Made by a program: the position numbers and the translations under genes. A stretch of 64,000 nucleotides of DNA from contig NZ_FXTP01000010.1 in NCBI RefSeq assembly GCF_900182705.1, forward strand, positions 62,001-126,000, given 5' to 3'. Every line of letters starts with the position of its first letter. Within the stretch, counting starts at the first letter, position 1. Under the pieces are notes generated by a model. The model was not told the DNA's origin, did not search any database, and saw nothing but the letters and a program-made list of their open reading frames with translations. The DNA comes from Gracilimonas mengyeensis. Lineage in GTDB: Bacteria; Bacteroidota; Rhodothermia; Balneolales; Balneolaceae. Shown in pieces: positions 1 through 64,000 of the stretch.

Positions 1-1038
1 TTCCAGTGCTGCCTGGTTCATGCTCTTTAAGTGTTCCTGATTATAAATTAGCTCTTCAACCAAATCGGACATTGTTTCTTTCATGGTGCTATCATCGAGA
101 ATTTTAGAAGCTCCGGCGTCGGCCATTGCTTTGGCATTTTGTGTTTGGTGATCGCCCGCTACATTGGGGGAGGGCACCAGCACACTGGGTTTGCCCGTTA
201 GCATTAATTCAGAGCAAGAACTGGCTCCGGCACGGCTCATTACAAGATCAGCGGCCGCGTAGGCTTCCGCCATATTATCGAGGAAAGCCGTGAGCCTAAG
301 GTTCTTGTAATCATGGGCATTAAATTCGTTTTTAAGCTGATCGTAGTAACGAGAGCCACATTGCCAGATAATCTGTAGGCCTGCTTCGTCATGCAGACGC
401 TTCATGTTGGCTTTCATGGCTTCATTGATGGTTTTTGCGCCACCACTGCCGCCCATTACCAGTAATACAGGCTTGTCATCATCAAATCCAAAAGCTGACA
501 AAGCCACCGATTTATCCACGCCTGTTAAGGTGGCGCGGGTGGGATTGCCGGTAACCTGCGTTTTTGATGCTGGCAGGTAGCGGTCAGCTTCTTTAAATGC
601 AGTGAATATTTTTGTGGCAAACTTCGCCAACAAGCGGTTGGTTACTCCCGGGAAACTGTTTTGCTCTTGTATAACCACGGGAATGCCTTTTTTGCCTGCG
701 GTCCATCCAATGGGACCTGCTGCATAGCCACCGCAAGACACTACCACTTGGGGCCTGAAGTCGGCCAGTATTTTGAGGCTTTGAGCTAAACTGGTAACCA
801 ACTTAAAAGGGAATACCAGGTTTTTTAAGGTGAAACGCCGGTGGAATCCACTGATCCAGATACTTTCAATATCGTATCCGGCTTTGGGAACAGCCCGCCA
901 TTCCATGTGGTCGCGGGTGCCTACAAACAGGATTTCTGTTTCCGGATTTTGCTCTTTGAGTGCATCTGCAATAGAGATGGCAGGGTAAACATGTCCACCA
1001 GTGCCGCCGGCCGCCAATAAAATTCTTGGTTTATCCAT
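1..1038 (-). CDS. murG: MurG, lipid II-forming glycosyltransferase (3' end outside window)
   Basis: UDP-GlcNAc:undecaprenyl-PP-MurNAc-pentapeptide transferase, which makes lipid II on the inner face of the membrane. The reverse strand reads MDKPRILLAAGGTGGHVYP at the start, the family's N-terminal glycine-rich loop. IQEQNSFPGVTNR, VMGGSGGAKTIN and SRAGASSCSEL follow, the last being the donor-binding region. 346 codons are present and the frame is still open at base 1, so about 15-20 C-terminal residues are missing compared with the usual ~360. The ATG overlaps the ftsW stop by 8 bases (1031-1038), which suggests translational coupling. It is the last dcw gene visible. Confidence 0.96.
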   Translation of the reverse strand, partial: MDKPRILLAAGGTGGHVYPAISIADALKEQNPETEILFVGTRDHMEWRAVPKAGYDIESIWISGFHRRFTLKNLVFPFKLVTSLAQSLKILADFRPQVVVSCGGYAAGPIGWTAGKKGIPVVIQEQNSFPGVTNRLLAKFATKIFTAFKEADRYLPASKTQVTGNPTRATLTGVDKSVALSAFGFDDDKPVLLVMGGSGGAKTINEAMKANMKRLHDEAGLQIIWQCGSRYYDQLKNEFNAHDYKNLRLTAFLDNMAEAYAAADLVMSRAGASSCSELMLTGKPSVLVPSPNVAGDHQTQNAKAMADAGASKILDDSTMKETMSDLVEELIYNQEHLKSMNQAALE

Positions 1039-2221
1039 AGTACATGGTCCTCCGGCCCCGGTTATGTTTCGAGATGTTGAGGAGAATCCCCACCATCAAC
1101 CCGGTAAATAACATGCTGGTACCGCCGTAGCTTACAAAAGGCATGGGCAGACCCGTTACCGGAAGAAGGCCACTGGCCACACCGGCATTTACAAATCCAT
1201 AGAAAACAATAGTGAGGGTACACCCAACAGCCAGCAGGGCTCCAAGCTGATCTTCTGCATTACGGGCGATAAATACCACCCCGCGTATTAAGATCAGTGT
1301 AAAAATGAAAATGAGTGAGGCAGCACCCAGCAGTCCGTACTCTTCTGCTATGATGGCAAAAATGAAATCGTTGTAAGGAGCGGGGAGGAAATCTCGCTGG
1401 GAGCTTTTCCCAATGCCTACGCCAATTAGTTCACCCCGGGCAATGGCAATGTGGGCCTGTTGGGCCTGGTAGCCGCTGCCTTGGATAATGTGTTCGCTGG
1501 GGATGTCTTTAACCTGGGTAATGTATTGCTGGATACGATCCTGCCGGTTGCCGGATTGTCCGATAAGAGCAGCTCCACCAATAATACCAATGGCCACCAA
1601 AGTGCCTAACTGCACCATGCTAATGCGGCCTACAAACATCACAATAAGACAGATAGCCATGAGAATTCCTGCACTACTAAAGTCTTCGAGGCCGATAAGG
1701 GCGCAAGTGACGACTACCCAAAACATGATGGGCAAAAATGATTTTTTGAAATCCTTGATGTATTCCTGCTTCTCACTCAATAGCACGCAAATGTGTACAA
1801 GCAGGGCAACAGAGGCCACCATAGATGGTTGAAAACTGAAACCAGCCACATTCAGCCAGCGTTTAGCACCAAATTGTTCCGTTCCAAAAGCCAGTACTGC
1901 CAAAAGCAGGAACAGGCTGGCTACCATGCCCAGACGGCTAAACTTGGCAATGGTGTGATAGTTGATCTTTGAGAAAATCAGCATCACGAAAAAGGCAATT
2001 CCAAGCTTAACCAGGTGCCCGATAATGAGCTGACCAGCGGTGGTAGCTTTTGATTCAGCAAAAAATGCAATGGAAGAATACACCGCAAGGATCCCGAACG
2101 TCATAAGGATGACAACTGCCATCAACAGATAGCGGTCGCTGCCTTGTGCACGGTTGTCAATATCTTCGGCCTGGGAGCCCATGACATTGGAAATATTGCT
2201 ATGTGGACTGGTGTATATCAT
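1031..2221 (-). CDS. ftsW: FtsW, septal peptidoglycan polymerase (SEDS family)
   Basis: SEDS-family glycosyltransferase that polymerises lipid II at the septum together with FtsI. 396 residues with about ten membrane segments. The C-terminal signature FVSYGGTSMLFTGLMVG (about 350-370) is typical of FtsW/RodA, and position in the dcw cluster between murD and murG favours FtsW over RodA. The annotated start gives a 30-residue cytoplasmic tail before the first membrane segment. Met14 is a possible alternative start, about 40 bases downstream. A 251-bp gap containing an inverted-repeat element separates it from murD upstream, so it may depend on read-through or on its own promoter. Confidence 0.95.
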   Translation of the reverse strand: MIYTSPHSNISNVMGSQAEDIDNRAQGSDRYLLMAVVILMTFGILAVYSSIAFFAESKATTAGQLIIGHLVKLGIAFFVMLIFSKINYHTIAKFSRLGMVASLFLLLAVLAFGTEQFGAKRWLNVAGFSFQPSMVASVALLVHICVLLSEKQEYIKDFKKSFLPIMFWVVVTCALIGLEDFSSAGILMAICLIVMFVGRISMVQLGTLVAIGIIGGAALIGQSGNRQDRIQQYITQVKDIPSEHIIQGSGYQAQQAHIAIARGELIGVGIGKSSQRDFLPAPYNDFIFAIIAEEYGLLGAASLIFIFTLILIRGVVFIARNAEDQLGALLAVGCTLTIVFYGFVNAGVASGLLPVTGLPMPFVSYGGTSMLFTGLMVGILLNISKHNRGRRTMYYG

Positions 2222-2262
2222 GATTTAGTTAAATCCCAAATTACAAGTACCAAATTCCAAAT

Positions 2263-2418
2263 CTGTCATTGCGAGGAGCCGGCTAAGCTTGATTCGGACA
2301 AAATTATTTACCGACGCGGCAATCTCTCTCAAGAATCCTTGATGTCGTTTCAGGGAGATTGCTTCGTCGAAAAACATACCATACCTAATTTGTCCTGGGA
2401 GACTCCTCGCAATGACAG
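2263..2418. repeat. 156-bp inverted-repeat element between murD and ftsW
   Basis: The ends are a perfect 16-bp inverted repeat, CTGTCATTGCGAGGAG at 2263-2278 and its complement at 2403-2418. A second, imperfect inner pair (around 2313-2330 and 2350-2368; CGACGCGGCAATCTC against GAGATTGCTTCGTCG) would extend the folded structure. Elements with ends reading 'GTCATTGCGAGGAG' are known as dispersed non-coding repeats in several bacterial phyla. The short reading frames across it have no family features. As RNA it would form a long branched hairpin in the dcw transcript. Confidence 0.85.
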
Positions 2419-2472
2419 GCTTTGGTGATATTTTTGTTAGAATTTTGGTCATTAAAATTTGGTGCTTGTTAC

Positions 2473-3828
2473 TTACAGCTTATCTACTTCATCTTTGAAA
2501 ATCTTACCGCGGTGTTCGTAACTGTCAAACATGTCAAAAGAGGCGCATGCAGGACTTAAAAGAACCACTTCACCACGTTTTGCTCCTCTTTGAGCGGCCC
2601 GTACGGCGCCACCCATTGTTTCTACTTTTACAAAATTGGGAGCCGTCTTTCCGAGTTGCTCTTCCACACGTTCTTTTGACTCACCAATGGCGATGATGGT
2701 GTGAACTTTTTCCCGGATTTGAGCTTCCAGTTCGCTGTAGTCATTTCCTTTGTCACGGCCGCCCAAAATCAGCGTTACCGGCACATTGAAACTATCCAGG
2801 GCAAACCAAACGGCATTTACATTTGTGGCCTTGCTGTCGTTGATGTATTTCACGCCTTCAACCTCGCGAGCCAGTTCCAGGCGATGTTCAACGCCGGTAA
2901 AAGACCGCAGACTTTCACGAATGGCTTCGTTTTTGATTTCAGCCGCTCTGGCGGCCAGGGCGGTGGCTAACCCGTTGCTAAGGTTGTGGCGTCCGCGTAA
3001 TCCTAATTCTTCTACAGGCATAAGAGGTTCTTCCTTGTCGTTGAATTTAAAGATGATATGTTGGTCGCGAACAAAAGCTCCCTGGGGTACTTCCCTCTCA
3101 TAAGAGAATCCCCACAACTGTGGAGCATTCTGTTTTAGCGTTAGCTGTTCAACATGCTTCTGGATGATCGGGTCGTCATAATTAAAGATGAACCGCTCAT
3201 CCGCCGTCTGATTTTCCGTTATCCTGAATTTGGCAGCGGCATAAGCCTCCAAACTATTCTGATAGCGGTTTAGATGATCCGGCGTAATATTCAATATCAG
3301 GCTTATCGCCGGTTTAAAATCGTTGATGTGATCCAGCTGAAAGCTGCTTACTTCCAGCAGAAAATCACCTTTGTTGGATTCAATCTCGTCTGAAAATGCC
3401 ATACCAATGTTTCCGGCCAGCGCATGATCTCGTTTTGCTGTATTCCATACATGGTGCAGCCAATTGGCGACCGTGGTTTTGCCGTTACTTCCGGTTACCG
3501 CGATGATATCCTGTGAAGTAAACCAGCTGGCCACTTCAATCTCCGAGTACACCCGTTTGCTTTCATTTAGATAATATTGAACAATTGGGGCTTCGGTGGG
3601 TACACCGGGGCTCACTACCGCAAAATCTCCCTTACGGGCTTTTTCGGTATGACCGTTTTCTTCAAAAGGAATACCAGCGGCTTCCATTTTTTGCTTTGCT
3701 TCATCGCCGATGGCGTTATAATCAGACACAAAAACATCAGCCCCTTTCTTTTGCAGAAGGAGTGCGGCGGCTACGCCACTACGGGCAGCGCCAATCACAA
3801 CGATATGTTTTTCTTGTACTTCTGTCAT
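2473..3828 (-). CDS. murD: MurD, UDP-MurNAc-L-Ala:D-Glu ligase
   Basis: Cytoplasmic ATP-dependent ligase that adds D-glutamate to UDP-MurNAc-L-alanine. 451 residues, normal family length. The N-terminal Rossmann-like domain starts IVVIGAARSGVAAALLL. The central P-loop is VTGSNGKTTVANWL (about 113-126). NITPDHLNR and YINDSKATNVNAVW (C-terminal domain) are Mur-ligase hallmarks. It overlaps mraY by 4 bases (3825-3828, ATGA type), which fits a translationally coupled operon. Confidence 0.97.
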   Translation of the reverse strand: MTEVQEKHIVVIGAARSGVAAALLLQKKGADVFVSDYNAIGDEAKQKMEAAGIPFEENGHTEKARKGDFAVVSPGVPTEAPIVQYYLNESKRVYSEIEVASWFTSQDIIAVTGSNGKTTVANWLHHVWNTAKRDHALAGNIGMAFSDEIESNKGDFLLEVSSFQLDHINDFKPAISLILNITPDHLNRYQNSLEAYAAAKFRITENQTADERFIFNYDDPIIQKHVEQLTLKQNAPQLWGFSYEREVPQGAFVRDQHIIFKFNDKEEPLMPVEELGLRGRHNLSNGLATALAARAAEIKNEAIRESLRSFTGVEHRLELAREVEGVKYINDSKATNVNAVWFALDSFNVPVTLILGGRDKGNDYSELEAQIREKVHTIIAIGESKERVEEQLGKTAPNFVKVETMGGAVRAAQRGAKRGEVVLLSPACASFDMFDSYEHRGKIFKDEVDKL

Positions 3829-4961
3829 CTGATTTTAAGCGTTAACAAGCTGAGAATGCCAAGCAGCACGGCGATAATCCAAAAGCGTACCACAATTTTT
3901 TGTTCGGGCCATCCCTTTTTTTCATAGTGATGATGGATGGGTGTCATCAGGAAGACTCTGCGGCCTTTACCATATTTTCTTCGGGTCCATTTAAACCAGC
4001 TGGTTTGTATGATCACCGAAAGTGTTTCAAAAAAGAAGACGCCACAAATAAAGGGGAGTAATAATTCCTTGTGCAGCATTAATCCAAGCGCACCAAATGC
4101 GCCGCCAAGGGCCAATGAACCGGTATCTCCCATAAAAACAGAGGCCGGGTTGGTGTTATACCATAAGAAGCCAATACATGCGCCAATCAATGAGGCGCTG
4201 AAAATGGTGAGTTCGCTGGCACCGGGCAGGTACATAATGTCGAGGAAACCGGAGAAATCGACTCGGCCAGAGATGTATGCAAAAATCGCAAATACAATCC
4301 CGCAAATAGCCGAGGTGCCCGCGGCAAGTCCGTCCAGGCCATCGGTGAGATTGGTGGCATTACTTACGGCGGTAATCACAAAAACAGCCACGCCGAGATA
4401 GATCATCCAGCCAATGGTGTCACCGAAATAGGCGTAATCAATATTCACATTCTTCAAAAAGGGTACGGTTGTTAACGAATTGAAGCTTTCAAATTCCGGG
4501 TGGAAGTACAGCATGGCGCCAACGACCAAACCAACGGAAACCTGTCCGGCCACTTTAAACCAGCCCGCAAGCCCGCTTTTATCCTTCTTCACCACTTTGA
4601 TGTAATCATCAATAAAACCCACGGCCCCAAGCGTGAGGGTTACAAATACTATGAGCCAGCTGTAAATACTATCCATGCGGGCCCAAAGTATTGTGGGGAT
4701 CACTATAGAAAGAATAATGATGACCCCGCCCATAGTAGGGGTGGAACCTTTAGCCAAATGGTGATCGAGACCAATATCGTCCCGAATCACCTCTTTTAGC
4801 TGCAACTTGCTTAGCCACTGGATCATTTTTCGTCCAATGAATAAGCTGATTAGCAAAGAGGTTATAGCGGCCAGGGCGGTTCTTGTGGAAATAAAGGCCA
4901 CCGCTCCGGTACCCGGGACGTCGTATGCCGTGTCAAGCCAGGTGAAGAGATCATGCAACAT
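3825..4961 (-). CDS. mraY: MraY, phospho-MurNAc-pentapeptide translocase
   Basis: Integral membrane enzyme that moves phospho-MurNAc-pentapeptide to undecaprenyl phosphate, forming lipid I. 378 residues, multi-spanning. Diagnostic motifs are present: HLAKGSTPTMGG near the N-terminus, NATNLTDGLDGLAAG with the Asp-rich catalytic region, FMGDTGSLALGG, and the HHHYEKKGWPE loop near the C-terminus. It lies 3 bases after the murE stop. The usual murF between murE and mraY is missing. Confidence 0.97.
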   Translation of the reverse strand: MLHDLFTWLDTAYDVPGTGAVAFISTRTALAAITSLLISLFIGRKMIQWLSKLQLKEVIRDDIGLDHHLAKGSTPTMGGVIIILSIVIPTILWARMDSIYSWLIVFVTLTLGAVGFIDDYIKVVKKDKSGLAGWFKVAGQVSVGLVVGAMLYFHPEFESFNSLTTVPFLKNVNIDYAYFGDTIGWMIYLGVAVFVITAVSNATNLTDGLDGLAAGTSAICGIVFAIFAYISGRVDFSGFLDIMYLPGASELTIFSASLIGACIGFLWYNTNPASVFMGDTGSLALGGAFGALGLMLHKELLLPFICGVFFFETLSVIIQTSWFKWTRRKYGKGRRVFLMTPIHHHYEKKGWPEQKIVVRFWIIAVLLGILSLLTLKIR

Positions 4962-4964
4962 AGA

Positions 4965-6419
4965 TCAGGTGCTCCTCCCGGCTTTTTTAGTTAAGCATTC
5001 ACGGGCAATTTCCCGGTCATCGAAGTGGTGGCGCTGGCCGTTTACCTCTTGGTAGTCCTCATGGCCCTTACCGGCAATGAGGATAATTTCGTTTGTAGAT
5101 GCATCATCAATAGCACGTTCAATAGCTTCCTTGCGATCGGTGATGCTGGTTACTTTTTCCAGCTTCTCAAATCCATTCAAAATATCCGCGATAATCAGGT
5201 CGGGATTTTCTGTACGTGGATTGTCACTGGTTACAAAAATTTTGTCTGCAAATTCTTCTGCCACCTTGGCCATTTCGGGCCGCTTGGTAGTATCACGATC
5301 GCCACCGGCGCCAAATACCACCGTTAATTTTTGGGATGCATCTTTTACCGCAGAAAGGGTAGAGAGTACATTTTGTAGTGCATCGGGGGTGTGGGCATAA
5401 TCCACTATTACCAAAGGCAGGTCGCCTTCAGCAGTGACAGGTTCCATACGGCCAGCTGCGCCTTTGGCCTTACTAAGTGCGTTGGCAATTTCTGCATCAG
5501 AAAGACCCAGGGCTTTGCAAATCAAGAACGTCTGCCCCAGGTTATAGGCATTAAACTTGCCTACCAGCTGGCTTACAATTTTTTCTCCGTCTATAATCAC
5601 GGAAAGCCCGTCTGCTGTATTTTCTAACACATACGCCTGTTCTTCATCAAAACTGAGAGGAAGTACTTTGGCTTTACAATTCTTGAGCATGGTGGCGCCA
5701 AAATCATCGTCCATATTTACCACCGCTGTTGATGATGCAGGCAAATGATCAAATAGCATCTTTTTTGCCGCTGCATATTCTTCCAGGGTGTGATGGTAAT
5801 CAAGGTGATCGTGACTCAGGTTGGTAAATGCGGCCACTTCGAAAGTGAGGCCATGTACGCGATATTGGTGCAGCGCATGGGATGAAACTTCCATCACCAG
5901 GTACTCAGAGCCGGCCTCAGCCATTTGCTTCATATCTGAGGCAAGTTCTACCGGGTCGGCAGTGGTAAGTTTACTTTCCATCACCTTGTCCAGAATTCTC
6001 TTATGTACCGTTCCCAGTAATGAGGTCTTTTTGCCAAGTGCGGTGAGTACCTGATAAACCAGGGTGGCGGTCGTTGTCTTGCCGTTGGTCCCGGTTACAC
6101 CAATCAATTTCATTTTTTGTGCAGGATAACCTGCGAAAGCCTGGGCAACGGGACCAGCCAGTTTCCTGGAATCTTCTACTTCAATAATGCATACATCCTG
6201 ATCGGTGTAATAGGATTCCTCACAGATAATCACCTTTGCTCCACGGTTGATGGCATCTTCTATAAAGATATGTCCGTCAACTTCAGTACCGGGAATAGCT
6301 ATAAAAACCCCGTTTTGATCCACCTTACGTGAATCAATGGCGCACATACTTAACTCACCGTCTACTTTATTCGTGACGTGAAGCGGATTACAAATTTCTA
6401 TGAGTGTATCAATTTTCAC
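4965..6419 (-). CDS. murE: MurE, UDP-MurNAc-tripeptide synthetase (meso-DAP type)
   Basis: ATP-dependent ligase that adds the third residue of the stem peptide. 484 residues. The P-loop GVTGTNGKTTTATL is at about 108-121. The substrate-specificity motif reads DNPRTENP in the C-terminal domain; DNPR is the form associated with meso-diaminopimelate addition, so a Gram-negative type wall is expected (established for the family, inferred here). The gene begins 11 bases after the ftsI stop. Confidence 0.97.
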   Translation of the reverse strand: MKIDTLIEICNPLHVTNKVDGELSMCAIDSRKVDQNGVFIAIPGTEVDGHIFIEDAINRGAKVIICEESYYTDQDVCIIEVEDSRKLAGPVAQAFAGYPAQKMKLIGVTGTNGKTTTATLVYQVLTALGKKTSLLGTVHKRILDKVMESKLTTADPVELASDMKQMAEAGSEYLVMEVSSHALHQYRVHGLTFEVAAFTNLSHDHLDYHHTLEEYAAAKKMLFDHLPASSTAVVNMDDDFGATMLKNCKAKVLPLSFDEEQAYVLENTADGLSVIIDGEKIVSQLVGKFNAYNLGQTFLICKALGLSDAEIANALSKAKGAAGRMEPVTAEGDLPLVIVDYAHTPDALQNVLSTLSAVKDASQKLTVVFGAGGDRDTTKRPEMAKVAEEFADKIFVTSDNPRTENPDLIIADILNGFEKLEKVTSITDRKEAIERAIDDASTNEIILIAGKGHEDYQEVNGQRHHFDDREIARECLTKKAGRST

Positions 6420-6430
6420 TTATAGCTTAA

Positions 6431-8587
6431 TCAGTTGTTTGCAAGGGTTAATGATTCCAGTGATTTGGCTTTTCCACGAATGGTTACCGTGTATCCTTGC
6501 CGCAACAGCGCCCCGGCCTGGGGATATTGTGCGTAAATAGTTCCAGAGCCAATAATTTCTGTTTTCAATCCCATATCGGTGAGCATTGTATTGGCCCGGC
6601 GCATATTCAGCCCTCTCAATTCGGGCACTTTAGCGTAGCCTTCTTTAATACTTTCACCGTCTTCAGGGGTATAAGTTTCTGCCAGTTGCAGCTTAATTTC
6701 TTCACCTTGTTGTAATGGGGTTCCAGCTTCGGGAATCTGTTGTACTACATATTGGCCCTGTCCTTCAGCCGAAAAGGGAACATTCAAAGTTTTCAAAAGG
6801 GTTTTTGCCTGGGTTTTAGGTAAACCGCGGAGCAAAGGCGCTTTAGCAAAAAGAGTATCAGCAGTATCCTCTTGGCTGCGCATGTTGTGCTGAATTTCAC
6901 TGTCTAGCCCGGCAATGCGCAATGCTACCTTTCGGAAGATAGGGCCTGCGGTATATCCCCCGTATCCGCTGGTTTTGGGTTCATCCAGCAAAATGAAGCA
7001 TACATACTTTGGATTTTCTACCGGAAAGAAGCCCACAAAAGAACCACGATAACGATTGGTGTAGCGTCCGTTTACTACTTTCTTAGCCGTTCCTGTTTTA
7101 CCGGCGATGCGCAATCCTTCAACCTGAGCATATTCACCCGTACCAGAATCTGCTACTACGCTTTCAAATACAGGCAGCAACTTTTCAATGGTTGATTTAC
7201 GGGCAACACGACGGATTTCTTCGGGTTCATTTACCTTTACAATTTCGCCGTTGCCATCTTCAATTTTTGAAACGAGGTAAGGCCGCATCAGCGCTCCATT
7301 ATTGGCAAAGGCGGCATAAGCCTGCGTAATCTGTAATGGCGTGGCCTGCATTTCGTAACCGTGCGACATCCAGGGCAAGGTCACCAGGCTCCAGTCAAAT
7401 GGTTTGGCCAGGGTACCGCTAACTTCTCCGGCAATATCCACATTGGTTTCGGTGCCAAAACCCAGGTTGCGTACGTATTGATAAAACACTTCAGGCTCAA
7501 GGCGCATGGCGATCTCAGCGGTGGCTACGTTTGAGGACTTTTGTATTACCTCCTGAAAAGTTAAGTCGCCCAATGGATCATGGTCTCTCAAAACGAGATC
7601 ATGAATTACGACTTCGCCATTGTCCGGGGTCTCAAATACTTCATCAAAACTTACTACTCCCTGTTCAACGGCGGCTAAAGCAGTTACCAGTTTAAAGGTA
7701 GAGCCGGGTTCAATCATATCAGAAACAGCAAAATTACGGCGGTTCTCCTCATCGATACTTCCCGGGTTATTAGGATCGTAGGTTGGGTAATTAGCCAAGG
7801 CTTTTATAGCACCGGTGCGCGGATTCATGATGATGCCGGTTGCATAGTTAGCCATATGCTTTTTGGCTCCGGCTTCCAATTCATCTTCCAGGATGGCCTG
7901 GATGTAGGCATCAATGGTGGTATGCAGCGAATAACCGTTCTGAGGGAGTTTTCTGGGGGCGCCTACGTATTCAAAAATGCGATTACGGGAATCACGCCGT
8001 ACTTGTCGTACACCGTCTTCGCCCCGAAGTTCTGTATTGTAATAAGCTTCCAGGCCCGTACGCCCATTAAGCTGATGATTGACAAAACCCAGGGCATGGG
8101 CGGCCAGCGAACCGAAAGTGTACTTTCGCATGTAATTTTCTTCCAGTATCACACCTTTTAAATCCAGTGCTTTAATCTGGTCTTTGGCAATAACCGATAA
8201 ATTATTGGCCAGTACTATATATCGCGAGCGGGAGGGGGCTGCATTGATTTTACCCCGGTAATATGAAGCTCCCCGTCCGGTAACGGTTCCCAGCTTTTGG
8301 GTTAATTGAGCGATGGTTTCACCGGTAACACCTTTCACCTTTGGATCAAAGGCCAGCTTATAGCTTACCGAGTTGGTAGCCAGCAGCGTACCATTGGCAT
8401 CGTAGATGTTACCTCGTTGGGAGGGAATGGGAATTTGCTCAATGGCTTGTTGGCTCCAAAGGCCTCTAAGCGCTTCACCCTCAAAATAGTTGATGCGTAT
8501 CAACTGGAAACCAAGGGCACATGGGATGAGCAATATCAACCCAAAAACGATAAACATCCGGCTCAATATGGCTTTTCTGTCCTCCAT
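6431..8587 (-). CDS. ftsI: FtsI/PBP3-type transpeptidase with two PASTA domains
   Basis: Septal class B penicillin-binding protein that cross-links peptidoglycan. 718 residues. One N-terminal membrane segment (about 9-29), a PBP dimerisation domain, then the transpeptidase domain with S296-T-F-K299, SSN (351-353) and KTGT (497-500), all three active-site motifs intact. The extension beyond about 580 contains two PASTA-like modules (about 588-645 and 663-705), each with a proline-glycine turn and a terminal beta strand. PASTA tails are not in E. coli FtsI but are common in this lineage and in Gram-positive PBPs. Four bases separate it from ftsL. Confidence 0.95.
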   Translation of the reverse strand: MEDRKAILSRMFIVFGLILLIPCALGFQLIRINYFEGEALRGLWSQQAIEQIPIPSQRGNIYDANGTLLATNSVSYKLAFDPKVKGVTGETIAQLTQKLGTVTGRGASYYRGKINAAPSRSRYIVLANNLSVIAKDQIKALDLKGVILEENYMRKYTFGSLAAHALGFVNHQLNGRTGLEAYYNTELRGEDGVRQVRRDSRNRIFEYVGAPRKLPQNGYSLHTTIDAYIQAILEDELEAGAKKHMANYATGIIMNPRTGAIKALANYPTYDPNNPGSIDEENRRNFAVSDMIEPGSTFKLVTALAAVEQGVVSFDEVFETPDNGEVVIHDLVLRDHDPLGDLTFQEVIQKSSNVATAEIAMRLEPEVFYQYVRNLGFGTETNVDIAGEVSGTLAKPFDWSLVTLPWMSHGYEMQATPLQITQAYAAFANNGALMRPYLVSKIEDGNGEIVKVNEPEEIRRVARKSTIEKLLPVFESVVADSGTGEYAQVEGLRIAGKTGTAKKVVNGRYTNRYRGSFVGFFPVENPKYVCFILLDEPKTSGYGGYTAGPIFRKVALRIAGLDSEIQHNMRSQEDTADTLFAKAPLLRGLPKTQAKTLLKTLNVPFSAEGQGQYVVQQIPEAGTPLQQGEEIKLQLAETYTPEDGESIKEGYAKVPELRGLNMRRANTMLTDMGLKTEIIGSGTIYAQYPQAGALLRQGYTVTIRGKAKSLESLTLANN

Positions 8588-8591
8588 CGGC

Positions 8592-9002
8592 TTATCTCTC
8601 TATGATTATGACTTGTTCGGCCGGCCCGCCATTCACGAAACCTTGTGCTTCGGCTTTGCGGTAAATTTCGGCTGGTCCAACCATACGGTCATATTCCAGT
8701 TTCAGTTCATCGTATTGGGCTCTTGCACGGTTATATTCCGCCTGTAATTGTTGAACCTCACGCAGCGATTGTTGCGTGGAGAATACATGGGTTAAGTACA
8801 TCAGGCCCAAAGCACTAATAATGAGACTGCCTACAATTACTTTCCAGGGCTTTACTTTTGGGATTCCTATCTTGGAACTCTCTCTTCCCGCTTTTCTTTT
8901 TTTCTTTTGGGATGAACCCGGTGAAGTTTGGGCATCCGGCTTGGGAACTTTACGGAGATTAGGTCGAATATCATGTTTCTTTAGTGGGGATTTAACAATC
9001 AT
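8592..9002 (-). CDS. ftsL: FtsL-like bitopic division protein
   Basis: 136 residues. A basic, Pro/Lys-rich cytoplasmic N-terminus (about 1-50) is followed by one membrane segment (VIVGSLIISALGLMYLTHVF, about 55-74) and a periplasmic coiled coil with heptad-like Leu/Tyr spacing (about 77-115). Sequence identity in FtsL is always low, so the call rests on this architecture and on the position between rsmH and ftsI. It overlaps rsmH by 4 bases. Confidence 0.82.
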   Translation of the reverse strand: MIVKSPLKKHDIRPNLRKVPKPDAQTSPGSSQKKKRKAGRESSKIGIPKVKPWKVIVGSLIISALGLMYLTHVFSTQQSLREVQQLQAEYNRARAQYDELKLEYDRMVGPAEIYRKAEAQGFVNGGPAEQVIIIER

Positions 9003-9952
9003 TCGCCGCCTCCTTCTGTTTTTTCAGCAATCCGAAGTTTGGCACTTCGTGCCGCAGGGTTATCGGAAACCTCTTTTTCAGATGGGGTGATCACCTGCTT
9101 GTTAACAGGCTCAATGGGGGACAAGGGGTTACCGTAAAAGTCTTTTTCTATCTTGCCTTCAAAATTACCAGCTTTAAAAAATCGTTTAACCAAGCGGTCT
9201 TCCAGAGAGTGGTATGATATTGCCACAATGCGACCTCCGGGTTTTAGCACTTCAAGCGACTCTTGCAGTACGCTCTTCAGCATATCCAGCTCCCGGTTTA
9301 CTTCAATACGGATCCCCTGGAACACGCGAGCGAGTGACTTTACCTCGTAGCGGTTATTTACTACCGAGGAAACAACTTTTCTCAATTCCCCGGTGGTTTC
9401 AAGGGGACGGTTCTCAATAATAGCTCGTGCAATCGGACGGCTTTGTTTTTCTTCGCCGTAGTGGAAAATGATATCCCGAAGTTTTTCGTAGGAATACTCA
9501 TTTACCACCTGGTACGCTGAAATACCGGAAAACTTGCCCATGCGCATATCCAGCGGGCCGTCTTCCTGAAAACTAAAACCTCGTTCCGCTTCTTTAATTT
9601 GATGGGTTGATACGCCTAAATCCAAAAGGATTCCGGCTACCTGACCGTGTTCCTGGGGAGGAATTAGCGTAGCCAAGTAGCCAAAATTGCCTTTTATGGT
9701 TGTGAAACGGGGGTCATCGCCAATACGGGATGAAGCCTCTTCAAGGGCCTCATCATCCTGGTCGATGCCGTATAGCCGTCCGTTTTCACCAAGATTATTT
9801 AAAATTTCTTTGGAATGTCCGCCACCGCCAAGGGTGCCGTCTATATATAGTCCTTCCGTGTCGGTTATCAGGGCATCAACCGACTCGTTCAATAATACCG
9901 GGATATGTGGGTGATAGGTCGTCATATTATGCACCATCGTCTTCCGGTTCAT
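8999..9952 (-). CDS. rsmH: RsmH, 16S rRNA m4C1402 methyltransferase
   Basis: SAM-dependent N4-methylation of C1402 in 16S rRNA. The SAM loop is GTLGGGGHSKEIL near the N-terminus, and ISYHSLEDRLVKRFF is the family motif in the C-terminal half. The longest frame (317 residues) overlaps mraZ by 26 bases. In-frame starts at 9937 and 9925 reduce or remove that overlap; the one at 9925 gives MTTYHPHIPVLLNES, close to where relatives start, and follows the mraZ stop by one base. The true start is therefore probably 9925-9937. Second gene of the dcw operon. Confidence 0.95.
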   Translation of the reverse strand: MNRKTMVHNMTTYHPHIPVLLNESVDALITDTEGLYIDGTLGGGGHSKEILNNLGENGRLYGIDQDDEALEEASSRIGDDPRFTTIKGNFGYLATLIPPQEHGQVAGILLDLGVSTHQIKEAERGFSFQEDGPLDMRMGKFSGISAYQVVNEYSYEKLRDIIFHYGEEKQSRPIARAIIENRPLETTGELRKVVSSVVNNRYEVKSLARVFQGIRIEVNRELDMLKSVLQESLEVLKPGGRIVAISYHSLEDRLVKRFFKAGNFEGKIEKDFYGNPLSPIEPVNKQVITPSEKEVSDNPAARSAKLRIAEKTEGGGE

Positions 9953-10394
9953 CTCCCATTACTTGTTCAAAAATCTCTTCGTAAGCTTCATCGTCTAAAC
10001 TCTCATCTATTTTCTCGAGTATGGAGGGGTCCCATACTTCTATATAGTCTCCCATTCCCAGGAATACGGCTTTGCCATCTATTTTGGCGTATGATGTTAA
10101 ATCATTAGGCAGCGCGATGCGGTTTTGTTTATCCAGGGACACATCTTCTGCATAGCGTAAAAAATTTCTCTTGGCTACCCGCCCTTTTTTTGTGAAATTG
10201 TTTATGCGGGATAACTTCTCTTCAACTTTTGCCCATTCATCTTCGGGGTAAAGGTACAGGCAGGGTTCTTGTCCACGCACCATAGTGAAGCGTTCTTGTG
10301 CGGAGGGACTTAGGGACTTTCGCAGTTTTGCAGGGAAAGCCACACGCCCTTTGGCATCTACACTATGCTCGTATTGTCCTTTAAAGCTTGGCAC
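9927..10394 (-). CDS. mraZ: MraZ, transcriptional regulator of the dcw operon
   Basis: 155 residues with two AbrB-like SpoVT swapped-hairpin halves. Both carry the family motif: EHSVDAKGRVAFPAKLR near the N-terminus, and VSLDKQNRIALPNDL at about 75-90. The start codon is GTG (10392-10394). Known MraZ proteins form ring oligomers and bind direct TGGGN repeats upstream of their own gene; such repeats are present here at 10447-10483. First gene of the cluster. Confidence 0.96.
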   Translation of the reverse strand: MPSFKGQYEHSVDAKGRVAFPAKLRKSLSPSAQERFTMVRGQEPCLYLYPEDEWAKVEEKLSRINNFTKKGRVAKRNFLRYAEDVSLDKQNRIALPNDLTSYAKIDGKAVFLGMGDYIEVWDPSILEKIDESLDDEAYEEIFEQVMGDEPEDDGA

Positions 10395-10846
10395 GGGTAA
10401 CCCTGCGATGGTTTAGATTGCTAATTATGGAAGGAAGAGAAGAAGTCCCCACTATCTCCCACTTCACCCCACAATGTACCCCAAAGTACCACTATGTGTC
10501 AAGAACTTTCCGGTAAATCTTAAAATCTAATGAAAGGGAAATGATATTGAAGAAGCCTTAGTCTTGCATCAGAGGCCCATTTTAGGGTAAATATCACGCT
10601 ACACACTGTGTTAAGGCTATTAACAAGCGAGAATTTTAAAGTTACTTTTGGTTTAGAAGTCGAATATTCCTGGAAAACAGATATCGTGAAGAAAGTGGGA
10701 GAAAGTGGTAGGGTTTTGGGGGAGAATGTGGGAGATAGGAAAAAGCGAACGTAAAAAAGGGTTATTTGAAATGCTTTTTGGTCGATTTTTATTATACTGA
10801 AAAGGTCAACTAAATAAAGATATCAGCTACGGTAATAGATAATAAA
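10395..10846. promoter_or_regulatory. Divergent mraZ/mltB regulatory region, second TGGGN cluster
   Basis: No gene is seen in these 452 bp. Besides the mraZ operator, the plus strand carries a second run of boxes facing the downstream transglycosylase gene: TGGGA 10696-10700, TGGTA 10706-10710, TGGGG 10717-10721 and TGGGA 10729-10733 (spacing 10, 11 and 12 bp). A Bacteroidota-type minus-7 box TACTTTTG lies at 10643-10650, upstream of this cluster, with no clear minus-33 element. The two clusters are inverted relative to each other, about 230 bp apart. Confidence 0.55.
10447..10502 (-). promoter_or_regulatory. mraZ promoter with MraZ-box array
   Basis: On the minus strand four TGGGN pentamers run toward mraZ: 10479-10483, 10467-10471, 10457-10461 and 10447-10451. 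The last three are exactly 10 bp apart, i.e. TGGGN with 5-bp spacers, the known MraZ operator form. Just upstream, TTGACA (10497-10502) and TACATT (10473-10478) are 18 bp apart, so the boxes would cover the promoter and start site, as expected for autorepression. The promoter hexamers are a tentative call. Confidence 0.8.
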
Positions 10847-11626
10847 ATGAAAGAGATGAGAAAATTTAGAGCACTGATTATTCTTCTGTGTGCAGTCGCA
10901 ACAACTACAGCCTATGCATCACCGGCCGACTCGGTGCAGTTGCAACAGAATATTTCTGAGCTTGCCAATTACTTTGAAGGCAAAGGCTATGCAATCAATC
11001 AGATGTTGCAGGACAATCGGTTTAAGTTGATTGAAGGCATTACCGAGAAGTTCACGCGGTCGGCAGAAGTAAAAATTGAAGGCTTTGAGCAATATCAAAA
11101 AGCGGTGGGTTTTGATCGAAAGAAAACGATTGTAGCCGATTTTATGAAAGAATACGGGGATGAGCTTATCGCTGCTGAAAAAGAATATGACATTTCACGA
11201 TACGTGATTGCCGGCATCATTGGTATTGAATCCGAATTTGGAAAATATAAAGGAAGCTACAATCCGTTTAATGCCTATGTTTCTATGTATGCCGAAGGCT
11301 ACCGTAGTGATTTTGCCAAAGCGCAGCTGGAAGAACTCCTGATTTTTACCAATGAACATAATCTGGATGTGCTTTCGCTGGAATCAAGTTATGCGGGGGC
11401 CATGTCGTATGCGCAGTTCATTCCATATTCACTAAACCGTTGGTTTGTAGGCAGTGAATTATATAATATGAAGAACAATATCGCCTCAGTGGCCAATTAC
11501 CTGGCCCATTTTAAAGAGATTACAGGCAGTACCGAAAAAGCGATCTATCGGTACAATCCCAGCAGTTTATATACTCAGGCTGTACTTGCTTTAGCAGAAG
11601 AGGCAAGGCAGGTGGACCAAGACTGA
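10847..11626 (+). CDS. MltB-like lytic transglycosylase
   Basis: 259 residues with a signal peptide ending near YAS/PADS (about residue 26). GIIGIESEFGKYKG (about 123-136) contains the catalytic Glu in the position found in GH103/MltB enzymes, and GAMSYAQFIPYSLNRW (about 185-200) matches the MltB motif GALG-PQFMPSSY. MltB enzymes cleave MurNAc-GlcNAc bonds with anhydro-MurNAc formation. It is shorter than E. coli MltB and may be a compact variant. Divergent from mraZ, with TGGGN boxes in its leader. Confidence 0.8.
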   Translation: MKEMRKFRALIILLCAVATTTAYASPADSVQLQQNISELANYFEGKGYAINQMLQDNRFKLIEGITEKFTRSAEVKIEGFEQYQKAVGFDRKKTIVADFMKEYGDELIAAEKEYDISRYVIAGIIGIESEFGKYKGSYNPFNAYVSMYAEGYRSDFAKAQLEELLIFTNEHNLDVLSLESSYAGAMSYAQFIPYSLNRWFVGSELYNMKNNIASVANYLAHFKEITGSTEKAIYRYNPSSLYTQAVLALAEEARQVDQD

Positions 11627-11668
11627 CATAGGTTATCTTCATTAAAATTCGAATGTAATATTTGAGAG

Positions 11669-12415
11669 ATGGAAAAGAGAGTTATAGTTATTGTAATGTT
11701 ATTCGGGGTAATTACTTTAATCGGGTGTAGCAGTAATTCAAAATCTGATCCTTATTCTTCCACCAATCCTCCAGGTACTTCAGCGGGGCACTACCTAAGG
11801 GCCGATGAGTTTGATCGGCTTATAGTGGAAATAGATTATGTAACCGGGAACAAACCATCGGCTGCCAACATCGAAGTGATGCAGTCTTTTCTTGAATATG
11901 CTCTGGCCAAACCTAAAGGCATAGAAATTATACTGGATGATGAAATCGACTCGCTTACTGATTTTTACGGAAGAAATGAAATGGCTATTGCCGAAAACAG
12001 GCATCGGGATATGTTTACTGAGGGAAAAACTCTTGCAACTTATGTTTTATATATGAATGGGAAGGTTGCCGCTTCCTCTATTGGAGGTTCAACCTTTTAC
12101 AATACTTCCATGGCAGTTTTTCCAGAGTTTTTAACAACAATAGCAGATACAGTGAGTGCTTACACTGCGGATGAGCTGATATCTTACGTGACAGTACATG
12201 AGTTTGGACACAAATTAGGTTTGGTAGATATTGGTTCACCCATGCAAGAACCACATGCTTTCCGTAACGCCCGGGGACATTGTTCAGACAGTACTTGTGT
12301 CATGTGGCCAACAATTACAGAAGCTTCTTTTGAAAGATATAAATCTGATACAACTTTTGGCCTTGGGAGCTTGTGTCTTCAGGATTTGTTGGAAAATGCG
12401 AAACCGTTAAACTGA
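11669..12415 (+). CDS. Metzincin-like zinc protease, predicted lipoprotein
   Basis: 248 residues. The signal peptide ends in a lipobox (LIGC, Cys20), so it should be lipid-anchored. Residues 177-187 read HEFGHKLGLVD, the extended zinc motif HExxHxxGxxD with Asp as third ligand, and a downstream CSDSTCVMWP (205-214) could supply the metzincin Met-turn (Met212) held by a Cys pair. Overall identity to named families is not recognised. It follows the transglycosylase by 42 bases and may be co-transcribed. Substrate unknown. Confidence 0.65.
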   Translation: MEKRVIVIVMLFGVITLIGCSSNSKSDPYSSTNPPGTSAGHYLRADEFDRLIVEIDYVTGNKPSAANIEVMQSFLEYALAKPKGIEIILDDEIDSLTDFYGRNEMAIAENRHRDMFTEGKTLATYVLYMNGKVAASSIGGSTFYNTSMAVFPEFLTTIADTVSAYTADELISYVTVHEFGHKLGLVDIGSPMQEPHAFRNARGHCSDSTCVMWPTITEASFERYKSDTTFGLGSLCLQDLLENAKPLN

Positions 12416-12473
12416 TTTACAATCTCTGCATATGCTTTCGGCTGAAATGAGTTAAAGCCTTATCCAAACCACA

Positions 12474-13802
12474 TTATTCCAAGTATTTAGCCAGCGTCCC
12501 CATTAAATTTTCGTGAGAAAGAGCTACCCCATATTCCACAATTACACCGTCCGGGGAAAGCAGGTAATAGGTGGGATAACCATCCACGCTGTACATTTCC
12601 TGTATGGGATTATTCGTGTCAAAAATTTCCGGGATTTGTGGCCAGTTGATATTTTCCTCAGCTATGAATTCTCCAAAATTTTCAAGATTCGATTCATAGG
12701 CGATACCCACAATTTCAAAATGTTCTCCCCCGTATTTTTCATACGCTTCTTTGATGGTAGGAAGGGCTTCAATACAAGGCCCGCACCAGGTTCCCCAAAA
12801 GTCGAGCAGTACATATTTTTCCTGCAAATCTTTTAGTGATAATTCAGATCCCGATAATGTTTCTGCGGTAAAATCAGGTGCTTCTGTTCCAGGCCGAAGA
12901 GCCACTTTGGGATCTACTTCTTCCGCTGAGGGGACTATGGTAACCGAACTTCCATCCATGGCAATTTCAGAGATTTCCCAGCTTTCACCCGCGATGTGAA
13001 AGGGCTCGGTTACTGCATAGGATTCCATTCCATCTGGCATTACATCAAATATTCCATTTTCATCCAAATCGATATATAAATAAGTGAACGGTTCTTTACG
13101 GTAGGGCGGTGCGCTTTCTTTGCTGAGAGCTATATCGAACCTCTGCCCGTGAACCTCCCAAGTTCCAATCCGGAGTTCGTTAAAATATAACTGAAGGCTT
13201 TCGGATGGTGGAGTGTCTCTTAAATACATTAAGCTGGCCAAGCCTTCGTGGGTTACTATTTTTTCCCCATCAAAGTAATTGAAGCGGGCTGTGATTTTGG
13301 CTTCCATAACTTCAAAGTTATTATCTTGAAATACCACTACCGTTGGCTTGAAATACACCGGGTTTTTGGTACCAAAACTCCCATCTTCATCTTCTGTATA
13401 AACTGTAGGATTGCCGTTCTCATCTTCTCCAACAGCTACCGTAACAATCACATCCACCCACTCATCGGTAACAGTTTGTTCATCGATCATTACCATAGCC
13501 CGTTGCCAGGTTGCTGAATCAATAAAGCCTTTTGTAAAGCCCTGTTGTATGTATTGGTAATAGTCAATAATACCGTGGATGACTTTTCCCTCTTTCAGGC
13601 TTTTTGGAAGCTTATCCGGTTCGCCGGGATATTTCGGTTCAAAAGTGTAACCACCACCCATACTAATAGCTAAAATCGGTGGTACCTGCCCAGTATTTTT
13701 GATAAGAGGAAGTTCAAGCTGGAAAGAGTTATTACTGTTATTCTGTGCAACTACCGAAAAACTGAATAACAGTACCCCAAATACAGTTATAAGATATTTC
13801 AT
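12474..13802 (-). CDS. Secreted TlpA-like thiol oxidoreductase with a long N-terminal domain
   Basis: 442 residues. Signal peptide (about 1-19, SVVAQ/NN), then about 280 residues of beta-rich sequence without a recognised family, then a TlpA/AhpC-TSA thioredoxin domain (about 300-442) starting RPGTEAPDFTAETLSG. The redox motif is WGTWCGPC (Cys340, Cys343), and a cis-Pro follows in VDGYPTYYLLSPDG. Similar Bacteroidota proteins act in periplasmic thiol redox. The role of the N-terminal domain is unknown. Convergent with the metzincin gene. Confidence 0.8.
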   Translation of the reverse strand: MKYLITVFGVLLFSFSVVAQNNSNNSFQLELPLIKNTGQVPPILAISMGGGYTFEPKYPGEPDKLPKSLKEGKVIHGIIDYYQYIQQGFTKGFIDSATWQRAMVMIDEQTVTDEWVDVIVTVAVGEDENGNPTVYTEDEDGSFGTKNPVYFKPTVVVFQDNNFEVMEAKITARFNYFDGEKIVTHEGLASLMYLRDTPPSESLQLYFNELRIGTWEVHGQRFDIALSKESAPPYRKEPFTYLYIDLDENGIFDVMPDGMESYAVTEPFHIAGESWEISEIAMDGSSVTIVPSAEEVDPKVALRPGTEAPDFTAETLSGSELSLKDLQEKYVLLDFWGTWCGPCIEALPTIKEAYEKYGGEHFEIVGIAYESNLENFGEFIAEENINWPQIPEIFDTNNPIQEMYSVDGYPTYYLLSPDGVIVEYGVALSHENLMGTLAKYLE

Positions 13803-13862
13803 AAAGTAAGAATGATATGTTTGTACTTGCGTTCAGAATAAGACAGGGAATAATAAAAAGCC

Positions 13863-13896
13863 ATAAAAAAAGCCCCGTCTGAAAAGAAGGGGCTTT
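13863..13896 (-). terminator. Rho-independent terminator of the GNAT gene
   Basis: AAAGCCCC (13869-13876) pairs with GGGGCTTT (13889-13896) around a 12-base loop. On the minus strand the stem runs straight into a T tract (13863-13868). It lies just downstream of the acetyltransferase stop codon. Confidence 0.9.
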
Positions 13897-13922
13897 GTAA
13901 TATCTTATATGTAACCAGCTAT

Positions 13923-14414
13923 TTAGGCAAGGTCCTTGGTCATGAAGTACCATTTTGGGTCGCCATATTCAAAACCCACTTTTTCGTAGAGGTTGCGGGC
14001 CGGGTTGTCTTCCCGAACTTCCAGGGTAATTTTGGAACAGCCCATATCTTTGGCTTCCTGCTTTACCGTTTCCAATAGCTTGGTACCTACTCCGTAGCCG
14101 CGAGCTTCTGGCTTAACAGCTACATCGTGAATTTTAAATACCTTGCTGGCGGTAAAAGTGGAGAAGCCTATAAAACAGGTAACAATACCCATCGCTTTCT
14201 CTCCAAGGTAAGCGATATAGGTCATGGTGGTTGGGATTTTTTTCATTTCGGCAATCATATCCACGCGGACTTCTTCGTCCAGTGGTTGGTCTTGTCCCAT
14301 GGGATCACGGGCAAATAAGTCTACAATCTTGACTATATCTGAAGCATGTTTAGTATTGTTTAAGTCTGCTTTTATAATTTTGACGTCGGTTTGAACGTCG
14401 GCTTCTGCAATCAC
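13923..14414 (-). CDS. GNAT-family N-acetyltransferase
   Basis: 163 residues. The acetyl-CoA loop VKPEARGYGVGTKLLETVKQEA (about 98-118) has the R/Q-x-x-G-x-G/A motif (RGYGVG), and ITLEVREDNPARNLYEKVGFEYG is the usual motif B and C-terminal strand. The N-terminal LDEEVRVDMIAEMKKIPTTMTYIAYLGEKAMGI matches small-molecule GNATs. The substrate cannot be told from sequence. It has its own terminator and an A+T-rich upstream gap. Confidence 0.88.
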   Translation of the reverse strand: MIAEADVQTDVKIIKADLNNTKHASDIVKIVDLFARDPMGQDQPLDEEVRVDMIAEMKKIPTTMTYIAYLGEKAMGIVTCFIGFSTFTASKVFKIHDVAVKPEARGYGVGTKLLETVKQEAKDMGCSKITLEVREDNPARNLYEKVGFEYGDPKWYFMTKDLA

Positions 14415-14581
14415 TTTTTTTGATTTTATTAAAATTAGGACTAAAAGTTAAAAAGATTAGGTGTAGGGATAAAGTTTAAAGGCTAATCCTAATAAATCTT
14501 TTTAATGAGGTAACATTGCCTTCAAAATTTAAATTTTATACTAGAATGATAACGCCTTTTAAAACCATTAAAGGTATTATT

Positions 14582-15913
14582 CTATTTGGCTTTAGCGGTC
14601 ATGATATCTTCCCAACGGGTAGTGTATTGTTTACTTAGGTAATTCTGCTTCATAGTCCATTTGTTGTGTTGTCCTTCCTTTTTATGAAGACCAGTAGCTG
14701 CAAAAGCCGCCGTATTCCGTCCATGGCGGGTATTGATTTGGTCCATGCATTCCATTAAGCGAAACTGTTTTTGAGTATATAGCTCCGGGTCAAACAAGTC
14801 CATTTGTACTTCGCTGTGGGGAACTAAACCGGTGAGCATAATAGCAGCCTTTTTGTATTTGGTATCTGGCAGATGAAGAGAGCGAGTGATCCGTTTGCCA
14901 GATTCAATCAAGGTAGGGGTGTGAGCCGTGGGCACCTTAAAGGAGGTATAAGCACTGTACTTATATTTCGATTTCGGGTTCTTAAACTTGTCGCCGATCA
15001 ATGTCACTTGCAGGTTAGAGGCAACGGATCCCTGGGCTCGCAGTTTTTCAGCTCCACGGCTGATGTAAGTAGCTACGGCTTCTTCAATAGGTTCCAGCTC
15101 AAAAAGAGGTTTCCCAAACATGCGGGAGGTTAAAATGCCTTTGCGTGATTCCAGGGCCTCGCTGATTTTCATACAGGGCAAACCATTGAGCTCCAATACA
15201 GTTCGCAGTCCGGTCACATTCAGGTGCTTGCGTACCCATCTTTTATTATTGATGGTTTGTTTCAGGTCCAGAGCGGTTTCAATATGATGGCGGTTTAAGC
15301 GAACGGTTAGCCCATGACCAATTCCCCATATTTTTTTCAGAGGCATTTTTTTTAAGATGTGATTGGTGCCGGGATGATCACATAAATTTAGCACTCCTCT
15401 GAATTCAGCATTACGCTTGGCCGTTTCATTGGCAATTTTGGCCAGGGTTTTGCTGGGGGCTATCCCTACAGAAACAGGGAGACCGGTCCATTTGTAAATG
15501 GTTTCCTTAATGATGCGGCCATATTCATCCAGGTTTTGGTAGGTGTTGGTTGAAAGCTCTGCGAATGCCTCATCAATGCTGTACACTTCAATATCGTGTG
15601 TCAGGTCTCGGAGGGTATCCATTACCCGGCGCGACATATCCCCATACAAAGGATAGTTGGATGAACGCATTACCACATGATTCTGCCTGAAGTAGTTCTG
15701 ATATTTAAAAGCAGGAGCCCCCATGGGGATTTCAAGTGCTTTAGCCTCTTCCGAACGGGCAATCACACAGCCGTCATTGTTGGACAAAATGACGATCGGT
15801 TTACCTTCCAGCGCAGGATTGAATACCCGCTCGCAAGAAGCGTAGAAGTTGTTGCAGTCAATCATGGCATATGCGATGCTGCGTCGGCTTTCAAAAGATT
15901 GGGGAAGATTCAT
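14582..15913 (-). CDS. umuC: UmuC, catalytic subunit of DNA polymerase V
   Basis: Y-family translesion polymerase. 443 residues. AMIDCNNFYASCERVFNP (about 16-33) carries the first metal-binding Asp and steric-gate region, NNDGCVIARSEEAKA follows, and EVYSIDEAFAEL carries the catalytic Asp-Glu pair, so the active site looks intact. The little finger and C-terminal region are full length. It starts 12 bases after umuD, so the two form an operon. The first 15 residues (MNLPQSFESRRSIAY) are an extension relative to E. coli, and the true start could be internal Met17. Confidence 0.95.
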   Translation of the reverse strand: MNLPQSFESRRSIAYAMIDCNNFYASCERVFNPALEGKPIVILSNNDGCVIARSEEAKALEIPMGAPAFKYQNYFRQNHVVMRSSNYPLYGDMSRRVMDTLRDLTHDIEVYSIDEAFAELSTNTYQNLDEYGRIIKETIYKWTGLPVSVGIAPSKTLAKIANETAKRNAEFRGVLNLCDHPGTNHILKKMPLKKIWGIGHGLTVRLNRHHIETALDLKQTINNKRWVRKHLNVTGLRTVLELNGLPCMKISEALESRKGILTSRMFGKPLFELEPIEEAVATYISRGAEKLRAQGSVASNLQVTLIGDKFKNPKSKYKYSAYTSFKVPTAHTPTLIESGKRITRSLHLPDTKYKKAAIMLTGLVPHSEVQMDLFDPELYTQKQFRLMECMDQINTRHGRNTAAFAATGLHKKEGQHNKWTMKQNYLSKQYTTRWEDIMTAKAK

Positions 15914-15925
15914 GGTGCATTAGCC

Positions 15926-16360
15926 TTAGGGTTTATACCTGTGTATCACGTGGGTTACTACGCCCCAAATCATCCAGTTGGTATCGCTTCGGATAGTTAT
16001 GGGCTCAAATTTTGGATCGTCGGAAATGAGAAAAAGACGAGAGCCGCGTTTCACCAGACGTCGTATGGTGGGATCCTCATTAATGGCAGCAATGACAATT
16101 TGCCCGTCCCGGGCTTGAACCGAGCGGTCAACGACCAGGATATCGCCGTCATGGATACCTGAAGGCTTCATGGCATCGCCTTCCGCGCGTACATAAAAAG
16201 TAGCAGCTGGGCGCTTAACGATCAGTTCCTCCAAATCCAGCGGTTTCTGCAGGTGGTCGGCTGCAGGTGAAACAAAGCCTGTTTCCGCTTTCTGTGACAG
16301 CGAAACCTGGTTTTTAGGCTCCTTGCTTGAGCCGCCTTGATAAATTGTTAGTCCCTCCAT
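15926..16360 (-). CDS. umuD: UmuD homologue with both autoprotease dyad residues replaced
   Basis: 144 residues, LexA/UmuD S24-type fold. The alignment to E. coli UmuD from the cleavage site to the Lys position needs no gaps. The site normally Cys24-Gly25 is Thr27-Gly28 (ETGFVSPAAD). The nucleophile position in GDSM is Ala63 (GDAMKPSGI, codon GCC). The general base Lys97 is Arg100 (PTIRRL). By known UmuD chemistry self-cleavage should be lost, while the fold and UmuC partner are kept. A strong AGGAGG ribosome site (16365-16370) precedes the ATG. It is first in the operon, with dyad repeats upstream. Confidence 0.92.
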   Translation of the reverse strand: MEGLTIYQGGSSKEPKNQVSLSQKAETGFVSPAADHLQKPLDLEELIVKRPAATFYVRAEGDAMKPSGIHDGDILVVDRSVQARDGQIVIAAINEDPTIRRLVKRGSRLFLISDDPKFEPITIRSDTNWMIWGVVTHVIHRYKP

Positions 16361-16370
16361 AAAGCCTCCT

Positions 16371-16406
16371 TACACATAAAAAATACATGTGTAAAATATA
16401 TGTATA
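16371..16406 (-). promoter_or_regulatory. Dyad operator candidate upstream of umuDC
   Basis: TACACAT (16371-16377) and ATGTGTA (16387-16393) form a perfect 7-bp dyad around 9 bases. A third half-site ATGTATA lies at 16400-16406. On the minus strand this block ends just before the AGGAGG ribosome site and covers a TATATTTT box (near the TAnnTTTG promoter form). It is not the E. coli CTGT-N8-ACAG SOS box. LexA-type or other control of umuDC is inferred from position only. Confidence 0.5.
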
Positions 16407-16586
16407 AATGGAGATTGTAAACCAAAATTCTGAGAAGATGGGCAGAATTATTTAGCGAAATTGAGGTTAAGAAATCAGGGGGATAGATGTAGAAAAAGTT
16501 ATAGGAACCGATGCTTTTTAACGAGACAACAATGCAGGGTTGAGGATAGATATCGGGGATGGAAAGGCATTGTCCTTGTGTACCCA

Positions 16587-16860
16587 TCACCAAATGTTCC
16601 TATGGAACATGGCACATATCACATATTCTTTTCTACCCACGAGGCGTTCCGCTGGAACGACGTGGGAAATGGTATTCCGTATAAAATTGATTTATAATTT
16701 GTAGCTCAACTAAAGATTGAGCTGCTTTCCGAAATGAAGGTCCGGTGGGTAGAAAAAAAGGCTATTTAAACCGTCTTCAAAAGGCGCTCCGTAGGAACGA
16801 TTGGTGGGTAGAAATTTGATGGTGCACAACGGGGTAGCGTTCCAGCGGAACGCATGGTGA
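16587..16860. repeat. GTTCC/GGAAC hairpin repeat cluster
   Basis: This part of the 589-bp umuD/DinB gap has no supported gene. It holds several short palindromes with a TTCC...GGAA core: around 16593-16606, 16646-16660, 16788-16802 and 16839-16853. The flanking phrase GGTGGGTAGAAA or its complement appears three times (about 16634-16643 reversed, 16745-16756, 16803-16814). The same GTTCC-type palindrome recurs at 21860-21890 and 22017-22037. It looks like a dispersed non-coding repeat family. Confidence 0.65.
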
Positions 16861-16888
16861 CTGTGAGAGTTTGAGTTTCCTGTCGTGA

Positions 16889-16921
16889 TTATCCGCTAAA
16901 ATCAGCGTCATCCGCGTTCTA
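16889..16921 (+). repeat. Dispersed repeat D, copy 1
   Basis: Matches the other copies around the shared core GTCATCCGCGTTCT preceded by ATCCGCT-type sequence. Further copies are at 22087-22122 (same strand) and 49494-49529 (opposite strand). All are intergenic, close to a gene end. Confidence 0.7.
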
Positions 16922-16949
16922 TTCCCTTGCATCCAAAGCTCCGATTCAG

Positions 16950-17513
16950 TCAGCCTTCATACGCTTCCCGCAAATTCCGTATTTGTTCAAAGTGCCGGCG
17001 CTGGTGGGCTTCGGTAATGCCAAAACAGGAGGTTAGTGACATGGGCACAAACTTAACCACAGGATTCTTCGTTTTGATGCGATCCAAATCCAGTGCCTGT
17101 AGCTCTGCTGACTTTAGACTTGCCAGCAATTTATCCTGTAATTCCAGAAAATCCTGAAGTACCACCTCTTTATCCAGATCTGGTTGATCTACAGGTTCAA
17201 AAGAGGGTACAGTGGGGAGAGGACGTTTATTTTGAGGACTAACCTGCCGGATAAACCACCTAAACACAAAACCGGGCTCAAAAGGCGGTTTTCCTTTTAT
17301 TAGAGAAGCGTCAGGTTCAGAAAGGCGAGCGTTTATTTGCCCATAATACTGATTGCCAGCCTGTACCAAGTGGCTCAATATTTCACCAATACACCATTTG
17401 TCTTCTGCCGGACGGCGGAGAAAGGTCTCTTTATCTAAATCTGAAACTAAGGTTTGGGCTTGTTTTTTGGCATCTTCTAAAGCATCAGAAAAATATTGAT
17501 AGGTATATTGCAT
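16950..17513 (-). CDS. DinB-fold (YfiT-like) protein
   Basis: Taking the start at 17513 gives 187 residues (MQYTYQYFSDAL) and places the ATG directly after the corA stop; a longer frame to 17582 would overlap corA. KWCIGEILSHLVQAGNQYYGQI (His in the second helix) and GITEAHQRRHFEQIRNLREAY (two His near the C-terminus) are the three metal-ligand positions of the DinB four-helix bundle. Members include thiol transferases and many unknowns, so the reaction cannot be assigned. Probably translated with corA. Confidence 0.72.
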   Translation of the reverse strand: MQYTYQYFSDALEDAKKQAQTLVSDLDKETFLRRPAEDKWCIGEILSHLVQAGNQYYGQINARLSEPDASLIKGKPPFEPGFVFRWFIRQVSPQNKRPLPTVPSFEPVDQPDLDKEVVLQDFLELQDKLLASLKSAELQALDLDRIKTKNPVVKFVPMSLTSCFGITEAHQRRHFEQIRNLREAYEG

Positions 17514-17515
17514 GG

Positions 17516-18616
17516 CTACAACCATTTTTTCTTGCGGAAATAGAACAACATCACCACAGCTGCTACTATCATGATTCCCCATACGGCCGGGTATGCCCAG
17601 GGTACGGATAGTTCAGGCATGTATTCAAAGTTCATCCCGTAGATACCGGCAATAAAAGTAAGCGGGATGAAAATAGTGGCAATGATGGTGAGTACTTTCA
17701 TCACCTCATTCATCTTGTTGCTTACCTGACTCATATGCATATCCAGCATGCCAAGGGCCATATCGCGGTAGTTCTCAACACCGTCAATGATTTGCACCAA
17801 GTGATCGTACACATCCCGGAAAAAAACTTTATTCTCCTCATCAATCAAAGGAGATTCCTCCCGGAGCAGGGAATTCAGGCTGTCCCGCATAGGCCATACG
17901 GAACGCCTGAAAAAGATAAGTTTTCGACGTAATGCATGGATTTTTTGGGGGATATCTTCATCTGATTCCTGCAGAATCTCATTTTCCAGATCTTCAATCT
18001 CATCTCCCAGCTTTTCGAGTACTTTAAAATAATGATCTACGATGGTATCGATGAGGGCATAGGCCAGGTAATCTGGTCCATGATTCCGTAATCTGGGTGC
18101 TCCGCTTCGCAGGCGGTGTAAAACCGGTTCATAAATTGGAAAATCATCTTCCTGAAAAGAAAGCACTGAATTGGAAGATAATACAATGCTAACCTGTTCA
18201 ACATTTAGCACCCCAGTATCTTCGGAAAAACTCATCATCCGCAACACAAAAAACATGTGATCGGGATATTCTTCAATTTTAGAGCGCTGATTGGTGTTTA
18301 AGATATCTTCCTGTATAAGCGGATGGAGCTCAAAGTATTGCCAAATCTCCTTCAGTTTTTCAATGTCATGTAATCCGCACACATTAATCCATGTTTTTGA
18401 GGGAGAATCGAGATAAGGTTTACTGTCCTCAATTTTGGAAAGATCGTGCTCACTAAGCTGCTCTGCATCGTAATCATACAGGTTCATGAGAACATGATCG
18501 AGCCGTTGTTCTCCGGTAAAATGCAGGGTGCCGGGGGCTTGTCCCGGTTTTTTGGTCGTCTTTCGCTGTTTCAGGAAAGAAGGGACCGGCAGGCGTTTTG
18601 TGATTTTTCTAACCAT
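17516..18616 (-). CDS. corA: CorA-type magnesium/cobalt channel
   Basis: 366 residues from the ATG at 18616 (MVRKITKRLPV). The frame stays open to 18688, but that extension runs into the terminator hairpin of the upstream gene and is unlikely to be translated. A large cytoplasmic alpha/beta and helical domain is followed by two C-terminal membrane segments. The signature YGMN comes just after the first (IYGMNFEYMPEL), and the tail is basic (FYFRKKKWL). CorA pentamers pass Mg2+ and Co2+ through the inner membrane. Confidence 0.92.
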   Translation of the reverse strand: MVRKITKRLPVPSFLKQRKTTKKPGQAPGTLHFTGEQRLDHVLMNLYDYDAEQLSEHDLSKIEDSKPYLDSPSKTWINVCGLHDIEKLKEIWQYFELHPLIQEDILNTNQRSKIEEYPDHMFFVLRMMSFSEDTGVLNVEQVSIVLSSNSVLSFQEDDFPIYEPVLHRLRSGAPRLRNHGPDYLAYALIDTIVDHYFKVLEKLGDEIEDLENEILQESDEDIPQKIHALRRKLIFFRRSVWPMRDSLNSLLREESPLIDEENKVFFRDVYDHLVQIIDGVENYRDMALGMLDMHMSQVSNKMNEVMKVLTIIATIFIPLTFIAGIYGMNFEYMPELSVPWAYPAVWGIMIVAAVVMLFYFRKKKWL

Positions 18617-18663
18617 AATCTGTTTGTTTTTCCCAAGAGTAACGCAGAAATGGGAGGAGGGCA

Positions 18664-18700
18664 AATAAAAAAATCCCGCATCGATCAAGATGCGGGATTT
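18664..18700 (-). terminator. Rho-independent terminator of the OmpA-family gene
   Basis: AAATCCCGCATC (18671-18682) pairs perfectly with GATGCGGGATTT (18689-18700) around six bases. On the minus strand it is followed by T residues (18666-18670). It separates the OmpA-like gene from corA. Confidence 0.92.
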
Positions 18701-18727
18701 ACGGGGTTTGGGTAAAAAATCTATGGG

Positions 18728-19408
18728 TTATTGATTGCCAATACGGCCTTCTTCAGCGGCTTCTTTCAGCTCATCATTGGCCCAAATAGCAATTTCAACG
18801 CGTCGGTTTTGCTGGCGACCTTCAGCTGTTTCGTTGGTGGCTACCGGCTTGCTTTCTCCGTAACCAACAATGGTCATTCGTTCAGCATCCACGCCGGTAA
18901 AGGCTGCAAATTCAGCTACCGAACGGGCACGTTGTTCCGAAAGGTTTTGGTTGAATTCTTCGGTGCCACGGCTGTCGGTATGTCCGGCAAACATGATATT
19001 AGTGTCTTTATAATCTTTTAGTACACGGGCCAGATCTTCAATATCTCTCTTGGCCGGATCCTTTAGAGTGTAGGATTCGGTATCAAAAAGAATACCGCCG
19101 TCAAAGGTGATTTTAATCCCTTCACCAACTCGTTCTACTTCAGCATTCTGGAGTTCTTCTTCCAATTCTTCTGCCTGGCGGTCCATGTAATTACCAATGG
19201 CTGCACCCGTTGCGCCACCTACAGCGGCACCTACAATAGCACCTGTAGTGGTGCTTCCGGCAGCTTTACCTATCACAGCGCCCGCTAATGCCCCGGCGCT
19301 GGCTCCAATCGTTGTACCCTTAGCGGTTTTGCTCCAGTTTTTACAGGCCGTGAAAGGCATCAGCAAGGCCACGATTACAGCAAGTATTTTAAAATTGTAC
19401 GTCTTCAT
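18728..19408 (-). CDS. OmpA-family peptidoglycan-binding lipoprotein with glycine zipper
   Basis: 226 residues. The signal peptide ends with a probable lipobox (PFTAC, Cys22). Residues about 30-75 are a glycine-zipper segment (repeated GxxxG/A: GASAGALAGAVIGKAAGS), followed by a short acidic helix. The C-terminal OmpA domain (about 95-210) has FAGHTDSRGTEEFNQNLSEQRA and VGYGESKPVATNETAEGRQQNRRVEI, with the Asp and Arg that bind diaminopimelate. It likely links outer membrane and wall. Confidence 0.9.
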   Translation of the reverse strand: MKTYNFKILAVIVALLMPFTACKNWSKTAKGTTIGASAGALAGAVIGKAAGSTTTGAIVGAAVGGATGAAIGNYMDRQAEELEEELQNAEVERVGEGIKITFDGGILFDTESYTLKDPAKRDIEDLARVLKDYKDTNIMFAGHTDSRGTEEFNQNLSEQRARSVAEFAAFTGVDAERMTIVGYGESKPVATNETAEGRQQNRRVEIAIWANDELKEAAEEGRIGNQ

Positions 19409-19533
19409 AGAAAGTGTTCGGTTTGATTGATATTCACTTTCTTATAAAGCTATCGGGCAGGAATGTTCCAGAAAGAAATTGCTGCAAAAGCATACAGCTT
19501 TTATGGAAGAGAAATTATGCTAAAAGCCAGCAT

Positions 19534-19568
19534 AAAACCCCACAGAACCATAGGCTGGCTCTGTGGGG
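19534..19568 (-). terminator. Rho-independent terminator of the chemoreceptor gene
   Basis: CCCCACAGA (19538-19546) pairs with TCTGTGGGG (19560-19568). Inner bases add further pairing (GCCAGCC side). On the minus strand a T run (19534-19537) follows. It lies immediately after the chemoreceptor stop at 19575. Confidence 0.88.
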
Positions 19569-19574
19569 TAGAGA

Positions 19575-21632
19575 TTATCCTGCAACTCTAAAGGCTCTTT
19601 TGGCGCGGTTTGATTTGTGGTTTTGGGTGGACTTATTTCTTTTGTTAACCGGATCTCTGCCCATAACTTTATGAAGTATTCGTCTCGCTGGAGGCATCGT
19701 TTTTTTAGTGGGTTGAACCGGTTGCCTGGATGGTCCCTGATCGGTTTCACCTAAAAGATGGGTTAACTCTTTTACCAATTCCTTGAGCTCAACCGACTGA
19801 CTGGAAAGTTCTTCAGCGGCACTGGCACTTTCTTCAGAGTTGGAAGCATTGTCTTGAATGGCCCGATCCATTTCTGCCATCACGGTATTCATTTCCTCCA
19901 CGCCTTTGGATTGCTCCTTGGCGGCCCCGGAAATTTCCGCAATCAGTGTGAATATTTCATCGATGCTTGCAGAGATTTTTTCAAGACCTTTTGAAACATC
20001 TTCGGCAACCTGAGTGCCTTTGGCTGTGCTCTCTTGCGATCCGGCAATGAGTCCGGAAGTATCCTGAGCAGCAATAGCACTGCGTTGGGCCAATTTGCGT
20101 ACTTCGTCGGCTACTACTGCAAAACCTTTGCCGGCCTCCCCGGCTCGGGCAGCTTCTACGGCGGCATTCAGGGCTAACAAATTAGTCTGAAACGCAATGT
20201 CATCAATGGTTTTGATAATGTTGGATGTTTTTTGAGAACTTTCCTTGATCTCGCGCATTGTCTCGTTCATACGCTCGATGGCCGATAATCCCTCTTCAAT
20301 CAGCGGTTTGGTGATATCCATTTGCTGCTCGGCCTGTCCCGCGTTGCCAGCTGTTTGTTTCAACTGGGCAGACATCTGCTCCAGAGAAGCCGTAGTCTGT
20401 TGTATTCCTGCAGCTTGTTCGCTACTGCTTTGGGCAAGTTCCTGACTGGATGAGGAGACCTGTTCCGAGGCACAACCCACTTCTGCAGAAGCATTGGAGA
20501 GCTGATAAATACCGGCTTCCAATGGTTTTACAATTTTATTCTTCACATAATAGGAGATGGCAAAGAATATCCCCAAAGCCAGAAGGAAAAACAGAATACT
20601 GGCACTAAACTCGCGGTTTGCAACGGCCTCCATTTTCGTAAGCTCTTTGCCAGAAACATCACCCACTTTTTCCGATAATTGTAGTGCGGTATTGATGGCT
20701 TTGGTAGCGGCATCAATCCATTCACCGGCGGTGACTGGGTAGACCGCTCCGTTGGCACTGGCTTGATACACTCCCTGACGAATACCTTCATATTCATTTA
20801 AAAACTGATGCTCAAAGACCTCAATAGCCTGCAGGAGATCCTGGTCTACACCGGTTGCACTTTTCAGGGCCAGTATTTTTTGGGCTGATTGTTCTACAAT
20901 GGTTCGGTATTGGTTTAAAGTTTCAAGTGATTTCTCAGGTATGGGTTCGCCCGCAGGTATGATGGTTGAAATAATTGCGCGCTCGCGTCCGGCATATTCC
21001 GCAAGGTATCCCACATTGCTGCGGATTACGTTATTATAATGGATGATATTTTCCTTCGGTGTTTGTGGAAGAAAGAGTGCATCCCGCAACGCGAATTCTG
21101 CAAAAATCAGGTTGGTGGCTGTGGTCATCCAGGTTGATACATCGATGGTGCCTTGCAGAACTCTACTTCGGGATGAGGCAACTTTAGCCCGTGCATCCTC
21201 AACATTATCAACAAGTCTTTGTAATTCATTGCTGTCCATTGCATCTGCCAGTTTCTTTGCTTTTTCTGTGGCTTGCCTGGAGAAAGCATCTCCTTTTTTA
21301 CCTAGTTCATTGTATTGGTTGATACGGTTTGAATCTCCGCCCGCCAATAGTAAACTTCCAACGCCCCGCTCTACCGCTTGCACACCGGCCGCTTGATTCA
21401 GGTACCCGGCTGCAGAGGATTTCAGGATAAAGTGGTCGGCGTCATTTTGTATGCCCCTGGCATCATAAATGAGAACCCCGGATAGTATGACGATAATGCC
21501 CAGCAACAATAGCAGCATGCTGGTTATTTTAGCTTGTAGTGTTTTCATAAGATTTAATTTTATCCCGACCAGAGAGCCATACTTATTGTTATTTGAATGT
21601 ATGCTGGATCTCTTGATCTGTTTAGTTGACAT
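19575..21632 (-). CDS. Methyl-accepting chemotaxis protein with NIT-like sensor domain
   Basis: 685 residues from the first Met; Met29 (21548, [17 protein letters not shown]) is the more likely start because it begins just before the first membrane segment. The extracytoplasmic part (about 70-330) resembles nitrate/nitrite-sensing NIT domains ([23 protein letters not shown]). The second membrane segment is at about 345-365. A normal HAMP domain seems shortened or absent. The signalling hairpin carries [20 protein letters not shown] and [14 protein letters not shown]. No other che genes are in the window, so it is an orphan receptor. Confidence 0.88.
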
Positions 21633-22167
21633 AACATCAAAGAGGTGATGTTTTAATCACGATCAGCTCTTGAAAATTTTATTTAAGACATTATCGTCTT
21701 TTATTAGTTATCACTTAAGCTATTGTTTTATCTAATTCATTTTTTCCAAGATGGGAATGGGAAGCTTAATAATTAGCCTGGAATACCATATAAATCAGGT
21801 GGGAAAACTGTAGAATAATCAGAGGGCGTAACAAAATATTCTAAGCTTTGGTGAAAATTCGTTCCAACGCAGAGCGTATGGAACGAGGGGGGAAGGGGCC
21901 TCAAGGTGTGTCAAAAAATTACAGCTATCACGCTCAGATTTAACTTAAAGTACAGAAAGGCTTGAAGGGTTTGAGATGGCCGAGCCAAACTATTCGACCA
22001 GAGGTCCCCTCAGGCATTCCGAACCGGAGGTTCGGAACGAGTGAGATTGTAAGTATGGCACAATGGTTACTGGATAACACACCGCAATAATCCGCTTAAT
22101 CCGTGTCATCCGCGTTCTGTTCCGATTTTAGGAGCTTTTGGCCGAACAACTTATCCGGCCTAAGCTT
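21633..22167. repeat. Gene-free gap with GTTCC palindromes and repeat D copy 2
   Basis: No supported gene in 535 bp. It contains a GTTCC/GGAAC palindrome at about 21866-21890, a perfect 9-bp hairpin at 22017-22037 (TTCCGAACC / GGTTCGGAA, three-base loop), and repeat D copy 2 at 22087-22122 (core GTCATCCGCGTTCT). The first ~200 bp upstream of the chemoreceptor are A+T-rich and may hold its promoter; no confident box is seen. Confidence 0.6.
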
Positions 22168-24717
22168 TTATACCACTTCAGCCCGGAGTACTTCCAGTGG
22201 CGGCTTGTTGTGCACTCCGCGGGTGTTGAGCAGACCTATCAGTAGTACAAGAGCTGTAAGAATCAGGATTTCAGCCCCGATGATGAAAAAGTCTGGGACG
22301 AACTGTATATCAAAATAAAAATACCCGATGAGGTAGCTGGCGCCGAGGGATAATATCAACCCGGTCAAAGAGGCCATCACCCCAAGCAGCACGTATTCTA
22401 TCACTTGTATTTTGATAACCTGACGTTTGGAAGCGCCGAGGGTTCGCAATAACACCGCCTCGCGGATGCGTTGAAAACGGGAAGTTGCCGCCGAGCCTGC
22501 CAATACAATCAAGCCGGTAATGATACTGAACAGCCCAATAAACTGAATCACAAATGTAACTTTATCCAGGAAGTTACGGACGGTATCAAGGACTTGTCCC
22601 ACGTCAATAGCGGACACGTTTGGATACTCCTGAACCAGTTCCTGCTGCAGGCGCAGGGAAGCTTCCCTGCTTTGGGTTTTGATGGTGGTAGCAAAAAACT
22701 GTGGGGCATTTTCAAGCACGCCGGAGGGAAATACCACGAAGAAGTTGGGGGAGGGCTGGTCCCAGGTAACCGTTCGTGTGCTGGCAATGTAACTTTGGAT
22801 GGGAATACCTTGCACATCCCAGGTGAGTGTGTCGCCGATTGAAGCATCGAGATTGTCCATTTGATCGGCTTCAATAGAAACGGGTACAATTTCATTCATG
22901 CCGGCCTGACCAATCCATTCGCCTTCTACCAGAGTTTCGGTAGGCAGCAGGCTGTCGCGATAGGTGGAACGGTATTCGCGATTGAGGGCCCAGCCGCTAA
23001 CATCACGGGTGGTATCGGCGTCAATTTCCTCCGTGGTTTCTCCATTGATGCTTTGCAGACGCATGGTCACAATAGGCACATTCTGCAGAATTTCATGTCC
23101 GTTGGAGGTAATAATTTCATTCACGCCTTCATTTTGATCGTACTGAATATCATACAACGCCAGGTTGGGCAGGTCTTCCTGATCCCCAAAATCAATTTGG
23201 TCCAGCAGCATATCCTGGGTTAGATAGAGGGAGCTGATCATGGTTACGCCCAGCCCGAAAGTGAGCAGGAGGGTAGTAGTTTGGTTATTGGGGCGGTAGA
23301 GGTTGGCCAAACCCTGACGCAGTTCATACGAGAACCCAGCGCGCAGAAATTTGCGTGAGCCTTTCATAATGAGTTTGGCAAAGCCGGTGAGGAGTGCCAG
23401 GCAGGCTACCAGTCCCAGGGTAAAGAACAGGGCAGGCAGGAATTCGCCAATCATCAGCCAGGCATAGCCGGTGACAAAAATCAGCAGAATAAAAGAAAGA
23501 ATGGCTTTAGTGTTGTTGGTCAGCAACTCAATCAGGTTAATGCTGATGGAGCGCAGGGTAAACAGAGGCGAGATCTTTTTCACAGCCAGCAGCGGGAAGA
23601 GGGCAAAAAGGATGGAAATAGCCAATCCTGTTCCTATCCCAATGGCAATAGAAAACCAGGAGATGTACAGGTCAATATCTACCGGTAGAAAATCCTGAAC
23701 TAGAACTGGCAAATATAGTTGAATGATGGAGCCCAACGCAGCGCCCAATACCGAGCCAGTGAGTCCCATGGCGGCAGCCTGAATCAAATAAATAAGCAAA
23801 GCCTGATTAGAGGAAACACCCACGCAACGCAACACGGCCACTGTATCTATTTTTTGCCGGATATACACAAAAATGGAGCTGGCTACTCCAATTCCACCCA
23901 GCAGCAATGCTATAAAGCCAATCAAATTCAAAAAGTTGGAGAGATAGAGGATGGCTTCACCTACTTCTTCTTCGCGTTCATCCACGGTATCGTAGCCGAA
24001 GCGCAGGTTTTGTTGATCGCGAAGTTGGTCGAGGCGGTCATCCACGTAAGCCATGTCGGTGCCTTCGGGGAATTTATGCCAGGAGACGTACTCCAGCCGG
24101 CTCCCACGTTGCAGCAATCCGGTTTCTTCCACATTTTCTTTGGGGATAAAAATCCGCGGACCAAAAAAGCTGGCTGCTACAGGCTGACCCGGAATCTCAA
24201 TCAGGGTTCCTTCAATTTTGTAAGTGATTTGCCCGATTTTGACAGAATCTCCGGGTTGTAAGTCAAACAGCCGCATGACCGGTTCATCCACCAAAGCCCC
24301 ACCATTCTGCTGAAAGGTTTGGGCAGCAGAGGCCGGCTCGGTAATCAAATCCCCATAAAAAGGAAATCCTCCTTCCACAGCAGAAATTTGGGAGAGACGA
24401 GTAGTTCCGGTCTTTGGGAAAAAAGCCATGGAGTTGAATTCCAGTGCGGTGGAAACTTCTCCACCAAGAGAATCGAGGACGGCTTGGAGTTCCTCCTGGA
24501 AAGGGGCATTGCGTTCCACTTCTAAATCAGCGCCAAGCAGTTCCTTGGCCTGACTTTCGATACTGGTATTTAGGTTGGCCCGAAAAGAAGTGATCGCCAC
24601 CTGTGCGGCCACGCCTACGATAATGGCGGCCATGAAAAGAAAGAGTTTGGAGCGATTGGAACGGGAATCGCGCCAGGCCATTTTAAAGGTCCAGAGCAGA
24701 GATTTTTGGTTGTTCAT
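22168..24717 (-). CDS. YbbP-like FtsX-family ABC exporter permease
   Basis: 849 residues from the ATG at 24717 (MNNQKSLLWTFKMAWRDSRSNRSKLFLF), just after the ATPase stop; an in-frame start at 24768 would overlap the ATPase by 47 bases. A first membrane segment, an extracytoplasmic MacB-like domain and two FtsX blocks (ASSIFVYIRQKIDTVAVLRCVGVS at about 280-310 and the C-terminal REAVLLRTLGASKRQVIKIQ) give the YbbP architecture. With the ATPase and esterase it reproduces the tesA-ybbA-ybbP neighbourhood. Substrate unknown, possibly lipid or lipoprotein. Confidence 0.88.
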   Translation of the reverse strand: MNNQKSLLWTFKMAWRDSRSNRSKLFLFMAAIIVGVAAQVAITSFRANLNTSIESQAKELLGADLEVERNAPFQEELQAVLDSLGGEVSTALEFNSMAFFPKTGTTRLSQISAVEGGFPFYGDLITEPASAAQTFQQNGGALVDEPVMRLFDLQPGDSVKIGQITYKIEGTLIEIPGQPVAASFFGPRIFIPKENVEETGLLQRGSRLEYVSWHKFPEGTDMAYVDDRLDQLRDQQNLRFGYDTVDEREEEVGEAILYLSNFLNLIGFIALLLGGIGVASSIFVYIRQKIDTVAVLRCVGVSSNQALLIYLIQAAAMGLTGSVLGAALGSIIQLYLPVLVQDFLPVDIDLYISWFSIAIGIGTGLAISILFALFPLLAVKKISPLFTLRSISINLIELLTNNTKAILSFILLIFVTGYAWLMIGEFLPALFFTLGLVACLALLTGFAKLIMKGSRKFLRAGFSYELRQGLANLYRPNNQTTTLLLTFGLGVTMISSLYLTQDMLLDQIDFGDQEDLPNLALYDIQYDQNEGVNEIITSNGHEILQNVPIVTMRLQSINGETTEEIDADTTRDVSGWALNREYRSTYRDSLLPTETLVEGEWIGQAGMNEIVPVSIEADQMDNLDASIGDTLTWDVQGIPIQSYIASTRTVTWDQPSPNFFVVFPSGVLENAPQFFATTIKTQSREASLRLQQELVQEYPNVSAIDVGQVLDTVRNFLDKVTFVIQFIGLFSIITGLIVLAGSAATSRFQRIREAVLLRTLGASKRQVIKIQVIEYVLLGVMASLTGLILSLGASYLIGYFYFDIQFVPDFFIIGAEILILTALVLLIGLLNTRGVHNKPPLEVLRAEVV

Positions 24718-24721
24718 AGAC

Positions 24722-25435
24722 TTACCCGGCGGCCGTTTCAGGTTGAACTTCGGCGTGGGAGTCTTCAAAAACCTGCCCGTTTTTCAACTTGATGATGCGA
24801 TCACATTTCTTGGCTAACTCCAGATCGTGCGTGACCATCACCAGCGTAGTGCCTTGCTGTTCATTTAAATCAAAGATGAGTTTCTCGATATACTCGCCGG
24901 TTTCGGTATCGAGGTTGCCGGTGGGTTCATCCGCAAACAAAATTTTGGGTCGATTGATGAATGCACGGGCAATGGCAACGCGCTGTTGCTCTCCGCCTGA
25001 AAGCTGGGTGGGGTAGTGATGGGTGCGGTCGCCAAGTCCCACGCTTTCCAATAGTTGGGTTGCTCTCTGCCGCACTTCTTTGGTGGCTTCTCCCCGAAGT
25101 TCGAGCGGTACCATCACGTTTTCAAGTGCTGTCAAGGTTGGCACCAGTTGGAAAGTTTGAAATACAAATCCCACATGCTGGTTGCGAACTTTGGCGCGTT
25201 CGTCTTCATTTAATGGATTTAGCGGGATGCCGTTGAGGGTGACACTGCCGGAAGTGGGGCGATCCAGTCCGGCACAAAGGCCCAACAAGGTGGTTTTACC
25301 CGATCCGGACGGGCCTACAATGGCGCAGGAGATGCCTTCGGGAATGGAAAAATTGATGTCATCGACGACGGTCAGGGTTTTGTCGCCGCTTTGAAATTTG
25401 CGATACAGCTGTTGTACTTCGAGGATATTGCTCAC
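24722..25435 (-). CDS. YbbA/LolD-type ABC ATPase
   Basis: 237 residues. Walker A GPSGSGKTTLLGLCAGL (about 40-56), Q-loop in VGFVFQTFQLVPTLTALENV, signature LSGGEQQRVAIARAF, Walker B ILFADEPTGNLD and the switch His in VMVTHDLELA are all present. The length and the insert around PTSGSVTLNGIPLN fit the MacB/LolD/YbbA group that pairs with FtsX-type permeases. It forms an operon with the permease downstream. Confidence 0.95.
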   Translation of the reverse strand: MSNILEVQQLYRKFQSGDKTLTVVDDINFSIPEGISCAIVGPSGSGKTTLLGLCAGLDRPTSGSVTLNGIPLNPLNEDERAKVRNQHVGFVFQTFQLVPTLTALENVMVPLELRGEATKEVRQRATQLLESVGLGDRTHHYPTQLSGGEQQRVAIARAFINRPKILFADEPTGNLDTETGEYIEKLIFDLNEQQGTTLVMVTHDLELAKKCDRIIKLKNGQVFEDSHAEVQPETAAG

Positions 25436-25636
25436 GTTGCGTTGCTAAATTGTTTTAAGTGATACCGTCTCAAACAACGGTTTTTGCCAGAAACATTCCT
25501 TTAAATTTTGAGAAAGATTACGGAGAGAATGGGAAAAGGTTGTTTTGAATATCGAATAATGAATATTCAACATTGAATTTCGAAGTAAAGGTCTGATGTT
25601 GGTATTATTTGCTGTAGGAGGCTTGGGAAATCCTCA

Positions 25637-25772
25637 GCATGTCAAACAACTTAACGGTATAGAAGTCTAAGACTTCTCAAGTTTCAGCTTGTGTGCATGT
25701 CATACGTACTCAGGACTTCCGTTTTTCAGTTGAAAACTGAAAAGATCGTTGGGATATGATATTCTGTATCCA
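25637..25772 (+). repeat. Repeat B, copy 1
   Basis: Direct repeat of 25948-26085. Shared blocks in order: GCATGTCAAA, GGTATAGAAGTC..AGACTTCTC (hairpin), CATG..GTACTCAGG.CTT, and TTTTCAGTTG.AAACTGAAAA (hairpin) followed by GATC. Loops differ while stems are kept. Confidence 0.8.
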
Positions 25773-25810
25773 GGCTTTGTATTATGTTACATAACTGTAA
25801 AGCCACCAGG

Positions 25811-25886
25811 GAAAGTCTCTCCTTGAGGAGAGATAAATTAAAAAACTGTTCCTTTTTGAATTTTGAGAGGTGTTGGCGCCAGGGGA
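25811..25886 (-). repeat. Repeat A, partial copy
   Basis: Carries the CTCTCCTTGAGGAGAG hairpin and the GAGAGGTGTTGGCGCC end, i.e. the outer CTTGGC-side half of the element seen complete at 49591, 53795 and 57005. The other half is missing here. Confidence 0.65.
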
Positions 25887-25947
25887 AACATGATGTCGAT
25901 ACTGCATACAGCAACTGGTGTTTAGCAAATAGGCTTCATCCACCACT

Positions 25948-26085
25948 GCATGTCAAATATCCTAATTGGTATAGAAGTCAGAGACTTCTCTGGTTAAAGG
26001 TACATGCCATGTCTTGGGTACTCAGGGCTTTAACTTTTCAGTTGCAAACTGAAAAGATCTGTGGGTGGCAAATATCTTTGGATCA
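25948..26085 (+). repeat. Repeat B, copy 2
   Basis: Second copy of the 25637 repeat, same orientation, with the same two hairpins (GAAGTC..GACTTC at about 25974-25988 and TTTTCAG..CTGAAAA at about 26034-26055). A 175-bp segment with a partial repeat A lies between the copies. Confidence 0.8.
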
Positions 26086-26383
26086 CTGATAACCATTAGA
26101 GTCCTTGGCTTCCCTCTCCCTCGCTTTGTTGGACAAGCCAACACGCATTCCCTCTCCTTGAGAGGGACAAATTTCTGCCAGCTATTACACATTAAACTAC
26201 GTTCAAAATCTTGTTAAAGCCCCATACTTGTGCCTCTTCGGAGAGACCGGCTTTTGAGCAGCCTTGTGCTGCTGAAAAACCTGGGAGGGGAGTTAGATAT
26301 CTCTCAAAGAATGAATCATCAACAAAATAAGTTTATTACCTTCCTTGTTATCATTGCCAATCAAAAAAGTCAATTATCTGTTC

Positions 26384-27004
26384 ATGAAGTTTATTTTTTT
26401 AGTTTTATCTATGCTGCTTGCCGGGAATGTGCAGGCCCAGGATTCCGAACCTAAAACCATTCTCTTTTTCGGGGATAGTATTACGGCCGGTTTGGGAGTG
26501 AATAAAAGTCAGGCCTTCCCGGCGCTCATTCAAAAAAAGATTGATTCACTGGGATGGAATTATGAGGTGATAAACGGCGGGCTTAGTGGAGAAACCTCAG
26601 CCGGCGGCCTGCGTCGCATCGACTGGGTGTTGCAGCGTGAAATTGACGTGATGGTACTTGAATTGGGCGGTAACGATGGGCTACGGGGTATCGAGCTATC
26701 ATCTACCAAACAAAACCTGCAGCAGATTATTGATAAAGTGCAGGCCAAATATCCGGAGGTTCAAATCATTCTGGCCGGGATGCAGGTGCCGCCTAATTTA
26801 GGGCAAGAATACACCCGGGAATTTCAGACCATCTACCCCGAATTGGCGGAAGAAAATGACCTGCCATTAATTCCAATGATTATGGACAAACTGGGTGGTG
26901 ATGAGGATTTGATGCAATCGGATGGGATTCATCCAACGCCTAAAGGTCATCGGGTGATTGCGGAAACGATATGGGAAAGGCTCAAGCCTATGCTCACCGA
27001 ATAG
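26384..27004 (+). CDS. tesA: TesA-like SGNH esterase/lysophospholipase
   Basis: 206 residues from the ATG at 26384 (MKFIFLVLSMLLAGNVQAQ), which gives a clean signal peptide; the frame is open 39 bases further upstream. SGNH blocks: FFGDSITAGLG (nucleophile Ser), GLSGETSAGG, LELGGNDGLRG and DGIHPTPKGH (catalytic Asp and His). This is the periplasmic TesA/arylesterase type. Divergent from the YbbAP pair, as in E. coli, although the gap here is long. Confidence 0.9.
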   Translation: MKFIFLVLSMLLAGNVQAQDSEPKTILFFGDSITAGLGVNKSQAFPALIQKKIDSLGWNYEVINGGLSGETSAGGLRRIDWVLQREIDVMVLELGGNDGLRGIELSSTKQNLQQIIDKVQAKYPEVQIILAGMQVPPNLGQEYTREFQTIYPELAEENDLPLIPMIMDKLGGDEDLMQSDGIHPTPKGHRVIAETIWERLKPMLTE

Positions 27005-27013
27005 GTCATTTCT

Positions 27014-27044
27014 CAGGGCGAAAGGTGCCCGGATAAAACAGCTT
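27014..27044 (+). promoter_or_regulatory. Hairpin-plus-tail motif upstream of the alcohol dehydrogenase
   Basis: CAGGG, a small GGGC..GCCC hairpin and then GGATAAAACAGCTT (27031-27044). The same 14-base tail and a similar hairpin occur at 42252-42281 upstream of feoA, at nearly the same distance from the start codon (70 and 65 bases). Function unknown. Confidence 0.4.
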
Positions 27045-27114
27045 ATCACAAGGTAAAGAATGATACGGTCGTCAATGCTGTTGACATATTGAATTTGAAC
27101 TAAAAAGAATCCAT

Positions 27115-28122
27115 ATGAAGGCAGTACAAGTAAGCGAGAAAGGCGGAGATTTTGAAGTAGTTGAACGGGATATTCCTCAAATAAATGACGATCAGGTGTT
27201 AATAAAAGTACAAGCATGCGGGGTATGTCATAGCGACCAATTTGTGAAAGATGGTGTTTTCCCGGGATTAGAGTATCCCCGTGTTCCCGGTCATGAGGTG
27301 GTAGGAATTATCGAAAAAACCGGTGCGAATGTAAGCAGTTGGAAAGAAGGACAACGCGTGGGTGTTGGCTGGCATGGTGGTCATTGTTTTGAATGCGAAC
27401 CTTGCAGGAGAGGAGATTTCATCAACTGCAAAAATGCCAAAATAACCGGCATCTCTTTTGACGGTGGATACCAGGAATATATGGCTGCTCCTCAAGAAGC
27501 CTTGGCTATGGTTCCAGAAAATTTAGAATCAGCCGATGCAGCTCCTTTACTTTGTGCCGGTGTTACCGTTTTTAATGCCTTACGAAATACCGAAGCTCAG
27601 GCCGGCGATCTGGTTGCCATCCAGGGAATCGGAGGATTGGGGCATCTTGGAATTCAATATGCTCATAAAATGGGATTTAAAACTGTTGCAATTTCAGGCA
27701 GTCGCGATAAAGAGAAACTGGCTAAAGAGCTTGGCGCCGATGCGTTTCTCAGCATGAAAGATCAGGATGTAGTGGAAGAGTTGCAGAAAATGGGTGGTGC
27801 TAAAGTGATATTAGCAACGGCTCCAAGCAGTGACGCAGTTACGGCCATTTTTGAAGGCCTTGGGCCGAATGGTACTGTAGTGGCGGTAGGTGCGGATATG
27901 CAGCCTGTTGAGTTGGCTACCATGCAGTTTATCACCGGCAAGAAAACCCTGACTGGTCATGCCAGCGGAACGGCAATGGATTCTGAAGATACCTTGAACT
28001 TCAGTGCCTTATCCAAATCTACACCCATGATTGAAACCTATCCTCTTGAAAAAGCGGCCGAAGCCTATGATCGAATGATTAAAAATGAGGCTCGTTTCAG
28101 AACGGTGTTGGTGATGGACTAA
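27115..28122 (+). CDS. Zinc-dependent alcohol dehydrogenase (AdhP/AdhA-like)
   Basis: 335 residues, medium-chain dehydrogenase. Catalytic zinc ligands: Cys in QACGVCHSD, His-Glu in VPGHEVVG, and Cys in LLCAGVTVFNAL. Structural zinc: the four-Cys lobe GHCFECEPCRRGDFINC. The NAD(P) loop is IQGIGGLGHLGIQYA. Family members oxidise primary alcohols or reduce aldehydes; the exact substrate is open. Single gene, 110 bases after the esterase. Confidence 0.92.
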   Translation: MKAVQVSEKGGDFEVVERDIPQINDDQVLIKVQACGVCHSDQFVKDGVFPGLEYPRVPGHEVVGIIEKTGANVSSWKEGQRVGVGWHGGHCFECEPCRRGDFINCKNAKITGISFDGGYQEYMAAPQEALAMVPENLESADAAPLLCAGVTVFNALRNTEAQAGDLVAIQGIGGLGHLGIQYAHKMGFKTVAISGSRDKEKLAKELGADAFLSMKDQDVVEELQKMGGAKVILATAPSSDAVTAIFEGLGPNGTVVAVGADMQPVELATMQFITGKKTLTGHASGTAMDSEDTLNFSALSKSTPMIETYPLEKAAEAYDRMIKNEARFRTVLVMD

Positions 28123-28318
28123 ATATATTCATCTACTAAGCTCTCAAATATTATTATAATGACTGGCGGATAGTTTAATGTATAATTAAGCTATTCGCTT
28201 TTTTTATGTGTTTTAGTAAAACAGATGATAATTATTAAGATTTATTAACGGTTGTAACATATTGTATGTCAATTGCTCCTTTAATAAACAGTAGTAGTGA
28301 TATAGGGGAGAAAAGGGG

Positions 28319-28696
28319 ATGACACAAAAAAAGATAAATAAGAAATATAGTATCCAAGTCAACGAAGTAAAGGCACGTAAGGCTAAGATCTGCCTACAAA
28401 ATAATCTTGCAGACATCGGATCTACATCTGATTGGGCAAGGCTATGCATGTGTTCAAGAACACAACTTCATCAAATAATCAATAATTACTATGGTGTAAC
28501 TCCTGCAAATATGATAAGCCGTGCCAGGTATAAAAGAATTATAACTATGCTCTATGAGAATCCTGATATGACGAGTAGTTATGCGGCTTATAAAGTTGGT
28601 TTAAGGGATGAACAGGGTATGTATAAGTTTTTGTCAAGGAAATACGGTACAAATTTTACCGAGCTAAGATATTGTATTATTAATCATCGTATTTGA
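28319..28696 (+). CDS. Stand-alone AraC-type HTH protein
   Basis: 125 residues. Residues about 35-118 match an AraC/XylS DNA-binding domain: DWARLCMCSRTQLHQIINNYYGVTPANM is the first HTH, and AAYKVGLRDEQGMYKFLSRKYGTNFTELR the second, with the usual G-x-x-(D/E)-x-x-x-(F/Y) end. There is no ligand-binding domain; only about 30 basic residues precede. It opens an A+T-rich block and lies 166 bases before the peptide gene, so it is a candidate local regulator. Confidence 0.75.
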   Translation: MTQKKINKKYSIQVNEVKARKAKICLQNNLADIGSTSDWARLCMCSRTQLHQIINNYYGVTPANMISRARYKRIITMLYENPDMTSSYAAYKVGLRDEQGMYKFLSRKYGTNFTELRYCIINHRI

Positions 28697-28862
28697 ATAT
28701 TGACCACTATTTATATACAATTTTATAAAAATTTTGAACAAATAGGATATAAATATTACATGATGGATAGAATGTCCTGTAGGATTTAAGTATGGCTTGA
28801 TATTTATTGTTTGAAGCATTTTTTGCTATAAACAAACAGTAACAAAACTTCGAGGTATGTAA

Positions 28863-29132
28863 ATGAGAAAAGTAAAAATGTATCTAGGAAGCATGATTGC
28901 AATGGCATTTTTTTGTGCTCTATTGCTCGTAAATGTGAAAGTTGGTGTTGATACAAATGCCGATGTGCGAGCAGAATATGTAGATTTTTCTATAGAACTT
29001 GCAGAAGCCTATGCTGGACCTTGCGGTAGACGGGGATGTGAAGGAAAAACGGGTGATTGTGGAGAGTCCTATGCTGTTGGGGAAATAGGCAACATAAAAT
29101 TAATGAGATACTGCAGAGGAAAAAAAGGATAA
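28863..29132 (+). CDS. NVEAL-like Cys-containing precursor peptide
   Basis: 89 residues. Hydrophobic segment about 8-28, then an acidic stretch reading DFSIELAEAYA (41-51), then a Gly/Cys-rich core GPCGRRGCEGKTGDCGES (52-69) and a basic tail. Cys54, 59, 66 and 84 follow the A-x-A site (AYA, 49-51). The layout (N-terminal hydrophobic helix, about 20 residues, alanine site, short Cys-bearing tail) resembles NVEAL-family proteins of Bacteroidota, whose name motif ends in A-L-A. No exact family match can be proven by eye. A hairpin follows, and the next genes encode a beta-propeller, a thioredoxin fold and a signal peptidase. Confidence 0.65.
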   Translation: MRKVKMYLGSMIAMAFFCALLLVNVKVGVDTNADVRAEYVDFSIELAEAYAGPCGRRGCEGKTGDCGESYAVGEIGNIKLMRYCRGKKG

Positions 29133-29161
29133 GCGAATCAAATCGCTAAACATTAACTATT

Positions 29162-29189
29162 AAAGGCGCCTGTTTTGGCAGGCGCTTTT
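29162..29189 (+). terminator. Terminator or attenuator after the peptide gene
   Basis: GCGCCTG (29166-29172) pairs with CAGGCGC (29079+100, i.e. 29179-29185) around six bases, with A residues before and TTTT (29186-29189) after. Only 20 bases separate it from the beta-propeller ATG at 29210. Partial termination here would give much more peptide message than message for the downstream genes. Confidence 0.75.
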
Positions 29190-29209
29190 AAACTTTTAGA
29201 GGGAAAATC

Positions 29210-30301
29210 ATGTCATCAAAAATATTTTTATTCACAATTTTGTCTTTCTTTATGGTGTACCATAGTGTAGCGCAAGTACCCAAAGAGTTTAAAAAGAACT
29301 GGGAATCTACTCCCCAGACTGTACAAGCACGAGTGGGCTTGGATACCTTGATTTATGATAGTGTACGTATCAATTTATTAGATTTAGGATATTTTGATGT
29401 CAATTTTTTGGATGTTGACTGGAATGGTAATCTTGGCGCTTACGATTTTGGCTTAGAACGAATCCTCTACTTTCCAAAATCAGATTATATGAATATAAAA
29501 GAATATGGAGACGGTGAGGGGAGAGGTCCGAGGGAATTTATGAATGCCTATGACTTGAAGTTTGACAAGAATCAGAATATTTGGCTTACTGATGTTGGTG
29601 AGGGACGTATAAGCCAATGGTCCAAAGAGGGTGAACTTTTACAAATATTTCCTCCTTCAAAAAAATATGTATTACCTGCAAGGCTGGCTGTTTGTGATAA
29701 TAATACATTATTTGTTATTTCTGAGCAATATTCCAATGATGGCTTTTATCAGCACATTGGTTTAGATGGAAAACATCTTAAATCCTTCAAAAAAGTGGAT
29801 AATCATTTTTTTCAATTTCCATCTTACTCCGACGGTGAATTAGATTGTGATCAACAGGGAGCTTTATATCATGCAGGTATATATAGGGAGTATATTAGGA
29901 AATATGATTACGAAGGAAACTTAGTTTTTTCAAGAAGTGTCGTAGATTTTGAACCCAATCCAAAAGATTTGATTAAGGAAGAAAAGGAAGGATTGTTTGG
30001 TAAATGGTATACTAGAATTGAAAATATTCGAAGAGCCAGCGGCGATGTAGTGGTTCAGGATGGCTTGATATATGTTGGTTTTTCAGGAAAAAAACCAGGG
30101 GAGGCCTATTTGGGTATGATTGATGTCTACTCTTCAACGGACGGTGAATATAAATACTCATTTACCTTTCCTTATCGCACCCAGGAATTTACCATATTAA
30201 ACGATAGGGTATATACTTTAGAATTTGATGAAAATGAAGACTTGTATTTAGCAGTTTATCGGCTACCTAAATTTCGACTTTTGACCGAGGGTATAAGATG
30301 A
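29210..30301 (+). CDS. Secreted 6-bladed beta-propeller protein (PF17170-like)
   Basis: 363 residues. Signal peptide about 1-20 (VYHSVAQ/VP). YGDGEGRGPREFMNAYDLKFD at about 98-118 matches the G-x-GPGEF motif of Bacteroidota 6-bladed beta-propellers, and repeated strands of the form 'IWLTDVGEGRISQWSKEGELLQIF' fit NHL-like blades. These proteins commonly sit beside NVEAL genes; their function is not known. Its last four bases overlap the next start (ATGA), so the two are coupled. Confidence 0.75.
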   Translation: MSSKIFLFTILSFFMVYHSVAQVPKEFKKNWESTPQTVQARVGLDTLIYDSVRINLLDLGYFDVNFLDVDWNGNLGAYDFGLERILYFPKSDYMNIKEYGDGEGRGPREFMNAYDLKFDKNQNIWLTDVGEGRISQWSKEGELLQIFPPSKKYVLPARLAVCDNNTLFVISEQYSNDGFYQHIGLDGKHLKSFKKVDNHFFQFPSYSDGELDCDQQGALYHAGIYREYIRKYDYEGNLVFSRSVVDFEPNPKDLIKEEKEGLFGKWYTRIENIRRASGDVVVQDGLIYVGFSGKKPGEAYLGMIDVYSSTDGEYKYSFTFPYRTQEFTILNDRVYTLEFDENEDLYLAVYRLPKFRLLTEGIR

Positions 30302-30858
30302 TGGATAAAAAATTCATAGTTGCTATAACTTTTGCACTCTTACTCTTTTTTCTGAACATCTATACACTTAACAAAAAGCAAGCCTGCACAGCTAAAATGC
30401 AAGAGGCTGAGCAAATTTATGATGTACTCAAATATCAAGAAGAAATACAGGAAATAAAGGGGGCTAAGATTTCAAGAAAGTTTTCTGAAAAATATATGAG
30501 TGGTAAGGCTGTGCGATTGGTAGCATTGTTTCCTAAAGAGTATTGCAATATATGTATGGAAATGGAAATTCCTTGGCTTGAGAAGATTGCGGATAACTAT
30601 CCTGGGAATCTATTAATAGATAATGCTGATAAAGATTATGACTTGTTATCAATAATAGGAAATAGAACAGTCAAGGAAATACCTTTTCAAGGTTTTTTGA
30701 ACGAATCGGAGATAAATCTACATAGAATTAAAGTTCCCATAATATTTTTAATAGATAAGCATGGGATTATTCATGATGTCTACATCAACGATTACAGAAA
30801 ACCTTATATCACAGATAAGTTTTATGAGAAGACCATATCATTACTCTCTTTAATTTGA
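30298..30858 (+). CDS. Membrane-anchored thioredoxin-fold protein
   Basis: 186 residues. One N-terminal membrane segment (about 7-24), then a helical stalk and a thioredoxin-like domain: LVALFPKEYCNICMEMEIPWLEKI has a CxxC (YCNIC) at the expected strand-helix junction, and KVPIIFLIDKHGIIHDVY carries the cis-Pro and final strands. It likely acts outside the cytoplasm on disulfides, possibly those of the neighbouring Cys-rich peptide (inference). Starts inside the stop of the beta-propeller gene. Confidence 0.68.
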   Translation: MMDKKFIVAITFALLLFFLNIYTLNKKQACTAKMQEAEQIYDVLKYQEEIQEIKGAKISRKFSEKYMSGKAVRLVALFPKEYCNICMEMEIPWLEKIADNYPGNLLIDNADKDYDLLSIIGNRTVKEIPFQGFLNESEINLHRIKVPIIFLIDKHGIIHDVYINDYRKPYITDKFYEKTISLLSLI

Positions 30859-30892
30859 AAGTTTAAATCCAAATAATAGCTATGCATATTGG

Positions 30893-31492
30893 ATGAAAAA
30901 ATTTCTTTTATTTGTGGGTGGTGTGATAGTGCTTAGTTGGCTGGTTAAGGGTTTGATTTTTTCGATATACCATGTGCCTACAAATTCAATGGTTCCTGTT
31001 ATAGAGAAAGATAGTTATGTACTTGTTTTAAAGTACGTTTATAACGTGAGATCACCAGAGTACTGGCCATTAACGAATAATAAATTTCCCATATTTAGTT
31101 TCATTGGTACGAGTCAAATTAGAAAAGGGGATATAGTATTATTTGATGATCCATTGGCCCCTATCATGGATCATTCAGGTGAAAAGGATGACTTGCTAAA
31201 ACGTTGTGTTGCATTTCCAGGAGATACCCTTTATCAAAAATTAGTTCTAAATGAAAAGAATGGTGAATTAAGAGTTGAATATAAACCCTGGAATACTAAA
31301 CACCTGGAACCTGATAACAATGTAAGAATGTGGGTAATACCCGGAGATTCAACTAATGGAGGCTGTTTTGTATTAGGGGATAATTATAATCACAGTTTTG
31401 ACAGCAGGTATTTTGGGGTAGTCCCGGAAAAGCTTTTGATTGGAAAGGCGGTCCTGAAAATATGGCCTTGGCCACCAAAAGTTATTTCATAA
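30893..31492 (+). CDS. Accessory signal peptidase I (S26)
   Basis: 199 residues. N-terminal membrane segment about 4-24, then box B VPTNSMVP (nucleophile Ser32), box D LLKRCVAFPGD (base Lys103) and box E GDNYNHSFDSRYFG (about 162-175), so the Ser-Lys dyad and all signature blocks are intact. It is shorter than the housekeeping leader peptidases of this phylum and sits inside the peptide island, so it may be dedicated to the island's precursor. A normal lepB is presumably elsewhere in the genome. Confidence 0.88.
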   Translation: MKKFLLFVGGVIVLSWLVKGLIFSIYHVPTNSMVPVIEKDSYVLVLKYVYNVRSPEYWPLTNNKFPIFSFIGTSQIRKGDIVLFDDPLAPIMDHSGEKDDLLKRCVAFPGDTLYQKLVLNEKNGELRVEYKPWNTKHLEPDNNVRMWVIPGDSTNGGCFVLGDNYNHSFDSRYFGVVPEKLLIGKAVLKIWPWPPKVIS

Positions 31493-31534
31493 TGGTTAAA
31501 ACCTATTTAATCGACAGCAAATAAAAATAAAGAT

Positions 31535-31894
31535 ATGAATAAAAGTAAATGGATTATGTTGTTTATACCTGCTATGCTATTGACCGTAACTTATAACTTT
31601 ACCGTTCAAGGCAGAATTGTAGCTCAGAATATATTTGACAAAGAAAAGGTCGTATACATGGGATACGAGTTTGAAAGTAGAGCGGATTCCGGTGCAATAA
31701 ATATGCTACTTCCAATTATGGAAATAATGGACATAGAAATAGAAGAGCTTGAAGAAGTCATCCTAGATTACGATAATAAGTCGGAATGTAATATTCAGAT
31801 CAAAGGTACAAGTGAAGGAAAAGAATTTGATCTTACAACTACCATTGGGGATATATCTTGCATGGAAATGAAAAAAATTAAAGAAGAGCAATAG
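31535..31894 (+). CDS. Small exported protein, unknown function
   Basis: 119 residues with an N-terminal hydrophobic stretch (about 6-20). The rest is acidic and contains two Cys (NKSECNIQI and DISCMEMKK, about 94 and 111), which could form a disulfide. No family recognised. Codon use is A+T-rich like the rest of the island. The 42-base gap to the signal peptidase gene suggests the same transcript. Confidence 0.5.
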   Translation: MNKSKWIMLFIPAMLLTVTYNFTVQGRIVAQNIFDKEKVVYMGYEFESRADSGAINMLLPIMEIMDIEIEELEEVILDYDNKSECNIQIKGTSEGKEFDLTTTIGDISCMEMKKIKEEQ

Positions 31895-31946
31895 TTCTGG
31901 CAGATAGAAGCCCAACTCTTTTAATTTAACTCAAAAGGCATAAATC

Positions 31947-32165
31947 ATGAAGACCAAGACTAAAAAATTCTTTCAGGGATGTTTATTAGGAATCGCATTT
32001 TTTGCATTGCTATTAATCGGGGAAGGAAGTCCGTTATTTATGGAGAAACCAGCTAGTTTTTTTCTTGGAATAACTTTCGGGATCCTGCTTTTCGGTTATG
32101 GTGCTGTTAAATTTCCAAGGGAATTCTGGAAGGCCTGGTTTCCAAAAAGAAATACTCAGCAATAA
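31947..32165 (+). CDS. Small membrane protein, unknown function
   Basis: 72 residues. Two hydrophobic segments (about 9-25 and 38-53) joined by a short loop, with basic ends (MKTKTKKFF and KAWFPKRNTQQ). No family recognised. Its last 10 bases overlap, tail to tail, the end of the PLP decarboxylase gene on the other strand, which marks the right border of the island. Confidence 0.5.
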   Translation: MKTKTKKFFQGCLLGIAFFALLLIGEGSPLFMEKPASFFLGITFGILLFGYGAVKFPREFWKAWFPKRNTQQ

Positions 32166-33493
32166 GTTTCCATTTTTTGCAGAAGCTCTTCAACGAAGCC
32201 CTCGTGCTCGGGCTTCATGAATACACTGCGTAGAATAGTGACCTCATCGCTGTTGGCTTCAACTTCGGGGTGTACGCGGGTAAAGGTTGAGACCGGTACA
32301 CGATAAAGCGAAACGTAGAATTCTTTTTTTCGCATCCCTGCTTCGAACACTTCTTTTGCGCGTGTAGAAACCTTTGATGTGGAAGGAGCCGATGGAAAAT
32401 AACCTACGATATCCAGCTCCGGCTTTTGGTAGGCCTTAAGTTTTGAGCTTTGGCTGAGCAGATCATAAAACAGAAGGGCAGCCTTCCTACATTGAGCCAG
32501 TATAGGGCCGAATCCCTTGTCTTCTTCTAAAGGGAATAACTCCAGGGTAGTCCAAAAAGCGACAGCGGCTGCCCCAGCCCTTGAGCACTCCAGACTAATT
32601 TCTCCCAGGTGCAAATCTTCTGAAGTAAAATAGGTGTAGGGAGAATCGTGTTTATAGAATCTGCCCGCCAAAGGGTCTTTAAATAATACGCTTCCGCATC
32701 CATAGGGCTGGAGGCCGTGTTTATGTGGGTCTACCACGATACTGTCGGCTTCTTGCATGAGCGACCAGGCACGGCTTTCCAGTAATTTTGAATCTTTCAG
32801 TGCCCTGAAAAAACCTCCATATGCGGCATCTATGTGTATTCTTATGTCATGCTTTCTCGCCCAGGGTAAGACTTGTTCTAATGGCTCCACAGTTCCCAAT
32901 CCCGTGGTTCCCAGTGTAACGACAATAGTACCAATTTCATCGGGGTTGATGGAGTTTAAGTCAAAAAGCCCATTTTCCAGCGTAGTAATTTTTTGGCTCT
33001 CCATCCCTAAAACCTTACACATACGTTCGTGTGTATAATGGGCATTTTCTGAAAAGAGAATCTTTTTTCCAGGATGAGATTCACGAGCCACCCACAAGGC
33101 TTCAAGGTTGGCAATGGTTCCGCTTGCAGTGAGATGTCCAAGATAGTCATCCCCATAACCAAAAAACCGGGCCAGCTTGGCGACAGCCTCTTTTTCCATT
33201 TCAGAAGAAGGAGGGCCGCCATCCAAGGCATGGTTGTTTGGGTTTATAGTGGATGCCAAAGCATATGCTGCCCAGGTTAGCGGGTGTGGAGGCTTCAGCA
33301 TTTGTCCCGCATACACAGGATGGTGAAACGGGTAATTACATTTGAGGCGCTCTACCAGATTATCAAATACCGATTGCACCCGCTCGTCAGGCACCTGCAG
33401 GCTTGGTGCACTTTCCCAGTTACCAAAAGACTTGCGCCACTCCTGAAGCTGTTCAAGAGAAGATTGAAGTATACGGCCTGACTGCTTGTCCAT
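32156..33493 (-). CDS. PLP-dependent group II decarboxylase
   Basis: 445 residues. Fold-type I PLP enzyme: SGTIANLEALWVAR (phosphate site), IHIDAAYGGFFRAL (the Asp that contacts the pyridine N) and VDPHKHGLQPYGCGSVLFKD (Schiff-base Lys). This fits the aromatic-L-amino-acid/tyrosine/aspartate decarboxylase group; the substrate cannot be chosen from sequence. The N-terminal PHHPVYAGQMLKPPHPLTW is typical of the family. Confidence 0.85.
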   Translation of the reverse strand: MDKQSGRILQSSLEQLQEWRKSFGNWESAPSLQVPDERVQSVFDNLVERLKCNYPFHHPVYAGQMLKPPHPLTWAAYALASTINPNNHALDGGPPSSEMEKEAVAKLARFFGYGDDYLGHLTASGTIANLEALWVARESHPGKKILFSENAHYTHERMCKVLGMESQKITTLENGLFDLNSINPDEIGTIVVTLGTTGLGTVEPLEQVLPWARKHDIRIHIDAAYGGFFRALKDSKLLESRAWSLMQEADSIVVDPHKHGLQPYGCGSVLFKDPLAGRFYKHDSPYTYFTSEDLHLGEISLECSRAGAAAVAFWTTLELFPLEEDKGFGPILAQCRKAALLFYDLLSQSSKLKAYQKPELDIVGYFPSAPSTSKVSTRAKEVFEAGMRKKEFYVSLYRVPVSTFTRVHPEVEANSDEVTILRSVFMKPEHEGFVEELLQKMETYC

Positions 33494-33512
33494 ATTTTTT
33501 AATTGTGTGTGT

Positions 33513-34391
33513 TCAATACAGGTTAACCGATACTCCGGCTGAAAGTACCTGCTTTACCTGGAGCTCACTGGAGAAATCGTTATCGTATCGCATTTCAAAC
33601 TGGAAGGAAGCCGAAACGATACTATTGATCTTACCAATCAGCTCATTCGACCAAATAACATCGGTTTCATCTACAGGAATTAGGAAATTGGTGAAGGTTT
33701 CTACACCGCTGGTGTACACTATATTTTCAAAGATTTCTTTCTCAAAGGTGATACCGGTTGTTAAACCACCTTCTGAACGGATGGTTTCGTCGGGCTCGAG
33801 TCCGTAATTCTGGGCCAGGCTGTCGTCGGTAACAATGGTTTGTTTGAGTCCTAAACCGGCTTCAAACACAAAGCTGCCTCCTTCCGGTTTATAAGCGATA
33901 CCAGCACCTTCGGTGAGATATCCCGGAGCCATAAAGTCAGAAATAAGTACATCGGGCTGGCCATCTTCGGTGGCATATTTATATCCTTTATCAAATTGGG
34001 TGCGGAAGTTAATATTAGCATAACCCGACCAGGATTCATGGTTGGCAAAGGCATAATTGAACCGGTTAGTAATGGAAATAACGTCATTGGTTTTTCGTAC
34101 CCCTTCGCCTTTAACATTAGATTGACCGTATTTAAGATTGGTGCGGAATCCATAGCTGAATAAGTCTTCCTGGTACAACAACATATATACTGAAGAGGCG
34201 GTACCACTAATGGAGCTTACTCCACCCTGAGACCAATTATTATAGGATGCCTGAGAGCCATTCAGGTTGGCTACCCAGCTTTGTTCCCAACCTTTGAGCG
34301 TATCGGGGATGGTGATGGTTTGTGATTGAACGGAATCGGCTACTGACAGTAGAACAGCAAAAGCCAGTATAGATTTAATCATTAATTTCAT
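33513..34391 (-). CDS. DUF3078-type outer-membrane-like protein
   Basis: 292 residues with a signal peptide (about 1-23, SVQS/QT). The N-terminal repeat-like phrase SWVANLNGSQASYNNWSQGGVSSISG is the hallmark of DUF3078 proteins in Bacteroidota, and the remainder is alternating beta strands ending in an aromatic-bounded strand (VSVNLY), consistent with a beta barrel. Function unknown. Same strand as the PLP enzyme and the PyrR-like gene. Confidence 0.78.
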   Translation of the reverse strand: MKLMIKSILAFAVLLSVADSVQSQTITIPDTLKGWEQSWVANLNGSQASYNNWSQGGVSSISGTASSVYMLLYQEDLFSYGFRTNLKYGQSNVKGEGVRKTNDVISITNRFNYAFANHESWSGYANINFRTQFDKGYKYATEDGQPDVLISDFMAPGYLTEGAGIAYKPEGGSFVFEAGLGLKQTIVTDDSLAQNYGLEPDETIRSEGGLTTGITFEKEIFENIVYTSGVETFTNFLIPVDETDVIWSNELIGKINSIVSASFQFEMRYDNDFSSELQVKQVLSAGVSVNLY

Positions 34392-34436
34392 GGATTGTAA
34401 TTGTTGATTATTTCAATTCTAAAGAAAAAACAGTTG

Positions 34437-34940
34437 TTATCGATTCTTAAAAAGAATTGCTTCTTTCAGCATTCCATCCTGGAGCATTACTTCTATATGC
34501 TCTCCCTGTTTGGTAGGTACGGAAATACCGCATAATTCAGTGAGTAAAGGATAACGACGGTGCCCCCGATCTAGCAAAACAGCCAGTTCAATAACGTTTG
34601 GTTCATATATATCGCAAAGGTCGGAAAGAGCGTCAAACATCGTTTTGCCGGAGAAGATAACATCATCAACCAGCAATACGAACTTATCGTTGCAGTCAGG
34701 CAGTGGGGTTTCGGAAGGATTGCCGGCGACCTCGTAACGGTGTACAGGGATATTGGAGTCCATTACCTTGTTCAGCGTATCAGCAAGTTCTTTGGCCGTG
34801 GCAAAACCACGTTCGTTTAATCCAATGATTACTAATTGATCATCGGCTTGTAATTGCTCCCAAACCTGTAGTGCCATGCGATGAAGGGCACGCAGCATGC
34901 GGGGGCGATCCATTAAGGTAATTTGCTTTTTCATGGGCAA
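34437..34940 (-). CDS. PyrR-like phosphoribosyltransferase
   Basis: 167 residues. PRPP-binding motif VLLVDDVIFSGKTMFDAL (about 94-111). The N-terminal RMLRALHRMALQVWEQ and LDRGHRRYPLLTELCGISVPTKQGEHIEV are shared with PyrR, a bifunctional uracil phosphoribosyltransferase and pyr attenuation protein. Met3 (34934) is an equally good start. No pyr operon leader is next to it; pyrF lies 10 kb away. Confidence 0.8.
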   Translation of the reverse strand: MPMKKQITLMDRPRMLRALHRMALQVWEQLQADDQLVIIGLNERGFATAKELADTLNKVMDSNIPVHRYEVAGNPSETPLPDCNDKFVLLVDDVIFSGKTMFDALSDLCDIYEPNVIELAVLLDRGHRRYPLLTELCGISVPTKQGEHIEVMLQDGMLKEAILFKNR

Positions 34941-35053
34941 AATTTAAATTTAGCTAAAGGTACCGTTTTCTATAGATAGTGTTAAAAAAATATCAAAATA
35001 CATGAGAAAATTTGTACCTTAACAGTGTTAACCTGAACAAAACCAGAGAGTCC

Positions 35054-35332
35054 ATGAAACGTGGTATAGGTGCATTGATATTCGGAACTTTAGGTTTTGC
35101 CGGCGGTTTGGCCGCAGGCTTTTTGCTGGCCCCCCGCAGTGGTAGAGAAAACCGGCGCTGGCTCGAAGATCGTGGGCGCAAAATAAAAGCAGACAGCGAG
35201 AAAAGAATTGACAAGGTGTCTCAGGGTATTCGGGAATCTGTGAAGAATTCCGTGCCTGATTTATACGAAGCCACCGAAGAGCTTCATTTTTCAGAGGAAG
35301 AAGAAGTGGAAGAAATAACTCGCCATGGCTAA
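35054..35332 (+). CDS. YtxH-domain small membrane protein
   Basis: 92 residues from the ATG at 35054 (MKRGIGALIFGTLGFAGGLAAGFLLAPRSGRENRRW); the frame extends to a TTG at 35012. A glycine-rich membrane segment followed by LLAPRSG is the YtxH signature (general-stress associated in Bacilli), then a charged helical tail. It overlaps the DUF2851 start by 8 bases. Confidence 0.82.
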   Translation: MKRGIGALIFGTLGFAGGLAAGFLLAPRSGRENRRWLEDRGRKIKADSEKRIDKVSQGIRESVKNSVPDLYEATEELHFSEEEEVEEITRHG

Positions 35333-36500
35333 ACAAGGCTTCCAGCATTCCGAAGCCTTTTTGCAGTGGATTTGGGAAAACCTGCTGTTCGAAATCGGTG
35401 CGCTCCAAACAGATGACGGTAAGTCCCTTCAAATCATCAAGCAGGGCTCTTTAAATCATTCCGATGGCCCAGACTTCAAGCATGCAATCCTTGAAATAGA
35501 AGGGGTGCGCTGGCATGGAGATGTAGAAATTCATACCGAAAGCAATCACTGGGATGCGCACAACCACCAAATCAACCCGGATTACAACACGGTGGTTTTA
35601 CATGTGGTGGCCGAAGAAGAAAAGCCGCAACAGGTTTACACCGAAAACGGGAGCCGCCCTTATGTAATAAACCTTTGGTCCTACCTGTCGCCACAGCTGC
35701 ATCTTTTTCTGAATAGCTTTCAAAACACAAGTAGTCTGCCATGCAGCTCAAGCTTGAACTTCATCTCTGAAGATGCGTTCTACCGCCAACTTCAGAAAGC
35801 ACATCTCGAATATTTTGAAAAGAAGGCGGATGATTTTCTACGCTTGTATGATCCGGAACTGATGCCCTCAACGGCCTGGAAGCACGCACTGGTTTTGTCG
35901 ATTTGGGATGGGTTGGGCATTTCGCACAACCGGCGCGCCATGCAACAAACAGCAAGTAAGTGGCTGGAAGCGCGCACAGCTGAGGTACAATCTTTAGAAG
36001 ATGATCTCGAGTTGGCATTCAATGCAGCCGGTTTTGAGGACGCACTCTCAAATATCCAATGGAATTATAAAGGCATGCGTCCGGCTAGTCATCCGCGCAG
36101 GCGCATACCCGAAGCTGTACGTTTAAGCCGGCAGGTTTTGGATGAACCTTTTGAAAATATGCTGCACAAGTCCGCTACTGAGGCCTGGAAGCACTGGTTA
36201 GAAAAGGCCGGAATAAAATCTACTTCACGGTATGAAATTTTATTTGGAACCGTGTATCTTCCTGCCCTTTATGTGCTGGGTAGCTTATTTGTGGCTCACA
36301 CATTAAAAGAAACTGCCCTGCAGCGGTGGAAGAGGCTGAAGTCTCCGATACCCGCTACCTTGCTTGAACCGTTCAAGAAATTTGATTTAGAGGATCAACG
36401 GTATCAAAAAAAGCTTGGAAGTGTACATCAAATCAAGGCCTATTGCAGGGCTGGCCAATGTTCTAAATGTTTTGTGTTAAAAAAAGCGATTCAGTCTTGA
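35325..36500 (+). CDS. DUF2851 family protein
   Basis: 391 residues. SEAFLQWIWENLLFEIGALQTDDGKSLQIIKQG and LNHSDGPDFKHAILEIEGVRWHGDVEIH near the N-terminus are characteristic of the Bacteroidota-wide DUF2851, and AYCRAGQCSKCFVLK at the C-terminus keeps its paired Cys. Function is unknown. The HGDVEIH / NHWDAHNHQINPDYNTVVLHVV region has a nuclease-like distribution of Asp, His and Glu, but no catalytic claim is made. Confidence 0.85.
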   Translation: MAKQGFQHSEAFLQWIWENLLFEIGALQTDDGKSLQIIKQGSLNHSDGPDFKHAILEIEGVRWHGDVEIHTESNHWDAHNHQINPDYNTVVLHVVAEEEKPQQVYTENGSRPYVINLWSYLSPQLHLFLNSFQNTSSLPCSSSLNFISEDAFYRQLQKAHLEYFEKKADDFLRLYDPELMPSTAWKHALVLSIWDGLGISHNRRAMQQTASKWLEARTAEVQSLEDDLELAFNAAGFEDALSNIQWNYKGMRPASHPRRRIPEAVRLSRQVLDEPFENMLHKSATEAWKHWLEKAGIKSTSRYEILFGTVYLPALYVLGSLFVAHTLKETALQRWKRLKSPIPATLLEPFKKFDLEDQRYQKKLGSVHQIKAYCRAGQCSKCFVLKKAIQS

Positions 36501-36519
36501 TTGATTTGAAAGTGATTTC

Positions 36520-36527
36520 TATCTTTG
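36520..36527 (+). promoter_or_regulatory. Bacteroidota-type minus-7 box for tRNA-Gln
   Basis: TATCTTTG fits TAnnTTTG exactly, with a TTG 20 bases upstream (36497-36499), close to the minus-33 spacing. The predicted start is about 15 bases before the tRNA. Confidence 0.65.
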
Positions 36528-36548
36528 GAGTCTGTCGATGACACGCAT

Positions 36549-36619
36549 TGCCCGGTCGTCTAATGGCAGGACAGCTGGTTTTGGTCCAGTCAGTGGGGGT
36601 TCGAATCCTCCCCGGGCAA
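36549..36619 (+). tRNA. tRNA-Gln (anticodon TTG)
   Basis: 71 bases fold as a cloverleaf. Acceptor TGCCCGG (36549-36555) pairs with CCGGGCA (36612-36618); discriminator A36619; D-arm GTCTAATGGCAGGAC; anticodon stem CTGG/CCAG around loop TTTTGGT, giving TTG at positions 34-36; T-arm with GGTTCGAATCC. CCA is not encoded. Confidence 0.95.
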
Positions 36620-36735
36620 CTTTGTTACTAAAGGATGACTGTTAAGCCATCCTTTTTGTTTATTAAATACCTGTTTGTCGATTTATTGCGGCCGACTGAA
36701 TTCAACCTGAACCGACTCAAAGCTATCACACTATA

Positions 36736-37668
36736 GTGGATACTCCTCTGGCGATATTTTCCGGTACAAGCAATCCGGCTCTCGCACGCGCTATTGCAGA
36801 AGAATATGGTACCGCTTTAGGTGAGGTTACAATTAAGAAGTTTTCGGATGGGGAGCTGTATTGTAAATACGAGCAAAGCATTCGCGGTGAGGATATTTTT
36901 GTGGTTCAGTCCACTCCGCCTCCCGGTGACAATATTATTGAATTGTTGCTGTTGCTGGATGCGGCCAAGCGTGCATCGGTAAAGCGGGTAACGGCAGTTA
37001 TGCCATATTTTGGGTACGCCCGGCAAGATCGCAAGGATCAGCCAAGGGTATCCATCGGTTCAAAGCTAATGGCCAATTTGTTGGTTAAGGCCGGGGCTGA
37101 TCGCGTGTTGACCATGGATTTACATGCAGCCCAGATTCAAGGATTTTTCGATATCCCGCTTGATCATTTGTATGCAAGCAGGGCTTTTATTGATCATTTT
37201 ACCTCCAATCCCATCGATAACCTGGTGGTGGTTGCTCCTGATGTAGGAAGCCTGAAAATGGCTCGCTCCTATTCAAAAAAGCTGGGTGCAAGCCTTGCTT
37301 TTATTGATAAGAGACGCCCAAAGGCCAATCAGTCAGAGATCATGAATTTGATCGGGGAGGTAAAAGGAAAGAATGTGTTAATTGTAGACGACTTGATTGA
37401 CACTGCCGGTACGTTGACAAATGCTGCGGCTGCTCTTAAAGAAAGAGGGGCCTTAAATATTATAGCTATTTGTACCCACCCGATTTTGTCGGGTCCGGCA
37501 TTTCAGCGAATTGAGGATTCGCCCATTGACGAGTTGTTAGTGACAGATACCGTGCAGCTTCGCCAGCCATCGGATAAAATTAAAGTGCTGAGCATTGCCA
37601 ACATATTTGCTGAAGCTATACAACGTATTCACACCAACGACACTATTAGTGCACTGTTTGATAATTAA
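36736..37668 (+). CDS. prs: Ribose-phosphate pyrophosphokinase
   Basis: Makes PRPP from ribose 5-phosphate and ATP. 310 residues, starting at GTG (36736). FSDGELYCKYEQSIRGEDIF, YFGYARQDRKDQPRVSI (ATP-binding loop), TMDLHAAQIQGFF (catalytic flexible loop region) and VDDLIDTAGTLTNAA (PRPP loop) are all canonical. It opens a prs-rplY-pth block, the same order as in many bacteria. Confidence 0.97.
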   Translation: MDTPLAIFSGTSNPALARAIAEEYGTALGEVTIKKFSDGELYCKYEQSIRGEDIFVVQSTPPPGDNIIELLLLLDAAKRASVKRVTAVMPYFGYARQDRKDQPRVSIGSKLMANLLVKAGADRVLTMDLHAAQIQGFFDIPLDHLYASRAFIDHFTSNPIDNLVVVAPDVGSLKMARSYSKKLGASLAFIDKRRPKANQSEIMNLIGEVKGKNVLIVDDLIDTAGTLTNAAAALKERGALNIIAICTHPILSGPAFQRIEDSPIDELLVTDTVQLRQPSDKIKVLSIANIFAEAIQRIHTNDTISALFDN

Positions 37669-37687
37669 GATTTAAGGTAAACGCATT

Positions 37688-38395
37688 ATGGCACAACCAG
37701 ATTTTGTAAAATTAGAAGGAACCAAAAGAGAGACCAGCAGACAAGCTAACAAAGCTCTCAGAGAAGAGTTGCGAGTACCTGCTGTTCTTTATGGGCCGGA
37801 GGTTGAGGAAAACATTCATTTCTCTATTGATGAGCTTGAACTTGAAAAAATTCTCCGCGCTCCGCAAACCAAGCTTCAGGAACTCACCGTTGACGGAAAA
37901 ACGTACAAAACGCTGCTGAAGCGTACGGAATTTGATCCGGTAACCGACCGTCCGCTGCACGCAGATTTTTATGTATTGTCGGATGATCACAAAGTTACAC
38001 TCCGTATTCCGATTAAGATTACCGGAAGTGCGAAAGGTGTGGTTGAAAATGGTGGTCGTGTATTTAAGCCTCTGAACTATGTTCGCATCCGCGTATTGCC
38101 AGAAAATATTCCTGCTGAATTTGAGCTGGATATTTCTCCACTCGAAATCGGCCAGTCATTGCATATTTCTGATCTGGATCTCGAAGGCATTACCCCGTTG
38201 GATGATTTAGGCCGTACTATTGTTACGATTCGTCCTCCAAAAGGAGCCGACTTCCTCGAAAATCTTGTATCTGGTGTTGCTGAACCTGAAGAGGCCGAAG
38301 AAGAAGTGGCTGAAGGTGAAGTGGCCGAAGGTGAAGAAGCTGAAGGCGAAGCTGCCGAAGGCGAAGAAGGAGAAGAAGAATCCACCGAAGAATAA
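37688..38395 (+). CDS. rplY: Ribosomal protein bL25 (CTC type)
   Basis: 235 residues. The N-terminal 5S rRNA-binding domain (KLEGTKRETSRQANKALREE...VPAVLYGPEVEENIHF) and the C-terminal TL5/CTC beta domain (about 95-200) are both present. The last ~35 residues are an acidic Glu/Ala/Gly repeat (EVAEGEVAEGEEAEGEAAEG), common in CTC-type L25 of this lineage. It lies 19 bases after prs. Confidence 0.95.
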   Translation: MAQPDFVKLEGTKRETSRQANKALREELRVPAVLYGPEVEENIHFSIDELELEKILRAPQTKLQELTVDGKTYKTLLKRTEFDPVTDRPLHADFYVLSDDHKVTLRIPIKITGSAKGVVENGGRVFKPLNYVRIRVLPENIPAEFELDISPLEIGQSLHISDLDLEGITPLDDLGRTIVTIRPPKGADFLENLVSGVAEPEEAEEEVAEGEVAEGEEAEGEAAEGEEGEEESTEE

Positions 38396-38444
38396 TCTTC
38401 TTCATGGGCTTCACCCCAAACTTAAACGTGATCTCTTTGTAGCA

Positions 38445-39002
38445 ATGTCCCTTATTATCGGTTTAGGAAATATTGGACAAGAATACGAAGGTACACGCCA
38501 CAATATAGGATTTGAAATTGTTGACGTAATAGCCGATACTCTTTCTACAACATTTGGCCCGGGCGACGGGCCTTTTGTGGTTGCAGAGGGCAGACATAAA
38601 GGCCGCAAGGTAGTGCTTATAAAGCCTACTACCTATATGAACAGAAGCGGAACAGCGATGCGTAAAGCTCTTAACCGGTACAAAACCGATCACAGGGATA
38701 GTTTGGTTATTTATGACGATTTAAATCTGGATGTTGGAATCATCCGGCTTCGTCCGAAAGGAAGCGCAGGCGGCCATAATGGTATCGCCGATATTATTGA
38801 AAAATTGGGTACCAATGAGTTTCCCCGAATGCGTTTTGGGATTGGCAGTGACTTTGCTCGTGGCAAGCAGGTAGATTATGTTTTGTCTCCTTTCAAAAAA
38901 TCAGACCAACCGTTTTTAGAAGAAGGTATGCAAAAAGCGCATGATGCCGCTTTGAGTTTTGTACGGGATGGCATCAGCAAGACGATGAATCTTTACAATT
39001 AA
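38445..39002 (+). CDS. pth: Peptidyl-tRNA hydrolase
   Basis: Recycles peptidyl-tRNA. 185 residues from the ATG at 38445 (MSLIIGLGNIGQEYEGTRHNIGF, catalytic His in RHNIGF). PTTYMNRSGTA, VIYDDLNLDVG and RPKGSAGGHNGI are the remaining active-site blocks. The frame is open upstream to 38220, but that part is the out-of-frame acidic tail of rplY and not real coding sequence. Confidence 0.95.
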   Translation: MSLIIGLGNIGQEYEGTRHNIGFEIVDVIADTLSTTFGPGDGPFVVAEGRHKGRKVVLIKPTTYMNRSGTAMRKALNRYKTDHRDSLVIYDDLNLDVGIIRLRPKGSAGGHNGIADIIEKLGTNEFPRMRFGIGSDFARGKQVDYVLSPFKKSDQPFLEEGMQKAHDAALSFVRDGISKTMNLYN

Positions 39003-39062
39003 TTACGCCAGGCTTTTTGTAGCTTCGGCGTAACACTAACCTTAACAAACCAACGGGAAACA

Positions 39063-41246
39063 ATGCAAAATATAATCTACGTAATACCGGTGGCTGGGAT
39101 CATCGCACTCCTATACACCTTTTTTAAATCATCCTGGGTAGGCAAACAGGATATTGGAACAGAAAAAATGGAGCGTATCAGTAAGCATATTGCTTCTGGT
39201 GCCATGGCCTTTCTTAAAGCTGAGTATAAAGTATTATCCATTTTTGTAGCTGTTGTGGCTGTATTGCTGGCCTTTAGTGCCGATCCTGCCACCTCCAGCT
39301 GGATGGTTGCCATCTCTTTTGTAATTGGAGCTATCTGTTCCGGACTGGCCGGGTTCATCGGTATGAAAGTAGCTACCAAAGCTAACGTACGCACCACGCA
39401 TGCAGCCCGTACAAGTTTGGGTAAAGGCCTTGAAGTTGCTTTTGCCGGGGGGTCTGTTATGGGCTTGGGCGTAGTTGGTCTTGGAGTTTTGGGCCTTAGT
39501 AGTTTGTTTATTCTTTTCAGCGGATATTTTGGATTGGAAGGGGCTTCGGCCGTAAATAGAGTATTGGCCGTTGTAACAGGCTTTTCATTTGGGGCTTCTT
39601 CCATTGCACTTTTCGCCCGTGTAGGCGGCGGTATTTATACCAAAGCGGCAGATGTTGGAGCCGACCTGGTAGGTAAAGTTGAAGCCGGTATCCCCGAAGA
39701 TCACCCCTTGAACCCCGCAACTATTGCTGATAACGTGGGTGATAACGTAGGTGACGTAGCCGGTATGGGTGCCGACCTTTTTGAGTCTTATGTAGGTTCT
39801 ATTATCAGTGCTATGGTATTGGGTGCAGCTTTTATGACTGTACCGGGATGGAGTGACAGCTTTGATGGACTTTCAGCAGTATTGCTGCCCTTGTTTTTAG
39901 CCGCTACAGGAATCCTGACTTCAATTTTAGGAACTTTCTTCGTACGTGTGAAAGAAGGTGGAAATCCACAAAAAGCATTGAACATGGGTGAATTCCTGTC
40001 TGCCGCTGTAATGCTGGTTGCCTCTTTCTTTATTATTCGCGGGATGTTGCCTGCCGAATGGGTATTTGCCGGACAAACACTGACTTCTATGGGCGTGTTC
40101 TGGGCCACAATTTTTGGTCTGGCAGCCGGTCTGCTAATTGGTTTGATTACCGAGCACTACACCGGAACAGGTACCAAGCCGGTTTGGTCTATTGTTAAGC
40201 AGTCCGTAACCGGTTCTGCCACCAATATTATTGCAGGTGTGGGCGTAGGTATGATATCTACCGCAATCCCCATTCTGATTATTGCAGCTGCCATTATTGG
40301 AGCTTACCACTTTGCAGGTTTGTACGGTATCGCCATTGCTGCAGTAGGGATGCTGGCTAACACAGGTATTCAGCTTGCTGTAGATGCCTATGGGCCTATT
40401 TCTGATAACGCCGGTGGTATTGCCGAGATGGCCGAGCTGCCTGGCGAAGTTCGCGAGCGTACCGATAAGCTGGATGCAGTTGGCAACACCACAGCAGCTA
40501 TCGGTAAAGGTTTTGCTATTGGATCTGCTGCTTTAACAGCTCTGGCCCTTTTTGCGGCTTTCATTACGGCATACAACGCTACTCATGAAGTTCAGTTGAC
40601 CGGTATCGATATTACTGGTCCATTTGTGATGGCTTCTCTTTTCGTAGGGGCGATGCTTCCGTTCCTGTTCTCTGCTCTTTCAATGCAGGCGGTTGGCCGT
40701 GCTGCGATGAGCATGATTGAAGAAGTGCGCCGTCAGTTCAAAAATATTCCTGAATTGACCGCAGCTCTTGCTGCGATGAACCGCAATGAGGGCAAGAAAC
40801 TGAAAGACTGGTCAGACGAAGACCGAAAGATTTTTGAAGCTGCTGACGGTAAAGCTGAATACGAGAAATGTGTGGAAATTTCTACGTCCGCATCTATTCG
40901 AGAAATGGTTGCACCCGGATTGCTGGCTGTAATTGTACCGGTTGCCTTTGGATTTATCGGTGGCCCTGAGATGCTGGGCGGCCTGCTGGCAGGTGTAACA
41001 GCTTCCGGTGTATTGATGGCTCTGTTCCAGTCTAATGCCGGTGGAGCATGGGATAACGCCAAGAAAATGATTGAAGAAGGCGTTACCATCGATGGCGTTG
41101 AATATGGCAAAGGTTCTGAGCCTCACAAAGCTGGTGTAGTAGGTGATACGGTAGGTGATCCTTTCAAGGATACTTCCGGTCCTTCGCTTAACATTCTGCT
41201 TAAGCTGATGTCGGTAGTAGCTCTTGTGATTGCTACCCTGATTTAA
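39063..41246 (+). CDS. hppA: Membrane-bound ion-pumping pyrophosphatase, K+-dependent type
   Basis: 727 residues, about 16 membrane segments. It couples PPi hydrolysis to cation export. The catalytic loop [18 protein letters not shown] (about 225-245) and the C-terminal [21 protein letters not shown] are intact. [17 protein letters not shown] has Ala where K+-independent H+ pumps have Lys (GNTTKA), so K+-dependent behaviour is expected, and many such enzymes pump Na+ (known for the family, inferred here). It has its own terminator at 41274-41309. Confidence 0.95.
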
Positions 41247-41273
41247 AAATTATTCATTAGTTTGAAATTATTT

Positions 41274-41309
41274 AGCTCTGGTGGTTTTCCATCAGGGCTT
41301 TTTTTTTTT
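41274..41309 (+). terminator. Rho-independent terminator of hppA
   Basis: AGCTCTGGTGG (41274-41284) pairs with CCATCAGGGCT (41289-41299) with two G-U pairs and a TTTT loop, then an 11-base T tract. The remainder of the gap to 41560 holds no gene; A+T-rich sequence and a second hairpin (41493-41526) are seen. Confidence 0.9.
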
Positions 41310-41492
41310 GAACTTATTGTCTATGCATCTCCATGATTTTGCCAGAAGTTACCTCCGTTGGTAGTTGGGGTTTCCGGATTATGCCATTACACTATCTTTT
41401 GTTACATATGCAGCCGATGAATGCGAATAGTCATGTATCAATTGCAGCATGAATCATAAAAAATAAAGGACAGCATCTTTGTATATTTAAAC

Positions 41493-41526
41493 CCCGTTTG
41501 TCAGCAATGATGGACGGGCCTTTTTT
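41493..41526 (+). terminator. Leader hairpin with T tract before the 41561 gene
   Basis: CCCGTTTGTC (41493-41502) pairs with GATGGACGGG (41509-41518) using three G-U pairs, then TTTTTT (41521-41526). It lies within the longest frame of the next gene, which argues that translation starts later, at 41561. It could be an attenuator in a leader transcript. Confidence 0.55.
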
Positions 41527-41560
41527 ATACTCCCTAAGAAACATTTGCAAAAATTCTGAT

Positions 41561-42229
41561 ATGAAAACCGATATTTTTAAGCTCATTTTTCATCACGATC
41601 AGCGTCTGGATAAATTGGCAAAACGAAACGCTAATAAAACCAAAGAAGAAGTTGAAGCCACTCTGGCCGATTTCATGAAGCCTGATCCTACTTATTCCCG
41701 CTTTTACTTTACAGGTACCGACCTGGCCAACGAGCGTTTTGGTTTGAACATGCTTTCAGCATACGACAAAGTGATTGAAGCTTTGGAAGAGGCTTTTTCA
41801 AATAAAAATATTTACACCGGTGAAGAACAATACAATTCACTTTCAGAAGGCATTGATGCGTTGAACACCGGTGAAGTGTTAGTGCTCAGTGAAAACAAAG
41901 GCACAGAAATTAGGATCAGTGATTTACATGTAGATGAAAGCTCCAATGTTGGTCATTTGAAGGAAGAACTAAAAGAAGCATTAGAACAAGACCTGATGGT
42001 GCTTTATAAAGAGCAAGCCAAAGACGGTTTTGATCTGCATCTTTTTTCTAAAAAAAATGTGTACCGGGATATGTTTTTCCCGCTTCAAAAATTAGTACCC
42101 AAGCACTTCCGTTTCTTTAGTATCAACGGCAAAAAGTTTCGTTCAGAACGGCATTTCTATTTTGAAACCTGGACATTGGATCGCCCGCCGCATGGCTTTG
42201 AAGAGGTATTACCAGAATCGGTACTATAG
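41561..42229 (+). CDS. Conserved-looking hypothetical protein
   Basis: 222 residues from the ATG at 41561 (MKTDIFKLIFHHDQRLDKLAKRNAN); the frame is open to 41498 but passes through a terminator-like hairpin. It is charged and soluble, without membrane segments or signal. No family is recognised. The C-terminal part (FFPLQKLVPKHFRFFSINGKKFRSERHFYFETWTLDRPP) is rich in aromatic and basic residues. Single gene between hppA and feo. Confidence 0.7.
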   Translation: MKTDIFKLIFHHDQRLDKLAKRNANKTKEEVEATLADFMKPDPTYSRFYFTGTDLANERFGLNMLSAYDKVIEALEEAFSNKNIYTGEEQYNSLSEGIDALNTGEVLVLSENKGTEIRISDLHVDESSNVGHLKEELKEALEQDLMVLYKEQAKDGFDLHLFSKKNVYRDMFFPLQKLVPKHFRFFSINGKKFRSERHFYFETWTLDRPPHGFEEVLPESVL

Positions 42230-42251
42230 ACTTATGGTTTGATTTCTGGGC

Positions 42252-42281
42252 CAGGGATAATTACCCGGGATAAAACAGCTT
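42252..42281 (+). promoter_or_regulatory. Hairpin-plus-tail motif upstream of feoA
   Basis: CAGGG, a GGG..CCC hairpin, then GGATAAAACAGCTT (42268-42281), the same tail as at 27031-27044 upstream of the alcohol dehydrogenase. Confidence 0.4.
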
Positions 42282-42309
42282 CATAAAGGATTCATATTCT
42301 TTTATTTTA

Positions 42310-42326
42310 TTTAGATTGTATTTAAA
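42310..42326 (+). promoter_or_regulatory. Dyad upstream of feoA, metalloregulator site candidate
   Basis: TTTAGAT-TGT-ATTTAAA, a 7-3-7 inverted repeat with one mismatch, 20 bases before the feoA start. The size fits DtxR- or Fur-type operators, which often control feo genes, but the sequence is not a textbook box for either. Confidence 0.35.
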
Positions 42327-42346
42327 TAAGCTATTGAGGTTCAGGA

Positions 42347-42568
42347 ATGATAAAACCCATTTTACATACCAAAAAGGGCGAGCGGGTTTCTATACACTGC
42401 TTTGGTTGTAGCCAGGATCAATGTGGCCAGTTACAGCAACTTGGCTGCCTTGAGGGTTCCCGTGGTAAGATCTTGTCAAATAACAAACGGGTTATCATAG
42501 AAATTGGTGGCACTCGTTTGGGCATAGGTTCCAAATTGGCAGAGACTATTTTGGTTAGTTCACTATAA
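42347..42568 (+). CDS. feoA: FeoA-domain protein 1, with extra cysteines
   Basis: 73 residues, SH3-like FeoA fold: LGCLEGSRGKILSNNKRVIIEIGGTRLGIGSKLAETILV is the core. Four Cys in the N-terminal half (18, 21, 26, 34; spacing C-x2-C-x4-C-x7-C) are unusual for FeoA and could bind a metal. First gene of the ferrous iron operon. Confidence 0.8.
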   Translation: MIKPILHTKKGERVSIHCFGCSQDQCGQLQQLGCLEGSRGKILSNNKRVIIEIGGTRLGIGSKLAETILVSSL

Positions 42569-42582
42569 AGGGAGGAATTAGT

Positions 42583-42798
42583 TTGTTACTATCAGACATG
42601 AAAAAAAGCGGCCGTGGAGTGGTAAGCAGTATAGCAGGGAAGGAGTCCCGAAGACTGCTGGAGATTGGCATTACGCCAGGCTGTGTTATCGAAGTTATAC
42701 GCCTTGCCCAAATGGGTTTTCCTGTTGAAGTAAAAGTACGCGGTTGCCTATTCTCTCTGCAAGAAGAGGAAGCACGGTGTATTGCAATTCAGGTATAG
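42583..42798 (+). CDS. feoA: FeoA-domain protein 2
   Basis: 71 residues. SSIAGKESRRLLEIGITPGCVIEVIRLAQMGFPVEVKVRGCLFSLQEEEARCIAI is a typical FeoA. It starts at TTG (42583), supported by AGGGAGG seven bases upstream; the ATG at 42598 is too far from that site. FeoA modulates FeoB. It lies 14 bases after the first feoA and 12 before feoB. Confidence 0.88.
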   Translation: MLLSDMKKSGRGVVSSIAGKESRRLLEIGITPGCVIEVIRLAQMGFPVEVKVRGCLFSLQEEEARCIAIQV

Positions 42799-42810
42799 AG
42801 GAAGCGTTTA

Positions 42811-44967
42811 ATGGATACATCTTTAAACATTGCCCTGGTTGGAAATCCCAACACAGGGAAATCTACTATTTTTAATGGCCTAACCGGATTAAAACAAAAA
42901 ACAGGAAACTATCCCGGCATTACGGTTGAGAAGAAAACAGGATATTGTACCATCGGCGGGGTAAAACACCGGATTATTGATTTGCCGGGAACATACAGCC
43001 TGACCAGCCAAAAAATAGACGAGAGGCTTACCTATGAAACGCTCACCGGTATATACGAGCATGAAGAAAGGCCGGATTTGGTATTGGTGATTGTGGATTC
43101 GTCCAATTTAGAGCGTAATTTGTTCTTAGCTACGCAAGTGATGGACTTGAGCCTGCCTATGATGCTGGTGTTGAATATGGATGATGCGGCAGAAGAAAAA
43201 GGCATTAATATTCGTCATCAGGAGCTGGAACATCGTTTGGGAATTCCAATTGTGTCAGTTACTGCTACTGAAAAAGCTGGTATACAGAAAATACAGCAAG
43301 CTATAGAAAACCAAAGATTCAAAACGCCAAAACCACTTAGCTGGCAGCCCGGGAATGCCCTTCGCCTGGCACTTGATACTATTATCAAGGAATGGATAAA
43401 GCCTTATACAAAGCTTCCAGAGGAAGCACATATACTGGAAGGACTGAGACTGATAAGTGACGGAGTTCCTTCACACGCTTCCAGTAAGGCTCATAAGGTT
43501 ACACTACAGGAGAAAATTGAAAAAGCCCAAAACGTAATAGAGCGCTACGGAGGAAATCCAATTGCCCTGGAAGTGATGCGCCGCTATGACTTTATCAACA
43601 CATGTACAGGTGATTCTGTAACAAAAGAAGAAAAAGACGAGGAAAACTGGACCAACCGGATTGATGCTTTTGTAACGCATAGTTTATTTGGTCCTGTAAT
43701 CTTTTTGTTAATCCTGCTATTCATTTTTCAGTCTATTTTTACCTGGGCTACGCCTTTTATGGACATGATTGATCTGGTTTTTATTGAAACCGGAGCATGG
43801 CTGTCAGAGAATTTGCCAGCCGGTATGCTCACCGATTTACTGGTTGAAGGGGTGATTGCAGGTCTGGGTGGGGTAGTTATTTTTCTGCCACAGATTCTGT
43901 TCCTGTTTTTCTATATTTACCTCCTTGAAGCTAGTGGCTATATGGCCCGGGCTGCTTTTATTATGGATGGTTTTATGAGCCGAATTGGGTTGCATGGGCG
44001 TTCTGTGGTTCCTCTTATTTCAGGCTTTGCCTGCGCCATACCCGGTATTATGGCTACCCGGAGCATCAAGAACTGGCGAGACCGCATTATCACCATCATG
44101 GTGCTTCCCTTTATGGCTTGCTCAGCCCGTTTGCCGGTATATGCCTTACTGATTGCCGCGTTCATTCCTGCCACACCCGTACTTGGTTTTATTGATTTAC
44201 AGGGCCTCACCTTCTTCGGACTATATTTTTTCGGGATTCTGATGGCGGTACTCTCAGCGTTAGTAATGCATCGTATCTTTCCTAAAGGCCGTCCTGACCC
44301 CTTTATTATGGAGTTGCCAGATTACCGGATGCCAAAGATGTCGGTAGTGTTGCATAATGTATTTGATAGGGGGAAGATATTTGTGACCGAAGCTGGAAAA
44401 ATAATAGTGGGTATATCCATTGTACTATGGTTTCTGGCTTCTTTTCCCCAAGTGGATGTTACAGGAGAACAAGCTGTAAGTGAGAATCAGGTTAATCAAG
44501 GGGTTTCTGCCGAAAGTTCATTTTTACCATCCGATAATCCTGAGGCTTATCAGCTAAAGCAAAGTTATGCTGGTCAATTTGGAAGTTTTATAGAACCGGC
44601 CATTGAACCGTTGGGTTTCGACTGGAAAATTGGTATCGGCCTTCTGACATCTTTTGCTGCCCGGGAGGTTATGGTAGGCACACTAAATACCATTTACAGC
44701 ATTGAGGGTGAGGGGGATCAGGTACAAACTTTAAAACAAAAACTGGTGAACGATCGTGATGCGGAGACCGGTGTACCTGTATACTCAACAGCAACAGCAC
44801 TTTCGCTTATGGTCTTTTTTGCATTAGCTATGCAGTGTATGAGTACTATCGCCATTGTAAAACGGGAGACTAATTCCTGGAAGTGGCCGGTTGTTATGTT
44901 CAGTTATATGTCGGTATTAGCCTATTTATGTTCTTTTATAGTATATCAAACCATGAGTATGTTGTAA
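42811..44967 (+). CDS. feoB: FeoB, ferrous iron transporter
   Basis: 718 residues. N-terminal G domain: G1 GNPNTGKST (9-17), G3 DLPGTYSL, G4 NMDD, then a guanine dissociation inhibitor-like helical part (to about 285). The membrane domain carries the Gate motifs (YMARAAFIMDGFMSRIGLHGRSVVPLISGFACAIPGIMATR; LLTSFAAREVMVGTLNTIY). It imports Fe2+ across the inner membrane. The stop overlaps the next start by one base (TAATG). Confidence 0.96.
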   Translation: MDTSLNIALVGNPNTGKSTIFNGLTGLKQKTGNYPGITVEKKTGYCTIGGVKHRIIDLPGTYSLTSQKIDERLTYETLTGIYEHEERPDLVLVIVDSSNLERNLFLATQVMDLSLPMMLVLNMDDAAEEKGINIRHQELEHRLGIPIVSVTATEKAGIQKIQQAIENQRFKTPKPLSWQPGNALRLALDTIIKEWIKPYTKLPEEAHILEGLRLISDGVPSHASSKAHKVTLQEKIEKAQNVIERYGGNPIALEVMRRYDFINTCTGDSVTKEEKDEENWTNRIDAFVTHSLFGPVIFLLILLFIFQSIFTWATPFMDMIDLVFIETGAWLSENLPAGMLTDLLVEGVIAGLGGVVIFLPQILFLFFYIYLLEASGYMARAAFIMDGFMSRIGLHGRSVVPLISGFACAIPGIMATRSIKNWRDRIITIMVLPFMACSARLPVYALLIAAFIPATPVLGFIDLQGLTFFGLYFFGILMAVLSALVMHRIFPKGRPDPFIMELPDYRMPKMSVVLHNVFDRGKIFVTEAGKIIVGISIVLWFLASFPQVDVTGEQAVSENQVNQGVSAESSFLPSDNPEAYQLKQSYAGQFGSFIEPAIEPLGFDWKIGIGLLTSFAAREVMVGTLNTIYSIEGEGDQVQTLKQKLVNDRDAETGVPVYSTATALSLMVFFALAMQCMSTIAIVKRETNSWKWPVVMFSYMSVLAYLCSFIVYQTMSML

Positions 44968-45110
44968 TGGAATTTCAAGCTTATATAGCGTTTATACTGT
45001 TATTTGCGGTGTTGATTCTTACGGGGTTAAAGGTATACAGAAAACTTACTTCCTTTGGGGAAAAGCATACATCCGGATGCGGCCCAGACTGTAAATGCAA
45101 TCACCATTAA
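44967..45110 (+). CDS. FeoB-associated Cys-rich membrane protein
   Basis: 47 residues from the ATG at 44967, which shares a base with the feoB stop. One membrane segment (about 5-24), then a cytoplasmic tail with GCGPDCKCNHH, a compact three-Cys/two-His cluster. This matches the small FeoB-associated Cys-rich proteins found downstream of feoB in Bacteroidota. Likely part of the Feo complex. Confidence 0.85.
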   Translation: MEFQAYIAFILLFAVLILTGLKVYRKLTSFGEKHTSGCGPDCKCNHH

Positions 45111-45233
45111 AAGATGCGATGCTGGGTTAAAAAAGCAGGTGTAATTGGGTGAGATGAATGCAAATTGAGGATTGAAATAAACACAAATTTCATCTGAATT
45201 ATGTTATCTTGGGCCTAAAATGAACATTTGCAC

Positions 45234-46073
45234 ATGATCTACAATCAAAAACTGCAACAAGCAGTGGCGGCAGCTAAATCCACGCTTTGTGTGGGCTTAG
45301 ATCCCAACCTGGATTTGTTACCAAAGCCAGTAAAACAACAATTTGAAACACCTGAAGAAAAAGTAAGCCATTTCTGTAAGTTAGTAATTGATTATACAGC
45401 CCCTTACTGTGCAGCTTTTAAGCCCAATCTTGCATTTTTTGAGGCTCTTGGAGCTAATGGCTTTCAAGTTTTACAGGAGGTTATCGACCATATTCCCGAG
45501 GATAAAATAGTAATTGCCGATGCCAAACGCGGTGATATCAGTTCAACGGCTGAACATTATAAGAAAAGCTTTTGGGATGAATTCGAAGTTGATGCCGTGA
45601 CTTTAAATCCTCTTATGGGGTTTGAGACCCTGGATGCTTTTAAAAAAGATGAGACAAAGGGGATTTACGTACTTGCTTTGACCTCCAACAGGGGCGCGGA
45701 AGATTTTTTAAAAAAACCTTTTGCCGGTTTTCCAACAATGGCCCAATATATAGCCCATCAATTATCAGAAAAAGCAAAAGATAGTAAGGCCCATTTAGGT
45801 ATGGTTATAGGTGCAACACAAGCGGAAGAAGCTCGCCCTGTATTGAATGAATATGAGCAGGGGAGTTTACTTATACCTGGTGTTGGTGCACAAGGCGGCT
45901 CGGTCGCGGAGCTTGCCAAAGCTTTAAAAACCCATAAAGGTATTCCACTAATCAACAGCAGCCGGGGAATTATTTACGCAGGCAGTGATGAGGGCGATTG
46001 GCCTGAACATGTTGCTGATGCAGCAAAAAAAATGAAACACCAGTTAAATACCATTACCGCCAGTTATGTCTGA
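45234..46073 (+). CDS. pyrF: Orotidine 5'-phosphate decarboxylase (type 2)
   Basis: 279 residues from the ATG at 45234 (a TTG six bases upstream is in frame). It makes UMP in pyrimidine synthesis. LCVGLDPNLDLLP, PYCAAFKPNLAFFEALG and the catalytic IVIADAKRGDISSTAEHY (Asp-x-Lys) fit the ~280-residue type 2 enzymes. The last 8 bases overlap rnhA. Confidence 0.95.
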   Translation: MIYNQKLQQAVAAAKSTLCVGLDPNLDLLPKPVKQQFETPEEKVSHFCKLVIDYTAPYCAAFKPNLAFFEALGANGFQVLQEVIDHIPEDKIVIADAKRGDISSTAEHYKKSFWDEFEVDAVTLNPLMGFETLDAFKKDETKGIYVLALTSNRGAEDFLKKPFAGFPTMAQYIAHQLSEKAKDSKAHLGMVIGATQAEEARPVLNEYEQGSLLIPGVGAQGGSVAELAKALKTHKGIPLINSSRGIIYAGSDEGDWPEHVADAAKKMKHQLNTITASYV

Positions 46074-46509
46074 TAAACCCGAAGTGATTGTATATACCGA
46101 TGGTGCATGCAGCGGAAACCCGGGACCAGGTGGATGGGGGGCTGTATTAATATGGAACGGCAAAGAAAAAGAATTAATGGGGGGTGAACCTCAAACCACC
46201 AATAACCGGATGGAAATGCAGGCGGTTATTGAAGCGTTGAGAGCTCTTAAAAAACCATGTAAGGTGATTATTCATAGCGATAGTGCTCTGATTATTAATG
46301 CTTTTACCAAGGGATGGATTGAAAGCTGGCAAAAACGGGGATGGCGGAAATCCAACAAAAAACCCGTGGAAAACAAAGAGCTCTGGCAACACATGTTGCA
46401 GGCCATGGACCCGCACGATGTAGAATGGGTGAAAGTGAAAGGACATGCTGGTATTGAACTCAATGAACGGGTAGATCGTTTGGCAGTAACAGCATCAAAA
46501 AAATATTAA
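46066..46509 (+). CDS. rnhA: Ribonuclease HI
   Basis: 147 residues. Degrades RNA in RNA-DNA hybrids. The four acidic catalytic residues are present: Asp in VYTDGACSGNPGPGGWGA, Glu in NRMEMQAVIEAL, Asp in IHSDSALI and Asp in NERVDRLAV. Coupled to pyrF by an 8-base overlap. Confidence 0.96.
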   Translation: MSDKPEVIVYTDGACSGNPGPGGWGAVLIWNGKEKELMGGEPQTTNNRMEMQAVIEALRALKKPCKVIIHSDSALIINAFTKGWIESWQKRGWRKSNKKPVENKELWQHMLQAMDPHDVEWVKVKGHAGIELNERVDRLAVTASKKY

Positions 46510-46670
46510 GTAAAGCATATTTTGACCGAAAACTATACTTAACAAAAAAGTACTGATGGTGAATACAGGGAATTTTTGATTTATTATCCCAGAGAATAGG
46601 TACATCTGTTAGATTTTCAACATGGAATAAAGAAGTAGTGCAGAAACTACTCTAATATTATAGTATCAAC

Positions 46671-48464
46671 ATGGGAATTGACCGTGGTTTTTTAGATGTG
46701 TTGTTGGAAAATACAACCGAAGCGTTGCTTTTTTTAAGCAGAGATGGAATCATTCAATTTAGCAGCCCATCTATTGAATGTATTTCAGAATACACGGTGG
46801 AAGAATTATTGGGAGAAAATATTTTCCAGTATGTACATCCACAAGACCGGAACAGGTACATACAGAAATTTGATGAAGGTCTTGAGGCTAATTTTGAAAT
46901 GCGTGATAAAGCACGTTTTAAACCAAAAAATAGTCCATATCGTTACATAGAGTGGCATGCCAATAACCAGCTTGATAATCCGGAAATAGGATACATCATC
47001 ATAAATTTGAGAGATGTAACGATAGTGAAAGAAACTGAAGAAGAATTGGCTAAGAGCGAAAAGAGACTCAAGCAAGCTCAGGAAATTGCCCATATCGGCA
47101 GCTGGGAGTATTCTTTCGTAACTGGAGTAAGCAATTGGTCGGATGAGATCTTTCGTATCATGGGTATTGAGCCTCATTCTAAAGAACCATCCCTTGAGCT
47201 TTATCTTGCATATATTCACCCGGACGACAGAGAGCAGGCCAGGCAACTGATTGAAGAGTCTAAAAAGGATAAAAAACCCTTCAGTTTTAGTCATCGTATT
47301 GTACGGGATGATGGCAAGGTACGTATCATTGAAAATGAACGACGTTTTCTGTTTGACGATAACGGTGACGCCATCTATATGTTTGGCATCTTACATGATA
47401 TAACAGAACAAGTAGAAACAGAAGAAGCTTTAAAATCACATTCCAGAAACCTTGAACAAGCGTTTAATATAGCTCGTATCGGTACCTGGAAATACTATTT
47501 TTACCAGGATCAATTCCATTGGAATCAAAGTGCCCTGGACGTAATTGGATTTGGTGAACATGAGGTTCCCGACAGCTGGGAAGAATACATGGCTTTTATA
47601 CCCGACGATCACAAGGAATTAGTACTCAAGGGTATTGACGAGTTTGACCATAACCGAGGTGTAGACTTAGAGCATCAGCTTCAAATAAATGGGCAACGAA
47701 AATGGATACGGGTAAAAAGTAATGTAGAATTAAATAAGGAAGGAAATCCCGAATATGTATTTGGGGTAATACAAGACATTGATAAAGTTAAGCGGAATGA
47801 ACTGAAACTGGAAAAAGCCCTTGATGAAAAAACAGTGTTGCTGGCTGAAGTCCATCACCGTGTAAAAAACAACCTGGCCATTATTTCGGGACTGCTGGAG
47901 CTGCAACGTATGGAAGCCAATGATGAAAACATCCACGATTACTTCAACCAAAGTATCAACCGGATTTCATCTATCGCTATGGTGCATGAGCTGCTGTATC
48001 AATCCGAAGAATTCAGCTCTGTAGACCTCCATTCTTATCTTCAAAGACTTATTCCGGGTATTCAGGATACGATGTCTTCATCACATAAAAACATCAGCAT
48101 AAACCTGAATATCGAAAACTATCAAATCAGTATTAATCAGGCCATCCCTATTGGACTTTTACTGAATGAACTGCTCACCAATTCTTTTAAGTACGCATTC
48201 AAGAATCGTAAAAAGGGGGTAATTAATATCGTGCTTAAACGGTTTGATAAAAATAAACTGCGCATTAATTATAGTGATGACGGAGTTGGTTTTACTGAAC
48301 ATATTGAATTTGAGAAACCTCAGAACCTTGGGCTAACCCTGGTGCACACCCAGCTGCAACAGTTAAACTCGGATTATACCGTAGACACTGAAAACGGCTT
48401 TAATCTGGAAGTGATTTTTAAAGCCAATATTAAAGAAGGGCAAATGGTCTTGCCGCTAAACTGA
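46671..48464 (+). CDS. Cytosolic triple-PAS sensor histidine kinase (HisKA_2)
   Basis: 597 residues with no membrane segment. Three PAS domains (about 8-120, 130-250 and 260-380; the second and third share IGxWxYxF, typical of PAS_3 folds). The kinase core follows: LLAEVHHRVKNNLAIISGLLELQ (phospho-acceptor His in the HisKA_2 form), then an ATPase with NELLTNSFKYAF, DDGVGF and NLGLTLVHTQLQQL. No response regulator is adjacent, so it is an orphan. HisKA_2 kinases often act in light or general stress signalling in other groups; the signal here is unknown. Confidence 0.9.
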   Translation: MGIDRGFLDVLLENTTEALLFLSRDGIIQFSSPSIECISEYTVEELLGENIFQYVHPQDRNRYIQKFDEGLEANFEMRDKARFKPKNSPYRYIEWHANNQLDNPEIGYIIINLRDVTIVKETEEELAKSEKRLKQAQEIAHIGSWEYSFVTGVSNWSDEIFRIMGIEPHSKEPSLELYLAYIHPDDREQARQLIEESKKDKKPFSFSHRIVRDDGKVRIIENERRFLFDDNGDAIYMFGILHDITEQVETEEALKSHSRNLEQAFNIARIGTWKYYFYQDQFHWNQSALDVIGFGEHEVPDSWEEYMAFIPDDHKELVLKGIDEFDHNRGVDLEHQLQINGQRKWIRVKSNVELNKEGNPEYVFGVIQDIDKVKRNELKLEKALDEKTVLLAEVHHRVKNNLAIISGLLELQRMEANDENIHDYFNQSINRISSIAMVHELLYQSEEFSSVDLHSYLQRLIPGIQDTMSSSHKNISINLNIENYQISINQAIPIGLLLNELLTNSFKYAFKNRKKGVINIVLKRFDKNKLRINYSDDGVGFTEHIEFEKPQNLGLTLVHTQLQQLNSDYTVDTENGFNLEVIFKANIKEGQMVLPLN

Positions 48465-48466
48465 GT

Positions 48467-49453
48467 TTAGGTAAGTGAAGCGAACGGTTTTAAATTTAAG
48501 TCATCAAACTGGCCCTTTATTGCTTTCAGTTTTCCGGTGATGGAAATCATGGCGGCATTATCGGTACAGTAGCTTATTTTGGGAGAATATAACGGAATAC
48601 CCAGTTTGGCAGCCATCCCCTCTGCTTTTTCGCGCAACATGGAATTCGCTGAAACTCCACCGGCAAGCACAATGCTTTTAACGCTGGTTTGCTGAGCAGC
48701 TCGCTTCAGTTTTTTTACCAATACTTCGGCAATAGCATAACTCACGCTGGCGCAGATATCATTGAGATGCTCCTGAATCCATTCGTCATTCTTATCCTCT
48801 AAATAATACAACACACTGGTTTTTAAACCTGAGAAACTGAAGTCGAGTCCTTTGTGCAGTAATGCTTGGGGAAACTTGTGAAATTGGGGATCGCCCTTTT
48901 TCGCCAGCCGATCCATATGCGGGCCTGCAGGATAGGGAAGCCCCAACAGTTTACCTATTTTGTCAAAGGCTTCGCCGGCTGCATCATCCCGGGTCTTTCC
49001 AATGATTTCATGCTCAAAAGGGGAAGTGACATGCACCAGCTGGGTATGTCCTCCTGAAACAGTGAGCGCCAACAAGGGAAATTCGGGTTGGTGGTCGATG
49101 AAGTTTGCATAGATATGGGCATCCATATGATTTACCCCAATCAGCGGGATGTTTCGGGAAAGGGCCAGTCCCTTGGCAAAACAGATTCCTACCAGCAAAG
49201 AACCCAGCAGACCAGGGCCCTGGGTTACGGCAATTGCTTCAATATCGTCCAGGGAAACATCGGCTTCTTCCAGCGCCTGCTGTACGGTTTGTGTAATGGT
49301 TTTTTGATGCGCACGAGACGCCAGCTCCGGCACTACACCACCAAACTGCAGGTGTATGGATTGCGAAGCAATGATGTTTGATTGGATGCCCTCCGCCGTC
49401 AGTACGGCTGCAGAGGTGTCGTCACAAGAGGATTCTATGGCTAAAATGTTCAT
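48467..49453 (-). CDS. tsaD: TsaD, tRNA t6A threonylcarbamoyltransferase
   Basis: 328 residues. NILAIESSCDDTSAAVL at the N-terminus, GVNHMDAHIYANF with the metal-binding His-x3-His, SGGHTQLVHV, and LAGGVSANSMLRE are the ASKHA-fold signatures. With TsaB/C/E it forms N6-threonylcarbamoyladenosine at tRNA position 37. Tail-to-tail with the kinase gene, two bases apart. Confidence 0.96.
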   Translation of the reverse strand: MNILAIESSCDDTSAAVLTAEGIQSNIIASQSIHLQFGGVVPELASRAHQKTITQTVQQALEEADVSLDDIEAIAVTQGPGLLGSLLVGICFAKGLALSRNIPLIGVNHMDAHIYANFIDHQPEFPLLALTVSGGHTQLVHVTSPFEHEIIGKTRDDAAGEAFDKIGKLLGLPYPAGPHMDRLAKKGDPQFHKFPQALLHKGLDFSFSGLKTSVLYYLEDKNDEWIQEHLNDICASVSYAIAEVLVKKLKRAAQQTSVKSIVLAGGVSANSMLREKAEGMAAKLGIPLYSPKISYCTDNAAMISITGKLKAIKGQFDDLNLKPFASLT

Positions 49454-49493
49454 GGCTCAAAGATACGAATGTTGGGCTAAATCTACATCCGAT

Positions 49494-49529
49494 TGGAACG
49501 CGGATGACACGGATTCAGCGGATTTTTGG
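49494..49529 (-). repeat. Dispersed repeat D, copy 3
   Basis: GGAACGCGGATGACACGG followed by ATT.AGCGGATT, the reverse complement of the copies at 16889-16921 and 22087-22122. It lies 40 bases upstream of the tsaD start codon, possibly inside its promoter region. Confidence 0.7.
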
Positions 49530-49590
49530 GGATGGTAGGTATTAATAAGTCCCTCAATTTCTTTTGCTGTATTTACCTTTACTGGCCCTC

Positions 49591-49844
49591 CCTTGGCACT
49601 AACACCTCTCATCCCGAATGCTATCGGGACGGGAACAGCCGCATTCTTTGATCTCTCCTCAAGGAGAGACTTCCTGAGATTGTATTCAGATTCAGGTGCC
49701 AACAAGACCTACAATGTTGAATTCCACACGAACACTTCGCAATTCAATATTCCTTGTTGAATGTTCGAAGTTCTACCGTCCTCCCTTGAGGGAGGTGCCC
49801 GGTTTTGGCTCGCCAAAACCGGCGGAGGGTGTTTGTAGCCAAGG
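49591..49844 (+). repeat. Repeat A, copy 1 (254 bp, complete)
   Basis: Ends form an imperfect inverted repeat: CCTTGGCACTAACACC at 49591 and GGTGTTTGTAGCCAAGG ending at 49844. Inside, in order: a TCCCGA..TCGGGA hairpin, CTCTCCTCAAGGAGAG, a variable part with TTCAATATTCC-type sequence, CCTCCCTTGAGGGAGG, and GGTTTTGG..CCAAAACC then GGCGGAGGGTG. The right end stops six bases before the stop codon of the BspA-like gene. The rest of the 397-bp gap holds only repeat D copy 3. Confidence 0.82.
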
Positions 49845-49850
49845 CATCAA

Positions 49851-51740
49851 TTATTTAATCAAGATCAATTTCTTCGTACTCACAAACTCACCGGCTTGTA
49901 TGCGATAGATGTAGAAGCCACTGGATAGGCCGGAAGCATCAAAAGTAGTGGTGTGCCACCCGGCGGATTGTCTTTGGTCAACCAGGGAAGCTACTTTCTG
50001 TCCCAGCATATTGAACACGGAAAGCTCTACTTCGGCTGCTTGGGGTATTCCATACCGAATTTGTGTGGTTGGGTTGAACGGGTTGGGGTAGTTTTGCTGG
50101 AGGGTGAATGAATTAGGTGCATCGTTCTCTTCAATTGATGTGCTTACACTCGTAGTAAAACTCCATAATTCACTCCACTCTCCGGCATAATCCATATTAT
50201 TTATACCTCGTATTCTCCAGTTATATTCAACAACGCCTTTCAAGGATTTTTCCAAGGTAAAAGTTGTGTCATTAATTACGGTGTCAACTAGTATAGGGTC
50301 AAATCCTTCAACCAATTGTAATTGATACTTTTTGGAAGAGGTTTCACTTTTCCACTTAAATGTTGGGCTTCTCGATACGTCTGTTGAATTATTATTAGGA
50401 GTGAGTTTAATAATTGGTTCTGGTACATTGGGACAAGTACCCCATTCCGGCCTATATTTAATTAACAAAGGGCTATTGGATGAAAAATCGAAATATCCAT
50501 TTGGAATTTTTTCTACGCACCACGCACTTAAATCCTGATTAAAGCTATCTGCACCAAAAAACATTGATCTCATATCAGTAACAGAAGAGACATCCCAACT
50601 GCCTATATCCTGATTAAAGCTATCTGCACCAAAAAACATCGAATTCATATCAGTAACAGAGGAGACATCCCAACCACCTATATCCTGATTAAAACTTCTT
50701 GCAGACCAAAACATACTACTCATATCCGTTACAGAGGAGACGTCCCAATTCCCTATATCCTTATTAAAACTACTGGCTTTACTAAACATACTACTCATAT
50801 CAGTGACTGAGGACACATCCCAACTCCCTATGTCCTGATTAAAACTACTTGGATTACTAAACATACTAGTTACATTTCTAAACATACTACTCATATCCGT
50901 TACAGAGGAGACGTCCCAATTCCCTATATCCTTATTAAAACTACTTGCATTACTAAACATACTACTCATATCAGTGACTGAGGACACATCCCAACTCCCT
51001 ATATCTTGATTAAATCTGCTTGAAGTATTATCTGAAAAACGAAACATACTACTCATATCTGTTACAGAGGAGACATCCCAATTCCCTATATCCTTATTAA
51101 AACTACTGGCATTACTAAACATCCCACTCATATCAGTAACAGAGGAAACATTCCACCCCCCAATATCCTTATTAAAGTCAAGTGCACTTGCAAACAAATC
51201 ACTCATATCAGTAACAGAGGAGACATCCCAACCACCTATATCTTGATTAAATCTATATGCGGTATCAAACATCTTCCTCATATTAGTAACAGATGAAACA
51301 TTCCAACTCCCAATGTCCTGATTAAAGCTTTTTGCGCTAAGAAACATACGTCTCATATCAGTAACAGAGGAGACATCCCAATTTCCTATATCCTGGTTAA
51401 AGTTATCTGCGCTCACAAACATCCCATTCATATTAGTAACAGAGGAGACATCCCAATTTCCTATATCCTGGTTAAAGTTATCTGCGCCCACAAACATCCC
51501 ACTCATATCCGTAACAAGGCTTGTACATACTTTAGATAGGTCGGCTTCTTCATCCCTTCTCTGTACTAGTAAATCCCTGTTCACAGCCTCATAGGTATCT
51601 CCCACTAAAGTATCTGTATCACCAGGTTCGGCCCCTTCACATTTAACAATACCATTTTCAATGGTAAATTCCTGTGCAAAAGCAGTAGCGGTTAAAAAAA
51701 CGATGAGCATAAGTCCCGAAATTAATATTCTTTTTAGCAT
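49851..51740 (-). CDS. BspA-like repeat surface protein with type IX-style C-terminal signal
   Basis: 629 residues. Signal peptide (about 1-22, TAFAQ/EF). Thirteen tandem units (79-414) of the DUF285/BspA type, nearly all 25 residues, consensus M-x-x-M-F-x-x-A-x-x-F-N-(Q/K)-D-I-G-x-W-(D/N)-V-S-S-V-T-(D/N). Then a fibronectin-III-like domain (about 420-525), and a C-terminal domain (about 550-629) with [20 protein letters not shown] and a final KLILIK, the Por/type IX sorting type. Likely secreted and attached to the cell surface, perhaps for adhesion (inference from family). Confidence 0.88.
50499..51506 (-). repeat. Coding tandem repeats of the BspA-like gene (75-bp unit)
   Basis: Thirteen units: eleven of 75 bp and two longer (87 and 96 bp; units 7 and 9, with inserts in the variable part). 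Several units are nearly identical at DNA level (e.g. CATCCCAATTCCCTATATCC repeats), which suggests recent duplication or gene conversion and makes the copy number prone to change. Confidence 0.88.
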
Positions 51741-51994
51741 GGTTCTCTTTTTTTAGTTTACTTTTACTACCAAGTATCCTTAAATACTATTCTTATTCAC
51801 TAAAGACAAACAGAAAACAATAGATGATCCTGAACATCAATATGATCCTATAAATTATGGTGCATAGCTTTTTGAGGTGATTTTTAGAGCTTTTATCCAC
51901 TTTTTTCTCCACCCAACCATGGGCGGATAAACTATCCGTCCTACGCCTTTTCAAAATATTCTGCGATGATCTGCAAACAAAATTCTGATGATCC

Positions 51995-52298
51995 CTAAAA
52001 ATTTAATCTGTCAGGATTCTTTTGGGTGTTAAATAAGTAAAGAATTTCGACGATACCTTCCCGAAATTCATAAAATATAATTGAGCGTTTATGAAGCACA
52101 GACTTTCGCGTACGTTCTGTTCCCCCAACAACAGCAAAGTTCAGGATTATAAGAGATGAGCTCGATTCTTCGATCCAATGCTTTGTAAAAAATTCTTACT
52201 TCCTTCTCCGTCCAATTATCAAGCAGATAGTCCGTAATTTCGTTTTTATTTTGAAGAGCAGTTTCCGTCCATATAACCGGGTATTTTTTTAAAGCCAT
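51995..52298 (-). pseudogene. Frameshifted RelE/ParE-family toxin gene
   Basis: The ATG at 52298 opens a normal ParE/RelE N-terminus (PVIWTETALQNKNEITDYLLDNWTEKEV) but stops at 52089 after 69 residues. In another frame the same strand continues without a break from about 52155 to a stop at 51995-51997, reading RKSVLHKRSIIFYEFREGIV then EILYLFNTQKNPDRLNF, the family's C-terminal strands. Joining the frames near 52150-52160 restores ~100 residues, the usual length. Either a real inactivating indel or a base-calling error. Overlaps the antitoxin by 10 bases. Confidence 0.82.
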
Positions 52299-52519
52299 TT
52301 TTCATATGATTTCCGAACCTCCTTGTGGTCAGTAACTCTTCCGTCTTTTGCATCTTTCCTGCCTTTCTGAATCCCCTCTTTTATTTCATCTGGCAGGCTA
52401 TCCCAGTGAATGGCTTTTTGGCTTTCTCTCACCGAGCGAATGTCCTCCAGAATTTGGGGATCTTCCACACTTTCAATCCAGTTGAGCAGTTCCTTTTTTT
52501 CTTTTTGAAGCGTATCCAT
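52289..52519 (-). CDS. Antitoxin of a ParE/RelE-type module
   Basis: 76 residues, very charged and helical, like small antitoxins that cap RelE/ParE toxins. N-terminal helix (MDTLQKEKKELLNWIESVEDP) and a C-terminal part with DEIKEGIQKGRKDAKDGRVTDHKEVRKSYEKW, where 'GR.T.H.EV...YEKW' resembles Bacteroidota toxin-associated antitoxins. It precedes and overlaps the toxin frame in the usual antitoxin-toxin order. The reading frame is intact. Confidence 0.72.
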   Translation of the reverse strand: MDTLQKEKKELLNWIESVEDPQILEDIRSVRESQKAIHWDSLPDEIKEGIQKGRKDAKDGRVTDHKEVRKSYEKWL

Positions 52520-52722
52520 ATGCTAACCTCTTATTTCAACCAGTATATATAATTGCTGCGATTTTATAAACAACTAATTTCTGTTTTGCTACACCAGAGA
52601 TCAGGAGCGAGTACAACAATCAGAGAGTGAGAAGGAGTTATGAATATTGAAGACGATAAGGTGTATATTTTAGAATTCATGATATATGATATAAGAACCA
52701 CTCTTTATAATCAGAAGGATAG

Positions 52723-53688
52723 ATGAATTTAATCGTTAAGGTAGGATATACCATTTTTTCTTTGGCTTTTGGTATGATTCTCCAGCAGGTAGCCGCTCAA
52801 GACTTCCCCCGCGATACGTCCTACACCCTCCAAAGCGCCTATCAAAAATATGTGAAGGACTATCCTGAGATTACCAAGGCTGATTCCATATCTTTGAAAG
52901 TGGTGGCGCGTGAATTGGATGTAGCATATAAAAACACAGGCCAGCGGGATTTGTCGCTCGATATTTTCTTTCCCAAAGACAAAGCAAAAGAATTGCTGCC
53001 TGCTGTGATTATGATCCACGGCGGGGGCTGGATTTCCGGAGATAAATCGCTGCTTCATCCGTTGGCGGCACATGTAGCGGCCCACGGATATGTAGCGATT
53101 ACACCCGAGTACCGGTTGAGTCCCGAGGCCCAATATCCGGCAAGCGTGTATGATATTAAAACAGCCATCAAGTGGGGAAGGGATCATGCGGGTGACTTTT
53201 TTATCAACCCGGAAAAAATAGCATTGCTGGGGACTTCCGCCGGCGGACAGCTGGCCGCACTCGTAGCCACCACACCCAATCAACCTAAATTTAAAGACCC
53301 TGCCGATACGTCTGATGCCTCGACGGACGTACAGGCCCTGGTAGATATTGATGGCGTATTGGCATTCATCCATCCTGTTTCGGAAGAAGGTGAGGTGGCG
53401 GGTAAATGGCTGGGAGGGAATGCAGTGCAAGCCCGTGACACCTGGCTGGAAGCTTCGGCCTTGACGCATGCCGGGGCGGAGACACCTCCTGCTTTATTTA
53501 TCGGCAGTGCCTATCCCCGTTTTTTGGCCGGTCGGAGAGAGATGACTGATATTCTGAACAGACATAACATCTATACCCGAACGTATATTTTTGAAGAAGC
53601 CCCACATTCCTTTTGGCTGTTTCATCCCTGGTTTGAGCCTACTCTGAAAGAAGTAACTGAATTTTTGGATCGGGTTTTGAAGGATTAA
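52723..53688 (+). CDS. Secreted alpha/beta-hydrolase (BD-FAE/esterase-lipase type)
   Basis: 321 residues with a signal peptide (about 1-25, VAAQ/DF). VIMIHGGGWISGDKS is the HGGG oxyanion motif. LLGTSAGGQLAALVA (G-x-S-x-G-G) holds the nucleophile Ser. HSFWLFHPW near the C-terminus supplies the His. Fits carboxylesterases of the BD-FAE/acetyl-xylan-esterase-like group. Substrate unknown. Single gene. Confidence 0.88.
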   Translation: MNLIVKVGYTIFSLAFGMILQQVAAQDFPRDTSYTLQSAYQKYVKDYPEITKADSISLKVVARELDVAYKNTGQRDLSLDIFFPKDKAKELLPAVIMIHGGGWISGDKSLLHPLAAHVAAHGYVAITPEYRLSPEAQYPASVYDIKTAIKWGRDHAGDFFINPEKIALLGTSAGGQLAALVATTPNQPKFKDPADTSDASTDVQALVDIDGVLAFIHPVSEEGEVAGKWLGGNAVQARDTWLEASALTHAGAETPPALFIGSAYPRFLAGRREMTDILNRHNIYTRTYIFEEAPHSFWLFHPWFEPTLKEVTEFLDRVLKD

Positions 53689-53794
53689 TCGCTAAGCCAA
53701 AAAAAGTTGGTTTGTTAATTCTTAAGCGAGCTAAGGAATAGCCTTCGACATAATGATGTCTGGCGAGCGGTTTGTGTAGCAGTTTTTTTTCATG

Positions 53795-54000
53795 CCTTGG
53801 CACTAACACCTCTCACAATCAGTGCAGGAACTAACTGCACTAATTGATCTCTCCTCAAGGAGAGACTATATCGAGATGGCATCAAAACTTCTATGCTTTC
53901 AGCCTAGAACTAAAATTAAATACTAGTACGGAAATTCCTCCCTTGAGGGAGGTGCCGGATTTTGCATGTCAAAATCAGCGGAGGGTGTTTGTGACCAAGG
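53795..54000 (+). repeat. Repeat A, copy 2 (206 bp, complete)
   Basis: CCTTGGCACTAACACCTCTC at the left and GGAGGGTGTTTGTGACCAAGG at the right. The hairpin in the first slot is AGTGCAG..CTGCACT instead of the TCCCGA pair of copy 1. CTCTCCTCAAGGAGAG and CCTCCCTTGAGGGAGG are identical to copy 1. The variable middle is unrelated. Confidence 0.82.
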
Positions 54001-54251
54001 GGAAAATAATTTCGTCCCATCAATTTCTTAATGTTAACAACAAATGCCTGCCGAGCGGTGATTTAAGAGCGCAAGCCATATAAGTCTCCCGACTTACGTT
54101 ACCATCTAACTAAGCAAGGTCGGGAGACTCGCATTGCTTGTACCTTCCAGTCTTCGCTTCGCTCAAGATTGAAAAGGTCTCACATCAAAATCAGCGATCA
54201 TCCGTACAATCTTTTTCATCAGCGTTTCATTACGCATTAACTATAGTGAAC

Positions 54252-54287
54252 AAAAAAATCCCGCTTCCATTGCTGAAAGCGGGATTT
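54252..54287 (-). terminator. Rho-independent terminator of dnaK
   Basis: AAATCCCGCTT (54256-54266) pairs with AAGCGGGATTT (54277-54287). On the minus strand a T run (54252-54258) follows. It lies 42 bases after the dnaK stop. Confidence 0.9.
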
Positions 54288-54328
54288 TGTATTTCGTTAT
54301 AAACGAGTTGAAGCTCTAAATCAGTGGC

Positions 54329-56302
54329 TTACTTCTTCTCGTCTTCGTCGTCAACTACTTCATAGTCGGCATCAACGGCTTCTTCGCCATCATCTTCTGA
54401 AGACTCAGCTTTGGGACCTTCAGCACCTGGCTGTTGACCCTGAGCGCCTGCGGCTCCACCAGCACCGGCTCCGGCAGCTCCTTGTTTAGCTGCTTCTTCC
54501 TGTGTGGCTTTATAGATTTCTTCAGAAGCACCTGACCATGCCTGGTTCACCGCGTCAATAGCGTCATCCAGTTCGTCGATGTTTTCTTCTTTATGCGCTT
54601 TCTCAAGATTCTCAACTGCTTCTTCGATGGCTTTTTTGTTCTCGTCAGAGATCTTGTCGCCATAGTCTTCAAGCTGCTTCTTGGTAGAGAAGATCAGGCT
54701 GTCGGCCTTGTTGAGCTTCTCGATGCGCTCTTTGATTTTCTTGTCTTCTTCTTCGTGCTCTTCGGCTGCTTTTTTCATCTTTTCGATTTCCTCTTCGGAA
54801 AGTCCTGAAGAAGATTCGATGCGGATGCTTTGCTCTTTGCCGGTTCCTTTGTCTTTAGCGGTGATATTCAGCACACCGTTGGCATCAATATCGAAGGTAA
54901 CTTCGATTTGAGGAACACCACGTGGAGATGGCGGAATACCATCCAAGTGGAAACGACCGAGGGTACGGTTGTCTTTAGCCTGTGCACGTTCACCTTGCAG
55001 TACGTGAATTTCTACACTGCTTTGATTGTCGGCCGCAGTAGAGAAAGTCTGTGATTTGCTGGTTGGGATGGTGCTGTTGGATTCAATCAGTGGAGTCATC
55101 ACGCCGCCAAGGGTTTCAATACCCAAGGTAAGCGGGGTAACGTCCAACAGAACAACATCGTCCACATCACCAGACATCACACCACCTTGAATAGCAGCAC
55201 CAACGGCTACTACCTCATCAGGGTTAACGCCTTTGCTAGGATCTTTACCAAAGAATTCTTTTACAGCTTCCTGGATTTTTGGAATCCGGGTGGAGCCACC
55301 TACCAGAATTACCTGGTCGATATCATTCTTGGTATAACCGGCATCTTTGAGCGCTTTTTTGCAAGGCTCGATAGAACGGTTTACAAGATCGTCAACCAGT
55401 TGCTCAAACTTGGAACGGCTCAGATCAATATTCAGGTGTTTAGGTCCTGAGTCGGTAGCCGTCACAAATGGCAGGTTAATGTTGGTTTTCTGAGAGCTTG
55501 AAAGCTCAATTTTGGCTTTCTCAGCAGCATCTTTGAGTCGCTGCATCGCCATTGGATCCTTACGGAGGTCAATGCCTTCATCTTTCTTAAATTCGTCGGC
55601 CAGGAAGTCAATAATACGCTGATCAAAGTCATCACCACCAAGGTGGGTGTCACCGCTGGTAGATTTCACTTCAAATACGCCATCACCAAGTTCCAGGATA
55701 GAGATATCAAACGTACCGCCACCAAGGTCATACACGGCTACGGTTTGATCTTCATCTTTCTTATCCAGGCCATATGCCAGAGAAGCGGCTGTTGGCTCGT
55801 TGATGATACGCTTCACTTCCAGTCCGGCAATTTTACCGGCTTCCTGGGTAGCTTTACGCTGAGCGTCATTAAAATAAGCAGGTACCGTAATAACGGCTTC
55901 GCTCACTTTTTCGCCCAGGTATTCTTCAGCTGTCTGCTTCATTTTTTGCAGTACCATAGCTGAAATTTCCTGCGGAGCATACATACGGTCTTCAATTTTA
56001 ACACGCGCAGTATTATCGTCGCCCTTTACAATTTCGTACGAAACCTGCTTGGTTTCATCTTTTACTTCGTCAAACATACGCCCCATAAAACGCTTAACGG
56101 ATGCAACCGTTTTTTCGGGGTTCGTGATGGCCTGACGTTTTGCCGGCGCACCAACCAGTCGCTCACCATCTTTGGTAAACGCAACAACAGAAGGTGTTGT
56201 ACGGCCGCCTTCGCTGTTTTGGATTACCACCGGCTCGTTGCCTTCCATCACGGACACGCATGAGTTGGTAGTTCCTAAGTCAATTCCTATGATTTTTCCC
56301 AT
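54329..56302 (-). CDS. dnaK: DnaK, Hsp70 chaperone
   Basis: 657 residues. [33 protein letters not shown] and [16 protein letters not shown] are the ATPase signatures. The substrate domain (about 385-505) and helical lid follow, then a Gly/Ala-rich linker and the acidic tail ending [10 protein letters not shown]. It lies 97 bases after hsp20; the spacer holds a G+C-rich imperfect hairpin (about 56350-56375). No CIRCE operator and no adjacent grpE or dnaJ are seen. Confidence 0.98.
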
Positions 56303-56399
56303 TGGTCTAAATCTGATTTTTATTGATTGTTATAATATTCTTTGTCTTTGCAACAGTGCCGACGCCAAGCGTACCGCACTTGTTTAAATAGCGGTAAAA

Positions 56400-56840
56400 T
56401 TAATTTACCGGGATTGATTGAGAGTCTTTTAAAGCTTCGGATTTGGGCATGGCAACAGTCAATACTCCGTTACGGAAGCTGGCCGAAATCTCGGCAGCAT
56501 TGACGTCTTGTGGAACAGCAAAGGAGCGGGCAAAAGCACCGCGTTTGCGTTCCTGACGTTTAAACTCTTCACCGTCACCGGCTGTAATTTCGCGTTCACC
56601 TTTAATGGTGAGTACACTGTTCTTTAAAGCAATGCCGATTTCTTTTTTTGAGAGACCCGGCAGATCAATCAAAATTTTGAACTCATCCTCGCTTTCAATA
56701 ATGTCGCAATCGGGAGCAAAGTCTTTGTCCTCGTTTGCCAGCGGCACCACTTTCTCCACAAACTGCTGGATGTCTTTACCCAGCTTGGAAAGGTGTCGCT
56801 CAATTTCGATACCAAATTCTGTGAAATCTCCCATGTGCAT
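56400..56840 (-). CDS. Hsp20/alpha-crystallin small heat-shock protein
   Basis: 146 residues. The alpha-crystallin domain (about 42-135) has FKILIDLPGLSKKEIGIALKNSVLTIKGERE and the closing A-x-x-x-n-G-V-L motif ISASFRNGVLTVAMPK. A short C-terminal extension holds SIPVN (I-x-V oligomerisation motif form). An ATP-independent holdase that passes substrates to DnaK; its position upstream of dnaK suggests joint heat-shock expression. Confidence 0.93.
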   Translation of the reverse strand: MHMGDFTEFGIEIERHLSKLGKDIQQFVEKVVPLANEDKDFAPDCDIIESEDEFKILIDLPGLSKKEIGIALKNSVLTIKGEREITAGDGEEFKRQERKRGAFARSFAVPQDVNAAEISASFRNGVLTVAMPKSEALKDSQSIPVN

Positions 56841-57598
56841 AAATATTCATTTCAGTTCATTGGGTGTAATGCAATAGCAATGCCAACTTCGGACAGGTAA
56901 TGGAAAACTGACGTATTGACGGACGGAATGTCAGGAAGTGATGGAATGATTGGGTGATAGGGTAATATGGTGTTATGGTGAGTTAATACTTGATGCTTCC
57001 CCTGCTTTGGCTAACATCCTCCGTGTGTTTTGATAAATCAAAACCCGGCACCTTCCTTCATGAATAGTTCGGGACAAGCTAGGGAGGACGATAGAATCTC
57101 GAACATTGAACAAAGAATATTGAATATCGAAGTGTTCGTTTGGAATTTATTAGCCAACTCTGAATTCAGCTTCAAGTTTTAAATACAAACTTGGAAAGTC
57201 TCTCCTTTGCTTGTCCCGTACCGACAGGTCGGGGAGGAGAGTACGGCTTCAGCCGGGAGAGGTGTTGGTGCCAAGGATTACCATGTCTTCTTAACTCCCG
57301 CTTCAAACTGTGATATCTGTGATTTTGTGATGCATTGTGATATTGTCATTGATAATCAGCAGAACTACACACAGTTAATTGTCAGATAAACGATTAAAAG
57401 TCACGAGAAGCTGGAGCATCTCCGCATGCATTACGAAGGAGGACCTTCATAACGAGACCAAAAATGCATTCAATCACCAAATCACTAAATCACCATATTA
57501 CCATATCACTTTACCATTGCAAATGAGTCTCGCTTTGTCTTTATTTGAAAAAAGCGTTTCTGATATCATCTGCTTTATCAAAATCAAATCTTGCCTAT
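56841..57598. repeat. Gap with repeat A copy 3
   Basis: About 750 bp without a supported gene. Repeat A copy 3 is at 57005-57276. The 57277-57598 part is A+T-rich and carries only short tandem-like phrases (ATCACCAAATCACTAAATCACCATATTACCATATCAC, shown here only in part: ATCACTAAATCACCAT at about 57477-57510). It presumably contains the hsp20 promoter on the left and that of the PhoH-like gene on the right. Confidence 0.6.
57005..57276 (-). repeat. Repeat A, copy 3 (272 bp, inverted)
   Basis: Reads CTTTGGCTAACATCCTCC at its left and GAGAGGTGTTGGTGCCAAGG at its right, i.e. the opposite orientation to copies 1 and 2. Both CTCTCC/GGAGAG and CCTTCC/GGAGG stems are kept but their loops contain inserts (e.g. 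CCCGTACCGACAGGTCGGG). The middle carries the CGAACATTGAACAAAGAATA-type module also seen in copy 1. Confidence 0.78.
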
Positions 57599-58930
57599 AT
57601 GCCTAAGAAGAAAGAGAAGAAGATCTTTGTACTCGATACTTCGGTTTTGCTCTACGATTATGAAGCCGTACGAAATTTTGAAAAGAACGATGTAGCTATT
57701 CCCATCACGGTGCTTGAAGAACTGGATACCTTTAAAAAAGGCAACAATGTTATCAACCTGCATGCCCGTGAGTTTATCCGCTACCTTGACAGTATTTCGG
57801 ATGCCAATATGCTCCAAAACTGGATTTCATTAAACGGTCGTTCTCATGGTAAACTACGGGTTATTGCCAATGGTGAAAATTCGCTGGATGCTACTAAAGT
57901 GTATGGTTCCGATAAAAATGATCACCGTATTATCAATACGGCCCTTCACTTAAAGGAAGAACACCCGGGCAAACGGGTGATACTGGTATCCAAAGATATC
58001 AATCTGCGCCTGAAAGCCCGGGCGCTGAACCTGGAGGCCGAAGATTATGAAACCATGCAGATCAAGGATGTGGAGCATCTGTACCGAGGGAAGACGGAGC
58101 TGCAAATCAACGATCCTTCTGTTATTAGCGAGTTTTATGATAAAGGCAGAATGGCACCAGCTGACTTGATGGAAGAAGAGCCCGTGGCCAATCACTATTA
58201 TATCATGAAAAGTCATGGCGCATCGGCACTGGGCTGGTATAATTCCCAATCAAAAATGGTGGAAGTGGTTGAAAACCAGCAAGCTTATGGTATCAAACCA
58301 AGGAATGCCGAACAGACGTTTGCTTTGCATGCGTTATTTAACCCGGAAATACTGCTAACAACTATTACGGGTTCGGCCGGTACGGGTAAAACGCTTTTGG
58401 CCCTTGCCAGTGCGCTGGAGCAGCGTAGTGATTTCAAACAAATTTACCTGGCGCGCCCCATCGTTCCGCTTAGTAACAAAGACATTGGTTACCTTCCCGG
58501 GGATGCCAGTGCCAAGATTGATCCCTACATGCAGCCGCTGTGGGATAACCTGAGTTTCATCAAAAATCAATACAAAGAAAGCAGCAAGAATTTCAAAAAG
58601 ATTGATGAGATGCTGCAAACCGATAAACTCAGGATTGTACCATTGGCCTACATCCGCGGGCGCAGCCTCTCTAATGTGATTTTTATTATTGATGAGGCGC
58701 AAAATCTCACACCTCATGAAGTAAAGACCATTATTACGCGGGCCGGTGTAAATACCAAAGTGGTGTTTACGGGAGATATATTCCAAATCGATACTCCTTA
58801 CCTGGATGCCCAAAGTAACGGGCTAAGCTACCTGGTTGATCGCATGAACAATAACGAGATGTATGCCCACATCAACCTGGAGAAAGGGGAGCGGTCAGAA
58901 CTGGCCAATCTGGCTTCAAAACTTTTATAG
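57599..58930 (+). CDS. PIN domain-PhoH ATPase fusion (YlaK-like)
   Basis: 443 residues from the ATG at 57599 (MPKKKEKKIFVLDTSVLLYD). N-terminal PIN nuclease domain (about 8-150) with Asp/Glu residues at FVLDTSVLL, VLEELD and NDHRIINTA. C-terminal PhoH/RecD-like ATPase with Walker A TGSAGTGKTLLALASAL (about 270-286) and Walker B VIFIIDEAQNLTPHEVKTIITR. PIN-PhoH proteins are thought to be ATP-driven RNA helicase-nucleases. Single gene. Confidence 0.9.
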   Translation: MPKKKEKKIFVLDTSVLLYDYEAVRNFEKNDVAIPITVLEELDTFKKGNNVINLHAREFIRYLDSISDANMLQNWISLNGRSHGKLRVIANGENSLDATKVYGSDKNDHRIINTALHLKEEHPGKRVILVSKDINLRLKARALNLEAEDYETMQIKDVEHLYRGKTELQINDPSVISEFYDKGRMAPADLMEEEPVANHYYIMKSHGASALGWYNSQSKMVEVVENQQAYGIKPRNAEQTFALHALFNPEILLTTITGSAGTGKTLLALASALEQRSDFKQIYLARPIVPLSNKDIGYLPGDASAKIDPYMQPLWDNLSFIKNQYKESSKNFKKIDEMLQTDKLRIVPLAYIRGRSLSNVIFIIDEAQNLTPHEVKTIITRAGVNTKVVFTGDIFQIDTPYLDAQSNGLSYLVDRMNNNEMYAHINLEKGERSELANLASKLL

Positions 58931-59000
58931 GTGGAAGGCGCAAGGTTTTAGGTTCAAGAAAACTACTTGCCTCTTGAACCTTACTACTTGTATCTAAACT

Positions 59001-59246
59001 TCATTCTTTTTCCGGACTGTGTAATTCTACATGAAACCGAAACTTTTCGCTTTCCAGAGACATGGTATCATAGAGGTCTTTAATGAGCTCAAAGATGACT
59101 TTAGGAGCTCCAATCACCGTAGTGGATAGATACCCGACTTCGATATCGACATCGTATTGGGCAAGATGTTCAAGCAGCTCCTGTACTTTTTCTCGGGGAT
59201 CTTGTTCAGAAAGTGGAATGTAAGTGAGCTGAGCAATGGTTTTCAT
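59001..59246 (-). CDS. MTH1187/YkoF-like thiamine-binding family protein
   Basis: 81 residues, one ferredoxin-like domain. IAQLTYIPLSEQDPREKVQELLEHLAQYDVDIEVGYLSTTVIGAPKVIFELIKDLYD (shown in full only by its elements: TYIPLSEQDP, VGYLSTTVIGAP, FELIKDLYD) follows the beta-alpha-beta pattern of this family, in which members bind thiamine or its precursors. No thiamine genes are adjacent, so the ligand is uncertain. Confidence 0.6.
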   Translation of the reverse strand: MKTIAQLTYIPLSEQDPREKVQELLEHLAQYDVDIEVGYLSTTVIGAPKVIFELIKDLYDTMSLESEKFRFHVELHSPEKE

Positions 59247-59367
59247 GAATAGGAAACTGATTTTATATTATAATTACTAAAAAAATAAACGTTTGATGAA
59301 GAAGTAAAGGTAAAGCAGAATTCATTAAGAGGCTAACAAAAGCTCAAACTCAAATTTCATAGCTACA

Positions 59368-59781
59368 ATGAAGGAACTATTTAAGGAATTTAAAAAATTT
59401 GTATCGCGTGGTAATGTTATCGAACTGGCAGTGGGATTGGTCATGGCTACTTATTTTGGAGCCATCGTCAAGTCATTTGTTAATGATATTATTATGCCGC
59501 CTGTAGGCTACCTGATTGCAGGAGTAGATTTTGCCGAGCTAAAGCTGAAGATAGGCAATCAAGTGCTGGCAGACGGTACCGTGGAAGCTATCACTATTAA
59601 CTATGGGGCCTTCATAAATACTGTCGTCACTTTTTTTATTGTATCAGCGGCCATCTTCCTGGTAGCGCGTACCTACAACAACTTCATGAAGAAAGAAGAA
59701 GCCAAACCCGAACCTAAACCTGTACCCCCATCCAACGAAGAAAAACTGTTGATGGAGATCCGTGATTTGCTAAAACAGTAA
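59368..59781 (+). CDS. mscL: Large-conductance mechanosensitive channel
   Basis: 137 residues. KEFKKFVSRGNVIELAVGLVMATYFGAIVKSFVNDIIMPPVGYLIAG is the N-terminal amphipathic helix and TM1 pore region of MscL. TM2 is at about 80-100 (FINTVVTFFIVSAAIFLVA), then a charged Pro-rich linker and the C-terminal bundle helix (NEEKLLMEIRDLLK). A homopentamer that opens on hypo-osmotic stretch. Confidence 0.96.
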   Translation: MKELFKEFKKFVSRGNVIELAVGLVMATYFGAIVKSFVNDIIMPPVGYLIAGVDFAELKLKIGNQVLADGTVEAITINYGAFINTVVTFFIVSAAIFLVARTYNNFMKKEEAKPEPKPVPPSNEEKLLMEIRDLLKQ

Positions 59782-59803
59782 GGCAAAATGATAAAGGATT
59801 TCG

Positions 59804-59811
59804 TATTTTTG
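59804..59811 (+). promoter_or_regulatory. Bacteroidota-type minus-7 box for tRNA-Pro
   Basis: TATTTTTG fits TAnnTTTG exactly, 33 bases before the tRNA. No clear minus-33 TTTG is seen at the usual distance. Confidence 0.5.
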
Positions 59812-59844
59812 AACAGCCTTTAAAAGGCTCAACAGCCACACCAT

Positions 59845-59918
59845 CGGGGCGTGGCGCAGCCCGGTAGCGCGCGTCGTTCGGGACGACGAGGTCGCAGGTT
59901 CAAATCCTGTCGCCCCGA
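59845..59918 (+). tRNA. tRNA-Pro (anticodon CGG)
   Basis: 74 bases. Acceptor CGGGGCG (59845-59851) pairs perfectly with CGCCCCG (59911-59917); discriminator A59918. D-arm GCGCAGCCCGGTAGCGC; anticodon stem CGTCG/CGACG around TTCGGGA, giving CGG; T-arm with GGTTCAAATCC. CCA is not encoded. A T-rich run follows (59920-59927) and may end transcription. Confidence 0.96.
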
Positions 59919-59977
59919 CTTTTTTTAGCTGAACAATCTCGTATTTAGCTTAATGGTGGTACAATCCGCACATCTTT

Positions 59978-60466
59978 TCAGCGAGTTCTCTTCATGGAAA
60001 AAACTTCGGTATGGGCTTCGCCGTTTTCAGTCATTTGCAGGGTGATGGTCATTTCAGTATCTGAGAGTCGTTCAAAACTCAGTCCCTTTAAGTCTATACG
60101 GTCCTTAGTATAACTAATCATCTCAAAGGTGAGCATCTCTTCTTTTTCTTCCCAGCCGGTTAAATCAGGATTGAAATGCTTTAGCTTAAGTCCGCTTTCA
60201 TCCAGTAGCATGAATTCATAGAATACCAGCTCACCATTATTATTAATATGCCGGTACATGCCCATCATAGTTCCATTGACTGGCGGTTCCCAGGTTTCAT
60301 GAGAGACTCCTCCAAATCCGTCCCCCGTCCATGACCCAACCAGCCACTGATAATCTTCAATAGAGAAGGCCTTTGTATCATGGGGTATATGGGAAGTGTA
60401 ATGGGTTAATCCTGCAACAGAAAAGACAGCCAAAATGAGCGCAGTAACAGAAACGAGTTTATTCAT
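59978..60466 (-). CDS. DUF6265-like exported protein
   Basis: 162 residues with a signal peptide or N-terminal anchor (about 3-20). WLVGSWTGDGFGGVSHETWEPPVNGTMMGMYRH and LVFYEFMLLDESG match the beta-barrel, lipocalin-like DUF6265 pattern (LxGxW..EtWsPP..GtMmGm.R). Function unknown. Single gene. Confidence 0.7.
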   Translation of the reverse strand: MNKLVSVTALILAVFSVAGLTHYTSHIPHDTKAFSIEDYQWLVGSWTGDGFGGVSHETWEPPVNGTMMGMYRHINNNGELVFYEFMLLDESGLKLKHFNPDLTGWEEKEEMLTFEMISYTKDRIDLKGLSFERLSDTEMTITLQMTENGEAHTEVFSMKRTR

Positions 60467-60611
60467 AGCATTCCCCTTTTATTTTGGTAGTACCTTTTCG
60501 ACGAAGTTCATAAAACTTTCCCATAAAAACTATACCCTTGCTAAACCATTATGCAACAAAGCTTAATTTTCGTTATTTACTTTAAAATTAACCATTAGCG
60601 CAAACCAGTTT

Positions 60612-62657
60612 ATGAGTGACAAAAAAATCACACCATTCATTTCTCCGGAAGATGATCTACCGCAAATTACTTTCAAAGCCGTTGTTTTAGGCTTTATATT
60701 ATCCGCAATATTGGCTGGGGCCAATGCTTACCTGGGGCTTAAAGTTGGGATGACGGTTTCGGCCTCTATACCTGCGGCTGTGATTTCGATGGCGGTGCTG
60801 AAACTTTTTAAAGAGTCCAATATCCTGGAAAACAACATCGTGCAAACAGCCGCATCGGCAGGGGAGTCGTTGGCCGCCGGGGTAATCTTCACCTTGCCCG
60901 CACTCATATTGCTCAAATACTGGCTCGATTTTCCTTTTATGGAAACAGCCGCTATTGCCATGTTCGGCGGAATTTTAGGTGTACTTTTTACCATCCCCCT
61001 ACGCCGGGCGCTGATTGTTGAAAGTGACCTGCAATTTCCGGAAGGCGTTGCTACGGGAGAGGTGTTAAAAGCCGGTACCGAAGGCGGGGCCGGGGTAAAA
61101 ACGATTATACAGGCAGGTTTGGCGGCAGCGGCTTTTAAGTTGAGCCAAACGGGGTTGAAAATATTTGCGAGTTCTGTAGGCGGTTCGGTTAAAGCCGGGA
61201 AATCTATTTTTGGGATGGGTGCCGATTTGTCGGTAGCCTTGCTTGCCGTAGGGTACATCGTGGGCCTTAATATCGCCGTTCTCATTTTTGCCGGGGGATT
61301 GATCTCCTGGTTGTTTGGGATCCCTATCTATATGGCGGTTAGTAGTCCTGAGGAAATTTCAGCTATTGTGGGAGCCGCCGAAGGCTACGATGCCGCACTG
61401 GCGATCTGGAGCCAGAAAATCCGCTATCTCGGGGTAGGTGCGATGGTTGTGGGTGGTGTCTGGGCGCTGATATCTTTGGCCAAGCCGCTGGTTGACGGAG
61501 TAAAGTCATCGATGGCTGCGGTAAAAGAATTGAAGAGAGGCGGAGGAGGAAACATCCCCCGAACCGAAATGGATACGCCCATCAATATTGTAGGAATGGG
61601 CATTATTGGTTTAGCGATTCCTATTTTCATCGTGTTTATGTATGTGATTGATATTGAGCACCTGGCGGTAAGCAGTGGGGCCTATTGGGGAGCGATTACT
61701 TTTGGTGTGGTATTCTCCTTGTTCGCCGGATTCCTGTTTTCTTCGGTAGCCGGGTATATGGCCGGTTTGGTGGGATCGTCAAATAACCCTATTTCCGGTG
61801 TGACGATTGCAACGGTATTGGCCACTTCTTTGTGTTTGTTGGCAATCTTGGGCAGTCAGGTTGATTTTGCTGCAGATATGGAAAAAGCGACTACAGCGGC
61901 TGCCGCAGCTATTATTGTGGGCGCTATGATTGCTTGTGCCGCAGCTCTGGCCGGAGATAACCTGCAAGATTTAAAAGCTGGACAACTGGTAGGTGCCACA
62001 CCCTACAAACAGCAAATTATGCAGGTGGTTGGTGTAGTGGCCGCTGCCTTAGTGATTGCTCCTATTTTGAGTTTACTCTTTAACGCGTATGGCCTTGGTG
62101 GCGTGTTTCCGCGAGAAGGAATGAATCCCGAAGAGATGCTCACCGCTCCACAGGCTACACTCATGCAATCGGTTGCAGAAGGTGTTTTTGCGAGAAACCT
62201 GGAATGGTCGATGATTATTATTGGCGGGCTGATTGCAGTGGCGATCATCATTATGGATGAAATTCTAAAAAGAAAAGGCAGCGAATTCCGTACGCCGGTT
62301 CTGGCAGTTGCTGTGGGGATTTACTTGCCGGTTGAGTTATCAGTTCCCATCTTTTTAGGGGGAATGATTGCCTGGGGAGCAGCGAAGGTGGTCAGGAGTC
62401 GTGCAGTTGCTAAGGGAGATAATCCCGAAGAAGCCGAGACCAATGCGGAACGTAAGGGACTATTGTTTTCTTCCGGCTTGATTACCGGGGAGGCCTTAAT
62501 TGGTATTATTCTGGCGATCCCATTTGCACTCTTTGAAAGCACCGATGCCCTTAGAATTATGCCCGAGGGATTAGGATGGTTAACCAGCTTGTTAGGTGCC
62601 GGTGCGGCAGTATGCTTTATGATATGGTTATACAAGGTAGCCGTTAAGAAAGACTAA
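60612..62657 (+). CDS. OPT-family oligopeptide/metal-chelate transporter
   Basis: 681 residues with about 14-16 membrane segments. The N-terminal block ITFKAVVLGFILSAILAGANAYLGLKVGMTVSASIPAAVISMAVL and FPEGVATGEVLKAGTEGG are the OPT signatures of the prokaryotic branch. Members import oligopeptides or siderophore-like metal complexes by cation symport; the substrate is not predictable here. Ends at a strong terminator shared with the convergent amidohydrolase. Confidence 0.92.
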   Translation: MSDKKITPFISPEDDLPQITFKAVVLGFILSAILAGANAYLGLKVGMTVSASIPAAVISMAVLKLFKESNILENNIVQTAASAGESLAAGVIFTLPALILLKYWLDFPFMETAAIAMFGGILGVLFTIPLRRALIVESDLQFPEGVATGEVLKAGTEGGAGVKTIIQAGLAAAAFKLSQTGLKIFASSVGGSVKAGKSIFGMGADLSVALLAVGYIVGLNIAVLIFAGGLISWLFGIPIYMAVSSPEEISAIVGAAEGYDAALAIWSQKIRYLGVGAMVVGGVWALISLAKPLVDGVKSSMAAVKELKRGGGGNIPRTEMDTPINIVGMGIIGLAIPIFIVFMYVIDIEHLAVSSGAYWGAITFGVVFSLFAGFLFSSVAGYMAGLVGSSNNPISGVTIATVLATSLCLLAILGSQVDFAADMEKATTAAAAAIIVGAMIACAAALAGDNLQDLKAGQLVGATPYKQQIMQVVGVVAAALVIAPILSLLFNAYGLGGVFPREGMNPEEMLTAPQATLMQSVAEGVFARNLEWSMIIIGGLIAVAIIIMDEILKRKGSEFRTPVLAVAVGIYLPVELSVPIFLGGMIAWGAAKVVRSRAVAKGDNPEEAETNAERKGLLFSSGLITGEALIGIILAIPFALFESTDALRIMPEGLGWLTSLLGAGAAVCFMIWLYKVAVKKD

Positions 62658-62690
62658 CCGCTCTACCTATTTTGATAGTATGGAAATAAA

Positions 62691-62725
62691 AAGGTTCAGG
62701 TGTTTAACTACCTGAACCTTTTTTT
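62691..62725. terminator. Bidirectional terminator between OPT and amidohydrolase genes
   Basis: AAGGTTCAGG (62691-62700) pairs perfectly with CCTGAACCTT (62711-62720) around ten bases, with a T tract on the plus strand (62719-62725) and A residues before the stem, which serve as a T run for the minus strand. Confidence 0.93.
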
Positions 62726-62751
62726 ATACCGTTAATATTTGGGCAGGAGTA

Positions 62752-64000
62752 TTAGTGCCTTCCAAAGCAGGTGCACTGCAGTCCGGCCGGGGCAATAGGA
62801 TTGGCGTGCCAGTCAAAGCGTTTGTCGTAGCCATCACGCTCCCACCAGAAGGGTAGCCGTTCTTGTGGCTGGTTGCCTACTTCATTCATGGTAGTGGCAT
62901 CAAATAAGCGCCCGTTAACCATGGTGTACACTACAGAATCAGTGTTGCGGATATTTTCCAACGGGTTCTTATCCAAAACTACCAGATCAGCCAGCTTGCC
63001 TTCTTCTAGGGACCCGATTTCATGATCCATACCCAGGTAATGAGCTCCGTTTATAGTTGCAACGCGGAGAGCTTCCATGTTACTCATGCCACCTTGCTCA
63101 AACATCCAAAGCTCCCAGTGAGCGCCAAGACCCTGTAACTGCCCGTGCGCGCCAAGGTTTACTTTAACGCCGGCATCGGCCAGTTTTTTATCAGATTCGG
63201 CGGTAAGGATGTGCCCATTCTCATATTCTTCATCGGGAATCATCGTGCGGTGGCGGGAACGCGGATCAATCACACTGCGTGGGGTAAAAGTTAGCAGACG
63301 TTCGTTTTCCCACACATTGTTTTTTTGATACCAGTAATATTCGCCGCTCATGCTTCCATAATTCACTACATGAGTTGGCGTGTAGCCGGTTTCACTGGCT
63401 GCCCATAATTCAACCACATCATTATACAGAGGCGCTACCGGAATATTATGCTCGATACCGGTATGACCGTCTAAAATCATACTCATGTTATGAGTGAAGA
63501 AAGAGCCTCCTTCGGGCATCACCATCATTTCCAGTTCTTTGGCTGCTTTGATGATCTGTTGCCGCTGATTTCTTCTGGGTTGATTATAACTCTTCACAGA
63601 AAAAGCACCCCAGGCTTTGGTTCGTTTCAAAGCGAACAGTGCATCATCATAACTATTGATTTCGGTTTTGATGGAACCATCGGCCCCGTACAAAATCACC
63701 CCGGTAGAAAAAACGCGCGGGCCTACCATATTGCCTGCTTTAATGGCTTCGGAGTGGGAGAATATCATCTCAGAGTTGGAAGATGGGTCGTGAACGGTTG
63801 TGACCCCATACGCCAGGTTGGCAAAGTACTCCCATTGCTGTTGAGGACTAATCCCCAAGCGAAAGTTACCCACGTGTGCATGCACATCTACCAGTCCGGG
63901 AATGATGGTTTTGCCACTGGCATCAATGACTTTGGCTCCTTCAGGGATTGTCACATCGGTACCTATGGTAGCAATGCGATTCCCTTCCACCACAATGGTA
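62752..64000 (-). CDS. Amidohydrolase-family protein (5' end outside window)
   Basis: At least 416 residues; the frame is open through base 64000 (TIVVEGNRIATIG precedes the first listed residue), so the true N-terminus lies further right. Metal-dependent hydrolase fold: IIPGLVDVHAHVGN (His-x-His), Lys in AFSVKSYNQPRRNQRQQI, His in GIEHNIPVAPLYND, and the closing EIGSLEEGKLADLVVLDKNPLENI. Related Bacteroidota proteins carry an N-terminal TolB-like propeller and a signal peptide, which could lie outside the window. The substrate is unknown. Confidence 0.88.
   Translation of the reverse strand, partial: TIVVEGNRIATIGTDVTIPEGAKVIDASGKTIIPGLVDVHAHVGNFRLGISPQQQWEYFANLAYGVTTVHDPSSNSEMIFSHSEAIKAGNMVGPRVFSTGVILYGADGSIKTEINSYDDALFALKRTKAWGAFSVKSYNQPRRNQRQQIIKAAKELEMMVMPEGGSFFTHNMSMILDGHTGIEHNIPVAPLYNDVVELWAASETGYTPTHVVNYGSMSGEYYWYQKNNVWENERLLTFTPRSVIDPRSRHRTMIPDEEYENGHILTAESDKKLADAGVKVNLGAHGQLQGLGAHWELWMFEQGGMSNMEALRVATINGAHYLGMDHEIGSLEEGKLADLVVLDKNPLENIRNTDSVVYTMVNGRLFDATTMNEVGNQPQERLPFWWERDGYDKRFDWHANPIAPAGLQCTCFGRH

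What the first reader, a model, noticed from the sequence alone, without database searches (positions are those of the whole stretch)
28319..32165. Candidate exported-peptide cassette: HTH regulator, NVEAL-like peptide, beta-propeller, thioredoxin fold, own signal peptidase
Seven same-strand genes in a visibly A+T-richer block between housekeeping genes. The 89-residue peptide has a hydrophobic helix, an A-x-A site (49-51) about 20 residues past the helix, too far for an ordinary signal peptide, and four Cys in the tail. Known: NVEAL proteins and PF17170-type propellers neighbour each other in Bacteroidota, role unknown. Inference: the S26 peptidase (Ser32/Lys103 intact) releases the Cys-bearing tail, the CxxC protein sets its disulfides, and the propeller receives, exports or senses it.
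Basis: partly seen in the sequence, partly recalled or inferred. Interest (0 to 1): 0.78.

Follow-up and report, generated by a model that had tools for sequence, protein, structure and literature searches.

The report
Secreted four-cysteine peptide with dedicated peptidase
A marine bacterium carries a small gene set that appears to make, cut free and oxidise a short secreted four-cysteine peptide; comparison with relatives suggests that the cutting enzyme is matched to the peptide's discarded leader and a propeller-shaped protein to its released half, so the pieces look like one modular, fast-changing peptide system.

Summary
In detail: an A+T-rich, one-strand block with an AraC-type HTH, an 89-aa peptide, an NHL-type beta-propeller, a thioredoxin-like protein and an S26 signal peptidase (Ser32/Lys103 intact). 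Genes 6 and 7 found no counterpart in the relatives searched. Peptide and propeller fail the Pfam families named (NVEALA, DUF5128). The central inference is strengthened: nine Balneolaceae genomes carry AYA|GPC-type peptides and all nine have a cassette S26 beside housekeeping LepB (one apparently frameshifted). Across these nine, leader distances follow S26 (Mantel r 0.76) and mature four-Cys core distances follow the propeller (r 0.92), not the reverse; the break lies at the predicted cleavage site. True NVEALA peptides place EALA about 21 residues past the helix, like AYA here, and 11 of 16 NVEALA genomes have an S26 gene within 10 kb. A hairpin separates peptide and propeller in 8 of 9 cassettes, suggesting excess peptide. 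Best model: Sec export, S26 release of a 38-residue disulfide peptide, propeller as cognate partner (immunity, receptor or carrier). Whether it kills or signals is open. All evidence is comparative.

The parts
28319..28696 (+). stand-alone AraC-type HTH protein (125 aa), no sensor domain found
   Evidence: PF12833 E 3e-10, above cut-off; stand-alone AraC-type proteins near 9 of 9 S26-type cassettes
28863..29132 (+). peptide precursor, 89 aa: leader 1-51 (helix 11-29, ...EAYA), mature core 52-89 (GPC..., 4 Cys)
   Evidence: no family above a cut-off in Pfam, none in NCBIfam, PHROGs or PDB sequences; one close pair of relatives (G002/G007) has dN/dS 0.08
29010..29018 (+). codons 50-52: predicted S26 cleavage between A51 and G52 (AYA|GPC)
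   Evidence: inferred from small residues at -3/-1, conserved in 9 of 9 S26 cassettes, and from the leader/core covariation break
29160..29191 (+). 14-bp hairpin between peptide and propeller: probable attenuator or mRNA stabiliser
   Evidence: z -4.5, 0 of 300 shuffles; hairpins of unrelated sequence at the same place in 7 of 8 other S26 cassettes; not listed as terminator-like by the consensus scan
29210..30301 (+). NHL-type beta-propeller (363 aa), Sec-type signal without lipobox (by eye)
   Evidence: AF2 pLDDT 77.5; VIA-align Z 26.6 to Brat NHL, 257 aligned, rmsd 2.7; PDB profile match to TRIM71 NHL E 7.6e-21
30298..30858 (+). membrane-anchored (by eye) thioredoxin-like protein, C83-N-I-C86
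   Evidence: relatives in 4 of 128 order genomes, all 4 in peptide-propeller loci; first Cys in 5 of 5 and CxxC in 3 of 5; fold not proven
30893..31492 (+). dedicated S26 signal peptidase (199 aa), Ser32/Lys103
   Evidence: clade separate from housekeeping LepB
31535..31894 (+). 119-aa protein with a hydrophobic start, unknown; no counterpart in the relatives' cassettes searched
31947..32165 (+). 72-aa hydrophobic protein, unknown; no counterpart in the relatives' cassettes searched

Best explanation
A modular secreted-peptide cassette. The 89-aa precursor enters the Sec route by its hydrophobic leader; the cassette's own S26 peptidase, not LepB, cuts about 22 residues beyond the helix at EAYA|GPC and frees a 38-residue four-cysteine peptide; the thioredoxin-like protein here (MauE in most relatives) handles its disulfides; the NHL propeller is the cognate partner of the mature peptide, most likely an immunity or binding/carrier protein; a hairpin keeps the propeller below the peptide in expression; the stand-alone AraC-type protein regulates the set. 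Shown by comparison: conserved co-occurrence, separate S26 clade, leader-S26 and core-propeller covariation, hairpin. Inferred: cleavage itself, disulfides, passage of the outer membrane, and the propeller's role.
For: 9 of 9 AYA-peptide genomes of the order hold an extra S26, against 6 of the other 119 (Fisher 2.6e-10, not corrected for kinship). Cassette S26s lie apart from LepB in the tree. Mantel tests on 9 cassettes: leader-S26 r 0.76 p 0.0006 (partial on LepB 0.61, p 0.0018); core-propeller r 0.92 p 0.0002; leader-propeller 0.15 and core-S26 0.20, both not significant; within the six GRRG/GDAG cores core-propeller r 0.86 p 0.0125. [AV][YF]A directly before GPC in 9 of 9 with S26 and 0 of 7 cassettes without. 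HTH, peptide, propeller, CxxC-type protein and S26 in the same order around an unrelated peptide in G010. Hairpin in 8 of 9.
Against: n is 9 and the genes are linked, so co-inheritance explains part of the correlations; leader also follows LepB (r 0.59, p 0.0036) and S26 follows LepB (0.64); in the 7-cassette subset leader-propeller reaches 0.46, p 0.036. The S26 frame of G024 appears shifted before the catalytic Ser. The window peptide also has TNA and VRA 4 and 8 residues past the helix, which LepB might use; two S26-less peptides have a like site two residues before a Cys (G090 AFA|FGC, G037a GPA|AIC). CxxC is broken in 2 of 5 Trx-like proteins. G028 lacks the hairpin, and the terminator scan does not list the window's.
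Confidence: 0.68

Rival explanations
1. Bacteriocin-like antagonism: the peptide kills relatives and the propeller is the immunity protein. It works like the bacteroidetocins, but by Sec and S26 instead of a GG leader and a C39 transporter. (A sharper form of the best explanation.)
For: 38-residue four-Cys product, dedicated leader peptidase and thiol protein, variable core changing together with its partner, hairpin before the partner gene; bacteroidetocins A and B are 42-residue four-Cys peptides with a thiol oxidoreductase (PMC6671954 passages).
Against: No toxicity data; bacteroidetocin producers inhibit themselves, suggesting no immunity protein; propellers also occur in a row of nine without a recognised peptide (L056).
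Confidence: 0.36
2. Signalling: the peptide is a pheromone and the propeller its periplasmic receptor, feeding the AraC-type regulator.
For: A stand-alone HTH gene in all nine S26 cassettes and several others; core-propeller covariation.
Against: No sensor or kinase was found among the seven genes to link an exported propeller to the cytoplasmic HTH; the hairpin implies less receptor than ligand.
Confidence: 0.22
3. Two-subunit protein: the peptide is a small disulfide-bonded subunit held on a propeller, as in methylamine dehydrogenase, whose maturation also uses MauE and the thioredoxin-like MauD (recalled).
For: MauE beside the peptide in 7 of 9 cassettes, propeller partner, Cys-rich small protein.
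Against: No MADH family match for the window proteins; the core is variable and has no invariant Trp; the hairpin argues against equal amounts.
Confidence: 0.12
4. Unprocessed membrane-anchored peptide; S26 and propeller are passengers of a shared variable site.
For: In four relatives (G091, G030, G002, G007) the cassette lies between a sigma-54 gene and an RND pump gene (sigma-54 tested by Pfam in G091 only, the rest by their like starts).
Against: Leader-S26 covariation beyond LepB distance; S26 with other peptides elsewhere and in NVEALA clusters.
Confidence: 0.12

Closest known systems
NVEALA proteins (Pfam PF14055) with their propeller neighbours
   Same: short precursor, one helix, a small-residue site (EALA) a median 21 residues past the helix (61 peptides), Cys-bearing as a rule (60 of 61 have at least one Cys), propeller neighbours, S26 within 10 kb in 11 of 16 genomes, MauE in two clusters
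   Different: the window peptide does not match PF14055; its propeller lacks a lipobox; up to 17 copies per genome there, a single one of this sequence here
Bacteroidetocins (class IIf bacteriocins; PMC6671954, passages seen)
   Same: about 40-residue mature peptide with four Cys, leader cleavage, thiol oxidoreductase in the gene set
   Different: GG leader and ABC/C39 transporter instead of Sec and S26; the term propeller does not occur in that text
Signal peptidase I, S26 family (LepB; TraF)
   Same: family, catalytic Ser/Lys
   Different: second, cassette-bound copy apart from LepB in the tree; predicted site 19-27 residues past the helix
Methylamine dehydrogenase gene cluster (mau; recalled)
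   Same: MauE, thioredoxin-like protein, Cys-rich small protein, propeller
   Different: no MADH subunit match, no cofactor residues recognised

Membership tests
NVEALA (PF14055) | profile match | tested here: not met
   no match at E<=1; no match in the genome at E<=0.001
NVEALA (PF14055) | small-residue site about 20 residues past the helix, Cys tail | tested here: met
   22 residues here; 17-27 in 61 NVEALA-type peptides
PF17170 (DUF5128) propeller | profile match | tested here: not met
   no match at E<=1
NHL-type beta-propeller | fold | tested here: met
   Z 26.6 to Brat NHL, 257 aligned, rmsd 2.7, model pLDDT 77.5; sequence profile E 7.6e-21
Signal peptidase I (S26) | profile and Ser/Lys dyad | tested here: met
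Signal peptidase I (S26) | cleaves this peptide | not testable with these tools
   needs a bench test
Thioredoxin fold | fold and CxxC | tested here: inconclusive
   no Pfam match, TrxA E 0.058, single-sequence model pLDDT 53, no PDB sequence match, hhalign weak; CxxC in 3 of 5, first Cys and P147 in 5 of 5, P147 lost with two further proteins added
AraC family | HTH domain | tested here: met
   HTH_18 above cut-off; no sensor domain found
Bacteroidetocin / class II bacteriocin | GG leader with C39 peptidase-transporter | tested here: not met
   no such transporter among the seven cassette proteins; no GG before the Cys core of the peptide
Methylamine dehydrogenase | MADH heavy/light subunit match | tested here: not met
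   no such Pfam match at E<=1

The most novel reading that the evidence does not exclude
A Bacteroidota-wide class of Sec-exported, disulfide-bonded effector peptides in which the unexplained NVEALA motif and the EAYA motif here are displaced signal-peptidase sites read by dedicated S26 enzymes. Leader and protease form one constant module, mature core and propeller a swappable cognate pair. The RND-MFP-OMF pumps found next to many of these clusters, in Balneolaceae and in the NVEALA genomes, carry the finished peptide across the outer membrane.
Probability: 0.3. Interest if true: 0.88.

Novelty: new variant of a known kind. Interest (0 to 1): 0.7.

Why it matters
It gives a concrete, testable meaning to a Pfam motif of unknown role (NVEALA) and to some of the many propeller genes of Bacteroidota, and it predicts a route, beside GG-leader/C39 peptides and ordinary Sec substrates, by which these bacteria make disulfide-bonded peptides. 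The leader/S26 against core/propeller split is a sharp prediction: swap cores and the propeller must follow, swap leaders and S26 must follow. If the peptides are antagonistic, Bacteroidota would hold a large untapped pool of narrow-range antibacterial peptides with matched immunity proteins.

Tried and rejected
Rejected: membership in PF14055 and PF17170, and the methylamine-dehydrogenase reading. MauE in the window's own genome is one copy on another contig, so MauE adjacency does not hold for the window. The RND link is kept only as speculation: an RND gene lies within about 6 kb of the peptide in 7 of 9 cassettes, but none was found in the window's 64 kb or in the 16-20 kb around G004's; six of the seven are the same pump (69-90% identical to, or that of, G028), which the window's genome also has elsewhere (L147, 88%), so this may be one inherited setting. 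The G073 hit (E 0.004) was dropped: it runs antisense to a GPxGP-repeat gene, with no propeller or S26. G015 is a remnant and was left out of counts. The low-confidence model of gene 4 was not used for a fold search. In G010 the propeller is supported by hhalign (E 3.9e-7), its CxxC-type protein not (E 0.011, probability 3.7%). Five window proteins have no PHROG match at E<=0.01. Hairpins were folded without shuffles in G036, G461, G063, G072, G037a: G063 and G461 fold strongly (G461's gap is 285 nt), G036, G072 and G037a do not; G037b's gap was too short.

Limits: Mantel tests use 9 cassettes; for G024 the S26 is a 154-aa piece of a frame that appears shifted before its Ser (told, not mended). 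The 119 'peptide-free' genomes were screened with one sequence and only partly with a profile; diverged peptides are missed, as G010, G035:C1 and G091:C63 show. The NVEALA distance rests on a motif search in residues 26-75 (61 found, none dropped by the hydrophobicity filter). undercounts: G475, scored negative, has an NVEALA-like peptide about 4 kb from its S26. At least five extra S26 genes of NVEALA-positive genomes (G539:C24, G540:C46, G546:C4, G528:C9, G563:C9) are not within 10 kb of a PF14055 hit. LepB loci were told apart by hand; the positions were typed, rounded. Expression, empty sites and RND density per genome were not measured. Literature: the listings show nothing on NVEALA or on a peptide-propeller-S26 set; the library lacks most subscription papers and all bioRxiv. 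I opened passages of three papers only: PMC8546649, PMC6671954, PMC10434189.
Full report
Where it lies. The window belongs to a 4.67-Mb genome. The block 28319-32165 has seven same-strand ORFs at GC 0.34 against 0.45 in its flanks, between an alcohol dehydrogenase and a PLP-dependent decarboxylase. The nine other cassettes measured are also poorer in GC than their flanks (0.31-0.38 against 0.37-0.47), so low GC is a property of the cassette type and not of this site alone.

Parts. Gene 1 is a stand-alone AraC-type HTH; gene 2 the 89-aa peptide; gene 3 a propeller; gene 4 thioredoxin-like; gene 5 an S26 peptidase. Gene 2 has no match above a cut-off in Pfam and none in NCBIfam, PHROGs or PDB sequences. 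The propeller fails PF17170 but its AlphaFold2 model (pLDDT 77.5, six-sequence alignment) matches NHL propellers, best Brat with Z 26.6 over 257 residues at rmsd 2.7, and a profile of 11 relatives finds TRIM71 NHL at E 7.6e-21. Genes 6 and 7 had no match in the 20 neighbourhoods searched.

Relatives. The peptide sequence finds 12 of 128 genomes of the order: G073 is antisense to a repeat gene (dropped) and G015 a remnant fused to a broken pump gene. A profile run on 394 genomes of the phylum adds G024 and a weak hit, G461, in another family. Nine genomes (G000, G002, G004, G007, G013, G024, G028, G030, G091) share the set: peptide with [AV][YF]A before GPC, propeller, S26 and a stand-alone AraC-type protein; seven have MauE directly upstream of the peptide, while the window and G013 have the thioredoxin-like gene between propeller and S26. 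The S26 frame of G024 appears shifted before the catalytic Ser, by decay or sequencing error. G036 and G090 have core and propeller but no cassette S26 and no AYA before GPC. The window's genome has two further HTH-peptide-propeller units without S26 (L148, L150); the L150 HTH scores below its Pfam cut-off (24.1 against 33.6). The core C-x4-C-x-G-x4-C...C is present in 15 of the 20 peptides compared, including G035, both of G037, and G461.

Dedicated peptidase. Each of the nine genomes has one LepB of about 370 aa plus the cassette S26. In the order, 15 of 128 genomes hold 17 S26 genes beyond LepB: nine in these cassettes; three beside quite different small Cys peptides and propellers (G010 in the window's gene order but with a LuxR-type HTH, G091:C63, G035:C1); three in regions that look conjugative (G011, G064, G065; relaxase in G011 and TraG-type ATPase in G064 by Pfam, G065 by likeness); one beside RND genes at a contig start (G109); one without such neighbours (G002). 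All nine AYA-peptide genomes and 6 of the other 119 hold an extra S26 (Fisher 2.6e-10, not corrected for kinship). In a midpoint-rooted IQ-TREE of 31 S26 proteins, LepBs (92, with one odd G002 protein among them), NVEALA-cluster S26s (99) and cassette S26s separate; the cassette group as a whole has support 72, with two parts at 99 each.

Leader and core evolve with different partners. Splitting the nine peptides at A|GPC, core distances follow propeller distances (Mantel r 0.92, p 0.0002; partial on S26 or LepB 0.92), not S26 (0.20) or LepB (0.15). Leader distances follow S26 (0.76, p 0.0006; partial on propeller 0.75, on LepB 0.61, p 0.0018), not the propeller (0.15, n.s.); they also follow LepB (0.59, p 0.0036), so part of this is shared descent. 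Two core types exist, GRRG-like and NDNG; the propeller tree groups by core type (support 100 for NDNG) while the S26 tree groups the three genus-g2 genomes across types (97). Between G004 and G002 the S26 is 77% and the leader 30 of 46 identical while the propeller is 25% and the core is of the other type. Within the six GRRG/GDAG cores the pattern holds (core-propeller 0.86, p 0.0125; leader-S26 0.53, p 0.014), but in the seven cassettes with adjacent MauE leader-propeller (0.46, p 0.036) and MauE-propeller (0.43, p 0.033) are also positive. Linkage may cause part of the core-propeller signal; it does not by itself explain why the break falls inside the peptide gene, at the predicted cut.

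Expression. The peptide-propeller gap folds into a strong hairpin in 8 of 9 cassettes (z -4.5 to -7.0, 0 of 300 shuffles each), with unrelated sequences; G028 lacks it. Of four other cassettes tested with shuffles, G035, G010 and L148 have it (at most 3 of 300) and L150 does not. The consensus terminator scan did not list the window's hairpin, so an mRNA stabiliser is as likely as an attenuator. Either would give more peptide than partner; transcripts were not measured.

Disulfides. MauE (PF07291, 2.6e-15 in G091) or the thioredoxin-like protein is present in all nine loci. Relatives of the thioredoxin-like protein occur in 4 of 128 genomes, all in peptide-propeller loci. Its CxxC is kept in 3 of 5, its first Cys and P147 (the cis-Pro place, as I read it) in 5 of 5; with two more distant proteins the first Cys stays and P147 does not. 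Fold evidence is weak, so its role stays an inference.

NVEALA genomes. PF14055 matches 4 of 394 genomes sampled across the phylum, 2 above its cut-off, and not the window's; it matches 16 of 121 in the unnamed family of G331, probably Bacteroidales, with up to 17 copies per genome. In 61 motif-selected peptides of these regions the end of EALA lies a median of 21 residues (17-27) past the helix, the geometry of AYA here (19-27). An S26 gene lies within 10 kb of a NVEALA gene in 11 of 16 genomes (positions), although in the nine genomes computed such windows cover only 0.5-2.7% of the genome. S26 outside the LepB locus occurs in 13 of 16 NVEALA-positive and 1 of 20 NVEALA-negative genomes (Fisher 3e-6); the exception, G475, has an NVEALA-like peptide about 4 kb from it, while at least five extra S26 genes of positive genomes have no PF14055 hit near. 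Some clusters add MauE (L228, L235), an O-antigen-ligase-like protein with TPRs, and RND, MFP or OMF genes. A table in PMC10434189 (passages) lists in B. thetaiotaomicron BT0662 O-antigen ligase, BT0664 6-bladed beta-propeller, BT0667 signal peptidase I and BT0669 RND adaptor: the same parts, by number close together, in a named species; that paper does not link them in the passages seen.

Function. The mature peptide resembles bacteroidetocins in size, Cys number and thiol partner (PMC6671954, passages), but uses Sec and S26 and has a propeller partner. Antagonism with the propeller as immunity protein is the most economical reading of a variable core that changes together with one partner made in lesser amount; signalling and carriage are not excluded. 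The RND export idea rests on neighbourhood alone and has no support at the window itself, where no RND gene was found in 64 kb.

Verdict. It is filed as a new variant of the known kind 'leader peptide, own protease, thiol enzyme, partner protein', not as a member of PF14055 or of any bacteriocin class.

Noticed in passing
L053 (G015) 7555-9045, minus strand: A piece of a four-Cys peptide is fused to the end of a broken RND pump gene: a decayed cassette beside the pump.
   Followed up: partly
L148 5063-6819 and L150 4340-6218 (same genome as the window): Two further HTH-peptide-propeller units without S26, with unrelated Cys-containing peptides.
   Followed up: partly
L041 3191-5513 and L059 1992-8785: Parallel sets with GG-type leader peptides, VKOR/Thioredoxin_4 (and C39-like) proteins, propellers and small HTH-like genes: same partners, another leader system.
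   Followed up: partly
L228, L234, L235, L236, L090, L188, L201, L210, L225: An O-antigen-ligase-like membrane protein with TPRs lies in these NVEALA/S26 regions, next to S26 in several, often with MFP, RND or OMF genes near; similar parts carry near numbers in B. thetaiotaomicron (BT0662-BT0669, PMC10434189 table passages).
   Followed up: partly
L087 8403-8984 (G024): The cassette S26 frame appears shifted just before its catalytic Ser; gene decay or sequencing error.
   Followed up: partly
L056 (G075): Nine propeller genes in a row without a recognised peptide.
   Followed up: no
L044 and L045: In G036 and G090 the peptide-propeller pair without S26 has a methyltransferase-type gene next to it (Pfam tested in G090 only).
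   Followed up: no
window 28165-28199: Terminator-like hairpin between the alcohol dehydrogenase and the HTH gene, separating the cassette from its upstream neighbour.
   Followed up: no
L148 1423-3832: Two small proteins with GG/AG-type leaders beside an ABC-ATPase-like gene (by eye), near the HTH-peptide-propeller unit.
   Followed up: no
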